Positions 1 to 64,000 of a stretch of 64,000 nucleotides of DNA are shown here, piece after piece. Made by a program: the position numbers and the translations under genes. This DNA is from Sisyra terminalis (lineage: Eukaryota; Arthropoda; Insecta; Neuroptera; Sisyridae), in assembly GCA_958496175.1 (NCBI GenBank), contig OY292278.1, positions 43,710,001 to 43,774,000 of the forward strand, given 5' to 3'. The stretch's first letter is position 1, and the number at the start of each line of letters is the position of its first letter. Under the pieces are notes generated by a model that did not search any database, was not told the DNA's origin, and saw only the letters and a list, made by a program, of their open reading frames with translations.

Positions 1-854
1 TAGACAAGTGGTTCGAGCTTTTCTTTCTTTCATCTGCCAACATTTCCCTATATCGCTGTCTCAAATATCTATGAGCTTTTCTTCATTGATAATATTCGTT
101 ATAAAAAAATATTTCGTTAATTTGTGATATATAATTTATATAACTATTATTCTTATTCGCTATTATTATATAATAAACTCTATATATTTACCTAAAGGAA
201 TAGAATTTGTTTCGTTTTAATAAAATTAATTATTATTTTTTTGGGTTTAAGTTTGTAACTAAGATTATTTAATATTTCTATCATTCATTGTATATAAATT
301 ATAATTACTATTCAACATTAGAGTGACGTCAGAGTATATGAACATTTTCATTATACTCTGCCAGTATTTTCGTCTTTGTTAATAAATGTAGAAAAGGAAA
401 ATAATTATGTTTCTTGTTGAAATCATTTGACCAATTGGCCTATATTATTTCTGTTGGAACTTATGTATTATAATATTATTAATTTTATCATTATTATTAT
501 TACAATTATTATGTATTAGATATGGTTATTTTTTCTTTAATATTTTTTTTTTTTTGTAATATATATAAGTAGATATTGAAAAATATTAAATTATTATCAA
601 AAGAAAATAATTGCAAAAAATAATAATCGTTGCCTATGACAACTATATACATATATTGAATCGAACAGTGAGTACCTGTATTATTAATTAAGAAAAATTT
701 ACTTTAAATATATTTAAAAGTATTAAAAAGTGATATATGTATATATGATTTGTTATTCTCTTACAGGACTTATCTCTTTTTCCCTGAATATAAGGTTTTG
801 TAAAAATTGAAATAAGAATCGTAAAATCGAAACTGGTAAACTTTATTTACTTCT

Positions 855-990
855 ACTGGTGGCCGAGTGGTTAAGGTGACCGCTTTAAAGGTGGTAGGTG
901 TTGGGTTTGATCCTATTGTCGAGCAAATTTTCGATATTTCTCGATTACGGATTTTATTAACCCTAGAGTTGCAAAAGACTTAAGTAGTTA
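855..990 (+). repeat. tRNA-derived SINE copy (Ser/Leu-type head)
   Basis: The head reads like a type II tRNA: an A-box-like GGTGGCCGAGTGGTTAAGG and a B-box-like GGGTTTGATCC. A short body follows (tatttctcgattacgg, then ttattaaccctagagt). The same head and body recur, mostly inverted, near 40.6, 41.1, 45.8 and 62.5 kb, so this is a dispersed SINE and not a working tRNA gene. The anticodon-arm region does not fold well. Confidence 0.7.
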
Positions 991-1239
991 TTAAGCTACG
1001 AAATAACTATTAAGAAAAAATCTTTATATTTTGAGTACCAATTCAGCAATTTACACATCTTTCTATACATGGTAGAATGGTCTAAATGCATTTTAAATTC
1101 ACTTGAGGAAATAAACTCGAAAGTCTTCTAAATTATAATAATTTTTAAAGAAACATCTTATCCGTGCGTCCGTGCAGAATGGGGCTATGCGCATGCGCTC
1201 TGTTATCCCCACTTACGTATTCAAAACGTTGGTAGGGGT

Positions 1240-2095
1240 ACTCACTCACTAATGTATTTATTTGTGAATACGTATTTCGGATTTTCAGGTTTACAATACG
1301 TGAAAGCCAAAAAACATAATGCTCACTTATAAACTTAACTGACACTTTTCAGATATATCTACTTAACAGAGTTTAAATTTTTAAGCAGACCCAAAGTTTT
1401 TGTTTTTAATAATAAACCAACTTTGTTTTATATTAAGCAGTAATAACGTTTCGCTTTTAACGGACTTAAATTGATTATTAAATTTGAAATTTCGATTGCT
1501 TATTAAACGTTACCCCTTACAAACTATGCTACCGTTTTTCACTCTTTTAGGGGAGGAATTTTTAAAAACCCTTTCTTATTATATATCTGCATTGTGTAAG
1601 GAAAACACTTTTCAAATTTCATCGACACAAATGTGCACTTATATTTGAAAATACAATGTAAAACGAAAAAAAATAATGACCTTCTTTATATTAGTTACCA
1701 TGACTAAAAAGTTATTCGATTTCGCGCATTTGGACGTTGTACATACAAAATTATTGGAAATAGGTGGAAAGCGTGGAAGTAAATTCGAATATTTTATTTA
1801 TTTTCAATAACAATAATTGGTTTTCAAATTGTTCTAAATACCGAAAAAAAGTTAGTATCGAAGATTTTATATTTGAATTGACAGTGAAATATATGGCAAA
1901 AAATTGCGACCTTAATGCTTTTCAGTCGAATATATAATTACTCCAGATCACAACCATTGGTTCATAAAATAAAATAGATTTTAAAAAGTTTGATTGTTGA
2001 AAAACGAACCAAAATTTAAAATCGCCAATTTGGTATAAGTACTACATAAGTATTAAACATTCATACTAATTTAGTGAAATGATGTTATTTAAATA
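1240..2095 (+). repeat. Dispersed repeat, copy 1
   Basis: This stretch matches, in reverse complement and with many small differences, about 60,345-61,070 inside the long Helitron-like element. Shared landmarks include tttgtgaatacgtatt followed by ggattttcaggtttacaat, a block with catcgacacaaatgtgca, and the pair of ttgttgaaaaacgaacc with taagtacta. No reading frame is kept between the copies. Its class is unknown. Confidence 0.65.
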
Positions 2096-2749
2096 ATATA
2101 AAAAAAATTATCTCATATTAAACATTTTATTGAGATAAAACCTTTAGTTGCGAATGCAACGGGCAACTACTAGTCTTTAATATTTGTTCTATTTTGGTTC
2201 GACCAGCGTTCGAGGAACTTTTTTAATCATTACCCCAAAAATAGAAAACTGGTAAGTTAATACATTGAGATAAGATAAAATAGGGGTTGAAGAATTGAAA
2301 TGGATGTTCAAGTTTCACCCTTATTAGTTTAAAATTTTATAATTCATGTTGTTTTTTCGTTATGAAGCAACCACTTGCAAGAATATCACTCTAAATAAAA
2401 ACAATTTACTTTATAGGTGAGTAATTCTATAGAAACGCAGTAGTCGAAGTATTGACAGCTAGTACATAACTTATTTTCAATAAAATTAAGTAACTAAAAA
2501 TGACTTAAGGAAAAATACGTAAAGAATATTTAGTTATGGAAAATGAATGCCATTTCATTATAAGCCAGTGTTGGACGAAATGTTGAATTGTATGGAAATA
2601 TTAAACCGAAGGAGTCAAGTGCATCAAAGTACAGTGGATTCTTACGAATAATACTCTCTTTTTGTATTCAATGTCTTATTCGGGTAGTTGAGAATAATTT
2701 GATTCGTTTACTTCTTACAATAATTTGAATCTTTTATTTTCGAATTTAG

Positions 2750-3999
2750 CTGCAATTTTGATTTTTAGAATTGTTTTCTTTATATTTTTGCTTCTTGTAT
2801 GTTTTTGTTCGGTTTTGTTGGGAACTATGGTATTACACATTGATCCGAGTCTGAGGAAAGTGTTTACAAAGGAATATATTTTAACAGGTAAAAGATTTCT
2901 TACTGTGCAATTTAATCGTATTTGTAAAGACGTTAAAGACTATTTTTCGTAGGACTGTCGTTTTTTCCAAACATGTGGATCAACACTCCAGTAACTTTTT
3001 ACAACGTCATATTTGATAGGCACCACGTTGGATTTGTCCAATATTTAAAATCTACCAATTCGGTTTTGAATTACGGTAAATTTTTTAGTCTTTACAGTTA
3101 GGTATAATGATTTTAATTCTATTTAATGTTTGTTTTAGGTATATGCGACAACATCACCAACCAAACCAATGAACAAGTAAGGTTTAATATAAATTCATTG
3201 GGTCCTTGTTCACCTTTTAGCAACCGAAGGTCAAGGAAGACAATCCCTTGTGTATTTTTAAAATTGAATCGTGCTTTACATTGGATTCCTGAATTTTATA
3301 ACGACACAAATTTACCGTCCGATATGCCGAAAAGCTTGCAAAGTTACATTAAAAATACAGTAGAGACCAATTTGCAGGTGGGTGGTGATTTGAATTATTC
3401 AGTTTTGTGAAAGTACCAAATGCCAATAGTCTTTGTACCCCATTTTGTACCAAATAATTTTATAAGTGTTTGTATAGATTTTTTTCGTAGAAAATATGGA
3501 TTCATTGTGAAGGATATTCACCGGCCGATGAAGAACATATTGGGAAAATCAATTACTATCCATTTCGAGGATTTGAAACGAAATATTTATATTCTTTGGG
3601 TGATAAAAATACGTTTTCTTCCCCAATTGTTGCCGTGGAATTTCCGCAGATAAAAAGTATGTTTTACTCTGTTGAACGATAAGATATTTATCCAAAAAAA
3701 ATAAAAAAATAAAGGAAATTATCATCTAATGTAAAGTCTTTAATATGTAATTTGACAATTTATTATTGAAATTTCGGAGTCCATTAATTATTTTTTTTGC
3801 AATTTACAACAAAAGCAAGAATGAAGTACAAATTAACTTCAAAGTATTCATCTTTTAAACAATATTTTGAAATATTTTATTAGCAACATTTTTTTTTTAT
3901 ATTTTAGAACGAATTTTGGTTTCGGTGAAATGTTCAATTTGGGTAAAAAATATTAATCGTATGAATAAACAAATATTGTTCCAATTATATTTAGATTAG
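2750..3999 (+). CDS. Na+/K+-ATPase beta-subunit-like protein (nervana-like), 5' end not found
   Basis: Exons are <2750..2887, 2953..3075, 3139..3377, 3491..3656 and 3908..3999, with GT-AG borders and matching phases. Family signs in order are a single membrane segment (FRIVFFIFLLLVCFCSVLLG), then LHIDP, ILTGLSFFPN, SLGPC, IPCVFLKLNR, WIPEFYNDTNLPSDMP, HCEGYSPADEEHIG, YYPFRGF, SPIVAVEF, and the end VKCSIW...FQLYLD. In the family the beta subunit chaperones the Na+/K+ pump alpha subunit to the plasma membrane and has a type II topology with a disulfide-bonded ectodomain. The cytoplasmic N-terminus, about 30 residues, should lie in an upstream exon that I could not identify. The ectodomain is short and diverged, so it may be an accessory beta paralogue. 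The exon 4 frame is only seen after splicing at cgtag (3490). AATAAA signals follow the stop near 4.03 kb. Confidence 0.82.
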
Positions 4000-4208
4000 T
4001 AAGTGATCATTTACCATTAGATTATTGTTAAGAATAAAACAAATAAAAAAATGTACATTAAATTATGAATAATTACTGAATATTTTTTTTCAGAAAGGAA
4101 ACATGTAGAAGGTAATATATCTTCAAAAAAAGTAGCAAAACATTTGCATATATTTGTCTAAAATGGAAGAATGTACGATTTTCCTTTTCCAAAATTTTTT
4201 TTCAATTC

Positions 4209-4885
4209 AAATCATAACTATTTTTGATTTTCGCGAATTTTAAATTGTCCTTTGTTAATTTTGAAGGGAAATTGTGGTGTATCCTTTACTCAAATTAATT
4301 TCAAAATCTATCGTTACAAATAATTCCTACAAATTATCTTGATAAATTCTGAATTTAAATTTCTATAACGATTTAAGAGCTAAACAAATAATTATAATTT
4401 AATATTAACTGAAAAAATCCTCCACTTGTATCCTTTTGTCGTATTAGAAATTTATCCTTTTTGGAAATTCGATGCATTATTAACATTAGTGTGTGTTTAA
4501 GAGTCACTTGAAAAGCTTTAAAAAAAAATCGTAAAATTTCATTTCTAATCATAACTATCTTTATTTTTCGCGAATTTTAAATTGTTCTTTGTTAATTTTG
4601 AAGGGAAATTGTGGTATATCCTTTACTCAAATTAATTTCAAAATCTATCGATACAAATAATTCCTACAAATTATCTTGATAAATTCTGAATTTAAATTTC
4701 TGTAATGATTTAAGAGCTAAACAAATAATTATAATTTAATATTAACTGAAAAAATCCTCCACTAGTATCCTTTTGTCGTACAAGAAATTTATCCTTTTTG
4801 GGAATTCGATTCATGATTAACATTAATATGTGTTTAAAAGTCACTTGAAAAGCTTTAACGAAAAAAATCGTAAAATCTGATTAAC
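4209..4885. repeat. Tandem direct duplication, two units of about 338 bp
   Basis: The block starting atcataactat at about 4209 repeats at about 4547. Both units carry ttaattttgaagggaaattg, tcctttactcaaattaattt, actgaaaaaatcctccact and gtcacttgaaaagcttt in the same order and spacing. They differ by scattered substitutions and small indels. No coding sense was seen. The duplication lies just downstream of the ATPase beta-like gene. Confidence 0.85.
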
Positions 4886-5282
4886 TGTTTCGTGTATGCA
4901 ACCAGTGATACATTTGTGAATAGGGGTTGCCTGTTAATTTTATTGATTTACGCATAATTGTATCGCCGGATCGGAGATTTCAATTGTAAACTTGAATAGA
5001 ATTTACAAAAAAAACACATTTTTTTTCTTGAACGAAAATCATAAAATCGAATTACAGTTTTTTTGTTTAATAAATAGGAAAAGATTTTAGCCTAACGTAA
5101 AATTCAAATGAATTTCATAAGTCATCAGTATTTATTTAATAAAAATTTTATTGTCAAAAAAGTAGGGAAAATCATAAAAAAGTTATATATTTTTTCGACA
5201 GATAAGTTTAATAAGATTTTTAAGTTTGAAATCACATAAGAATACTTTAAATGTGGTTGTTAACGACCAATACATATCATTT

Positions 5283-5350
5283 TAGCCGAGTGGATAGTGG
5301 CAACTACAGAGAACCGTAAGATCTTTGATCGATTCTCAACTTCATCATTT
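5283..5350 (+). repeat. tRNA-like sequence followed by a T run
   Basis: It reads tagccgagtggatagtgg, then a B-box-like gatcgattctcaact, then a run of nine Ts. It resembles a decayed tRNA or SINE head with a Pol III-type terminator. No good cloverleaf can be drawn by eye. Confidence 0.4.
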
Positions 5351-6867
5351 TTTTTTATCAATTATATAATGCAATTCGATTCTCTATAGTTTACAGATGA
5401 CAATTTTAATCGTTGTTTACAGATTCTAATATTAACAACAAATATTTTTTCTGTGAAATATGGTTAATAAGTTTTAATTTTGCAGAAGGATAACTTGAGA
5501 TTTGATAAAATCAGTTGATGAAATAATTTCGCATGTGGAGATAATTGAATCGGTGATTGGTAATCTGTAGACCTACAAAGGTTTATTAGTTTTAAGATTT
5601 AATTATTGATTTTTTATATTTGGCACTTAGAAAAAGAATCCATTTTGTTTTCTGAACAAGAAAATGATCAACTCGTACAAATTCAAAGTCTACATAAACC
5701 ACGTTATTTAAAGGAAAATGTCTTTTTTACAAATGTGTTGTATATGCAACCAATCATGCATTGATGTACTTGTAAAAAAATAACTAGACATATTACAAAT
5801 GAGAGGAAATTCTCAATGTATTTATTGTGAATTGCACCCACTAAAGACTTAAGAACTTATATTTTCTTACAATTGTTACAATGATTTTTTTCCTCGTCAG
5901 ATTTTTCTTGGAACTTGAAGAAGAACAGTCTTTCCTATCCAACGAAATATAATTTTCCTGGAAAAGAAAGTTAAGTGGTAAGTGTTAAGTACTGTCGCTT
6001 TATGTGTAGAAAAATTATTTTTTCCGTTTTTGCTTTAGTAATTCCATTATGGTACGCGTCCACCACCAAGGAGGATTATAATCGTTTTTGGATCCCAGTT
6101 CATCATCATACTGAACGTTGGAAGATTAATCATTGCAGAACCATTAGTGAATATTTTAAAAGAAAGTGTCAACAAAGTGTTATTTTTCAATATTTGGTGT
6201 AAATCTTAAGTGTTAAGTGATAAAATCAATAACAAAGAAAAAAATTAGAAATGTTTTATTGTTAAAAGTAAAAGTGCAATATGTTTAATCAGTACTTCAG
6301 CAGTGGTTTAACTAATTAAAATAAAATGGAAATTGTATTAATATACAAAACAACAACAAATATTTGTAAAATTATCATTGTTATTAAGTTACAATTTCGA
6401 TACAGTAAAAAAAATTATAGTAATACCAATAGTTGTAAATTCTTTATGTATTAAATACTTTATTGAAAATAAATATTTATTTTTTGGGAATTCGATGTTT
6501 TATTTATGAATTTTATATTTCAGGGTGTCTACGATAAAGAATAATCATTTTTCCAGCAGTTTAAAATATACAAAATTAGTAATTGGAAATGGGGATTGTT
6601 TTAAATTATTACAAAGCTTTAAGTATGCATATATTAATCTGTTTAGTTGTTATCTGCAATCCTTATTTAATATTACTATTTTGTGTCTAAACTAAGCCAA
6701 ATTCTGGTACTTTTAAGCACTTTTAAGTACGATTCCCATTCTGAATTTTTTGTTTGTTTTCTGAGATTGTTGTACAGAAGTTTCACGACAATTTATCCTT
6801 TTGTATTGGCATAACGAATAATTCATGAGTATAAATATGAGTTTTTACATTCCATATTAACATATTT

Positions 6868-6940
6868 TTACGGCTCAGTGGTATGAATCGCTCTACTGAC
6901 GCAGAAGATTCTGGGTTCCAATCTTGAAAGTTATTTACAT
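6868..6940 (+). repeat. tRNA-like sequence (left arm), empty site of the Jockey insertion
   Basis: An A-box-like acggctcagtggtatgaat and a B-box-like gggttccaatcttg are followed by a run of nine or more Ts. The single ctgacgcag at 6896-6904 is the pre-insertion form of the 9-bp target duplication that flanks the retrotransposon in the right arm. It resembles a decayed tRNA or SINE head. Confidence 0.5.
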
Positions 6941-7911
6941 TTTTTTTTTAATTACAATAAAAGATATTAAATTCTTAATACTTAAAATGATTTTTAGTTA
7001 CATTTACTCTTGTTTCCAGAAATTTCTATAGTTTCTATAGAAATAAATAGTTCGCTTAATTGTAATAACTTTAAATACTCTTTCGATTAACAGCATTAAA
7101 TAATGTAAATAGCAAAAGTTTAAGAATTGCTTAGCCATCTACGAAATGAAGTGTGAACACGTAGCACGTAATTCCACCCAAACCAATTTAAGTTTACTAC
7201 GCCACCTATGCCATCTATTTCAAACTTATAACATATACTTTAACACAAACTAACTTAAGTTTGTTCTGTCATCTGTCGGAATATAATAAGAACCCAAAGC
7301 TTCCAATAAAATTCTAAGCAAATCACAGCGTTGTTTATTTTGAAAATTTCAAATTAATCAAATGTTCAGAATTAAAAATAACAAACAGAATATGTTTATT
7401 GTTGATATAATTAAATTTATTTCTCAATGCAAATGAATTTAAATAATTGTTAGATTCAATAGTAAAATAATACTGAAGCAAATGAAACGTTTAGCTGCGT
7501 TTAGCTGTGGAAAATAAATACGACAAACGATAATTTTAACAATCGTATTTCAAAGAAAATTCTTGATATCATTTACTTAAATCATAGCTTCATAATGACA
7601 TTCGAAAAGTATATTACAAAAAATTACGACTTATCAACGTCCAAAATTGTTTTTTTCGATATTATAAATAAACATTTTATGAAGAAACTCTATTACCTAC
7701 AGAACAACTTTGTTTTTCCGAAAAAAAGGATGAAGGACCTTAAAATGTCATAATGTCGATCGACAATTTTTCCGATCGTAACATGGCGCAGCTATGGATA
7801 AAATATTTTCTCGATATTCAAATTATTTCCATCGAAAAGATTTTTCAATTTTCTGCAAATCTCATAAGAATTGTTTATATATGAGTTTTAACGTCATTTA
7901 CATATATCATC

Positions 7912-7990
7912 TGATGGCCGAATCGTTAAGGATATGTGCACTGATGTCGAGAACGGAAGATCCCAGTTCGAACCCCGGATGCGTAAGGTT
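7912..7990 (+). repeat. tRNA-like sequence in repeat unit 1
   Basis: It carries gatggccgaatcgttaagg, then a strong B-box-like cccagttcgaaccccgg, then a T run. Near-identical copies lie at about 9342-9420 (+) and about 11,219-11,300 (-), in the other repeat units. The acceptor-arm ends do not pair well, so a functional tRNA is unlikely. Confidence 0.5.
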
Positions 7991-9341
7991 TTTTAATTTC
8001 TAATTATTTCTAAAACTAATTTCTCTCTCTTTCTTACAGCATAATTCGTAACTATCGATCGTTAATAATCATTGTTCGTTAAGTTACAGCGTTAATTTCG
8101 ATGATCAAGTGCAACCTTCCGTGGTTGACAGTGGTCGATCGATTCCATTGAATTTATTTTACTTTTTTTTTTCGTTCATATATGTGACGTCACCAAATGA
8201 CGTCAAACACGAAAAAATTCCAAAAATGAGGGGGAGGATATCGAATTTTCGGTTTTCGTCAAATAGGATTTCGGGAATGGCTTTGTTATGTAACGGGAAG
8301 CCTAAAAATCATATTCTTAATTGGAAAATTTTTGATTTTCCAGGTAAATTTTCTGGCCAAAATCCGAAAGAATCTCGAAAAACGGACAGATTTCGTGTTT
8401 TTTTCCACTTTTATCAACTTTAACGTCCATTTATACGAAAACTAACGATCGTAGGTTATCGATAGTTGGCTTATTGGAAAGGGCTTGAATTACTCTATCG
8501 ATGGTGTAAATTTGGTCTTGGAAAAGCTTAAGGGGAAAAACTTTTTTTTTCAACTCTCCAGATTTTTGATTTCGTCGACCAAATGCATGTCGATTTTGCC
8601 GATTTTTTTTTGGTCGAATTTCTCGATGAAATTCACACCATAGCTGTATAATGTTACGCTCGAAAAGAATATATAAAAACATTTAAATTTTTCAATGTCC
8701 TCGATCGTTTTTTTCGACACTAAGAATTTTCATTATCGCATATATCCCATTTAAAAACAAATTGGTTTTTCAAAAAATAGGTTCAAGGTCATTAAAATGT
8801 TGCCATATTTTTCAAAAACATTTCCAAACGTATCATAGAATTGCTATGGTTAAAATATTTCCGGAAAATTCGATGAACATAGTTCGAATTTTATTTTCCA
8901 CATAAATACCATATCTGATTCAGGTAACGATCAAAAAAGTTGTCGAATCACATTGTAACACTTTTAAGGTCCATCCTTACTTGTCGAATATTTTGATCGA
9001 ATTTAGTGATGGTACTAGCGTTATGGTTGCATAATGTGACGATCGAAAACTCAATCGAAAATATCTGAACAATTCATTTTTTCCTATAAAATATTTACAG
9101 GCATTATGCAATACAAGTTAGTAATTTAAATGAAAAGCTGTTTTCTGGAAAAAAAGGATGAAAGACATTAAAATGTTATAATGTCGATCGATAATTTTTC
9201 CGATCGTAACATGGAGCAGCTATGGTTAAAATATTTTCCCGATATTCAAATTATTTCCATCGAAAATTTTTTTCCATTTTCTACAAATCTCATAAGAATT
9301 GTTTATATATGAGTTTTAACGTCATTTTCATATATCATCTA

Positions 9342-9420
9342 ATGGCCGAATCGTTAAGGATATGTGCACTGATGCCGAGAACGGAAGATCCCAGTTCGAA
9401 CCCCGGATGCGTAAGGTTTT
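9342..9420 (+). repeat. tRNA-like sequence in repeat unit 2
   Basis: This is the second copy of the tRNA-like head described at 7912. It differs at a few positions, for example atgccgagaacgg in place of atgtcgagaacgg. The B-box-like cagttcgaaccccgg is intact and is followed by a T run. Confidence 0.5.
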
Positions 9421-10227
9421 TTAATTTCTAATTATTTCTAAAACTAATTTCTCTCTCTTTCTTACAGCATAATTCGTAACTATCGATCGTTAATAATCAT
9501 TGTTCGTTAAGTTACAGCGTTAATTTCGAAGATCAAGTGCAACCTTCCGTGGTTGACAGTGGTCGATCGATTCCATTGAATTTATTTTACTTTTTTTTTT
9601 TCGTTCATATATGTGACGTCACCAAATGACGTCAAACACGAAAAAATTCCAAAAATGAGGGGGAGGATATCGAATTTTCGGTTTTCGTCAAATAGGATTT
9701 CGGGAATGGCTTCGTTATGCAACGGGAAGCCTAAAAATCGTATCCTTAAGTGTTTTTTTTTTTATTTTTCAGGTAAATTTTCCGGGCAAAATCCGAAAAA
9801 TCTTGAAAAACGGACCAATTTCGTGTTTTTTTCCACTTTTATCAACTTTAACGTCCATTTAAACGAAAACTAACGATCGTAGGTTATCGATCGTTAGCTT
9901 ATTCAATAGCGCTTGAATTACTCTACCGATGGTGTAAATTTGGTCCCGGAAAAGCTTAAGGGGAAAAACTTTTTTTTTCACCTCTCCAGATTTTTGATTT
10001 CGTCGACCAAATGCATGTCGATTTTGACGATTTTTTTTTGGTCGAATTTCTCGATGAAATTCACACCATAGCTGTATAATGTTACACTCGAAAAGAATAT
10101 ATAAAAAAAATTGCATTTTTGGATGTCTTTGATCGTTTTTTTCGATATTAAACATTTAAGTTTCCAATGATATTTCATTCAAAAAAAAATTTGTTTTTCG
10201 AAAAAAAGGATCAAGGACATTAATATA

Positions 10228-10420
10228 GGGCAATGTTTAAGCAGAAATTTTCCAAACGTAACAAGGAGCAACTATGGTTAAAATATTTCCGGAAAATTCG
10301 AGGAAAATCATTCGGGGGAAAAAAAAATTTGAACGATTTTCCTCGAATTTTCCGGAAATATTTTAACCATAGCTACTCCTTGTTACGTTTGGAAAATTTC
10401 TGCTTAAACATTGCTCTATA
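10228..10420. repeat. Central palindrome of the inverted duplication
   Basis: The arms caatgtttaagcagaaattt... and its reverse complement are each about 85-90 bp with about two differences. They are separated by a purine-rich spacer of around a dozen bases at about 10,317-10,329. This is the symmetry axis of the 13-kb inverted repeat and could extrude as a cruciform. Confidence 0.9.
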
Positions 10421-11218
10421 TTAATGTCCTTCATCCTTTTTTTTTAAAAAACAAATTTGTTTTTGAATGAAATATCATCGGAAACGTAAATGTTTAATAT
10501 CGAAAAAAACCAGCAAGGACATCCAAAAATGCAATTTTTTTTATATATTCTTTTCGAGTGTAACATTATACAGCTATGGTGAGAATTTCATCGAGAAATT
10601 CGACCAAAAAAAAATCGTCAAAATCGACATGCATTTGGTCGACGAAATCAAAAATCTGGAGAGGTGAAAAAAAAAGTTTTTCCCCTTAAGCTTTTCCGGG
10701 ACCAAATTTACACCATCGGTAGAGTAATTCAAGCGCTATTGAATAAGCTAACGATCGATAACCTACGATCGTTAGTTTTCGTTTAAATGGACGTTAAAGT
10801 TGATAAAAGTGGAAAAAAACACGAAATTGGTCCGTTTTTCAAGATTTTTCGGATTTTGCCCGGAAAATTTACCTGAAAAATAAAAAAAAAAACACTTAAG
10901 GATACGATTTTTAGGCTTCCCGTTGCATAACGAAGCCATTCCCGAAATCCTATTTGACGAAAACCGAAAATTCGATATCCTCCCCCTCATTTTTGGAATT
11001 TTTTCGTGTTTGACGTCATTTGGTGACGTCACATATATGAACAAAAAAAAAAGTAAAATAAATTCAATGGGATCGATCGACCTCTGTTCAAGCTCGAAAG
11101 GCTGAACTTGATCATCGAAATTAACGCTGTAACTTATCGAATATTAATTATTAACGATCGAAACTTATTAATTATGCTGTAAGAAAGAGAGAGAAATTAG
11201 TTTTAGAAATAATTAGAA

Positions 11219-11300
11219 ATTAAAAAACCTTACGCATCCGGGGTTCGAACTGGGATCCTCCGTTCTCGACATCAGTGCACATATCCTTAACGATTCGGCC
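11219..11300 (-). repeat. tRNA-like sequence in repeat unit 3 (right arm)
   Basis: This is the inverted copy of the tRNA-like head of units 1 and 2. On the minus strand it has the A-box-like gatggccgaatcgttaagg and the B-box-like cagttcgaaccccgg. Confidence 0.5.
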
Positions 11301-12291
11301 ATCAGATGATATATGTAAATGACGTTAAAACTCATATATAAACAATTCTTATGAGTTTTGTAGGAAATGGAAAAATCTTTTCGATGGAAATAATTTGAAT
11401 ATCGGGAAAATATTTTAACCATAGCTGCTCCATGTTACGATTGGAAAAATTATCGATCGACATTATGACATTTTAAGGTCCTTCATCCTTTTTTCGGAAA
11501 AACAAAGTTGTTCTGTAGGTAATAGAGTTTCTTCATAAAATGTTTATAATATCGAAAAAAAAAATTTTGGACGTTGATAAGTCGTTATTTTTTTAATATA
11601 CTTTTCGAATGACATTATGAAGCTATGATTTATGTAAATGATATAAAGAATTTTCTTTGAAATACGATTGTTAAAATTATCGTTTGTGTATTTATTTTCC
11701 ACAGCTAAACGTTTCATTTTCTTCAGTACTATTTTATTATTGAGTCTAACAAATATTTAAATTTATTTGTTTTGAGAAATAAATTTAATTATATCAACAA
11801 TAAACATTATTCTCTTTGTTATTTTTAATTCTGAACATTTGATTCATTTGAAATTTTCAATTAAAACAACGCTGTCATTTGCTTAGAATTTTGTTGAAAG
11901 CTTTGGGTTCATATTACATTCCGACAGATGACACAACAAACTTAAGTTGGTTTAAGTTAAGGTACATGACATAAGTTCAAAATAGATGACATAGGTGGCG
12001 CAGCAAACTTAAATTGGTTGGGGTGGAATTACGTGCTACGTGTTCATACTTCATTTCGTATATGGCAAAGCAATCCTTAAACTTTTGCTATTTACATTAT
12101 TTAATGCTGTTAATCGAAAGAGTATTTAAAGTTATTACAAATAAGCGAACAATTTATTTCCATAGAAATTTCTGGAAACAAGAATTAATGTAACTAAGAA
12201 GTATTTTAAGTATTAAGAATTTAATATCTTTTATTGTAATTAAAAAAAAAAAAAAACTTTCAAGATTGGAACCCGGAATCTTCTGCGTCAG

Positions 12292-12808
12292 TTTTTTTTT
12301 TTTTTTTTTGTGAAAATATCGTTTATTATTTATTCTTTTTGTACAGAGCAAATACATTTTAGTTATAAATATATAGCTACTGTTATAATACATATTTGGT
12401 TTATTTTGTAGTTCCTACTTATCGTAATAAGTTCTACCTACACTTAGCAATTATTTTACATTAGTTTGTACATGTTTGGTTTTATTGTTATCAGTCGACA
12501 TTGTTCATATTTGGTTATCAGTTTGTTCTTTTAAGTATTTGCAAGGAAAAGTTTGAAAAAAACCTTATGTGAATAATTGACTTTTGTACCCTTTAAGGCA
12601 CATATTTGGTATATGTTTTCTATATACATATAATACATTTAAAATTAACTAAGAAAAATAAAATAAATATTCTGTTTGTACTAAGTTTAAATAAAATAAA
12701 TTTGCTATTAATAGTAAGTCTTACGCTAAGTACTATATTTAGTTAACGAGTTAATAAAATTAATGCTAATATCACTGCTATTTGCACTTTTGAGATCACT
12801 TATTTACA
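12292..12808 (-). other. Retrotransposon 3' UTR and poly(A)
   Basis: This is the stretch after the ORF2 stop. It is non-coding and AT-rich and ends in an A run (read on the minus strand) directly abutting the target duplication. Confidence 0.75.
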
Positions 12809-15499
12809 TTATATTGGTTCATTAAATATTCTTAAGTTTTGATAAGGAAGTTTAAACTTTATTTGGAATGGTGTGTTATGTTGTCTGATTTTGGTTACGG
12901 TTCTTGTTAATTCGTTTACGTCTAGTTGATTTTCGTAAAATTTTTCGGCTAGTTGCATAATGTAGTCCCTCATCATTGGTATGTCAGCATCATCATGGAG
13001 TTGACTTATTTTTGAGAAGGAATCACCTCCGAGGATCGTTCTTAGGCATTTATTTTGGAATCGTTGCAATTTTAGGATGTTTGTCGGTGCGGCTCCACAC
13101 CATGCTGGTGCTGCATATAGTATTATCGGTCGTACAATTGCTGTGTATATTAGTTTTTTGTTTTTTAGATTTAATTTCGATCCCCTGATGAGTAGTGGAT
13201 ACAGTTTTGTATATATTCCATATGCTTTTTTAATACAATGTTTGATGTGCTGTCTGTAGGTGAGTTTATTGTCCAAATGCACACCCAAATATTTGGCAGA
13301 TGTTGTGGGTGTTATAGTGTTTCCTTTTACCGATATATTTTGAATGATTTTCCCCTTGGTGAGACTTTTTGTGAAAATAACTACTTCGGTTTTCGTCGTG
13401 TTTAGGTTGATTTTCCAGAGATCGTAGTACGTTTCCAAGGCGTGTAGGTGGTATTGTATTTGTTTTGCAGCAACTATTGCGTGGAATGAGTGTGCATAAA
13501 TGGCGGTATCGTCTGCAAATACTGCCAGTTTCGTTTGTGGATATATTGGTAGGTCGTGTATATAAATGTTAAATAATGTTGGTCCCAGGACGGATCCTTG
13601 TGGAACACCGGCTTTGATTAGCTGTTTCTTGGATTTTTTGTCGTTTACCGTTACTTTAAAGTGTCTGTTTGTTAAATATGAGTAAATGAGTTGTATTATT
13701 TCTGGATTATAGTTACATTTGATCATTTTGTAGATTAAACCATCTATCCACACTCTATCGAAGGCTTTTTCTATGTCAAGTAGTAATAATACTGTTGTTT
13801 GATTTTTATTGAATCCTATACTGATGTCATTTATGAGTCTTGTTATTTGTTGGACTGTGTTGTGCCTTCGTCGAAATCCAAATTGATATTCCGGAATAAT
13901 TTTGTTTGTATCTTCGAAGTTGTTTAATTTTTCTAAAATTGTTTTTTCCATTACTTTACTTAGTGTAGATAGAAGGCTAATCGGTCTGTAGCTGATTGGT
14001 TCATTTCGTTTCTTCCCCTGTTTTAATATGGGTATTATATTGCTGGTTTTCCAGTGTTTGCTATAGTGTTTTAATTTGTAGGTTGCATTTATGATATGAG
14101 TAAACTGCTTTAATGCCTTTAGACTGAGATTTTTTAATATATGATTTTGGATTCCGTCCTGTCCGGGAGCCTTTTTTGATGGTAATTCCTTGATTATTTG
14201 TCTCACTTTTTTTGATTTGACACACATTTTACCCTCGGGTTGTACACTTTGGATAAATTTCCGTACCTCTCCGCTGATGTAGTTTTGGTCTTCCGTATTG
14301 GGATGTTTGTCTATATCGTGTATTTGTTCGAATGTGGTTGCAAGTAATTCGGCTTTATCTACGTCAGACATGGCTTCCACGTTTCCATGTTTGAGTGTTG
14401 GTATTGGATGATATTCTTTTTTCAATATTTTGGTCATATTCCATAGTGAATTGTCGTTGGGTTTTAGTTTTTCTAATTTGTTTGTCCAGGTTTCATTACG
14501 ATGTCGTTTTATTTCTGTCGCTATTTTGTTATTGAGTATATTCATTTCCTGTTTGTAGTAGGCTAATCTTGTATTTTGCCACCTTCTTCTGATATGATTT
14601 CTTTCTTTTATTAAATTTTTTATTTCGGTCGGCAGTTTGTCCATTTGTCGGTATGGATTTTTGTTCGGTATTGTTGATGTGATGCAATGTTGTATAATAT
14701 TGACAAATCTTTGAAGTTCTTGATCGAGTTTTTCAGCTGTACTAATATTGGGTGTAATTTTAATTTTTTGATTTAAGAGTAATCTGAATTTTGTCCAGTC
14801 TGCCAGTTGGTAGTTAAGCATCCTTTTAGATTGTATGTTTTTTTCTTCCCCTCCTATTTCGGTGATTATTGGTAGATGGTCCGAGTTAAGCTCGTTGTAA
14901 ACATTGAGCTGGCTTATATTAGTGATGTTTTTATTAATGGCTATATCTATTGCTGTCGGTGTTGAATTATTCATTGGAAAATGAGTTGGCTGATTTGGGA
15001 ACATCACTGTACAGTTGTTGTTTATAGTATATTGATAAATGGCTCTTCCTCTTTGGTTGTTAATATGAGAGTTCCAACTGTGATGTAGAGCATTGAGATC
15101 TCCTATCAATAGGACTTTGTTGGCCACATCGAATATTTTTCGAAGTTCTTCGGTTTTTAGTTTTCTGTTTGGGCTGTTGTAGCCGGCAACTATATGTATA
15201 TGACTCTTTAATTTGATGCACACATACTCTAATCCAATGTCGCCACTTAATTCGACTTCCGTAAATGGAACTGTATTCCTAATAAGTAAGGCTACTCCGC
15301 CAGCTGCGGAGCTTCTGTCTCTTCTTACTATTGTATAATTTTTTATTTTAATTTTGTCGGTTGCATTCAGTCTTGTTTCGTTAATTCCTATTATGTCCAA
15401 TTGTTTTCTGTTTATAAATTCTATTAATTCACCTACTTTTCCCCGTATGCCATTGGCATTCCAGCTGCATATTTTAATATTCGTTGTGTTGCGATCCAT
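12809..15499 (-). CDS. Retrotransposon ORF2: endonuclease-reverse transcriptase
   Basis: The protein is about 896 residues when started at the ATG of 15,499 (MDRNTTNIK). The frame is open up to 15,520 but begins there with TTG. The N-terminus is an APE-type endonuclease: CSWNANGIRGK, IIGINETRL, RDRSSAAGGVALLIR, LIGDLNALHHSWNS, DHLPI. The middle is a reverse transcriptase: SYRPISLLSTLSKVMEK, EYQFGFRRRHNT, LLLDIEKAFDRVW, GVPQGSVLGPTLFNIYI, and the catalytic FADDTAIYA. The thumb part ends at FNEPI with no RNase H. It nicks target DNA and copies its own RNA. It starts about 10 bp after the ORF1 stop, so translation probably depends on reinitiation or readthrough coupling. No stop or frameshift was seen. 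Confidence 0.95.
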   Translation of the reverse strand: MDRNTTNIKICSWNANGIRGKVGELIEFINRKQLDIIGINETRLNATDKIKIKNYTIVRRDRSSAAGGVALLIRNTVPFTEVELSGDIGLEYVCIKLKSHIHIVAGYNSPNRKLKTEELRKIFDVANKVLLIGDLNALHHSWNSHINNQRGRAIYQYTINNNCTVMFPNQPTHFPMNNSTPTAIDIAINKNITNISQLNVYNELNSDHLPIITEIGGEEKNIQSKRMLNYQLADWTKFRLLLNQKIKITPNISTAEKLDQELQRFVNIIQHCITSTIPNKNPYRQMDKLPTEIKNLIKERNHIRRRWQNTRLAYYKQEMNILNNKIATEIKRHRNETWTNKLEKLKPNDNSLWNMTKILKKEYHPIPTLKHGNVEAMSDVDKAELLATTFEQIHDIDKHPNTEDQNYISGEVRKFIQSVQPEGKMCVKSKKVRQIIKELPSKKAPGQDGIQNHILKNLSLKALKQFTHIINATYKLKHYSKHWKTSNIIPILKQGKKRNEPISYRPISLLSTLSKVMEKTILEKLNNFEDTNKIIPEYQFGFRRRHNTVQQITRLINDISIGFNKNQTTVLLLLDIEKAFDRVWIDGLIYKMIKCNYNPEIIQLIYSYLTNRHFKVTVNDKKSKKQLIKAGVPQGSVLGPTLFNIYIHDLPIYPQTKLAVFADDTAIYAHSFHAIVAAKQIQYHLHALETYYDLWKINLNTTKTEVVIFTKSLTKGKIIQNISVKGNTITPTTSAKYLGVHLDNKLTYRQHIKHCIKKAYGIYTKLYPLLIRGSKLNLKNKKLIYTAIVRPIILYAAPAWCGAAPTNILKLQRFQNKCLRTILGGDSFSKISQLHDDADIPMMRDYIMQLAEKFYENQLDVNELTRTVTKIRQHNTPFQIKFKLPYQNLRIFNEPI

Positions 15500-15509
15500 T
15501 ATATATTGA

Positions 15510-16811
15510 TTAATTGTCAAGCTGCTTACAGAAGTTAAAGAATTCGAAAAATTTTTCCGATTCTGATTTGCAATTTTTGATATTATTTCTTAGTTCTTTA
15601 ACTGCTTTTATCATTTTACTTATATTTAGAACTTTTTCTAATTCATTGACCTCCTTTTGAAATTCAAATATATCGCTAGTTGTATTATTTGACGATTCCT
15701 TTTGTTTCCACGCATTTGGTTTTTCGGGAATAATATTTTGTTGTACTGCTGTTTTGGGTGTCGGTAGCGGTGGGAATTCATTCTGGTTGAACTGTCTCAG
15801 TCTTGTTGTAGGTTTTTTGGCTGATGTCCTTCGTGTCTCAATTTCTTCCTTTCTTTTAATGTAAGCTTCGCAAATTGTGGCGTTTGCCGGGTGTGCTCCT
15901 CCACAATTCGCGCACCTTGCTGGTGTTGTTAGCGGTTTTGTGCATTCCCTCGTTAAATGAGGATTTGCACATTTAAGGCACATGGGGTCAGCAAAGCAAT
16001 TGCTAGTTGCGTGGCCCCACTCTTGGCATCTGTGGCATTGGGCTATAATTCGTTTCTTTTTATAATAGTCCCATCTTATACGGGTTTGGAGGACGTCTTT
16101 AATTTGGGTTTGAAGGAGTTTTAGCGACAGACCGTTGACTGTCACCATGTAGATACTCCGGTCTACCCCTTTCATTTTTCTGACGTTTTCTATTTTAACG
16201 CCCTTGCCTTCCAATCCCTCTTTAACTTCTTTTTCGTCAATTTCTTGGTGTAGTCCGTAGATGACATATGTTTTGTATTTATTATTCTTGTCGGTGTATG
16301 TGTGGAATGGGATTTTTTGCGCTACCCAGTTTTCTTTTAGTAGCACAAAGTCAGAATTGGTGTTTACGTGTATGATTATATTGTTTTTCTTGTATGTGAT
16401 TCTGAAATCACTTTTCACTATATTTTTAATATTGTTGATAAATTTTTTGTGTTCATCCACCATCCCATGAATAACGAATGGGGGAGGTTTTTTTGTTTCA
16501 CTGAGTTTATTTACACTGTTTTTGATTTCACTTTGTTTGTTTTGAACTTCTGAATCAGATTCTGCTTCACTTTCATCACTTAAAACGGCATATTTGTTGT
16601 GAGTTGATATCGTTGGTCCACTGCAACTGTCGGTGGACATCGTCCTCCTCTTAATACTCCTGGTAGACTCCATTCCGTGTGAAGACTCCTTTTGTTTTCT
16701 TTTGCTGTTTTTTTTGCTTATTATTTTAAAGTTGTCATTTTCAACTGCGGTGGAGTCATTACTCAGCGCTTGCTGAGTAATGTTTTTTAGGTTAGGTATA
16801 GTTGTATCCAC
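15510..16811 (-). CDS. Retrotransposon ORF1: gag-like nucleic-acid-binding protein
   Basis: The protein is 433 residues starting MDTTIPNLKN. The N-terminal half is basic and Ser/Thr-rich. The middle resembles the Jockey-type gag fold that precedes zinc knuckles. Three knuckles follow: CHRCQEWGHATSNC, CLKCANPHLTREC and CANCGGAHPANATIC. The C-terminus is charged and likely helical. Such proteins coat the element RNA and bring it to the nucleus. The stop overlaps the open stretch before the ORF2 ATG. Confidence 0.93.
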   Translation of the reverse strand: MDTTIPNLKNITQQALSNDSTAVENDNFKIISKKNSKRKQKESSHGMESTRSIKRRTMSTDSCSGPTISTHNKYAVLSDESEAESDSEVQNKQSEIKNSVNKLSETKKPPPFVIHGMVDEHKKFINNIKNIVKSDFRITYKKNNIIIHVNTNSDFVLLKENWVAQKIPFHTYTDKNNKYKTYVIYGLHQEIDEKEVKEGLEGKGVKIENVRKMKGVDRSIYMVTVNGLSLKLLQTQIKDVLQTRIRWDYYKKKRIIAQCHRCQEWGHATSNCFADPMCLKCANPHLTRECTKPLTTPARCANCGGAHPANATICEAYIKRKEEIETRRTSAKKPTTRLRQFNQNEFPPLPTPKTAVQQNIIPEKPNAWKQKESSNNTTSDIFEFQKEVNELEKVLNISKMIKAVKELRNNIKNCKSESEKFFEFFNFCKQLDN

Positions 16812-18540
16812 TTTTTTATTAGTTTCAACTATTTATAAAGTTAGTTTTACGATACTGGGTCTAATGTTATTGATTAATATTTATTTGGATATTTTTGATT
16901 TAATATAATAACGTAATTGTGGATTTTTAGTCAGATGTCAATTTAAAACGATCGGACGAGAACTCGGACGAGATGCGGTATGAACAGGTCTCGCTGCTCT
17001 TCCTGCGTCAGTAGAACGATTCATACCACTGAGCCGTAAAAATATGTTAATATCGAACGTGAAAACTCATATTTATACTCAAGAATTTTTTTTATCAAAA
17101 TTTTTGCATTATCCACAATTATTCGGTATGCCAATACAAAAGGATAAATTGTCGTGAAACTTCTGTACAACAATCTCAGAAAACAAACAAAAAATTCAGA
17201 ATGGGAATCGTACTTAAAAGTACCAGAATTTGGCTTAGTTTAGACACAAAATAGTAATATTAAATAAGGATTGCAGATAATAACTAAACAAATTATTATA
17301 TGCATACTTAAAGCTTTGTAATAATTTAAAACATTCCCCATTTTGTATTACCAATTTTGTATATTTTAAACTGCTGGAAAAATGAGTATTCTTTGTCGTA
17401 GACACCCTGAAATATAAAAATTCAAAAATAAAACATCGAATTTCCAAAAAGTAAATATTTATTTTCAATAAAGTATTTAATACATAAAGAATTTACAACT
17501 ATTGATATTACTATAATTATTTTTTACTGTATCGAAATTGTAACTTAATAACAATGATAATTTTAAATTTTACAAAAATTTGCAGTTGTTTTGCATATTA
17601 ATACAATTTCCATTTTATTTTAATAAGTTAAACCACCGCTGAAGTACTGATTAAACATATTTGCAACATACATTGCAACTTTTATTATTAACAGTAAAAC
17701 ATTTCTAATTTTTTTCTTTGTTATTGATTTTATCACTTAACACTTAAGATTTACACCAAATATTGGAAACTAACACTTTGTTTACACTTTCTTTTAAAAC
17801 ATTCACTCAAAAAATTCACTAATGGTTCTGCAATGATTAATTTTCCAACGTTCAGTATGATGATGAACTGTGATCCAAAAACGAATATAATCCTCCTTGG
17901 TGGTCGACACGTACCATAATGGAATTACTAAAGCAGAAACGGAAAAAATATTTTTTCTACATATAAAGCGACAGTACTTAACACTTAACACTTACCACTT
18001 AACTTTCTTTTCCAGGACAGTTATATTTCATTGGATAGGAAAGACTGTTGTTCTTCAAGTTCCAAGGAAAATCTGAAGAGGAAAAAAATCATTGTAACAA
18101 TTGTAAGAAAATATAAATTCTTAAGTCTTTAGAGGCTGCAATTCACAATAAATACATTGAGAATTTCCTCTCGTTTGTAATATTTCTAGTTATTCTTTTA
18201 CAAGTACATCACTGTATGAATGGTTGCATATACAACACATTTGTAAAAAAAACATTTTCCTTTAAATAACGTGGTTTATGTAGACTTTGAATTTGTATGA
18301 GTTGATCATTTTCTTATTCAGAAAACAAAATGGATTCTTTTTCTAAGTGCCAAATATAAAAAATCAATAATTAAATCTTAAAACTAATAAACCTTTGTAG
18401 GTCTACAGGTTACCAATCACCGATTCAATTATCTCATTATGCGAAATTATTCCATCAACTGATTTTATCAAATCTCAGGTTATCCTTCTGCAAAATTAAA
18501 ACTTTACGAACCATTTTTCACAGAAAAAATATTTATTATG

Positions 18541-19035
18541 ATACTTTAAATTTAAAAAAAAAATTCTCCAAGACATTTCAACGGTTGATATGGTAAGAAC
18601 AAAAGCTCTACTCTTGGTAATTTGAAAATAGAGAATTCAATCGTTACGGATTTTTTAACGGTAAAAAACAAATTGTTAAGGTAACTTAAACTTTGAAAAA
18701 ACTTTTAAATGAATTTTTTAAAATCACTAGGCTATATTCGTTTTGAAATTATTTCCAATTGAGCTGGAAGGATTAAAGGACCTTAAAGTATATAGCAGGG
18801 TTTTTATGGTAAAACTACCCCCGCGGTTTTTTCAATTCAAACACGGGAGATCGTTTTGATACTGCATAAAAAAAATGAGAAAATATTTACAGCTTATTAT
18901 CTCAAATGGGTTTCAAGTATTTCAATAGAACTTCTTTTTTGTATAATCAAAATAAGATTTATTCGCTGACTTTGAACAATTATACTGTGTTTACGATATA
19001 TAGAATATATTGCGGTCCAATTTATGTAGTATAAT
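18541..19035. other. Non-coding; retroelement 3' tail
   Basis: No gene was seen. About 18,944-19,045 matches, inverted, 29,498-29,618 in MIC60 intron 2 (landmark aaattggaccgcaatatatt). Because it lies just past the end of the decayed reverse transcriptase on the minus strand, it is probably that family's 3' UTR. Confidence 0.5.
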
Positions 19036-21450
19036 TTAATATAATAATATATACAAATCATACCATAAACATAAATTTGAACAGTTCAAACAAAAATATT
19101 CGTGGTGTATTGCCCAGATACGTATTTCGATTGCTAAGCAATCTTCCTCAGTGGTCATCAAGTAGTTTAGGATATATAAGTCTAGCGGTAGTATCTTTAA
19201 TTCCTCATGAAGATCGTGTATCTTGTATTTGGTTGGATAGTTTCCCAGCATTCTTAGTAATTTATTTTGGATTCTTTGTATTGTTAGATACTTGGTTGTG
19301 CTTACTGTACTCCAGACTGGACATTAGGGTGTCCGTTATTTCTCAAATTGATTTTTTTACAGCGATCGCCCTCGGAATTTTTAGTTTAAGATATAAAAAA
19401 AAATTATCCAGTACAATTAAGCTCTTAATTTCTTGATTAAACCGTGCCGGAATCATGATACTTTTACCATTTAAATAACATGGGATTATTTGACTTTTTA
19501 CTTTTAATTTTTTTTCTCAGAAAGAAATGGATGAAAAGATTTAAGATTCAATTATTCTGTCGTAAAATTTAACGCTCTACAAACAAGGTTTCTTATAAAT
19601 ATTCGATTAAATCACTCCAGTAAAAGTTATTCAACATTTAACTTGAGCCTAATATTTTCAACTTTTTGCTCATTTTTACTTTTTAACAATAAAATCATTG
19701 GAAGAGAAGGTAAAAATTATTATCATTAGAGCGCAAGTGATTATTTGTGTTAGTTTTATGGCTTGAACTGAAAATTAAAAAAAAAAATCTTTTTTTGACA
19801 ATTTAAACCGGTGACATAAGATCCGAATTCGCTATAGTCGTGAAATTCAATTTATCCAGGATAAATTTTCGTACTTTCATCAATATTTTGTACCTACGAA
19901 GTGAATTTCATACTAAGTAATGAGACTATCGACAAAAGTTCAATTATTATTCGAATTTTTACCATTTCACATGACGCCATCTATGAGAAATTTCTTAGAA
20001 CTTGCAGTCAATATAGTCGATTGATTTGTCGTTAAAAAGTTAAATGTTGAATAACTTTTAATGGAGTGATTTAATCGAAAATTCATAAGAAACCTTTTTT
20101 ATAGAGCGTTAAATTTTACGTCAGAAAAATTTGACCTTAAATCTTTTCATCCATTTGTTTCTGAGAAAAAAAAAATAAAAGTAAAAAGTCAAATAATCCC
20201 ATGTTATTTAAATGGTAAAAGTAACATGATTCCGGCACAGTTTAATCAAGAAATTAAGAGCTTAATTGAATTGGATAATTTTTTTTATATCTTAAACTAA
20301 AAATTCAGGGGGCGATCGTTGTAAAAAAACCAATTTGGGAAATAACGGACACCTTACTGGACATGCATATGTTATCACTTGTCTGACCACTGTTTTATAA
20401 ATTATTAATTTATTGTCGGTAAACAACCTAGATTGTCTGTTTAGCAATGGATATAAGATGCTAGTTTGGGCCATTAATTTGTTTTTAGATAGTTTGATGT
20501 GTTCAGCAAAGTTGAGTCTGAAATCCAGTCGCATCCCCAAGTATCTAACTATTTTTGCCCATTCTATATTTTCCCCAATTATTAATACCTTTTTATGCAT
20601 TTTGGGTCTTCTTCTAGTGAATAAAATAGCTTCAGTTTTGTTATCATTGGGCTATATTTTCCATTTTTTAAAAAAAATCATTATTCTTTATTAGGTCTTG
20701 ATTATTCTGTTGGCCACTGTATCAGCTCTCCGGAAGGATGCAAAAATTGCTGTATCGTCAGCATATCGGGAAAGGAAAGTTTCGGATGTCCGCCGGATAT
20801 CATTTATACATAGAATAAATAGAATAGGTTCCATAATAGACCCTTGAGGAATTCCAGTCTTAATTAATCTGCTATTTGACAGTTCATTTTTGATTCACTC
20901 ACAAAATTGGCGCTCTTTGAGATAACTCCATATTATTATTATAATGTATCTTGGGAATTTCATTTTAATTAGTTTGTATATTAGCCCTTTATGCTATAGA
21001 GTATTAAAAGCCTTTTCTATGTCAAGAAAGCCATTCCCGTGTGTTTATTATTGTTAAAGACGTCAGTTGTATGGTCACATATTTTGTAAAGTTGCATTGT
21101 TGTGCCTATACCTGGATCTGAATCCAAACTGTTCGTATTTTAGTATTTTTTTTTTTTTGTTAATTTGCCCATTTATTCGCCTTAGGATAATTCATTCGGC
21201 GATTTTGCTTAAGGTAGGCTGATAGGTCTATAACTAGGGGAACGAAATGCTGGTTTACCAGGTTTGAGGATCAAAATCAGTTTATATTTTTTGAATGTTT
21301 TTGGAAAATATCCGTGAGCCAACGTTTTATTTATGATAGTTCTCAATCTCTTTATTAAAAGATTAAAACTTTCCGAATACTATTAAAAGAATTAGCCTGT
21401 ATAAAAAAAGAAGATAAGCTTTTCATGCAATGAAATAATTCATCCTTTGT
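19036..21450 (-). pseudogene. Decayed Jockey-like reverse transcriptase, split by a foldback element
   Basis: Minus-strand pieces show RT motifs in order: GIPQGS (near 20,860), SRYADDTAIFA (near 20,760), a YLGMRLDFRLNFAEHIK stretch and YKTVVRQVITYACPV (20,360-20,600). On the far side of the insertion come RIQNKLLRMLGNYPTKY and ILPLDLYILNYL (19,060-19,290). Stops and frameshifts are common. It is a dead copy of a family different from the intact element at 12.3 kb. Confidence 0.8.
19327..20353. mobile_element. Foldback DNA element with long terminal inverted repeats
   Basis: The arms of roughly 330 bp mirror each other: GGTGTCCGTTATTTCTCAAA at the left, the reverse complement of a near match at the right, followed on both sides by gcgatcg, the ttaagctcttaatttcttga block and the gccggaatcatg block. 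It is flanked by TTA (or TA), which fits a Harbinger- or mariner-like non-autonomous element. It has no transposase and splits the RT relic. Confidence 0.75.
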
Positions 21451-22468
21451 TATCATATCTCAAACGTCTCAAACATAACATTTTCATAAAATTATTAATA
21501 AAACTTATCTGTGCTTAAAAAAAATATAGCTTAGTACTACTAGCGCTCCTGTCGTAGAAACCTTGAACTAACTCGCAATAAAACTTCAAAGTTTTCCAAA
21601 CTGTATATCAGATGGCATTGTACAAGAATTGTCAAAGCTGTCTTCAAATGCATTTGAAAAGTCAATAAAATATCGCTTACGCCTTGTGATAGTGCTCTAT
21701 AATAAAACCAAGTTCCTTATAAGTTACTATTACTAATATAGATATATATTTAATCAATTAATTGTTGATTTGAAATCCGACCTTGGCTATGTATATGCAC
21801 CAGAATGTTCAAATTTTTCATCCAGTCTGCATAATTTAATCAATAATTCTTAATCAGTGAATATTTGGAACTAAGTAAGGTTTTTTGTCAAGTATTTTTA
21901 TTGAAGTTTGATTACTTTGTTGTTAATTGTTGTTGTTTTTTTTTTTTCAAGAATTTTGTGTTGTAAATTTTATTCATCGTTACATTGAACATAAAGATAA
22001 TATTTTGTGTTCTTACCAGGGATTATTCGTTACAAGTGAAACGAGACCGGGTCGCAACGTGGGGATACCAATATCTATATAGACATCGAAGCTTATAAAA
22101 GAAATCGAAAAATTGTGTCTTCCGCATATTTAAAATAAAACGCCGACAGTCTCGACTGGTTCTTTGGGCTGTTTTCATCAGTATTCGTATGAATTGGCCT
22201 GTGTACGTAAATTCTTCTATACATATATATATATAAAGTTTATTAAATTGTGCATATGTATGCGTGTTGCCTACGTGCATCATCGTCTATGTATAAGTGT
22301 GCAAAGGAATCACTTTCGTCACTTTCTTATTTTCAGCTTCAAATCTGGGAGGTGTGGCGTACGAAAAATTCATCTCATTTGATTAGAAAAATTTGGAGGC
22401 TCGATTCATCGAGGAGATAATTAAACGGCTGATTCTTATCTAATTTATAATCAACGCCCAGCGCCACA
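21451..22468. other. Region upstream of FAHD2
   Basis: No coding region was seen apart from weak traces of the retroelement relic at its left edge. The last few hundred bases should hold the FAHD2 promoter and 5' UTR. No clear core-promoter motif can be assigned. Confidence 0.4.
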
Positions 22469-25400
22469 ATGTCCGTGAAAATCTTCGCCAACAGTACAAC
22501 TAGATCTCTAATCAAAACGTTGATAACAAACGTGACTGGCACAAAATATAACACATCGTTCAATCCTCGACGAACATTTGCATTGAGTGGCACCCGGCAA
22601 ATGCGTTACGTACAATTCAAATTGAATGGGGGTCCCGTTCGTTTAGGGGCCCAGGTTAGTGCCGATGGCGATATCTTCGATATTAGTGCGGTCGACCCGT
22701 CGATTCCCAACACTCTTATCAAGTTTATCAATTCGGATAAGACAATACACGAAAAGGCTAAAAGGTAACCAAAACATAAACATCTGACCTTCGGATTTCC
22801 CATTCATTTTATATTTTATAACTTCAATTAGAAAATAAGTAGATTATTTCACTTATCTCTTATATAACTATATTTTGAATCATATTTATGATATTTATTT
22901 TATTTATTGTCGACTTAACAAGGTCGCCTTTAATATTCCTGTAATTTCTTCTAATAACATCACTTATATGTCGCCACGCTTACGACTGCTTACGACATTC
23001 AGCCTTCTTTGAGGTGATTACAAAGTTCTTTGGCTCAAGTCCCTTTTAGTTTGGTCAATATCTGGCAACGTTGTATTTTCTACTGTATTCTTAATAAAAT
23101 TTGGCTCAAGTGTACTTTAGCACACCCACAATCTGGCAACGTTGCATTTTCGACTTTAGTTTAATTCGCGATATTTTTGTTTATTCAATTCTAATATGGT
23201 ATAATTCTTTCTTTTGTGACTAAATTTTCATTATGGACCGATTTAATCGCGAATTAAATTAAAAACAAAGTCGAAAATGCAACATTGCCAGATTCTGGGT
23301 GTGCTAAAGCACACATGAGCCGAAAATTTAACTACAAAAAAGAAAGTTATGCAATACTAGAATTGCTTTAACAAAAAAAATCGCCAATAGAATCAAAAAA
23401 ACCAAGTAGAAAATGCAACGTTGCCAAATTTAACCGATCTACAAGGAACTTCAGCCATATACTTTAAATCAGGGGCGGCTTATAGCTAAAAACAAGTTAA
23501 ATACCATGAAAATGTAATGCCCCCTCCCTCACTTCAATTGGAAATCAGTAGTGTCCGACCGAAATTAGTTTTTACGACCGAAACCGAAATTTATATATAA
23601 GGTCATGTTTTTGTAGAAAAAAAAGTTAATCATAATTTGTGAGTCTTTACCGTTAAATCCTATAGGTATTCATTAATCATTTAGTCCCTAATATTTGAGC
23701 TAATCATTAATATACCATATTATTAGCATTTCTTATTTCAAATAAATTATTTATGCTGAAATAAGGGGTTGATTTGAAAAAAATACACCTAATATTTCTT
23801 TTTAATATAATAATTAAATTGTGGGCAATAAGGACGAAGCTTCTTGTGGAATATTATTTATTTTGTCGCCAACGTTTCGTCAGTCTTTCTTGACTTCTTC
23901 AGGGCTCTTGAGCCCTGAGTCCTAAATTTTGAGCCCTGAAGAAGTCAGGAATGACTGACGAAACGTTGGCGATAAAATAAATAATATTCCACAAGAAGCT
24001 TCATCCTTATTGCCCACAATTTAATTATTGTATTTAAAAAGACAAGGACTTAAACAACATAGATATTTCTTTTTAATATTAGTCACAAATAACATCAAAT
24101 AATTTTAAAAAAAAGTTACCAAAGAAAATTACTTTTGTACCTAATATGTTTAGTTACATAAAATAGAAAGTACTCTTTCTTATATCTTAAAAACAAAATA
24201 ATTTCTTCTAAACTTTGATCAGTTTTCTTTGGAACGAAAAAAAAATAAAGATAATATTAAATAAAATTTTAATGAACTGATATTTATCAGTATTCATAAT
24301 TGAAGAATCAAATAATAAGTGAAAAACAATAATTTTTTTAACACTTATCTCATGAATTCAGTTTCGGTCATAGTTTCGGCTTGACGACAGCCAAAACTCG
24401 TTTTTTGGCCGAAACCGAAAATTCGATCGGACTCTAGAAATCAGTGATCAAATTTATAGGCTCAAATTCCTTTTGAGTTGACCAATATCTGGCACCATTG
24501 CCATTTTCTACTTTGTTTTTAATTTTATTCGCAAATAAATTGACCTAGAGAGAAAATTTAGTTACAAAAAAAATATACCGTATTAGAACTGAATTAACAA
24601 AAAAAAATCCAATAGAATAAAAAAAGAAAGTTGAAAATGCAATGCTGGCAGATATTGACCGACCTTAAAGAGACTTAAGCCAATTATCTTCTTATAATCC
24701 ATGTTCAATACTGAATTTTTGTCTACCCCTCACCAATTACAATATCACTACAAATCTACGATACATTCGAAAATGTTATTATACCTCAACATCTCATATT
24801 TCACATTTAATAAGCAAATTATTTTGCTGTTTCTAGTATTCATAAATTGTAGGGATAATATTACAAAATTGTCCAATAGTTCTATACCAGTGCTAGCACC
24901 TAAGACTTTATAAGATATCTATACTTAATGTAAATATTTTTAATTTTATCTACCACCCACATAACGAATTCAACTAGCATTTGATATATATCAATGACAA
25001 CTTTCACCGTTCTTACCAGGAAATTGCACGCATTTATTTTCAAAAGATAAAAATGTAAATAAGAAAGTAAAACCTATACTTAGTAAAATACCTCACCGTT
25101 GTTTCAATTTTCTAATTATTAACAATCATACTTTTTCTTCAATTTTCAGAATCATTGGTGCAGGATCTTCGGTTCATAGTTGCAAAGATGTTACGTTTCT
25201 ACCTCCGATTTTACATCCAGACAAAGTTGCTTGTGTAGGCCTAAACTATAAAGGACACTGCGATGAACAAAGCAAGCCCTATCCAACAAATCCCATGATT
25301 TTCAGCAAATTTTCATCCGTACTTAATGGACCCTATGCAGACGTCGTTTTACCTCAAGTTTCAGATGTAAATATTTCTCATTATATTTAGCTACTGAATT

Positions 25401-26036
25401 GAACGATTACCTATGATAGCCATTTGAATAATCATTCAGCCAAGTGGCACTTCCAATTAATTGGATATACCTCATTAGTACCTAATATTTTTTATAGAAA
25501 GTGGACTGGGAAGTGGAACTAGTCGTCGTTATAGGAAAAACTGGTAGAAATATTCCAATTGCTCAAGCCTACGACCATGTCTTCGGATACACAGTTGCCC
25601 AAGACATCAGCGCTCGTGACTGGCAAAAGAGTCGAAACGGAGGACAATTTTTATTGGGCAAAACGATGGACACATTTTGTCCGCTAGGACCGGCTGTCGT
25701 CACCAAAGACTGCGTTCCAGATCCACACAACTTGAAAATCACATGCTCCATCAACGATGTGCTTAAACAAAGTGGCAACACCAACGAATTGATCTTCAAA
25801 GTAGACTTTTTGATCTCATATTTGTCACAGTAAGCCATATGAAAAGAAAAATCGATTAGAATGTGATCATTTATTTTTGTTTTAGAATTGTTACCCTTTA
25901 TCCCGGTGATTTGATCTTGACGGGGACGCCGGGAGGCGTCGGAATGTATCGCAATCCGCCCGAATATTTGAAGAAGGGTGATGTTATTGTTAGTTCCGTG
26001 GAAGGAGTGGGATGTCTCAGGAATAATGTTGTTTAA
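22469..26036 (+). CDS. FAHD2: FAHD2-type fumarylacetoacetate hydrolase-domain protein
   Basis: Exons are 22469..22764, 25150..25366, 25498..25829 and 25886..26036, giving 331 residues. The phases fit and the borders are GT-AG. The N-terminus [20 protein letters not shown] is basic and free of acids, as in a mitochondrial presequence. The FAH catalytic fold follows: [71 protein letters not shown] and [12 protein letters not shown]. Metal ligands are expected from the E of WEVEL and the D of QDISARDWQ. Family members decarboxylate or tautomerise oxaloacetate-like 2-oxoacids, and FAHD2 has been linked to enol-oxaloacetate tautomerisation. Length is near the family norm of about 314. Intron 1 (2.4 kb) is filled with MITEs and a ribozyme-like hairpin. 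It is tail-to-tail with bL35m. Confidence 0.95.
23030..23457. mobile_element. GGCTCAAGT-type MITE with a second copy nested inside
   Basis: The outer inverted ends are tggctcaagtccctttt and its partner, with caacgttgcatttt-like inner repeats. A second copy (23,101-23,322) with ends ttggctcaagtgtacttt and its mirror sits within it. Relatives lie at 24,457-24,682 and 57,228-57,468. It is in FAHD2 intron 1. No transposase was seen. Confidence 0.75.
23549..24436. mobile_element. hAT-type MITE with 8-bp target duplication
   Basis: The terminal inverted repeat TAGTGTCCGACCGA fits the hAT YARNG rule. Exact 8-bp duplications gaaatcag lie at 23,541-23,548 and 24,437-24,444. A sister copy without the nested hairpin lies at 27,990-28,524. 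The hairpin at 23,808-24,029 is inserted within this copy. It is in FAHD2 intron 1. Confidence 0.88.
23808..24029. repeat. Long hairpin with hammerhead-like cores in both arms
   Basis: The arms of about 95 bp pair over aattaaattgtgggcaata and the agcttcttgtggaatatt block. Each arm carries CTGAAGAA, a GTCA/TGAC stem and GACGAAACGTT: 23,936-23,967 on the plus strand and 23,871-23,902 on the minus strand. The plus copy is sense to FAHD2. See the finding on hammerhead-like motifs. Confidence 0.7.
24457..24682. mobile_element. GGCTCAAGT-type MITE copy
   Basis: The inverted ends are taggctcaaattcctttt and the mirrored cttaagcca. The inner motifs tatctggcaccattgccatt and aatgcaatgctggcagatat mirror each other. 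It is a diverged member of the family at 23,030 and 57,228, in FAHD2 intron 1. Confidence 0.65.
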
Positions 26037-26280
26037 ACTTTTAAAAAAAAGGAATTACGTTTTGTACATATATTTTATTTTTTTTTAAAAAAAAAGTGCA
26101 TTTTTTATTTTTAACGAGTCAGACGCTTATTCTTTCGCAGTACTTATGATTTTTTGGTACAAAGAAATTAATAAATTTGTTATACATACAGAAAAAACAT
26201 TTTTTTTCCTAACTACTTTTTAACACTTTTGAAATTTGTTCCAAGTTATTTTTATCGGTGTACCTAAGGAAATATAAAAA

Positions 26281-26458
26281 AAAAAGTATTTCATTTTTGT
26301 AATGCATGGTGAAAAATGTTTTAAGATGTGGCGCCGCCACAAGTATGTATGCAGTATTAACTATATACGGTAATATACGTTAGTACTCTAGACACACTTG
26401 TGGTAGCGCCACCTTTTGATACATCATGCCTTGTAAGATTGAAATGCCTTTTTTTATA
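26281..26458. mobile_element. Short palindromic MITE between two convergent genes
   Basis: The inverted arms of about 75 bp read aatgcatggtg...gtggcgccgccacaagt against acttgtggtagcgccacc...catcatgcc. It fills much of the 525 bp between the FAHD2 and bL35m stop codons. No transposase was seen. Confidence 0.7.
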
Positions 26459-26561
26459 CTACCAGAGGTATCAGTATTAAAACACGCGATAGTTCTTATA
26501 TTAATCTTTTATGGAACCCTATGACTTAGTAAATTTCTAGAAGGGAAAGTTTATTTCAATT

Positions 26562-27301
26562 TTATAGAGGCTTTTTACGAGTGTATAGAAATTCTTCTCG
26601 TTGATGGTATGGTTCATATGGATCGTCGACATAAAACTTTGGTCGTTTCCAGTATTTTGTGACCATTTTATCAAGTAATGTAGCTTGGGTGGCATTAACG
26701 AAGACATGTTGTCGTAATCGACGTTTTAATGCAGCGGATTTTCTCCATAAATGCTTATGTCGACCGGCCCTGGTCCGAATCCATCCACCCCAATCCAACC
26801 GATAAAATCGTTTCAGGACAGCACGTACAGTTTTACGTTTCCCTTTTTTAAATGAAAATTTCGTCACAGTCCTGTTAGTAACCTCGAATTGGTCTTTTGG
26901 AACTAATAGATTACTAGCCGGATACAAAATCGCATTTTGCGAGGTTATGTTTCCTAAGATGGGTCTTTGGTTACCGAATAAGGGCCAATTGGTAAGGGTT
27001 TTGGCAATTTGAAGTTGTGGCCTCCGAAATTGAGGACTCAGGTCCTGTTGGAATAGTTTCAATGCTAAAAAAATTGCAAAAATTAGTAGGTCTTGCATGA
27101 AATTTGGTTAAACAAAAGCACAAATTTGAAGTAAAAAATAAATGTTAATATCTTTTTAAAATTATATTTGTCAACAAAAAACGGTAATTAAATGTCTCAA
27201 CAATTTGCTGAGAAGAAAATTTAAGAGGGTTTTCTCATATTTCTAGCACAAAAATGCCATTTTTCATAACACTTACCGTTCCGAATTGTTAATCGCAACA
27301 T
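26562..27301 (-). CDS. mRpL35: Mitochondrial large-subunit ribosomal protein bL35m
   Basis: Exons (minus) are 27277..27301 and 26562..27064, giving 175 residues. The first exon encodes MLRLTIRN and joins at an alanine to LKLFQQDLSPQF, a basic mitochondrial presequence. The core of the family follows: VTKFSFKKGKRKTVRAV, RFYRLDWGGWIRTRAG, HLWRKSAALKRRLRQHVF, TLLDKMVTKYWKRP and FYVDDPYEPYH. This protein is part of the mitoribosome large subunit. The uninterrupted frame extends beyond the acceptor to a false ATG at 27,098, but the splice from the 27,301 ATG gives a proper presequence. The start codon is 115 bp from that of MIC60 on the other strand, so the two genes likely share one promoter. Length is near the family norm of about 188. 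Confidence 0.95.
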
Positions 27302-27416
27302 TTTCCTTTAGTGTTTGACAGTTGAAGTGTATAACACGTCGGGTTGGTGGAAGGTTAACAATTTTTCGAAATTTGGCTCAAAAACACCCTAATCCTCCCC
27401 TAAAAAATTCGAAACG
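27302..27416. promoter_or_regulatory. Divergent promoter shared by bL35m and MIC60
   Basis: Only 115 bp separate the two start codons, so both promoters and 5' UTRs must lie here or overlap the first exons. No TATA box was seen. It is less AT-rich than flanking DNA. Confidence 0.65.
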
Positions 27417-30400
27417 ATGAATAAATTAGTTTTACTACCCTTAAAAGTGTCCACACCCGTAAGTATCCTCTTTATTTATAAACTATAAACATTTGACATG
27501 CTAACCCCAAAATTCCCGATTAACTAATTGAGTTATGTAATGCTCTATGATGACTGCACTTTTAGATACGACGAATTATATTGAATCCAAAATTTCGACA
27601 ATATGCAACGCCGTCAGTAAAAAAGGCACAAGTTTCCCTAGGTGGATGGTATACGGTGACGGCGTTTGGGGTCCTCAGTGCTGGAACCGTATGCTTGGCC
27701 AAATATAGTACAGATTTTCGAGAATATGTCAAAGGAAAGTCACCGGAAGCAGATGAATTTTTGAAATTCCTGTTATGCGAGGAACAAACGTATGCGGAGA
27801 GATGGGACAATTTTGTCAATGGAATTTACGGAAAAGTTAAAGAAACACTTCCAGTGCGTTCAGCGAAAAAACAACGGATAGACACCTCCGAAACGGATTA
27901 TGAGAATGAAAGCGAAGATTTTAAAAAACATATAACTCTTGGTATTGCTACCTTATATAAAACTTTTAATTCGTTTTTAATTCATTTACTAGTGTCCGAC
28001 CGATCTTTCGGTTTCGGCTGACCTCAAGCCGAAACTTCGACCAAAACCGAAACTGAATTCATAAGAAAAAAAAATTATGAAATTATTGTTTTTCACATAT
28101 TTTTTGATTCTTCAATTATGAATACTGATAAAAAATTTTGTTTAATATTATCTTTATTTTCTTTTTCAGTTCGAAAGAAAACTAATCAAAGTTTAGAAGA
28201 ATTTATTTTGTTTTATGTACCTAAACATATTAGGTACAAAAGTAATTTTGTTTTGTAACTTTTTTTTTTTAATTATTTGATGTTATTCGTGACCAATATT
28301 AAAAAGAAATATTAGATGTATTTCTTTCAAATCAACCCCTTATTTCAGCATAAATAATTAATTTGAAATAAGAAATGATAATAATATGTTAATGATTAGC
28401 TCTTATATTAGAGATTAAATGACTAATGAATATCTATAAAATTTAAAAGTAAAGACCGGCAAATAATGATTAACTTTTTTTCTACGAAAACATGACTTTA
28501 TATGGAAGTTTCGGTCGGACACTATAACTTACTAATAAGTATTAATGTTGAAAAATAAATCTTCAAAGTTCCATTTTTTCATCAATTAAATAATGAATTA
28601 TTTTGATCTTTTTTATTTATAAAAATTTAATTGGTACCTCATACGATTATGTAAGCTAATATAATATACATTGATAAAATATTCAGAGGACTAGGATCAA
28701 AAATAATCGATTAAAACTTTATTTATTACATGCGACGTTTCGGCTCCTTTATTGATCCTTCCTATTTACGAACGCCTGAGGAAGGCTCAATAAAAGAGCC
28801 GAAACGTCGCATGTAATAAATAAAGTTTTAATCGATTATTTTTGATCCTAGTTTTAACCGATTATTTTTAACTGAAATTTTACAATAATAATATTCTTAT
28901 ATCTTCTATAATATCATAATGTAAGCTATTAATATACCCTATTATTAGTGGAACAGTAAGTAGTAATTCAGAGTGTCCAGTTCTTTGCCAACCAAAGTTG
29001 GTTTTATTATAAAAAATGCTCTACTAAAGAATGATCAATGTTGCTATTATAAAGTGTGAAATAAAATCAATATTATGCTTTTTCATAAATGGGTATTCTC
29101 ATGAATTTCCGAAAATAGAAACAAATTTATAAAAATTTGATTTTTTTTTTTGGTCAATTTTGTAGTATTTGTGTAACTAGATTCAACCAATATAATGGTC
29201 CCCAGAATAAACTTATTTTTGACAAACTATAAGGATTATTTTTAATTTTAAAAGTAAGGGGATAGTTTTTATATGCCATATCGTTATTGAATTGTTATTG
29301 TTTAATAGAGAGGAAAAAGTTTGGACCCGAACAATATCATTGTTACGTAAATATAATACTTCTATATAGTGTTATTTGACTCGTTTATTTTGAAAGTGGC
29401 GTAAGTCAATTTCAAGGACGGTCTATATGGTAATTCTTCTTCTTGTAACTAGAACAAAGTACTGTGTATACAATATATAGAATATATTGAATATATATTT
29501 ATATATCATTATATTAAATTATACTACATAAATTGGACCGCAATATATTCTATACCATATATTGTATACACAGTATAACTGTTCAAAGTCAGCGAAAAAA
29601 TCTTATTTTGATTAGAACAAAGTATGTTAATTATTTAACTGCTAAGTTTTCAGAAATTACTGATTTCATTTTAGTTGTTAACAAAAACGCCAATTATTCC
29701 TTCCTGCTTAGTATCTTATGTTCCTATGATTAAAAATGATAATAGTATAGGGATTGTTCTTGAAATGGACTTAACTCACTTTCAAAATAAATAGTTCATT
29801 TGTTGTCCTGCGTCGTTAAAATGAACTACTTGTATTTCGGCATTGAACTTATAGGAATAATTTTTACTAAAAGTAATATGAATGATGTTTTATCTTTAAA
29901 CAGGAAAAACCGGTGAATTTAAGGATTAAATTAGCAAAGAAATATCAAATCAAGTTTAACTGATTTTTAGGGTTTTCCTAACAGCTGGGCACCTAGTACT
30001 TAACGGAAGGCATTAAAAATATTAAGTTTGCGATTAGGGAATCAAAGAAAATTGATTTTTTTAGTTTTCCGATTCATATGATGTTATATTTCACATATTA
30101 TAGCGACATTTGAAGTCATTTCTAAAGTTAATTTAAGAAATGGAATATTGAAAATTTTATTTTAAATTTGTTTTAATTTCATTGTGTGTCACTAATTCAT
30201 TTTTAACTCAGACATTTCAGCTAAACCAAACGAAACGAAAACTGAACAGTTTGAAAATGATTCTGATCCAAAAGATATAAATATGTTGAATAAAGGTTTG
30301 TCGTTGTTCTTTTTGCTCTAACAACATAAAATACAGTTACTGACTGAAAAAACTAATTTTATTTCATTGTTTCGATAGACGAAGATTCCAATGCATCTAA

Positions 30401-33124
30401 AAACACAGTATTGAACATTTCCTCGAAACCATACCACAACGTTTTGGAGTTGGAGTTGAAATCATCGGCGGAGGAAGCGTTGCAAGCATATCGCGATGCA
30501 ATCACATCGGCCAAAGATTTCGTTAATCTAATCGACCACATAATGAACAGCGACTTTGAAAAAATCGACTCAAAACTATGGCAATCGGCGCGGATCAAAT
30601 CCGAACAAAAGCAAGCGACTATGAAAAAAGCTGAAGAAACTTTAAGTTCAGCACTGAAGAATGTTGATCGGCTGAAACGGCACATCATAAGCTCGGCCAA
30701 CCAGGAGGCGGCACCACAAGCCGTCAGTCTCTTGCACGATTCCATTCGTCAAATCGAACACCGTCTACAACAGGCCAAAAGTGAGTTTGGCAATGAAATC
30801 CACAATTTACAATTGGCCGATGATTTTTGGGCGAAAATCGAACTAGGACGAAAACACTATCAAGAAGAGTTGGAAATTTTGTGCCCATCCATTCGGCTAG
30901 AAGATGAACAGTTGCACTTGTCCAACGCGGAAATCGATATTTTCATAATGCACGCAAGAAAAAATATCCTCTACCTGCAAAAAGAATTGGCCAGATTGGA
31001 AATAAAACGTGGGGCTCAAATTCGGCACGCCATCGAGACCGCCAAGGCTAACAATGATCCATCTTCTTTGATTGAAGAAAAAATCAACTTCCAAATCGAT
31101 CAAGAACGGAGGCGAATGGTGGAAGAATTCCAGAAGAAAGTATGTATGACTTTAGTGATATTTTTTACTTGGTCTCAAATACCAGAAGTAGAATTACAAC
31201 TTTATAATTTATATTTTTTTTTTTGTTAGCAATTGGAAATGGATGTTCAAATCGATAAACAAATTCGTATTCAACTGAAGCGTCAAAGTGAAGCACATGC
31301 TGATCATTTATCAGAAGCCTTACGTGCCAAAGAGGATGAATTAAAACGACATTACGAAAGAATGTTACAAGAAGAAAGTGTTAAAGCTCGTTTAGAATAT
31401 AAGGAGGAATTAGCTACGATGGTTGGACGTATTAAAGGCATTGATGCAGTTTTAAGTGGTAATTTTTATACCTTATTTAATCGGTTATATTTATTAATAG
31501 TTTGGCAATTCTTAATTTTCATCAATTTTTAAATAGTTACTAAAATAAAACAAGAATGAATGAAGGCTTTACAGAGATATACTCCTAGCCAATATTTAAA
31601 GTACCATAATATTTGTATTACAAAAATAATTAATGATGTAAGGAATATTATGTCCTTAAGAGTATACTAATTAAGAGGCGTCTAGCGCAAACATTAAAGT
31701 TGAAGAGGCAGACGAACTCGCAAAGGCGGATTCAAGAATGTCATTCATGGGTCCAGAGCCGGCTATAGGCCTACCAAAGTGCATAACACTGGGTAGAATA
31801 GCTGAATGGACGCAGAATGAACAAATAAAATCCTGGAATAACTATGCAGGAGGCAAGTTCTCAAAGGTCATGATAAAGAAACCTTTGAAAGAACATAACA
31901 AAAGACTTCTAAATCTTAGAAAGAAGGACATCAAAAGACAGGACACTGCAACTTGAGGAAACATCTCCAAACTATAGGGAAGAACACAGAGTCAGCAGTT
32001 TGCAGGAAATGTGGCGTGGAAAATGAAACTGCCTCCCACGTACTATTTGACTGCCCAGCCATGACTCAAAGTCGTCTCAACTCGCTTGGTCCACCCGAAC
32101 ATGAGCTGGGAAACATACACAGAGATCCAGTGGACTGTCGGCTGAGATTTATTTCAGAGGCAGACCTGACCAGTTGGAACTGAAATTAAACTGGGGCGCA
32201 ATAATTCTTTTAGGACGCAGCGCAGAGGAACTCGCATGAGAGGCCCCCAGATCAAAGGAAAAAAAAACATCAAAGTTCTCTATCCTAAACTGTGGTCAAT
32301 GGAAATTTGTAAAGAAATGCATAGATATTCCTTACATCATAAATTTATGTCCACAAAATAAGTTTCATAGTAAAAATATAAGCCTTTTTTAAGGATTTCT
32401 ATTTGTTTAGGGATCTAGTTTTATGAAAACTTACAATCTTTTCACTGGTTTTTGGTGTAAAAAAATTTTAAGTCTTGTTAAATTTTCAGAACGAGCAGTC
32501 GTTGAAAAAAGTGCAAAGCAAGCGCAGGCTTTGTGGAGTGCCAGTCAAACATTGTATCGTGCACTGAAAAATAATGTTCCGGGAATTACTTATTCAGAGC
32601 AAATTCGACCATTACGCGGCGAAGTTAATGCCATTAAAAAAGCGGCCGCCGATGGTGACAAATTGGTGCAATCGGTGATTGCCGCTATACCAGTGGAGGC
32701 TCTCGATCGCGGTGTTCATAACGAGGATATTCTTCGCGAGCGTTTTCTGAAAGTCGAAAATGTTGCACGAAAATTGGCGTTGGTGCCGAAGGAAGGTGGT
32801 AAAATACCGGTTTATTTCCTTTCCATTGTTCAATCGATGTTGGTGATAAAACCCAAGTACAAAGCGATCTCATCGAGGGAAATAAACAACGACGTAACTG
32901 ATTTCAGTAAATTAGATACGTACGATATCCTCAATCGGGCCAGATATTGGCTCGATCGTGGAAACTTTGTCCAAACTTTGCGATACATGAATTTACTAAC
33001 GGGAGCTTCGCGTGTCATTGCCGAAGATTGGATTCGAGAAGCGAAAATTTTATTGGAAACACAACAAGTAGCGAACACCTTATTAGCCCATGCAACAGCC
33101 CTAGGACTGACGTCTCAATCGTAG
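27417..33124 (+). CDS. Mic60: MICOS complex subunit MIC60 (mitofilin)
   Basis: Exons are 27417..27458, 27566..27941, 30212..30295 (or from 30221), 30379..31139, 31230..31458 and 32490..33124, about 708 residues. The N-terminus MNKLVLLPLKVSTPIRRIIL is a mitochondrial presequence. A membrane segment lies near residues 40-60 (WYTVTAFGVLSAGTVCLA). An acidic linker and a long coiled coil follow. The C-terminal mitofilin domain has EKSAKQAQALWSASQTL, LRGEVNAIKKAAADGD, RARYWLDRGNFVQTLRYMN and LTGASRVIAEDWIREAK. MIC60 shapes crista junctions at the inner mitochondrial membrane. Introns 2 and 5 are large and hold MITEs, a hairpin and a retroelement fragment. The short acidic exon 3 is the least certain. 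Confidence 0.93.
27990..28524. mobile_element. hAT-type MITE in MIC60 intron 2
   Basis: The ends TAGTGTCCGACCGA and TCGGTCGGACACTA match the copy at 23,549-24,436 in inverse orientation. Flanks tcatttac and taacttac agree at 6 of 8 bases, a worn target duplication. It begins 48 bp after the exon 2 donor. Confidence 0.85.
28691..28851. repeat. Perfect 56-bp-arm hairpin with a hammerhead-like core
   Basis: The arms ctaggatcaaaaataatcga... and their reverse complement are identical over 56 bp. The right arm and loop carry CTGAGGAA, a GGCTC/GAGCC stem, then GAAACGTC on the plus strand (28,776-28,809), which is sense to MIC60. The left arm has lost the CTGANGA part. Confidence 0.75.
29381..29795. 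mobile_element. TIR element, MIC60 intron copy
   Basis: The inverted ends are tttattttgaaagtg plus taagtcaatttcaaggac, and the mirrored match. A relative with the same ends lies in EMSY intron 3 (48,565-49,214). The inside holds a stretch (29,498-29,618) like the retroelement tail at 18,944-19,045. Confidence 0.6.
31680..32200 (+). pseudogene. Non-LTR retrotransposon RNase H fragment in MIC60 intron 5
   Basis: Read across one frameshift it gives EEADELAKADSRMSFMG, then KDIKRQDT, then TGHCNLRKHLQTIGK, then CRKCGVENETASHVLFDCP. This is the end of the RNase H domain and the zinc-knuckle tail found in I/R1-type non-LTR elements. It has the same orientation as MIC60. No reverse transcriptase is present, so it is a truncated relic of a family different from the Jockey elements. 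Confidence 0.75.
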
Positions 33125-33779
33125 AACTCGTCGTTATTTATTGGCAATTTGAACAGCTTATAGTAAAGACACTAAGCATTGTTTCTGAAAATATAATGAG
33201 CGATGAAACATATACCGCATATATTTAATTGAAATTTTTTGGATTTAGTTGTCAAATAAATTGAACATATTGTAAATTATTTTTTCATTTTGTAAATAGA
33301 CATTTTTTTCCTTTCAATTGATTTTAAGTTGTTATTTTGAATAAAAGTAATTTGTGATTACTTTAACGTAATGAGCTTCTAATTCATGGAACTATTCAAA
33401 TGTACCTCATTACATATTATTTAAATACATAAGGGTGTTTCAAAAAAATGCAAATAGAAAGTCTACCGCAAAAGCTTATCTTTTGCTAGTATTATAAAAA
33501 AAAGTTCTGAAATCCTAAATAGGTAAAAAAACTTAAACTAAATAGGCAAATTAAGTCTATGGATCGAAACTTTTGAACTTTATTTCCATACATTTCTAAA
33601 CGATTCCCAAACGATTTGACTGTTAATATTTCTATTTAAATGAAATATATTTACGAATAATATATTTATACACATAAATAATGCAATTTCAATAAAAATG
33701 AGCCTTATTATAGCATCAATTCAATTGATTTGTCTAAAAAAAAAAACTATATACAATTACATAATTTTATTAAATTGAC
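33125..33779. other. Convergent 3' region between MIC60 and SETD2
   Basis: It holds 3' UTRs of both genes, with an AATAAA for MIC60 near 33,340. No gene or repeat was recognised. It is very AT-rich. Confidence 0.5.
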
Positions 33780-36700
33780 CTAATCAGTCTGTTGTTCGTC
33801 TTTCGCTCTTGTATAAACCTCCCCGTATTTAGACATGTACTTCTTTACAAATTCTCTAGCTTTAAGCTTTACACTTTCGTTTACGGTCAAATCCAGAACG
33901 GATTTACAATTTTTTAATTCCTTTAACATAACAAACAATGTAAGCTGAAAAAATAGAACATTCAATTAGTAAAAAATTGTCAATAAAAAAACCTACCATT
34001 TCGTTCGTTATTCGTCTCCATACATACCTTTTTCGCCAAATGTTTAAAATCCTCTGTGTTTGTGATTCGTCCAACTTTGCAATCTTGTTTCTTATACGGT
34101 CCCAAAATGTGAACCATGACATTGGCCATTTTTTTACGAAAGTGCATCTTGATTTTATACTCTTTATCTGAGCCAATATCAAAGTCAGGACCGGGAATTA
34201 TGGACGGACGGTGCTTTTCACGTTCTTTGGCCCGTGCTATTTCTTTACGTTTTCGCAGCTTTTCCTTGGTCTCACGATATTTCTTCGCTTCTATCTTACT
34301 TAACAGTTTGTCTTCTTCACGTCTCGGCTAAAATTATTTTTTTTTAATTTTAATTTTTTTTTCTATTTTCTATAACTTGCGATTATAATCAAACAACTCT
34401 TCAAAGATTATTCTTTACTACAGGAAAATTGGCTGACTAATTTAAAGGTAGTAAGCAAATGGTAAAATATTACGACCATTCTGTTGCGAAAGAAGAAATA
34501 TGATGGTTTAAGAAGCAATTTTTTGTAAACTAACAAGATATGTTGAACTTGGACCAAGCATAAATACAATTAAAATATTGTTACTTTCAGGCCAATTTCA
34601 AATCCATGGATAAGTAAAGGCACTGTAATGTTTAAGATAAAATGTTAAATACTTACACTTATTATAATTTCTTGTACCAGAGCTTCCCGTTTTCTTTTGG
34701 TTGGCGGCGTAAGAGCAATGGGTGGTAAAGGCAAATCAGTAATAACGCTTCCGGTACTTACTGGGGCACTATCGGGATTATTTAAACGTAATTTTTGCCG
34801 CACTTCCAACATAAGTTTCGTGTCATCCAATTCGATGTCATCATCAGAAGAATCATCTTCACTCGAAGATGTTTCACTAACTGAACTACTTTCTTCCGAA
34901 GAACTAGTGGTGCTATCGCCGTCGTCCTGAGCTGTTTCTACCACCGTTTCTTGCGGGGCAATCACAGGGGGTGGCGGTGGAAATTCCGGAGGTTCCCATT
35001 GCGATATTCGAATTTTTATGTGATAATAGTAAGGTCTTCCACGATTGTCATGAACACATTTCCATTTCGGAGGCAGTTTAATAGGCGCTGGAGGAACAGG
35101 AGTTGGTATAGGTGGCGGCTGTTGAAACCATACTGGAGTGGGAATATAAGGCTGTCGAGGATCAATCCCAAGCGCCAAACATTGTTGTTCATGATTTCGC
35201 CATGCTTCGGCTTGTTGATTCCTGCGGCGTTCTTCTTCCTCTTGCGCAACTTTAATTGCAAATAATTGGCGTCGCTGGAACTTAGTTAAACGGGCAGTAT
35301 TTCCCGCATTAACAACAACTGATTGAAGTTTCCTTGGTGGACTTTCTCGACCTTTTAACGCTGTAATAGTTCGCGGACGATTAAATCGATCATATCGATC
35401 TCGATTGAGAGTATCGCTTTCATTTTCTTTATCCAACATTGCACGATCAGCCTCACGTTCGTGTTCCTTCATTTGTTCAATTCGCTCTTTTTTCGGAATC
35501 CGAAAAACTTCTTTTAATGTCGACAAATCGGACAACAGTTTTGTGGCAAAAGCCATAACTTGCGTTTGTATAATCATCGGAGTTTCCGACGTTTCTGGCA
35601 CTTTATTTCCACTCACATCTGGAGTACTGTTTCCCGAATCAATGTTCGGTGATTCAGCATCGCATCCTAAAGACCATTTTTGAACCATACTTAATACTTT
35701 GCTATCTTGTAACATTGTTTTATTAGGAATTGGTAATGACGCTAAAGTTTCTAAAATTTCCATCCTAAAAAATAAACAAAAAATAATGGAAATAATTGCT
35801 GATAACTTAATATCTTACTTTAATGTTTCATCAGAATCGTTACTCATCCACGTGTGAATTAATCGAAGACCATGATAATCGAGAAACAAACGTCTGCAAG
35901 GATGATCCGCATTTCGCAATAATCTCAACAATTTTGAAGCTTTGTCATTTGCATCTCCGGCTCTTACAAATAGTCGAGAAAGAGCCAATGTATGAGCTCG
36001 ATTTTTGATCCCTGATATACTCAGTCGTTCAATTTCAATCTCCAACTAAAAATAATATTTAATTAAATTAAATCCTCAACAATTTCATCATCAAATTTTC
36101 AAGTTTTAAACACAAATTTCGAATTTTAAAGTGCTCATTGGCCGATTTTTAACTTTAATATCACTTACATCAGTATCATCACGAATATCAGTTCGTTTAG
36201 GTTTCTTTCGTGGTTCTCTCGGCTTCCTTTTCGGCTTTTCGATTCGAACTGCACTTGGCTGTTCTTTACTTTCATCAAAGACAGGACCACTCGTTTTTTC
36301 ACTTACAGTCTTCTTCTTAACAATTACACCATTCTCTTCACATTCTTCTTCAACTTCCTCCTCTTCTTCGTCTTGTTCTTCCTCCTCATCTTCACCTTCC
36401 TCATCGTCGTCATAGTCATCGTCGTCGGGCTCTTCTCCAATCCATCCACGACAAATCACCGCTTCACAATAGCATTTCTGTGCTTCTTTGCCATACCTTT
36501 GAAACTTATAATCGAAGGTGATTTCTTCGTGCTGGGCAATATTTCGCCGTGCAAAAAAACCAATGCGAAGTTCTCCGTTCACCGTCCACTTTTGGGTTTC
36601 GGCGTTGGGGTCGCACGAGTGGTTGATAAATCGGGAAACGTTGCCTTTTTGAGTGGCATCAATAATAGCATCGGCTCGTAACGACATGAAGTAGTAGTGA

Positions 36701-39376
36701 ATATTTTTGTCTTTGCTATAAATATCTGCTCGTCTTTCGAATTCGATTTGATTGACGACTTCGCCAACGTATTCCATAATAAAGTCACCCCTAAAGCACA
36801 TAAAAACTATCATTAGGGTAGATTTGAAAAAAAATGCATTAAAAGTGTTTGTTTTTCAGTCAACCCCTTGAAAAATTACTGAAAAGAATTTTAGCTCGCT
36901 TTATCAAGAAAACAGAACAATAAAAGAATAGTATAAGGCTTATACTATAAGCCATGGGTCGGCAACCTTTTGTTGTAAAAGGGCCAAATATTTTTCATGG
37001 GGATCAGTGCGGGCCGCACTTGCAGTAAGTATACCTACAATATTTATGTACAAATATTTTAGTTTTAAAAATAAAACGCTATGTGTCCGTCATGTGCGTT
37101 GCGGCGAGAATCTTGCGGGCCGCACCAAGATGTCTCGCGGGCCGCAGGTTGCCGACCCATACTATAAGCCATAATAAAGAGGAACATTTCCAAGGGGTTA
37201 ATTTTTTTCTAAAATCCAAAATCCCTCACTTTCCAGGTCGAAATTCACCTTTTGTACCAAAAAGTTTCGACTGGAGATTTTGATCTATTTTACTTTCAAA
37301 GATTGTAAAATGAAATCAAACAACATTGTGACTTTTGTATTTATATACAATATACATAAATTCTATTTCTTTAAATAATATCCTTATTTACGATAACGTC
37401 AATATCTGTTCTAATCAAAATATGAAGAAACTAAAAAAAATCTAAAACTTTTTATTAGGTTTCCTGACTTCCCTGATTTTCCAGATTTGGCTGAGCATTA
37501 AACCCTGATTTCATACAGTTGAAATTCTATTAGATATCAGTGAAAATAAATAATAAGTCGATAAATTTGTTGGGTCCATACTTGACATAATATAATTTAA
37601 TTTTTAGCAGGAAAGTGGACTTACTATATGGATGTAAAACCATATACTAATAATTAATTCAGCGACGTTTCGGTCCTTTATTTGACCTTCATCAGGCTTC
37701 TTAATATAAAGTATATTATATATAAATTATAAAGTATATTATATACTTTATATTAAGAAGCCTGATGAACTCAAATAAAAGACCGAAACTTCGGTGAATT
37801 AATTATTAGTATATGGATTTACATCCTTTAAGTCCACTTTCCTGCAAAAAATTGAATAATATAAATAATAAGATTTGTAGTAAGATTATCTAAGTTTTGT
37901 TATGTTTTCCTTTAATCAAATTACACTTTATCCTAATCTTAATGAACGTATATAACCATTAGAATTACCCAGCTATTTCCGACACGGCTCGAATTCCAAA
38001 CCCTTTCTTTTCGGTTCGAAAAACCTCACAACCTGCATACTTTTGACTTTGAAACCGCTTATTTGTACATCGATCACCAACCACACAGTAATTTCCACTA
38101 AAAATAGAACGAAAATCTTAATAAAAATAATTAATTTTATTACAAGTCAATACCATTCAATCATCAAAAGTCGATTTAAACAATCCTCCCCACATCCATA
38201 TTCTCCTCGATCGATTTCTTCCTTGGTCAAGAAGCAGTCACAAGTCATATGTTTAGCTTCTTTACTGGACAATCGTTCGGTTAGATATAAATTGTCTTTG
38301 ATATGAGTAAATTGGCGTAAACGGTGTTCCATTTCTGGATCTTCCTTGGCGGCTTCCAGCTCGCTGGAACGTCTCCAACGTTGCTTGACTTTAACAGGCG
38401 GAGGAGGAAGAGATATTGGTAGTGGTTGGTCACTGCCTTGTTTTAGCATGGCTTTGGTGTTGACTAAACCACGTCCTCGAGATTTTGTTTTTAATTCACT
38501 TATTGTCTTTATTCGGCTAGAACGTCGAACTTTTTCGCTGGTGGTTTTACTTCCGTTGGAAGAATCTTCGTTTGACGGGGGTGCACTTGGAGGAATAGAT
38601 TCGACAGCGCTTGTTACCGAGTCACTGGTTGTTTCATTGCTGGAAATCAATGGACTGTCGATTGATGGAGACCGTTTTTCAATTTCTTCACTTATGCTTT
38701 CCGTTACGGTATCGTCCTCGTCTTCATAGACATTTGAGTCAATTTCTTGAGGTTGTGTCTCAACAATTTCTTCTTCGGGTTGTTCAATTAGTTCTTCCAC
38801 TACTGCCGTTTCAATTTCTTCCGTTTCGGAAACAGTGATTTTGCTAAGACTCTCTTCGAGAGTCTTATCCTCAACTTCTTCGACAATCTCTTGTTTCGCA
38901 TATTCAATCGCCAAATCGGAAACATTATCGACTACTTCCATGGCTTCGACTGGAATTTCAGTGAAAATTTCTGATGAAACTTCGGCTTCTACACTTTCGA
39001 AAGTGTACGGAGAATCGTCCGGTTTATCATTGGAACACACTTCTGATTCAGAACTGAGAGTTGGTTCACTTGAGTTGGGAATATCTAAAGATACGTCACC
39101 GTCGCTGGTGGTATTTGAGTCAGTTTTACCGTCTTCGGTATGTAAACAACGAAATTTACCAAATTTTTTGTGACTAGCGTTTTGTTTGGGAAAGGATGAT
39201 AATGAGGTTTTAGATGAACCATTGCTGTCTTCCCCGGCACTTTCACTGGGGCTTATAACGTCAACGTTGATGGTTTTCGATATACTCGAACCAGACCGCG
39301 ACTTCCTGGTGGAAACTCGCGTAGAAGTTCCTCCTCGGGCTGTACTACTTCCACGTTTACGACGAGCCATTATCAT
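33780..39376 (-). CDS. SETD2: Histone H3 lysine 36 methyltransferase SETD2/Set2
   Basis: Seven coding exons (minus): 38154..39376, 37969..38097, 36169..36790, 35819..36045, 34657..35764, 34028..34327 and 33780..33944, giving 1,257 residues. In order: a Ser/Thr-acidic N-terminus; AWS (CDCFLTKEEIDRGEYGCG, CLNRLLMIE, then a cysteine formed across the splice); SET (KKGFGIRA, GDFIMEYVGEV, YYFMSLRADAIIDATQKG, RFINHSCDPN, ITFDYKFQRYG); post-SET (CYCEAVICRGW); an acidic Asp/Glu tract; a WW domain (WKCVHDNRGRPYYYH, ending QWEPP); and the SRI domain (MHFRKKMANVMVHILGPYKK, then TEDFKHLAKK), which binds the RNA polymerase II tail. It trimethylates H3K36 during elongation. An in-frame TAA lies just before the ATG. 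The N-terminus is much shorter than in Drosophila Set2. It is head-to-head with POGLUT2/3. Confidence 0.95.
36954..37161. mobile_element. GC-rich hAT MITE in SETD2 intron
   Basis: The ends are CATGGGTCGGCAACC and GGTTGCCGACCCATA, with exact 8-bp duplications ctataagc at 36,946-36,953 and 37,162-37,169. Inside are two gcgggccgca motifs, far more GC-rich than the surroundings. These ends are typical of widespread animal hAT families. Confidence 0.9.
37598..37853. repeat. Long hairpin with a hammerhead-like core, SETD2 intron
   Basis: The arms pair over caggaaagtggactta, atatggatgtaa and ctaataattaattcagcg. The minus strand (37,664-37,695) reads CTGATGAA, a GGTC/GACC stem, then GAAACGTC, which is sense to SETD2. 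The mirrored plus-strand copy is damaged (GAAACTTC). Confidence 0.72.
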
Positions 39377-39854
39377 TTACATCGCATATCCCTACACCAA
39401 AACAAACCCTTAAAATCCACATTAAATGATTAAAATGCTATCAAAGAAGAATGCATACATTACAATACGTCAATCCGATTAGCGTAAAGAAACAAAGAAA
39501 TGGAAGTTTCCTTAACCGATTCCCAAAGATAAATTACTGATTCATACTGATTAAGCAACTTAATTAATCACTTTTACCAATAAAATCAATTAATGTCCGT
39601 CCAAACTTAATCGGTGCCAATTTTTAGGTTAGCACACATATAATATACATGGAGAATACAACTGTGTTTCGGTTTCTATGTGTAGTTCTTTCTCTATTTC
39701 CGCACACAAGCATTTACTGCAAGAAAGCATAAAATGCATAAAATTCATTAAAATTATATTATCTTAACGGAAAACTTACTTTATTATGATTAATCCAACG
39801 TTGTTAGAATAGTTTTATTCAGTTCTTCCTGTGATAAAGACTTGGACGATCCTA
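39377..39854. promoter_or_regulatory. Divergent promoter region of SETD2 and POGLUT2/3
   Basis: The 478 bp lie between start codons on opposite strands. An acceptor-like gtgtag lies just upstream of the SETD2 ATG, so a 5' UTR exon of SETD2 is likely in this stretch. No coding sequence was seen. Confidence 0.55.
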
Positions 39855-42800
39855 ATGGACGCTATGGAACACCAAAAATTAACTTTTGCTATTCTTCTAT
39901 TGATTTTGGTGGAATTATTGCTGAAAGCACATTGTGATAATACTTTATTTGATCCAAAGAAAACTTTAATTCATGGACCAGGGTTGCTGGCGGATGAAAT
40001 AGTCTTACCTGCACGATATTTTTATGTCGAATTTTTTGATTCGGCCGGTGAAAGGTTTGTACTTGATTTTCTAATTTCAATTAATACATTTTTTGTTCTA
40101 GTTCAAGTCAACCAAAAATCAAACTGCATAATTCGTATCTACGGTATCTAGGTATCAGTTACATATTCCGATTGCCATGGTCATTTTTAAGTGTTTATCA
40201 GATTGCGATACAAAATCAAGTAATTAAAGTTCATATTTATCTTTGGAAAGATTAGATCGAAAATGGTATATACATATTTATAGTACTTTGTAATATTATT
40301 AAGTGCTATCGTTGCATCATATAATTTTCGAATAATTTCGTAATGATCATCCATAAATCTAAAATTTCTAAACAATCAAAAGATCTACACATATAACTTG
40401 TACTAAATAGTTTTTTAAATATTTAATAGTTTCCCTGTAGGCATTTTTAAATCATTTAATTTAAAATGCCTTTAATAAATTTTTTCATAGGGTTACTTTT
40501 GTGGTTCAATAGTCGGGCGTTTATAGTAATGGAATCATTAAGGAATCCGTTTAATTTTTTATTTACCATCGTTTCATAATTCTTAAGGTCTTTAGCGACT
40601 CTAGGGTTGCAAAAAATTCCGTAAATCGAGAAATATTAAAAAATTACCCGTTACGAGATTTGAACCCACATCTAAATCACTTTCGAAACGTTCTCCAATA
40701 GGTTTAATTCAAAAAATTGTTCATTGAAACGCTTTTCTGCAAATTAATTCATAACAAATATGTATTTTGATTGTTTGGAAATTAGCATCTTTCATCAAAT
40801 CTCGAATTCTTCCGGGTGATGTCATATTTAAAGATTCATTGATTAATACCTTTATATTTTCTTCGGTGGGTTTGAAACTTTTAATTTTCCCTAACAATCG
40901 AAATATTTAAACATATAATTTGAACTAAATACTTTTTTAAGAGTTTTATACTTTACTTCTGTGTTTCAATAGTCGGGCGTTCGTAGTAATGAATCGTCAA
41001 GGAATCTGTTTTTTATTTTGTTATTTACCATTGTTTCCCGGCTCTTAAGGTCTTTAGCGACTTTAGGGTTCTAAATAATTCATAAATCGAGCAATATCAA
41101 AAATTTACTCGTTACATTTGAACCCACACCTAAATCAGTTTCGGGACGGTCTCCAATAGGTTTAATTCAAAGAATTGTTCATTAAAAAGCTTTCCTGCAA
41201 ATCAATTCATACAAAAATATATTTTACTTTTTTGAAAATTTTCATCTTTCATCAAATCTCGAATTTTCCTCGGTAGATTTCAGATATTGAGTTATTTCTA
41301 GGTCACCACATCTAAAAGAATTTGGAATAAATTCAAAAATTATCACTGCAAATAAATGCTAGAAATGAAATAAATCGGAATACGTATCTTCCAATTACCA
41401 AACTTTAAGTAAGCAGTTTGCCTTTTGATAACTTGTACTAGTTTCTATGAAACATTGTTCTGAATTTTTGTTTTGTCTAAATATCTTTAGGCTTCCATAC
41501 CCGCTAGATAGTAACTTCTTTGCTGTATCGATTTACGGAAAAACGAAGCAAGGAAGACAATGTCGTAGTTGGGTTAATAAATTGAATAACTACGATGGAA
41601 CTTTCATAGTACGATACAAAATTTATGAGTCTTGTTTCAACATGGAGATCCATATAACTAGTGATAAAGGTCATCTTGCAAAATCGCCGTATAAAATATC
41701 AAATCCAGTACATCCAGACGAATGTCCTTGTCCGGCGGAAAACTTTGATGATTGGTTTGAAAAGTATGGATGTAATTCATTGCATTTTCAAATAGAACAA
41801 GATTTACAGTCTTTTGATTCAGTAAATTTTGCTGAAATTCGAGAAAAACTTATAAAGAAGTATCACAGTCCGACGAGTAGTAGTTTTTGTAATTATGTGA
41901 TTAAAAATAATAAAATTTATCGTACATGTTATGGCCAACATGTCGGTTTTAAGATGTTTTCCGACGCAATTTTGTTGTCTTTAACAAGAAAAGTAAAACT
42001 TCCGGATTTGGAGTTTTTCATTAATTTAGGCGATTGGCCGTTGATTGATAAAACAAAAGCTGATTTTATTGCTCCGATGTTTTCTTGGTGTGGAAGTGAT
42101 CAGTCTTACGACATCGTTTTACCTACCTATGATATCACTGAATCATCTTTGGAAAATATGGGACGTGTAATGTTGGATATGCTCTCTGTACAAAGCCATG
42201 CAGCTAAAATTCCGTGGAATGAAAAAATCGAAAAAGTTTTCTGGCGAGGTAGAGATTCCCGTTGGGAACGTTTAAAACTCATCAATATCTCTCGAGAAAA
42301 TCCCGATTTGTTCAACGTTTCATTGACCAATTTTTTCTTTTTCAAAAACGACGAATCCCTCTATGGTCCAAAAACGAAACATGTCTCTTTCTTTGACTTC
42401 TTCAATGTAAGTTTTATTAGAAAAATTAAAATTAAACACAATTAACAATATTTGTTTCCAGTATAAATATCAATTAAATATTGATGGAACAGTTGCGGCA
42501 TATCGTTTCCCGTACTTATTGGCCGGAACATCGCTCGTTTTCAAACAAGAATCTCAATACTATGAATTTTTCTACAAAGACTTAAAGCCGTGGGTTCATT
42601 ATGTTCCTGTTGCCCACGATTTGTCCGATTTAGTCGAGAAAATCAATTGGGCTTTGACGAACGACGCGGAAGCTCAAAAAATTTCCCGTCAAGGACAGAA
42701 CTATGCCCGCAAAAATTTACTGCCCCATCAAATAATCTGTTATCATGCCGCTGTATTGAGGCGATGGAAAGATAAACTAATCAGTCCAATTAAGATCAAC

Positions 42801-42884
42801 GAACAAATGGAGCATGTACCACATATAAATAAACAGAATAAACAAACTCAATGCGAATGTAATAGAAAACATGACGAACTGTAA
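39855..42884 (+). CDS. POGLUT2: Protein O-glucosyltransferase POGLUT2/3 (KDEL-motif protein)
   Basis: Exons are 39855..40054, 41491..42406 and 42462..42884, giving 512 residues. A signal peptide (ILLLILVELLLKAHC) is followed by HGPGLLADEIVLPARYFYVE, the filamin-type domain start typical of this family. The CAP10/GT90 glycosyltransferase domain follows: LPDLEFFINLGDWP, APMFSWCGSDQSYDIVLPTY, KVFWRGRDSRWERL, YRFPYLLAGTSLVFKQESQ and HYVPVAHDLSDLVEKINW. The protein ends HDEL, an ER-retrieval signal. Relatives add glucose to EGF repeats of Notch-type proteins in the ER. I cannot separate POGLUT2 from POGLUT3. I chose the ATG at 39,855, but one at 39,864 is also possible. Its stop is 3 bp from the CENP-I stop on the other strand. 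Confidence 0.94.
40588..40715 (-). repeat. tRNA-derived SINE copy
   Basis: The minus strand has the body ttttttaatatttctcgatt and a head with gtgggttcaaatctcg. It is the same family as at 855. The A-box side is worn. Confidence 0.55.
41045..41168 (-). repeat. tRNA-derived SINE copy
   Basis: This is the second unit of the 459-bp duplication and carries the same worn SINE (gtgtgggttcaaatgtaac on the minus strand). Confidence 0.5.
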
Positions 42885-42887
42885 CTT

Positions 42888-45800
42888 TTAAGCTTCATTG
42901 GAATAAATAGCTAAGAAAATTTTGCAAAATTCAGCCAAATGTGGTCCAAATTTTTCCAATTTTCTCAAATAGTTGTCGGTGAGGAGGGGATTGTGTTTTT
43001 TTACTTCAGGAATTTTTGCAATTCCGTGATACGTTACAAATGCGTAATGCCGATTGATGTTCATATAAGATTTGATATGTTTCAATAGTTCTTTCGTTTG
43101 ATTATTAATTGGTATACCACTGAAACTAATTGGTTTGTTAAGGCATAAAACATGAGCGAAATTTTGACAAAATTCATCGAGTAAATGTGGTCTCAAGTGC
43201 TGCTGTACAATTTCCTAAAATGGAAAATTAATTCGAATAAATATTGATAAAATAGATTAAAAAACAATAAGAATAGTGAATCGACTTCAGAATACTATAT
43301 CAATTTTTTGAAAAGCATAGAAATTGATATTTTTTTAAGCCGCGTCATTGGCTAACTAAAAAAATAAGAATTAGCAATGCAAATCCACAATAAGCAATGC
43401 AAAATATGTAAATTCTCAATGTAACTATTAAGGCTTTTCAAAAATTTTGAATTTAAATGAAAGAAAAAGGAAAGAATGTTGAAACACTATTTTTTTTAGA
43501 TGCTATAAAAAAATAATGTAGATATTAATATCCTGAAGTGAATTCATTGTAAATCTTTTGCTTCATAAAATAAAATGCCCAATTTTTGTCACGCAACTGT
43601 TTTATTACAGTCACTTTTAAGTGGCATTAGATTATCAATTAAAAACGTCCAAAATTTCCATGTAAAAGCGACGAAAAAACAGTTGCGCGACAAAAAAGTT
43701 GCCCAGTAAAACGATTGCCCATTTAAGGAACTTTGAAATACTTTTCCAAAAATATGAAAATGAATTGAGAATCTTACGTTTTTCTGTTGCTTGTAATTAA
43801 ATAAAAGTCCAATAAAATCGTTTAGTAAAGTAATACTCGGTCCAGCCAACACAGAATACGCCAATCGTACTTCCAAATTAGGAATGACCAACGTTGGAGC
43901 CAACATATGTTGATGTAACGATATAGTTTCATAAAATCGTAAAATTTCCAAATTGACTTTTTGTCCATGTAATGTGATGGCTTGTGACAAAAATCGCTCC
44001 AACCAAACCACCATATTCGTCCAAATATCATAAATTAAATCAATTTCGATTTCTGTATGAAATGATTGTAGCTTTTTGGCTACTTTTGGATGAACTGTGC
44101 CAACAATCTAAAAGCGACAAATTGTGTCATCAATATAGCAATGATAATTTTGCATAATTCTTGTTAAAACTTGTAAATTTTTAAACCAATTAAATCTTAA
44201 ATTTATTGTTTTATTAATAAAATCGCTAAAATCCACAACTTTAAGTGGTATTGTGGGACTTATTATTGATCTAATCTAGATTTAGATACTAAAAATAATA
44301 TTCTAGACCTCAAAGAATCAAATTTGATATTTAGTTATTGGGACATCTATCAAAAAATATAAAAACTGATGAATACTTACGAAATTTATAAGAAATCGTT
44401 TGATAACAGTTAATAGATCATAAAATAGTGATACATTAGACAGAGCTAAATATGTATAAAAAGGTTGCAACAATTTCAATTTTAGTTGATCAAATGATGT
44501 AGGAACTGTCCATGTTATTAAATCAAGAATAGACTTTGTGGGTACCATAAAGTTATTCTGATAATACGATAAAAGAATTTCCGAAATGGACGGTATTCCT
44601 TGTTGGCACAATTCCATTAAATCGAACAAACATCTTAAAAACATTTCACGTTCTTCTTCCAACCTGTTGGTCCGTTCCGCTGGCAAATTCAAATCTATAA
44701 AAAAACATAATGAAAAAAAAAATGGAGTTTAGAAAATATTTTTGTTAAATACATTTTTTTAATTCATGTTCTGCTTGACTTAAAAACTTTTGTTGCATTT
44801 CATGGTTGCTGATTGAAATTAAATAACGTCCGGCTTCGGAATATAACAAACTCAATATTGGCGTTGGATATTCTAGCATGTTTCGTGGATACGAACATAA
44901 CTCAGCAATTCTTAAAATGAAAAAAAAATATAAATATATATAAAAGGCGTGCATCTTTTGAGGCCATCGAAAAAGCGTGATTGTTGAATTCACTTCTATT
45001 GTTAATCACGCAGCAGAACTATGATTACAAATTTGTATTTTCTTGTTCGTCAAATGTACCTCCATTTTCCACTATTCTACCTAGGGATTGCAATACCGGA
45101 ATACCAAATACCGGTATTCATAAATTTATAAACCGTTGTTTCGGTATTTACTAGAAAATGTTTAAATTATTTCCACTATATGTTTAGGGATCAACATTAT
45201 AGGAAAAGAGTATACTTTTTAGTGTTTATGTTGCCCTACTGGATGAAATTAATTAGGCCGTGAATACATAGCTGAAATTAAAAAATATCTAGGCTATTTA
45301 CATAACAATAATGATTTTAAAAATAAAAAAAAGATATTAACCAATTCGAATTTGATCAAGTTTATAGTAAATTTTCTTTAAATTTTTTACGTTCTATCAT
45401 ATCTACATAAAAGAATTCAGTCGAGTTATCGAAGATGATAATGACATTTGCGTTGATAATGAAAAGGAATTGTCTCTTGAACAAAAATTAAAGTTATCGA
45501 TAACTAAAAAAATGTCAATAAACCAAAATATATCAGAAGTGTAAAGATTTAGAAAGAAATCTATATAGCAGAAGTTTATAGAAATCAGTTATATTCAAAA
45601 CCATCTGACGAGTATTCGATTTATTTGACGATAAGGGACTTAAAACTAAATACTTCGCTGCTAAAGTATATCGGGTCTTGCTAACATTACCAACTATCGT
45701 AGGTACTGAAAGAGCGTTTTGGACATCTGGTAATTTTTGCACAAAATTACGTATTCTTTTTTAACTGTTAACCGTCGGTTTAAAATCACTAAGGTTTTAA

Positions 45801-47101
45801 ACGAATCTAGGGTTAATAAAAAGCTGTAAATCAAGAAACAAGTTTTGGAGTAGTCATCTAGACCACTCAGCTACCAGTAGGCTTGATAGTACAATTGGTG
45901 CATTTAATTTAAAAAGACCACATTTCAAAAATTTATAAAAGAACCATAGAGTGAATAATAATATTTACACTTTTGTGATTCTTTATACATTGTTATACAT
46001 AAGTTATATATTTGGGAAATAAACCAAAATAACACCTGTGTTCTATTTCTTTTTCAAAAATTCCTACTACCGGCATTAAAACCGACATTTCGATATTAAG
46101 GTCCAAAAAACACCGAATACCAATATTGAACTTTTGGTTCGGTATTGCAATCCCTAGCTATTACATTACTTACGAATTGAATTCGATCATTTTTTTGCTT
46201 CTAGCATTGTTGGGATCTGAGCTCGAAAATAAATTTGTGAATACAATCGGACATATTTCTTTAGTTTTTTCCTGCAAAATAAAAATATTAATACACGTTT
46301 AATTAAATTATCTTTGGGCAAATACAATATTAATATTCCATTTGATATGACCAAGTATTTCAGTCTTTTTTAACAAGTCTCCGTTTTGCTCTAATTGTTC
46401 TAAAAGCTTGGAAGGAATTTCTGGATATTTACATCGAAGAAATCTTTCCTCAAAAGATTCAGGCACTTTGTCCGGACAAATTGATTTGATATGTAGTAAA
46501 AGTTTTGATAAATAAGCTTTATCTGAGGCATTACATCGATCGTTGCGAAAATTGATTATTTTTCTTACAGTAGTGCGTGTGATTTGTTTCCTACTGACAA
46601 TAATTCCTTGCAGTATTTTGCATACAATGGCAGTCTAAAGAGGAGCAGAATAAAAGAAATAGTATAAAAGTGGCAATTTATTGGATTCAGGTTTACCAGA
46701 TTTTCGTCTTCCAGCATTCGAATGAAAAAGATTTGGTTTATGTGTAGGTCTTTCATTTCGATTAAATCGTAATCGTATAGGGCTGAGATCCATGATAGTA
46801 AAAAACGGCATTTGGTTTTTCCACGATTATCGTTGTTTTTGAGGATCCATATTAGAATGTAGGATATGGTCGGTTCGGGAATTTTGTCTTTGGGGATGGA
46901 TTTGTACAAGGCTCTTTCAAAATCTTTTATATCTGAAAAAATATGTATAAATAGAATTCAAATATTCCAAAATTCATATTAAAAACTTTAAAAAATATAA
47001 TAAAGAAGTTGGAGATTGAAAGTATTACCATATTTGTTTGTTAAGAGTAGTTTTATACTTTTCACAAGTTCTATATGATTCAAAGTAGTATCATTAGACA
47101 T
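42888..47101 (-). CDS. CENPI: Centromere protein I (CENP-I/Mis6), inner kinetochore
   Basis: Eight exons (minus): 47029..47101, 46697..46932, 46326..46634, 46174..46271, 44753..44910, 44381..44694, 43778..44107 and 42888..43214, giving 614 residues. The protein is all helical with HEAT-like character. Stretches that fit CENP-I include RFLLSWISALYDYDLI, TTVRKIINFRND, LLLHIKSICPDKVPE, ERFLRCKYPEIP, LDLITWTVPTSFDQLK, IYDIWTNMVVWLERFLSQ, LRFYETISLHQHMLAPTLVI and PLLTDNYLRKLEKFG near the C-terminus. CENP-I forms the HIKM part of the CCAN, which links centromeric chromatin to microtubule-binding complexes. It is shorter than the human protein (about 750). The exon 3 donor (ATT then GTATTT) is the weakest border. 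It is tail-to-tail with POGLUT2/3 and head-to-head with EMSY. Confidence 0.83.
43576..43728. repeat. Short inverted-repeat element in CENP-I intron 7
   Basis: The arms tttttgtcacgcaactgttt and aaaacagttgcgcgacaaaa mirror each other around about 70 bp, with gcccaa/ttgccc pairs outside. It is probably a MITE. No relatives were seen in the window. Confidence 0.5.
45082..46156 (+). mobile_element. Decayed hAT transposon in CENP-I intron 4
   Basis: The terminal inverted repeat TAGGGATTGCAATACCG fits the hAT pattern. The plus strand keeps a trace of the hAT C-terminal dimerisation domain (YFAAKVYRVLLTLPTIVGTE, then RAFWTSGNF) near 45,645-45,750. Flanks do not give a clean 8-bp duplication. A SINE copy (about 45,780-45,890) lies inside. 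Confidence 0.75.
45780..45890 (-). repeat. tRNA-derived SINE copy nested in the hAT relic
   Basis: The minus strand reads ctactggtagctgagtggtc, then the body with ttgtttcttgatttacagc and ttattaaccctagattcg. It is a diverged member of the family at 855. Confidence 0.6.
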
Positions 47102-47636
47102 AATTCTCAATTAATTTTCAAAAAAAATATTAAATTAAGATAATTTATTAAAGTTTTTTAAGAAAATAAACCAAATATTATACTTATTAAACTTCAAATT
47201 ATATTTGTCCGTTGCTTTTCAAAAATTTGGCAGACGCTGCTGTTGCCAACTTTAAATGTTAATGTCAGCGATGTCAGGTTAGGTAAGATGGGGAAAAATT
47301 AATTCCTCTAAAATTGACATTTACCCTTGCTACCATTATAACACAATTTAATTACTTCTTTGAAGCATTTGGAAATAAAATTTGGAAATCAGCGATTAAA
47401 ATTGAAACAAAAGGCCTAATTTAATCATCCGATAAAATAAATATTAAATCTATTAAATAATTCTAGAGAAAATGAAATCGCTGCAGTGTTACCAATTACT
47501 TTCAAGTACAAAAAGGAACGTCGCTTAATGTCAAAAATATAAACAAGAATGGTTTTAGCAAAAAATCACGAAGCTGATTTTTGATTAAAGTGTCTAAAAA
47601 CTGTCAAATATTTAATCGAGGCTTATTTTCTTAATT
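47102..47636. promoter_or_regulatory. Divergent promoter region of CENP-I and EMSY
   Basis: The 535 bp between the two start codons hold both 5' UTRs and promoters. No TATA box or other clear motif can be assigned. No coding sequence was seen. Confidence 0.5.
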
Positions 47637-50600
47637 ATGTGGCCAATACTCTTGGATTATACCGAAGAAGAATGTAGAAAAATATTACGACGATTAGGTA
47701 AAAAAATAAAATAGGAAAACACAACCTTATTTTGTCGCTGAAATTGTCCATAAATTTATTGAGATAACATTTTGTACTTGTGTAGAACTAGAGGCTTATG
47801 GAAGTTTAGTTTCGGCGCTGCGAGCCCAAGGAGGTTTGACCAGCGACAAGTTGAAATTGCTGAAGGAAACGGCATCGGCTCTTCACATTCCTCCGGAACG
47901 GCATCGTGCAGAAGTTCGTAGGGCTGCCAACGATGAACAGCTTTGTACAATTGCTCAATAGTTTGTATTTAATTGTTGGGTGTTTACTGGATGTGGAATT
48001 AACGGGAATTGTTTTAGTTCCGAAGGAACGGATACGTTTATGGAATGGTCGGCGGAAGGTCGACGAAAAATACGCTTAGTTCCTCGAGTGATTCCACAGA
48101 CGGCTTTCTTGGCGGTGGCCCGACGGGTGGCCGATGCGGCTCAAGCGGATAATGCCAAAATGCCATCGCCAGCCGCTACGGTTCGGTCGGCAAGTCGTCC
48201 AGCTCCCCCTCTTGTAAGATTTTCGTTCATAATTTATAAAATTCTAGCGTTTATATTTCACACTTTTGAAAAGTATTCTTTTCACTATTATAATTATTAG
48301 AAGCTTATTAGGCAACAGATGGAATTGTAAAATAAAATCCAATCATTTATAATAGAGAAAATTGAATAAATATTAGTTCAAAGTATTTGCCTTAATCAGA
48401 GAAAGATGTATCCTAATGCTATGCATTTTTCTGAGGCCTAAAAGTGTACATATAATAATGCGCCTGTATAAGTGCCTATTTAAATACCTATACTTAAAAA
48501 AATAAATATCTGACGTTAATTAACATATTTTACTGTACACTTATATATTCCCGTAGAAATATACGCGTCGTTTATTTTGAAAGTGAGTTAAGTCCATTTC
48601 AATACCATTAGGTATAAGATAATGATTAATGAAATACTTATTAAAATATTAGTTTGATTACTACTCTAATTGATATAACTTCAAATTATAACAGTACTAA
48701 AACACTTTCTTGGAAAACCAAATTTCAAAAATAAAGAATTAATACATTATATTTTAAACTCTTCAAATTTTTAATGATCATTTTAGTTTCAAATAAATAT
48801 ACAAATTCTATCGTATTATAGATTATACTCCTATATTATTAATACATTTGAGGAAAAAATCAATGTTCAAAACTTGCTGATCATTATTACAGATAACAGA
48901 TTCATTTTTTGATGAATCTTGATAAAAATTGCATCAAATAGTGTTGAGACTTTCGCTTTAGCGTAATAGAACATATTATTTTGTAATTTCCTTTCGTTGT
49001 CTGCAATTTTTCAATGAGTAAACCCTCTTTGCTAACAATATTAAAATAATAGAAATATATATTTAACTTGCAATAATATCTCCATTTATTTAAGCCAAAA
49101 GTTTCAAAGTTTCTAAATATGATATCCGGAAAAAAGAAAACAGTACTGCCTAATAGTATTTCCATTTCAGACCGTCCTTGAAATGGACTTACACCACTTT
49201 CAAAATAAATGAGCCATATATCTTCGTACTGCGTTTTTTACAAAATTTCGTTTGTGCATATTTTAATTAATAGATTTTATAACATTATTTGATAACTGTT
49301 CTATTTTTACCCAGATCTAAGTGCTATATACATCTTTAATTAGGTGTATAATTGATTATATCGTATATTTATATTTTCTCTAAAATCTCTGTACAAAATT
49401 GGAGGAAATTTGGGTTGGTTATAGTTAGAATTAACCGTGTATGTTAGGGCAATAAAAGAATTTTAGAAATAGTTGGAAATCTCTGGTGTATATTATTCAA
49501 AATCAATGAGAAAAACACTTATTTATTTGGAATAATTTTATGATTTTCAGACTAAATTTGAACAAGAAGAACGACTACCGGCCAAAAAGCGGCGCCGTTC
49601 ATCTCAAGATAGTATACCTTCGGCATCATACGGCCCACCCCCTACGAAGCATCGCATCCAAAAGCATGGGATTGCAAAAATACACCACGTGTACAAAAAC
49701 CAAACGCGAGTCACCCCAAGACAAAATCAACCCTTAGCCTCGCCCAACAGTAATTTCCGATTAGAAAATTCAATCATGCCACCGCCACGTGCGACAATAA
49801 AAACAATTCCTCCAGTGAAACAACGTACGACAATCGTTAGCGATGCAAAAGCAAAAGATTCCCCGAACAATGAGCAATTCAAACCACAGCATATAGCGAC
49901 TACGTTATATTCAACCAGCACCAAAACAGTTTCGCCTGTGCCCCCATCCTCCACAAAAGTTACTCCAATCATAAAATTGCCACAATCTCAAAATCAAAAA
50001 TTAGTGATAGTATCAGCAGCTCAAAAAACCATACCTACAACTGCCATTGCTTCGTCGTTGCCTGCGGCAAATGCCCTTCTTAATTCTATGAATACTCTGA
50101 AAACAAAACCACCCGTTACATCTGAAGACGAAGTCCCACAACCCAAACAAACTAAACTGCTAACGAGCCAAGTAATTGTTTCGAAGAGCCAATTAACTCC
50201 ACTGCCAATTAATGTATCGGAAAAACCTAAAGTTTTAACAGTCCAAGCCAAGGTTCGACCACAGGGCTCAATTATTGTTCCGTTGCAGTCTCCAAATACG
50301 ACTAGTAGCAACCAATTTGCTGGTGTTAGTGTACCTGTGTTGCAAGGAGTGCAGTGGAAAACTATTCAAGGGAAATCAACAGTGAAACTATTGCCTTTAA
50401 CGGCTAATACAAAAATTATTCAAAAACAAATCGGTTCGATAACCACAAGTTTAGCCAATACAGTGACTTCAGGTCCGATTTATGTGATGAATAAACCTGG
50501 AAATATAATTGTTAATAAAACGACGACGGCTCCTTCGGAGCCTAATGACAAAAATTTAACTCATATTCGGCCAATTACTACTCAACCAATAAAATGTGAC

Positions 50601-51452
50601 GACAAAGTTTTGTTGATACGTCGCCCATCGACTTCCAACACACCGAACGATTCAAGTACAAAAACTATTCAAGAAACCAATGAAGAATCTACCGAAGAGA
50701 GAAAATCCAATGTTTTGCAAGACGCATTACTGGCATCAGGTGTTACGTCCTCAGAAGTGGACGATGACATTGAAACTCAAATTTCCCAATATGCAATCTG
50801 TAAAACTAGTAATTCAAACAGCACAAACACGAATACTCCAAGCACAAGTATATGTAACAATCTCGAAAGTAAAACGAATAAAAATCAACAAAAAGACCCA
50901 GAAATTGTCGCAAAACCGATCCAACAAATCGTAGTAAATCGACCAATTCAAAACATTCAATTACAAGACACCAAATTTTTGACAATCGAAGAAGCTATGG
51001 AACTGTTGGGCGACTCAAACGAAACTCGAGCTTTACTAAATCATCTTCATGTAGAAAATTCGCCAGTCGTATCCGATCCTGTATCGACCGAAGAAGAAAC
51101 CAACGCAAGTGGATCATTAGATCCGCAAACCGGAATCTATTCCACTCCTGGCAGCACCGAACAAAATGACAAATCGGACGACTCTGAAAAATTAGTAGAA
51201 AATTTCGAACGAGTCGATTCATGTACTTTGGAGCAACCGAGTCAAGATATTGAAACAATTGACATTTTCAGCAAAGCACTGGCCTCGGCCGATATCCACT
51301 TGGATCAGAACACAACTGAGGAATATTTTGTGGAACATGAAAGCGAAGTTTTAACAGTACCGCGTGCAGAAACTGAAGAAACAATCAATGAAATTATCAT
51401 TGAAGAAGCGACAACAGACTTATTGACTGAAACCGAAAATATTAACAGATAA
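47637..51452 (+). CDS. EMSY: EMSY-type ENT-domain chromatin protein
   Basis: Exons are 47637..47697, 47786..47960, 48018..48213 and 49551..51452, giving 777 residues. The ENT domain is unmistakable: MWPILLDYTEEECRKILRRL, LEAYGSLVSALRAQGGLTSD, PPERHRAEVRRAANDEQL. Next come FMEWSAEGRRKIRLVPRVIP and QTAFLAVARRVADAA, also typical of EMSY. A basic patch (AKKRRRSS) precedes a long Ser/Thr/Pro/Gln-rich, mostly disordered tail with an acidic end. EMSY binds BRCA2 in vertebrates and belongs to SIN3/KDM5-type repressor assemblies, and a chromatin role is inferred here. The second intron is only 57 bp and must be removed, since the frame otherwise stops at 47,957-47,959 region. The protein is shorter than human EMSY (about 1,300). 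It is tail-to-tail with the GOT2-like gene, with stops 174 bp apart. Confidence 0.94.
48465..48550 (+). repeat. Dispersed repeat fragment in EMSY intron 3
   Basis: It matches stretches in the GOT2-like gene's intron (about 53,513-53,590, 53,720-53,790 and 54,582-54,660). Landmarks are aaataaatatctgacgttaa and acatattttactgt. It may be an end of the SWIM-finger repeat family. Confidence 0.6.
48565..49214. mobile_element. TIR element, EMSY intron copy
   Basis: The ends tttattttgaaagtgagtt and ccacttttcaaaataaa-like mirror are shared with 29,381-29,795. The right end keeps accgtccttgaaatggactt. No transposase was recognised. Confidence 0.6.
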
Positions 51453-51626
51453 AAACCTATGACCTAAACATTTCAATGTTTAAGCAATTCAAAATTTTTC
51501 TATTTTTAAATAAGAATTTAATTTGTAATATACTTGAAAACAGTACATTATTTAAAAGAAAAAGTTTAAGTTAATTTTTTGGCTTTTTTATTTGTATTGA
51601 GAATAAGAACCTGTGTTTTTTTATCT

Positions 51627-54600
51627 TTATTTAGTTACAGCATGTAAGGCGTTTGCTAAAAATTCAACGTTTTTTGAATTGACTCCAGCGAATGAAACAT
51701 AACCATCGTGTCTTAAGTAGATGTGATGATCTTTTCTCAATGATAAAGTCTACAAAAATAAAAAATTATTACAAAAAAAAAGTATTGAAAACATCTTTAG
51801 TTTAGGGAAAGAGTTGGTATAGAATGTCTAGTTTATTTTTTCCAAAAAAATTTCCTGACTTGAGATCCAAATTTGCTTTTTTCCTGACCTTATTCATGAA
51901 AATTTCTCAGCTAAAAATTGATCAATATTGTAAATTTTTATATTAATTCCATTGAAATAATTTTTCTACGTGCAGGTTCTTTACATACTATAGTTGGTTG
52001 CAATATCGTCTATATCTTTCCCAACGTAAGTACTAATAAATGAACAACAAATGGATAGTTTAAGATGAATTAAATACGATGCCACTTAAATCGAAAAAGG
52101 TGAAAATCACGTCAAAAAAGTATTTTAACGCCCGATAATAAGAGGGAACAGTTCTTTTATAATATGTACAGAAAAATATTGTATTGGGCATCTATGAATG
52201 ACAAAAAATGCAACAATGGTTATTTAACAGCATAAAAATTTTATTTACAGCTATATAATATTGTAAAGATGATATTAACAAACGAGTACGATTGGGAACA
52301 ATAAACGTATAAAATTGAGAATTGTGGAAGTATTTTTTATCAAAAAGCATGGTGGCCAGGGTAATCTTCTTTTGAAATATGAAATCCGCTCGGTGCTTTT
52401 TCCAATTCGAGAACTTTTTTTATTTAAGTGTAATCAAAATTATATTAAGTATGAACCACATCTAAATATTATAAGAAGTTAATAAAAATGTTTAAATTTG
52501 CAACTTATCCACCTATTTAAAAAAGGCAAATTAAAAAACTAATTTTTGATTATAAATTAAAGTTGATAAATTGATATTAATATTGATATACCTAGCAAAT
52601 TTATCAGTTTATATTTATCAAACAAATTGATTTTACAAACGTGCAATATTAAACAAACTTTTGTAAAGGCAGCAGCACTTTTCGTAGAAATGTGAAAAGA
52701 AACAGTTCCGGAATTTGTTAATTATTTCAATATACTACAATACAATACTACTTGGCTAAAATCATATCAAAATTAGTTCGATGGTACATCATCAGGATAT
52801 CTAAGTACAAACAATGGGATTAAATCTACCAATTCTATAATTATAAAAGAATACACTTTAGGAGATTGTTTATCTGTTTCTTGATTTTTGAACAAATTAA
52901 ATGATTTACTAATTAAATGATCTATGGACAGAAATCCAGAGCTTTAATGGTCCATATTTTTTTCTGTTAAACCAATAGTTACTTTAAAAGAATGGACCGA
53001 ATCTTATCATTGAACATTGCAAAACAAGAAAATAATAAAAATGGATAATACATATTATGGATGTACTTTAAATTCCAGTTATAAAAGTATAACTTCAGAA
53101 TTGATAACCAAATATATTATTGAAGGTTGGGAAACTTTTGAAGATTTTGAACAGAATCTTATGGCAGTAGGACATTTAATATAGATGCTGATATTAGTAA
53201 ATGTAATTGTATATGCCCAATATTCAAAAAAATTATAAATGCAAGCATACGTTGGGTTTTCTTATCCGTTTGAAAAAAAAAATCAAGTCCTTAGGGAAAC
53301 TAAATGTATTCCTTTAGGACAAAAAAATTGATGTAGTGCCCATCAAAAGCAAAGAAAACATTAATTATTCAATAAATTTACTTATTTGACCTCAAAATGT
53401 ATGCCACTATGCGTTTTTAATTGTATTTTCTACATGCTTGTGTTGTTGTTTTATACTTAATTTATGCGTCTATTTGATCTATTTGGTAGTAAAATGTTTA
53501 AATTTGGCGTGCCTATTTAAAATACCTATTTAAAAAATTAAATATCTGGCGTTAATTAACATATTTTAATGTGCATTTATATATAGCCCAATTAAATATG
53601 TAAATGAAACCATGTATGCACTGTTGTATTGCTAGTTGTCTACAAACTATAGTCAATTTGTCAATGTAATGCATTTATTCGTATATTTGATCTATCTTGG
53701 AGTTAAATGTTTAAATCTGACGTGCAAATCACCTCTTTAAAAAATTAAATATCTGGCGTTAGTTCTCATATTTAAATGTGCACTTATTAAATCTACCAAT
53801 TCCATATTTAAAAAAGAATACACTTTAAGAGATCGTTTATTTGTTTCTCAGTTTTTAAATAAATTAATAAATAAATTATTTACGTATTAAATGATCTATG
53901 AACAGAAATCCAGAGCTGCAATGCTATAAAATGTTTTCTATGAAACCAACAGTTACTTTAAAAAAATGGACCGAATCATTGAAATCAATTGAAATATATA
54001 CATTACATTGACACATTGACAATAGTTTGTAGGCAACTAGCAATACAACAATGCATACATGGTTTCATTGGGTATTGATCATTGGGCATTGCCAAACAAG
54101 AAAATAATAAAAGTGGATAATACATACTACAGATGTACTTCAAATTCGAGTTATAAAAGTATGACTTCAGAATTGATAACCAAATATATTATTGAAGACT
54201 AGGAAACTTTTGAAAATTTTCTACAGAGTTTTATGGCCCTTAGGCGATTAATATAGATGCTGATATTAGTAAATGTAATTTTATGTGCCCGATATTTCAA
54301 ATAAAATATAAGTGCAAACATACGTTGGGTCTTTTAATCCGTTTGAAAAAAATTGAAGTCCCTGAGGAAACTAAATGTATTCCTTTAGGACAAAAACATA
54401 AATGTGGACGCTCATCAAAAGCAAAGAAAGTATTAATTATTCAATAAACTTACTTATTTGACCTCAAAATGTAAGCTATTTGGCGTTTTTAATTGTATTT
54501 TGTTCATGCTTGTGTTGTCGTTTTATACTTATTTTATACGTCTATTTGATCTATTTTGTAGTTAAATGTTTAAATTTGGCGTGCCTATTTAAAATACCTA

Positions 54601-56427
54601 TTTAAAAATTTAAATATCTGGCGTTAATTAACATATTTTAATGTGCACTTATATAATATAGCCCAATTAAATATGGGAATGAAACCATGTATGCATTGTT
54701 GTATTGCTAGTTGCCTACAAACTATAACCAATGTCAGGGGGGTCTAACTGAGCCAATGTAATGTAATTTAAAACATATTTAAAATCATCTTCAAAAATCT
54801 TTAATCAACGAAAAAAATATTAAGACCAATTTCCCACCTGTTTTTCATTGAGAACCAAAACTCCACGCATTCCATTTTGTTCAATCAAATAATTCCAATC
54901 ACAAGACGAACCTTTTTTCTTTAAAATATCAACCAACTTCTTTCGAGTACAATAAATCCTGTCGGACACAGATAGCAACTCTTGCATCCTAAAACAAACC
55001 TTTGTATACATTCAGATCGAACTAATTTATATCAATTCAAAAAACCATTCTTTTTTTAAATTGGAATCCTGCAAAACTGATAGGGCGATTCTTGCTCCAT
55101 GCAACGGTGGATTAGAGTACAAACTTCGCACAGCAATTTTCAAATGTGAGAGTACTTTTTTCGCCACATCTTTCGATTCAGTTAAAAACCACAAGACACC
55201 CACGCGATTGCCGTATAGTCCCATATTTTGGGCGAAACTTTGGGCGACGGCCACTTCTTGGCCGTCGGCTATGAATTGCTGGATTGGAAGTGCATCTTCG
55301 GAAATTGAACCCGAAGCAAAACCCAAACAAGCTAAATCGAACACAGGGAAAAGTCGCATTGTCTTACAAATGTTGGATATCTCTTTCCATTGTTCGGGGC
55401 TGGGATCGAATCCTGTGGGATTGTGAGCGTTGGCATGAAATAGAACTATTGCAGTCGAAGGAATTTCCTGGAAAAAATCATAAATTAAGATGAAAATTGA
55501 ACCTATGTTTAGAGCTACGGTTAAGCTATATTCAAGGAAATTGAAAGCAATTTTTTTTGGTATTTGTATAAAATGGAGCTTTTCGAAAGATCTTAGCAGA
55601 CTTTAACTATATTTAAAATATAAGAAATATGCCAATAGTAAATAATATAAATGAATCAAAAACTATTTAATGATTAGATTGATTGGCAATCGAAATTTGG
55701 CGGTAAAAATCATTTTTTCTTCAATATGATAATAGTTTGCTTTAAGTAACTTGAACTCTAATTTTATAGATAAAAGAAAAGCATTTTACTTTAAGACTTG
55801 ATATAAAATTTGAATAATCAATTGTCTTCTGTCCTCGTTTGTAGTAATCATATTTTTTTACGTCTAAACCGGCATGTTTGAAAATAAGCAAATGGTTGTC
55901 CCAGGAAGGTCGTGGGATATAAACACATTTGCAGCCTCTGTACCATCGAACCATAAATTCAGCAGCAACTCGTAAAGCTCCAGTTCCGGACAAAGTTTGC
56001 GACATAGCAATAAGTTTCGAAGTCAAAGCATTGTGACTATCGCCAAGAACTAGACCTACAGCTTTAGTGCATAACTCAGGCATTCCTGAAATTGGTAAGT
56101 ATTCTCGATCCATTTTTTTCTTGAAAATTTCCATTTCCGCTTTCCGAACACTCGGAAATACATAGGGTTTGTCGTTGTCGTCTCGATATTGACGAACTGT
56201 AAGATCGATTTTCTGTTTATTTTGATCTCGAATGTACATTTTGTACAGTTCTAGATGGATATTCGGAGGACCTGATTCAAGTCTTTGCCACACACCCCTA
56301 AAACAATATCGTTAGGAAACGAAAAATTAAGTATTTTGGTGGATTTGGGATACATTTTACGAATTCCATTCTTGGCATAAAAACTCAGTTGCTTTGAACT
56401 GATGAAAAGTTTAATAAATTGATTCAT
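51627..56427 (-). CDS. GOT2: GOT2-like aspartate aminotransferase paralogue lacking the PLP lysine
   Basis: Five exons (minus): 56354..56427, 55790..56297, 55046..55467, 54838..54988 and 51627..51749, giving 425 residues, the normal GOT2 precursor length. The basic N-terminus MNQFIKLFISSKQLSFYAKN looks like a mitochondrial presequence. The fold is well kept: YVFPSVRKAE, REYLPISG, TLSGTGALRVAA, PSWDNHLLIF, HNPTG, SNPPLHGARIA, IYLRHDG. However, the lysine that binds PLP is glutamine (Q274 in SFAQNMGLYG, codon 55,228-55,230), the arginine that holds the substrate alpha-carboxylate is tyrosine (Y402 in HDGYVSFAG), the PLP-contacting tyrosine is cysteine (C241 in FDLACLG), and the GVGAYR loop is TVRQYR. 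Aminotransferase activity is therefore unlikely. Open frames and good splice sites argue against a decaying copy. A non-catalytic role is inferred. Confidence 0.93.
51750..54837. repeat. Intron 4 of the GOT2-like gene: two diverged copies of a SWIM-finger-bearing repeat
   Basis: Blocks at about 52,836-53,600 and 53,788-54,660 are direct repeats (gaatacactttaggagat/gaatacactttaagagat; atgatctatgRacagaaatcc; cagaattgataaccaaata). On the plus strand the second copy reads CPIFQIKYKCKHTLGLLIR then EVPEETKCIPLGQK, and the first reads KCNCICPIFK then, after a frameshift, the matching part. This resembles a SWIM-type zinc finger (CxC...CxH), common at the end of MULE-type transposases. Stops elsewhere show decay. 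Palindromic bits with catgtatgca recur at 53,610, 54,045 and 54,690. Confidence 0.65.
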
Positions 56428-58846
56428 TTTTATTAAAAAGGAAAATATATTTTCAAAAATGACATTAAAAAGTCATTCTGGGGTCGCTAGATGTTCTCCT
56501 TTAATAAAAATTTCTAATATAAAAATAATTAATTATTTTGTGAACTTTGAAAAAAATAATAGAAAAATTCAAAAATTAAGTTTTAGAACCATTTTTTACA
56601 CGATTCGTTGAATAACGATAGTTTGTTACCTTAGAAAATGTACTCGAAGTACCTATTTTTCTGTTTCCAATTTGAATTTGCAGCAATGAACAATACAAAT
56701 TTTAGCGCCATCTCTAGGAAAACCTATCAACTCTTAGCGAAGTTGTTTACCTGTTTAACCAATTCATTGTTACAAATTTAAATTAGAAATATAAAAAAAA
56801 ACATTTTCCTAAACCTTTGATTTCGAAATGTCCGAAACTACAAAAAAGAAATCGCAAATAACAATATAGTTTGAGATAAATTTGAAAATTTTGTCAACTA
56901 TCAACAAATTATAATATCGCTATAACAGGCGCAAGATCTGTAACGCCATCTGTGAGACAAAAGCTTTTAGTTATAAGTTCACCGATTACATTAGATATAT
57001 AGCGCCACATTTGTTACACCAAAAGTTGCAAATCCAAATATAAATATAGAAAAATGGATATAAATAGTAATTTACCAACTAAAAGCTTAAATCTAATAAC
57101 ATTTTTAATAAATCAACTATAAATTTACGTTTTTTAATTAGTGTCTACTAACTATATAGTTTGAAAACATTTTAAATTACTCGTTAACTTTTGAATTCCC
57201 AAAGTTTAAAGATGCCAAAAATGAATTTTCGGCTCATGTGTACTTTAGCCAACTTTAGCACTCCCACAATCTGGCAATGTTGCATTTTCGACTTTGTTTT
57301 TAATTTAATTCGCGATTAAATCGGTCCATAATGAAAATTTAGCCTTAACAGAGAGAATTATACCATATTAGAATTGAATTAACAAAAATATCGTGAATTA
57401 AATTAAAAATAAAGTCGAAAATGCAACTTTGTCAGATTGTGGGTGTGCTAAAGTACACTTGAGCCGAATTTTCAAGCCGATTGACTTATAAACCAAGTTG
57501 TGGGTCAATAAAGATGGATTTTGAAGTTAATTTAATAGTTTATAGATGGCAAAATTTGTTAAGTTTAAAAATAAATTGCCAAGTTCTTTTTAATATTAAC
57601 AGAGAACGCTAGTAATATTCAAAGGAAAGCTTTGTAATTTACACGATTAAGATCAATTTGAGATGTTTTATAAATTAAAATCTCAATTCTACTTCTTATT
57701 TTTTCTTGAACCCTTTCAATTGTGCTTTAAAAATATCCATTATGAGCCTTTTTCTTCTTAGAATATGATGAAAATTACCAAAAGGATAACCCATTATTTG
57801 TACAGTATTAGCAGAATTGTAGAATTTTAGTTTATGAATGAAACTTTGAATCTTAATCTGGCAATTGGGAATTTTCAAAATCCAATTTTTACTTTACATA
57901 TTTATCAGATAAATTATCTATGTATGAATAGCAATCCGAAAGAAATTGCGATAAAATCATTTGTTTAAATTGCATGAAATGGAATATTTAATTTCAAAGT
58001 TCTCCAGAGACTTGTAGTTAATAGTCATGGTTATTTTTTTTGTCTAAAATGAAATCGAGAAAGTAATATCATACCAACAAAATAAAGCCATTTATGTTTT
58101 AATAAGTGTCCATCTATTCTCCACCTATGTCCACATATTGAATTTACCCTCGACGGTCTCATAAAATCATTTGGATCGTATCTTATTCCATTACAGGAAA
58201 ATTGTTCTATTGCAAAATTTACAATTCAAATATAGAAATAACTTCTTTTAAAATGAGGCCATTTAAACATGAAATTGAAGCAAAAACACACATATGAAAT
58301 TCATTGGAAATGTATCTTTCGATTGAAAAGAAAAACCTTGAGGAATTTCTTTTGAAATTGTTAGGTCAATTATTTGAATTTTACTAGGGAAATGAGATTG
58401 TGTCAATGCGTTCGTTGAGATTGAGAGATTTAATTTAATGTTGTCACGAAAATTTCGTGTGTGGAATGGCGTTTTTATTCATGCTATTGTATCGATAATG
58501 ACCTGAGGGACTACTTGCAACTCATGCCACATATTCATATTGCGCCATCAACACTTTTGATATGAACTTTGAATTGTTCCCGCACGTTCCTGTTGACGAC
58601 CAACGGGAATTTTATACAATCAAAATATCAACAACAATCATTTGTCACTAACGAAAACTTTTACAAACAATCAACGTTACTGATTAAAATATTATGGGAA
58701 AAAAAAACCGACGAACCATTAAAATTTGACACTGTAATTTATAATTGAGTATTTGGTGCTTTACTTTTGTCTTCTATAGTTAAATTTGACTTTAAACAGT
58801 TTTTTTTTGTTCAAAGTTTACACAAGAAGAAAGATTATATTGTAAA
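56428..58846. other. Intergenic stretch upstream of the GOT2-like gene
   Basis: No gene was seen. It holds the GOT2-like promoter near its left edge and one MITE (57,228-57,468). The rest is AT-rich and unassigned, with scattered short words such as agcgccatct. Confidence 0.5.
57228..57468. mobile_element. GGCTCAAGT-type MITE copy
   Basis: The ends ttcggctcatgtgtacttta and its mirror cttgagccgaa, with the inner pair caatctggcaatgttgcatt and aatgcaactttgtcagattg. The middle ttaattcgcgattaaatcgg also occurs in the nested copy at 23,101-23,322, so the two are close relatives. Confidence 0.75.
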
Positions 58847-59337
58847 CTAGCTGATCCCCGTGACTTCGTCTGCGTAACGTAGGTGTAGATTACATTTTCT
58901 TTTTCGATTTGCTTTTTGTAGTGGTATATGAAAATTTTCATTTTTCTTATTTTACTGTGCTTTTTATCAGTTCAACTAAAAATATTTTTACAGATTATTT
59001 TCTAACTTTTAATTACCATTCCAATGATATATAACTCGTCTGTTTAAAGTAAAAATGTTTGTTTTCATCCCTAGGGACTACCTTCCTTTATTATTTTTAT
59101 GGAATGATAAGTAGCCTATAGTCTGTGGAAAATTGTGTTGTATCTTAATACCAAATGTCATTAAATTCGGTTGTTCCGTTCTTTAGTTAAATCGGGACAC
59201 ACAGACAGACAGACAGAAAAAATTTTTAAAAATGTTAAATTTGAAATAAGGGCCTCTTGAAACAAATATTTACTCTAAAATTGGGTTCAAAATCGAAATG
59301 TACAGACAGACGTAAGAATTTTATATATTAGTATAGA
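58847..59337 (-). mobile_element. Short Helitron-like element (491 bp)
   Basis: On the minus strand it begins TCTATACTAATATATAAAAT and ends ATCAGCTAG. Host A precedes the TC and host T follows the CTAG, as expected for Helitron insertion into AT. A hairpin (CGCAGAC, GAA loop, GTC) lies just before the 3' end. It contains short CTGT repeats. No Rep/helicase gene is present, so it is non-autonomous. Confidence 0.85.
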
Positions 59338-59835
59338 TACAATTTCAGGATTACGATAGTGGTCCAATTCAATGATATCTATACTAATATATAAAATTCT
59401 TACGTCTGTCTGTACATTTCGATTTTGAACCCAATTTTAGGGTAAATATTTGTTTCAAGAGGCCCTTATTCCAAAATTAACATTTTTAAAATTTTTGTCT
59501 GTCTGTCTGTCTGTGTGTCCCGATTTAATTAAAGAACGGTACAACCGAATTTAATGACATTTGGTATTAAGATACAACACAATTTCCCACAGACTATAGG
59601 CTACTTATCATTCCAAAAAAATATTAAAGGAAGGTATTCCCTAGGGATGAAAACAGAAATTTTTACTTTAAACAAATAAGTTATATATCATTGGAAAGGT
59701 AATTTAAAGTTAGAAGAAAATCTGTAAAATTATTTTAAGTTGGACTGATAAAAAGCACAGTAAATTCAATTTAAATTTTTAAAAATTGGCTCTTTGAAAT
59801 ATAAACCTTTATATATATGTAACACATAGTTGATG

Positions 59836-59935
59836 TTAATAGCGTAATGGCTTACGTATCTAATATTCTGATGCTCCTAATTATAAAGACTTGGGTTCGA
59901 ATCTTACAGTAAACATTTTTTTATTTTTTTTTTTT
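59836..59935 (+). repeat. tRNA-like sequence with T run inside the Helitron
   Basis: An A-box-like aatagcgtaatggcttacg and a strong B-box-like cttgggttcgaatcttac are followed by a long T run. The arm pairing is poor. It lies at the left end of the extra cargo. Confidence 0.45.
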
Positions 59936-60344
59936 TGAAAAAATTCTTGCAAATAGACCCTTAGATATGCTTAATAAGGAAATATTAACAAAACAAAAGT
60001 AATAGTAGTAGTAATAATAATAATTATATTATTAAAACTTCAAGTAAATACGTTTTTAAGACCGTGCATACATAAAATCCTGTATTTATATATCCCCTCT
60101 GATTGATGAAATTTTTATATTCGATGTATTCCTTTTAAGAAGTAGACATCTGATAAAAAGTTTTTTTTTTTTTGAAAATTCCTACCCTAAAAGAGTAAAT
60201 GGGTTGACTAAGTTTGTGTGAGAAAATGAAGAGTTAATCATCAATTGAAATTTTGTATTTTATAAGTGTAATTAATAAATAAATAATTAATTAATAATAA
60301 GTTTCTGTTTTTGTTATATCATTTTAACTACAACATTTTAAATA

Positions 60345-61070
60345 ACGCCATTTCACTTAATTAGTATGAAAGTTTAGGTAGTAGGTACTTATACCAAATA
60401 CCAAAGAGGCAATTTTTAATTTTTGTTTGGTTTTCAACAATCAAACTTTTTTAAAATCTATTTTTTATGAACCAATGATTGTGACCTGGAGCAATTATTT
60501 AACATTAATGGAGCAATTTTTTGTCATATATTTCATTATCAATCAAAAAATAAAATCTTCTAAGCAAACTTTTCTTCGGTATTTAGAACAATTTGAAAAT
60601 CAATTATTGTTATTAAAAATAAATAAAATATTCGAATTTCCTTCCCGTCTTTCCACCTATTTTCAACAATTTTGTATGTACAACGTCAAAATGTGCGATA
60701 TCGAATTGCTTTTTAGTTATGATAATCAAAATAAAGGTCAAAATTTTTTTCGTTTTACATTGTATTTTCCAATATAAATGCATATTTGTGTCGATGAAAT
60801 TTGGAAAATGTTCTTCTTATACGATGCAGATATATAATAAGAAAGGGTTTTTTGTTAATTCCTCCTCTAAAAGAGTGAAAAATGGTTGCAAAGTTTGTAC
60901 GGCATAACGTCTAATAAACAATCGAAATTTCAAATTTAATTATCAAGGTATGTTCGTAATAGACGAAACGTTTTATAGCTTAAAATAAAATAATGTTGGT
61001 TTTTTGGCTTTCACATATTGTAAACCTGAAAATCCAAAATACGTATTCACAAATCAATACATTAAGCGAA
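60345..61070 (-). repeat. Dispersed repeat, copy 2 (inside the Helitron)
   Basis: It is the reverse complement of 1240-2095 with many small changes. Landmarks are acttataccaaatacc, ttttcaacaatcaaact, catatttgtgtcgatgaaat and ttgtaaacctgaaaatcc. Confidence 0.65.
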
Positions 61071-61709
61071 TATCGAGTAGCGAGAAATTCGGCGAACTGA
61101 AAGAAAATGGTTTAATTATATAGTTGAAATTCAGATGTTTTAAAAATAAGTGCATAGATACACAATGGTTATACTTGATTATGGAGGAACTAGGTTTCGT
61201 GCATTTGAACAAATTTTAATTTCGCCGTAGTTTTGTACATTTCAGTAGTGTAAAAGTTGAGACAATGAAATGGGATTTCTACTAATATTCTAAATATCTA
61301 GGCGAGTCTTTTGATAACTTTTGACTGTTTTAAGTCATAATTATAACTGACTTTATTGAACTTAATGACAGTTTTTATTTATATATAGATGCTGATTGAT
61401 TTACGGATTAATTGGTTCACGGTAGGTATACCTACCGTAGGTATACGGAATAGACCATACTCTTTTTAGATATATATAAATATTTTTTGAAAATTAATTG
61501 ATTATTATATACAACTATTTTATTCTAAGTAACAGTTTATTAAATGTGTCTTTTTAAAGTTGACAAAATAGTGTTTTTAAATATGATTATGTTTTTCGTA
61601 AAAGAAATAAGAACAATAAAATTTTTATATACCACTACAAATAGCAAATCTGAAATGAAAATATAATCTACACCTACGTTTGGCAGACGAAGTCGCGGGG
61701 ATCAGCTAG

Positions 61710-63974
61710 TTTCAGTATAAGATTGATACAATATTCTATACTACATTCATCAAATTAGACAACTCCAAATCTCAGATCTATGCCATTTAATATTGGGAAA
61801 TCCAATTGTTGACTTTTGGTGCGAAGTTATTAAGAAATAAAGTGATTAAATGTTCAACTGCCATCAAGAGTTGACAATAAAAAAATCTAATAAATTGTTA
61901 ATAAGAGAAGGTACGTAAGAATGTCAAGTCTAACAAAATGCGGACAAAGCAATTGAGTAATCAATCAAATTTCTATTAAGAGCCTTTTGGTCACTTACAA
62001 ATTATTTGCATCATTTAAGCATTTGTCGTCGACGTTTTGTCTATTGAAAAGGCATCGGAACATCTGTTCAGGGGTGAATGAATGAAGTCAATTTATTGGA
62101 CTCAATCATTTTCCACTTACTGTGTTAAATGGATTCTACCTGCATACCTAATTCTAATCGAAACGAGAATCGTAAAATTGTATAAACACCAACAAAAAAT
62201 AAACTCACCTATAAAGTCAATTGGATAACTGAATTTATGACTTCGAAATGGTATAGAGCAGTGGTCTCCATATGCAATGCCTAAAGGCTTTCGTCTCTGG
62301 GTCCCTATGACAAAAAAGATATATTTATGTGTATTATTAACGAATTCTTACAATAGATTTATCTTTTAAACTAAATATTGCTGCCACTTCATGAACATCA
62401 TAAACTGTGCTCTTAGACTCAAACAATTTGTGAACTCCTGGTATATAATTTTTTTTTAATTGTTATTAACCGCTGTTTATAACTACTAAGATCTTTAGCG
62501 ACTCTAGGGTTAATAAAAATCCGTAATCAAGAAATATCAAAAATTTACTTTATAAGAGGATTGAACCCAACACCTACCGGTTTTGGAGTGGTCACCTTGA
62601 CCACTCGGCCACCAGTTGGCCATATAATATTTCTACAACAATTCTAAATAATTTTCAGCTATTTGGAAAAAGTATTAACTAAAAAGCTTTTATTTTATTG
62701 AAGAAAAAACCAATGAGTAAGTTTACCCACTGTTACAAAAAATAACTATGTTACTCTGGTTAATTTAATCCTTTTTTCGTATTTAAATTCTTTATTAACC
62801 ATTAGTTCAATCTGCCCCAAAGTTTAATGAAAAAAATTTTAAGGAGATAGCAATAATAATTTTTCCTTGGGGAACAACACCAAAGGACAAAGAAAAGAAT
62901 CGATTAGAAATCCTTCTCAAAATCTAACCTCTGAATCACTAAATTTAAGTAGATCTTAAGCCAAATAGGTGGCAGACCTCATAATCGGTCATTGTGGCCT
63001 AAATTTTTTTTTTTTCACTATTGGAATTTGGGACACACTTGGAGCCTCCAATAAGCAGATTCTGTTAGACAGAGGAAAAAACTAATTTTCACATTCTTTT
63101 GGAAAGCAAGGGTTTATTAAAAGAGCTAAAATTCTCCGATCTTAGTATTGAACTAGTCGACGAGCCTTTCGTTCACTGGTTGTTAAAATAGGCTCAGCTT
63201 TTCAGCTTATAATATTGGGATTATATTCCTGTTAAAAAAGGCATTTAAAGGCATTTTGAAATCTTTACATTTAAAATGTCTTTAATAACTTTATACGACT
63301 TCTAAAGGCTTTTTTGAACATTTAAAATGCCTTTTTTAACAGAGATAGGAACCCTGGGAACGCAATTAGCCTAAAGCTAGTGAAGTCTAGGGAAAAAACC
63401 CAAAATGCATAAAGATTTATCAAAGTTTGTATCAAAAAGACCTCTCTTCAATGCTTTTTATTTTCATCAAATGAAAATGGTAAGAGAAAATTTGTAGTTT
63501 TTTTCCTGATATTTAATAGTAGTTAAAGTAAACCAATTTTTTTAAATTCCTCAGAAAAATATGTTGAAAATGATTCTCTGGAATTCCATTTAAAAGTTTC
63601 ATTAGAAATTTTTCGCTAAGTATCCCGAAGCTTGGTAGCAGCTGGGCAATAAGCGATGCTGAAAAAATTGAATTTTATGCAATGAATCTATAAATCTTTT
63701 CATCATGGAGGGAATTACAAACATAGCTCTAGAAGTGCTGAAGAAGTTGAATACTTGACACTAAAAGAAGTTAAATCCTATATGCAAAATTAAACTATTA
63801 CAACACGGGTGGATCTGATTACCGAACTCATTAAGATTTGGCATTATAATAAAACTAAATGAAAAAAAAATAGTATAGAACATGCCAGGATGGGAAAAAT
63901 AAATTATAAACAATAAAGGGTACCACACAAAATATTAGATGAGTGAAATTATTGTAATTTTTAAATTTATGACA
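61710..63974. other. Right-end intergenic stretch
   Basis: No gene was seen. It holds one SINE copy (62,490-62,625) and a short inverted repeat (about 63,230-63,345, ttaaaaaaggcatttaaa against tttaaaatgccttttttaa). The remainder is unassigned AT-rich DNA. Confidence 0.5.
62490..62625 (-). repeat. tRNA-derived SINE copy
   Basis: The minus strand reads ctggtggccgagtggtcaag, then ggtgttgggttcaatcctc, then the body ttgatatttcttgattacgg and ttattaaccctagagtcgc. It is the closest relative of the copy at 855-990. Confidence 0.72.
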
Positions 63975-64000
63975 TCTATACTAATATATAAAATTCTTAC
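63975..64000 (+). mobile_element. 5' tip of a third Helitron-like element, cut by the window end
   Basis: The last 26 bases begin TCTATACTAATATATAAAAT and match the 5' ends of the two elements at 59.3 kb. Host A precedes the TC. Confidence 0.8.

What the first reader, a model, noticed from the sequence alone, without database searches (positions are those of the whole stretch)
51627..56427. Intact mitochondrial aspartate aminotransferase paralogue with its active site dismantled
Seen: five exons join to a 425-residue GOT2-like protein with no stop. The PLP-Schiff-base lysine is Gln274 (CAA), the alpha-carboxylate arginine is Tyr402, the PLP O3' tyrosine is Cys241, and the glycine of the GVGAYR loop is Arg60. 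By contrast, phosphate and fold residues (SGTGA, HNPTG, the Asp of FDLA, the Arg of GNRVG, the Trp and His of WDNH) are kept. Known: the lysine is required for transamination in this family. Inferred: this is a pseudoenzyme kept under selection, perhaps partnering the true GOT2 as a heterodimer, binding a dicarboxylate or PMP, or serving the fatty-acid-uptake role ascribed to GOT2.
Basis: partly seen in the sequence, partly recalled or inferred. Interest (0 to 1): 0.88.

Follow-up and report, generated by a model that had tools for sequence, protein, structure and literature searches.

The report
Dead mitochondrial aspartate aminotransferase copy
An insect genome carries a second, intact copy of a central mitochondrial enzyme that has lost the lysine and other residues it would need to work as that enzyme, yet still looks protected by natural selection, so it probably does a different, non-catalytic job.

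Summary
Five GT-AG exons on the minus strand (51627-56427) give a 425-aa GOT2-like protein without a stop. Gln274, Tyr402, Cys241 and Arg60 replace the Schiff-base Lys258, the alpha-carboxylate Arg386, Tyr225 and Gly38; Ile17 is also lost (His39). The same genome holds an intact GOT2 7.8 Mb away on the same contig, and a GOT1-like gene. Exons 2-5 of the two GOT2 genes have identical lengths, the four introns share position and phase, and 400 codons align without an indel: a DNA-level duplicate, not a retrocopy. Neutral decay is very unlikely: 0 of 1500 simulated neutral copies at each of three divergences lacked a stop, and retention is highest at family-invariant sites. No Lys-less relative was found, but the databases seem to hold no close relative of this insect, so the requested conserved clade was not testable. 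The loss is not specific to the active site: first-shell and other near-invariant residues are lost at similar rates. Best reading: a mitochondrial, dimer-forming pseudoenzyme kept for a non-catalytic role; partnering GOT2, or a structural sperm-mitochondrial role like Drosophila S-Lap proteins, are the leading inferred modes. Expression is untested.

The parts
56354..56427 (-). Exon 1 (74 nt): start codon and presequence-like N-terminus (5 Lys/Arg, no Asp/Glu in the first 28 residues)
55790..56297 (-). Exon 2 (508 nt, same length as exon 2 of own GOT2): N-terminal arm and first part of large domain; I17H (His39), G38R (Arg60); phosphate loop SGT and Trp157/His160 kept
55046..55467 (-). Exon 3 (422 nt, same length as in own GOT2): rest of large domain; Y225C (Cys241), K258Q (Gln274); Asn210, Asp238, Ser271, Arg282, Arg308 kept
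55228..55230 (-). CAA codon, Gln274 in place of the PLP Schiff-base lysine
   Evidence: Lys in 120 of 120 listed hits
54838..54988 (-). Exon 4 (151 nt, same length as in own GOT2): small domain; near-invariant Phe replaced by Arg376 (Phe360 by my offset)
51627..51749 (-). Exon 5 (123 nt including stop, same length as in own GOT2): R386Y (Tyr402), stop codon
51750..54837 (-). Intron 4 (3.1 kb) with direct repeats spaced 0.97-1.07 kb and 77-nt inverted arms, mobile-element-like; non-coding

Best explanation
A duplicate of the nuclear gene for mitochondrial aspartate aminotransferase (GOT2) that lost catalysis and was kept for a non-catalytic role. SHOWN from sequence: intact five-exon gene, gene structure shared with the genome's own GOT2, loss of Lys258, Arg386, Tyr225, Gly38 and Ile17, signs of retained purifying selection. 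INFERRED: import into mitochondria (basic, acid-free N-terminus); folding as an AAT-type dimer whose large domains still form the platform and whose phosphate cup, Asp222, Asn194 and Trp140 could still hold PMP or PLP without a Schiff base; no transamination. INFERRED, weaker: it works as a non-catalytic dimeric building block or partner, probably in one tissue, the male germ line being the best guess because Drosophila uses testis-specific paralogues of metabolic enzymes in sperm mitochondria (S-Laps, two of which tested inactive; Bb8). My estimate: about 0.85 for a selected pseudoenzyme without aspartate transamination, about 0.35 for a male-germline role.
For: Gene model. Own GOT2 at C5:51549525-51551056 with exon lengths 508/422/151/123 and phases 2/0/2/0 identical to the window gene, 400 codons without an indel, 185 of 400 residues identical. 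A GOT1-like locus on C6 keeps the lysine and arginine, so canonical functions are covered. 0 of 1500 neutral simulations at each of three divergences stayed free of stops; mean 9.8 to 14.9 stops. Retention rises with family conservation: 73 of 92 invariant sites against 64 of 117 sites at 85-99.9%, p 0.0002. Pooled dN/dS 0.18 (NG86) or 0.33 (LWL85). Near-invariant sites are kept more in the large domain (59 of 71) than in small domain plus N-terminal arm (29 of 47), p 0.017 uncorrected; the subunits associate mainly through their large domains (PMC6715241, passages). Lys258 mutants K258A and K258C are reported inactive (PMC12018205, passages). [quoted passage not shown] GC3 is 0.34 against 0.45 in own GOT2, close to four other coding stretches of the window (0.30-0.33), which would fit lower or narrower expression.
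Against: No expression, proteomic or localisation data. First-shell retention is no higher than elsewhere (10 of 15 against 78 of 103), so retained ligand binding is not specifically shown. The domain difference vanishes over all sites (133 of 272 against 60 of 126). No orthologue was found with which to estimate a branch-specific dN/dS; dS is saturated and YN00 failed. Nothing in the sequence itself points to testis.
Confidence: 0.6

Rival explanations
1. Prozyme: the copy pairs with the true GOT2 in the matrix. It gives Tyr70 and Arg292 across the interface to the only live active site (that of GOT2) and so tunes GOT2, as SPT LCB1 does for LCB2.
For: Y70 bridges to the opposing active site, and R292 of one chain and R386 of the other bind the substrate together (PMC5643538, passages). 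Tyr70 and Arg292 are both kept (Tyr91, Arg308). Ungapped alignment with own GOT2 and the better kept large domain allow a mixed dimer. Precedents: LCB1 lacks the PLP lysine and works in a heterodimer (PMC3794620, passages); a dead DHS paralogue raises activity of its partner 3000-fold (PMC3663545, abstract).
Against: 2 of 2 trans against 9 of 14 other first-shell residues kept is not significant (p 1.0). A homodimer would need the same residues. The position of the copy in the tree is unresolved, so co-evolution with GOT2 was not tested.
Confidence: 0.25
2. Structural protein of sperm mitochondria (paracrystalline material or shaping), a counterpart of Drosophila S-Lap proteins and Bb8.
For: Precedents of testis-specific metabolic-enzyme paralogues in sperm mitochondria: S-Laps and Bb8 (PMC6388916, passages). 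The copy has the longest branch of 122 tips and no orthologue was found, which fits fast-evolving reproductive genes. Mouse Got1l1, another AAT-family duplicate, is highly expressed in testis but showed aminotransferase activity (PMC4282708, passages).
Against: No expression data. 11 of 16 first-shell residues, including the phosphate cup, are kept, which a purely structural role does not require.
Confidence: 0.3
3. It binds PMP/PLP or a dicarboxylate without Schiff base, as a sensor or carrier, or runs a different PMP-dependent chemistry.
For: Residues corresponding to Tyr70, Gly108, Thr109, Arg266 (phosphate; PMC6715241, passages), Asn194, Asp222, Trp140 and Arg292 are kept; Ser107 is kept too (Ser128).
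Against: Retention of the first shell is not above background. Gln is a poor base (general knowledge); alpha-carboxylate Arg386 and O3' Tyr225 are lost together.
Confidence: 0.15
4. A pseudogene in decay whose reading frame is intact by chance.
For: 30 of 118 near-invariant residues lost, not concentrated in the active site; GC3 is near that of other window genes and below own GOT2.
Against: 0 of 1500 simulations without a stop at each divergence, no indel in 400 codons, all introns GT-AG, retention graded with conservation.
Confidence: 0.07
5. Fatty-acid binding or uptake role ascribed to mammalian GOT2/FABPpm, freed from catalysis.
For: The moonlighting role of GOT2 is described in reviews (PMC9719944 and PMC12364705, passages).
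Against: The paper that reports the predicted binding site (PMC3167029, cited) is not held, so retention of those residues was not tested; nothing in the sequence points to this role.
Confidence: 0.05

Closest known systems
GOT2, mitochondrial aspartate aminotransferase (class I-alpha, Pfam PF00155)
   Same: Ungapped alignment over residues 28-425 with a solved GOT2; same lengths of exons 2-5 and same intron phases as the genome's own GOT2; presequence-like N-terminus; phosphate cup kept
   Different: Lys258, Arg386, Tyr225, Gly38 and Ile17 replaced; 30 of 118 near-invariant residues lost; very long branch
SPTLC1/LCB1 subunit of serine palmitoyltransferase (fold type I PLP pseudo-subunit)
   Same: PLP-enzyme homologue without the PLP lysine, beside a live homologue in the same genome (PMC3794620, passages)
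   Different: Different subfamily; LCB1 is an established heterodimer subunit, here no partner is shown
Drosophila S-Lap proteins
   Same: Insect paralogues of a metabolic enzyme with altered catalytic residues; in mitochondria (for the window copy only suggested by its N-terminus)
   Different: Leucyl aminopeptidase family, unrelated; eight members, testis-specific, with genetics (PMC6388916); here a single gene without expression data
Trypanosomatid deoxyhypusine synthase dead paralogue
   Same: Catalytically dead paralogue beside a live one (PMC3663545, abstract)
   Different: Different enzyme; activation is shown there, only conceivable here
GOT1L1 (mammals)
   Same: Divergent aspartate aminotransferase duplicate
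   Different: Named after GOT1, not GOT2; recombinant protein showed aminotransferase activity (PMC4282708, passages)

Membership tests
Aminotransferase class I/II fold family (PF00155) | Full-length profile match above the curated cut-off | tested here: met
   209.9 bits against 19.7, profile positions 2-361 of 361
Functional mitochondrial aspartate aminotransferase (GOT2) | Schiff-base lysine (Lys258) | tested here: not met
   Gln274; Lys in 120 of 120 listed hits and in own GOT2
Functional mitochondrial aspartate aminotransferase (GOT2) | Substrate carboxylate arginines Arg386 and Arg292 | tested here: not met
   Tyr402 in place of Arg386; Arg308 (Arg292) kept
Functional mitochondrial aspartate aminotransferase (GOT2) | Mitochondrial import | not testable with these tools
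   Only the make-up of the N-terminus was examined: 5 Lys/Arg, no Asp/Glu, largest 18-residue hydrophobic moment 0.38 (own GOT2 0.30)
Pseudoenzyme | Family fold with catalytic residues lost | tested here: met
   by sequence; inactivity itself not assayed
Pseudoenzyme | Retained by selection | tested here: met
   indirect, no orthologues or population data
Prozyme-type heterodimer partner (SPT LCB1-like) | Stable complex with the live paralogue | not testable with these tools
   Trans-donated Tyr70 and Arg292 kept, not significant
S-Lap-like sperm structural pseudoenzyme | Testis expression and presence in sperm mitochondria | not testable with these tools
   no expression data in the tools
Processed retrocopy | Introns absent | tested here: not met
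   four introns at the same positions and phases as own GOT2

The most novel reading that the evidence does not exclude
A one-sided aspartate aminotransferase: the Lys-less copy heterodimerises with GOT2 in the matrix, completes the active site of GOT2 with its own Tyr70 and Arg292, has no live site itself, and thereby resets malate-aspartate flux in one tissue. This would be the first prozyme of the class I-alpha aminotransferases that I know of (from recall).
Probability: 0.2. Interest if true: 0.75.

Novelty: new variant of a known kind. Interest (0 to 1): 0.5.

Why it matters
Aspartate aminotransferase is the textbook PLP enzyme, and its engineered K258A and K258C mutants are reported inactive (PMC12018205, passages). 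A natural copy lacking Lys258, Arg386 and Tyr225 together, yet apparently kept by selection, would be a natural experiment on what the fold is good for without its chemistry, and would extend the dead-paralogue theme (LCB1, the dead DHS paralogue, S-Lap) to the malate-aspartate shuttle. In the listings I saw no title or abstract opening about a naturally Lys-less aspartate aminotransferase; the library is open-access only and listings are capped, so this is weak evidence of novelty.

Tried and rejected
Retrocopy: rejected, four shared introns. Chance frame: rejected by simulation, with the limit that own GOT2 stands in for the ancestor. Active-site-specific dismantling: tested and not supported. 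Excess retention of residues donated across the dimer: not significant.

Placing the duplication: FastTree joins the copy with a fast GOT2-like protein of the weevil Rhynchophorus (0.969). The C20 tree gives 90/88 with a long-branch warning. Sisterhood with own GOT2 is not rejected (p-AU 0.48), and in a quick tree without the weevil row the copy meets the yeast outgroup, again a long-branch warning. Left open; these trees used 42 (41 without the weevil) of the 120 hits. Rare states shared by the two were not taken as proof.

Species: mRpL35 of the window (tree) gives no close named relative. The top hit (Timema) aligned as an internal repeat and was disregarded; the nearest rows are two unnamed proteins, then (support 0.733) a group of 31 rows of which the 25 printed are mostly mosquitoes by the names. 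I call the source an insect only.

Not done: structure prediction of the spliced protein, since the tool's description limits it to sequence that the window's DNA gives directly; no structure library was searched. The intron-exon structure of other insects' GOT2 was not compared.
Full report
What is there. On the minus strand five exons (56354-56427, 55790-56297, 55046-55467, 54838-54988, 51627-51749) with GT-AG introns join to a 1278-nt frame for 425 residues without an internal stop. The protein matches Aminotran_1_2 over its profile and aligns without a gap from residue 28 to the end with a solved mitochondrial aspartate aminotransferase (3hlm). I took the sixteen residues within 3.4 A of cofactor or ligand in the E. 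coli enzyme from PMC3823064 (passage seen). Relative to the own GOT2 the copy keeps 11 of 16 and loses five: I17 to His39, G38 to Arg60, Y225 to Cys241, K258 to Gln274, R386 to Tyr402. I set the correspondence of that numbering to this protein by motif and by the ungapped alignment.

Is it unusual? In the protein search 2955 sequences passed E 0.001 (7996 candidates scored) and 120 were listed; 120 of 120 keep Lys, Arg, Tyr and Gly at the four columns. The highest identity printed is 50%. A second search restricted to residues 234-290, meant to favour relatives with Gln274 and Cys241, had 17 candidates and 12 hits; 12 of 12 have Lys (KNMGLY) there. Both searches find relatives by shared five-residue words, so divergent orthologues can be missed, and the mRpL35 protein of the window finds no close relative either. 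Absence of a Lys-less clade is therefore not shown.

The true GOT2. The window lies at C5:43710001-43774000 of a 376.6-Mb assembly in 11 contigs. A search of that assembly with the protein gave 14 matches, which fall into three loci: the window gene (5), C5:51549525-51551056 (3) and C6 near 33.947 Mb (6); only the best candidates are scored by that tool. The second is a complete GOT2 of 434 residues with 118 of the 118 near-invariant residues (it is itself one of the 121 comparators). The third is GOT1-like and has the lysine (SFAKNFGLY) and the arginine (NGRI) in the matched stretches. Window gene and GOT2 share exon lengths 508, 422, 151 and 123 nt for exons 2-5 and intron phases 2, 0, 2, 0; 400 codons align without an indel and 185 residues are identical. 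It is a DNA-level duplicate.

Is it under selection? Starting from the own GOT2 frame, random substitution with the window's base composition up to 34, 45 or 52% changed residues gave on average 9.8, 12.9 and 14.9 stops; 0 of 1500 runs in each case had none. The copy keeps 73 of 92 residues that are invariant in 121 relatives, but 64 of 117 that are 85-99.9% conserved (p 0.0002); neutral decay would hit both alike. Pairwise dN/dS is 0.52/2.88 (NG86) or 0.52/1.58 (LWL85), with dS saturated and both branches pooled; YN00 failed. The copy's branch is the longest of 122 (1.12 against a median of 0.07), so constraint is relaxed as well as present. The own GOT2 branch is long too (0.40, rank 4 of 122), as is the window's mRpL35 (rank 7 of 121), so part of this may be a fast or isolated lineage.

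Against a selective dismantling. Among 118 near-invariant residues the copy keeps 10 of 15 first-shell ones and 78 of 103 others (p 0.53; the sixteenth first-shell site is not near-invariant). Conserved residues (97% or more) within four positions of the five lost ones are kept 21 of 27, elsewhere 80 of 110 (p 0.81). So the catalytic residues went along with a wider relaxation. Near-invariant sites are better kept in the large domain (59 of 71) than in the small domain with N-terminal arm (29 of 47; p 0.017, one of several comparisons made, uncorrected), and the difference is absent over all sites (p 0.83). Domain limits follow PMC6715241 (passages), which also states that the subunits associate mainly through their large domains and that the small domain moves on substrate or inhibitor binding.

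What it would do. K258A and K258C mutants of the enzyme are reported inactive (PMC12018205, passages). With Arg386 and Tyr225 lost as well, aspartate transamination is very improbable. The kept phosphate cup (PMC6715241, passages), Asp222, Asn194 and Trp140 would allow non-covalent PMP or PLP, but since first-shell residues are kept no better than the background this is only permitted, not shown. Tyr70 reaches into the opposite active site and Arg292 of one chain acts with Arg386 of the other (PMC5643538, passages); Tyr70 and Arg292 are kept, so a mixed dimer with GOT2 would have one complete site, that of GOT2. This resembles LCB1/LCB2 (PMC3794620, passages), but two residues prove nothing. 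The other leading mode is structural: Drosophila S-Lap proteins with altered catalytic residues are components of the sperm mitochondrial paracrystal, and the two tested members were enzymatically inactive (PMC6388916, passages). A long branch and no detected orthologue suit such a role; no expression evidence exists here. Lower GC3 than GOT2 (0.34 against 0.45), close to four other coding stretches of the window (0.30-0.33), speaks mildly for lower or narrower expression.

Verdict. The finding is real and the pseudoenzyme reading is well founded. The specific function is open. Pseudoenzymes arising by duplication are a known kind; a selected, Lys-less aspartate aminotransferase is, as far as my searches reach (titles and abstract openings of the listed papers seen), an unreported variant. 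PMC9309667, a review of aminotransferase evolution, does not use the word pseudoenzyme (term search only).

Noticed in passing
window 12809-16832, minus strand: Long open frames of a non-LTR retrotransposon (endonuclease and reverse transcriptase in one 926-aa frame), with a 440-aa frame upstream that matches no Pfam family but looks gag-like; apparently young.
   Followed up: partly
window 52819-54732: Intron 4 of the copy contains direct repeats spaced 0.97-1.07 kb (81-93% alike) and 77-nt inverted arms, probably a mobile element that duplicated or inserted twice.
   Followed up: partly
P0034 (Rhynchophorus ferrugineus, returned): A lysine-retaining, fast-evolving GOT2-like protein in a weevil, labelled mitochondrial-like; divergent GOT2 duplicates may recur in insects. 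It joins the window copy in trees, possibly by long-branch attraction.
   Followed up: partly
L001 (own GOT2): The canonical GOT2 of this genome has a long branch (0.40 against a median of 0.07) while keeping 118 of 118 near-invariant residues; partner co-evolution or a fast or isolated lineage.
   Followed up: partly
window 4200-4876: Tandem duplication of a 337-bp unit, 93% matching.
   Followed up: no
window 25498-33121: Genes of probable mitochondrial proteins lie close together: a fumarylacetoacetate-hydrolase-domain gene, mRpL35 and mitofilin/Mic60, the last ending about 18.5 kb from the GOT2 copy.
   Followed up: no
P0121 (Timema californicum mRpL35): Database entry appears to repeat the same C-terminal segment twice, probably an annotation artefact.
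   Followed up: no
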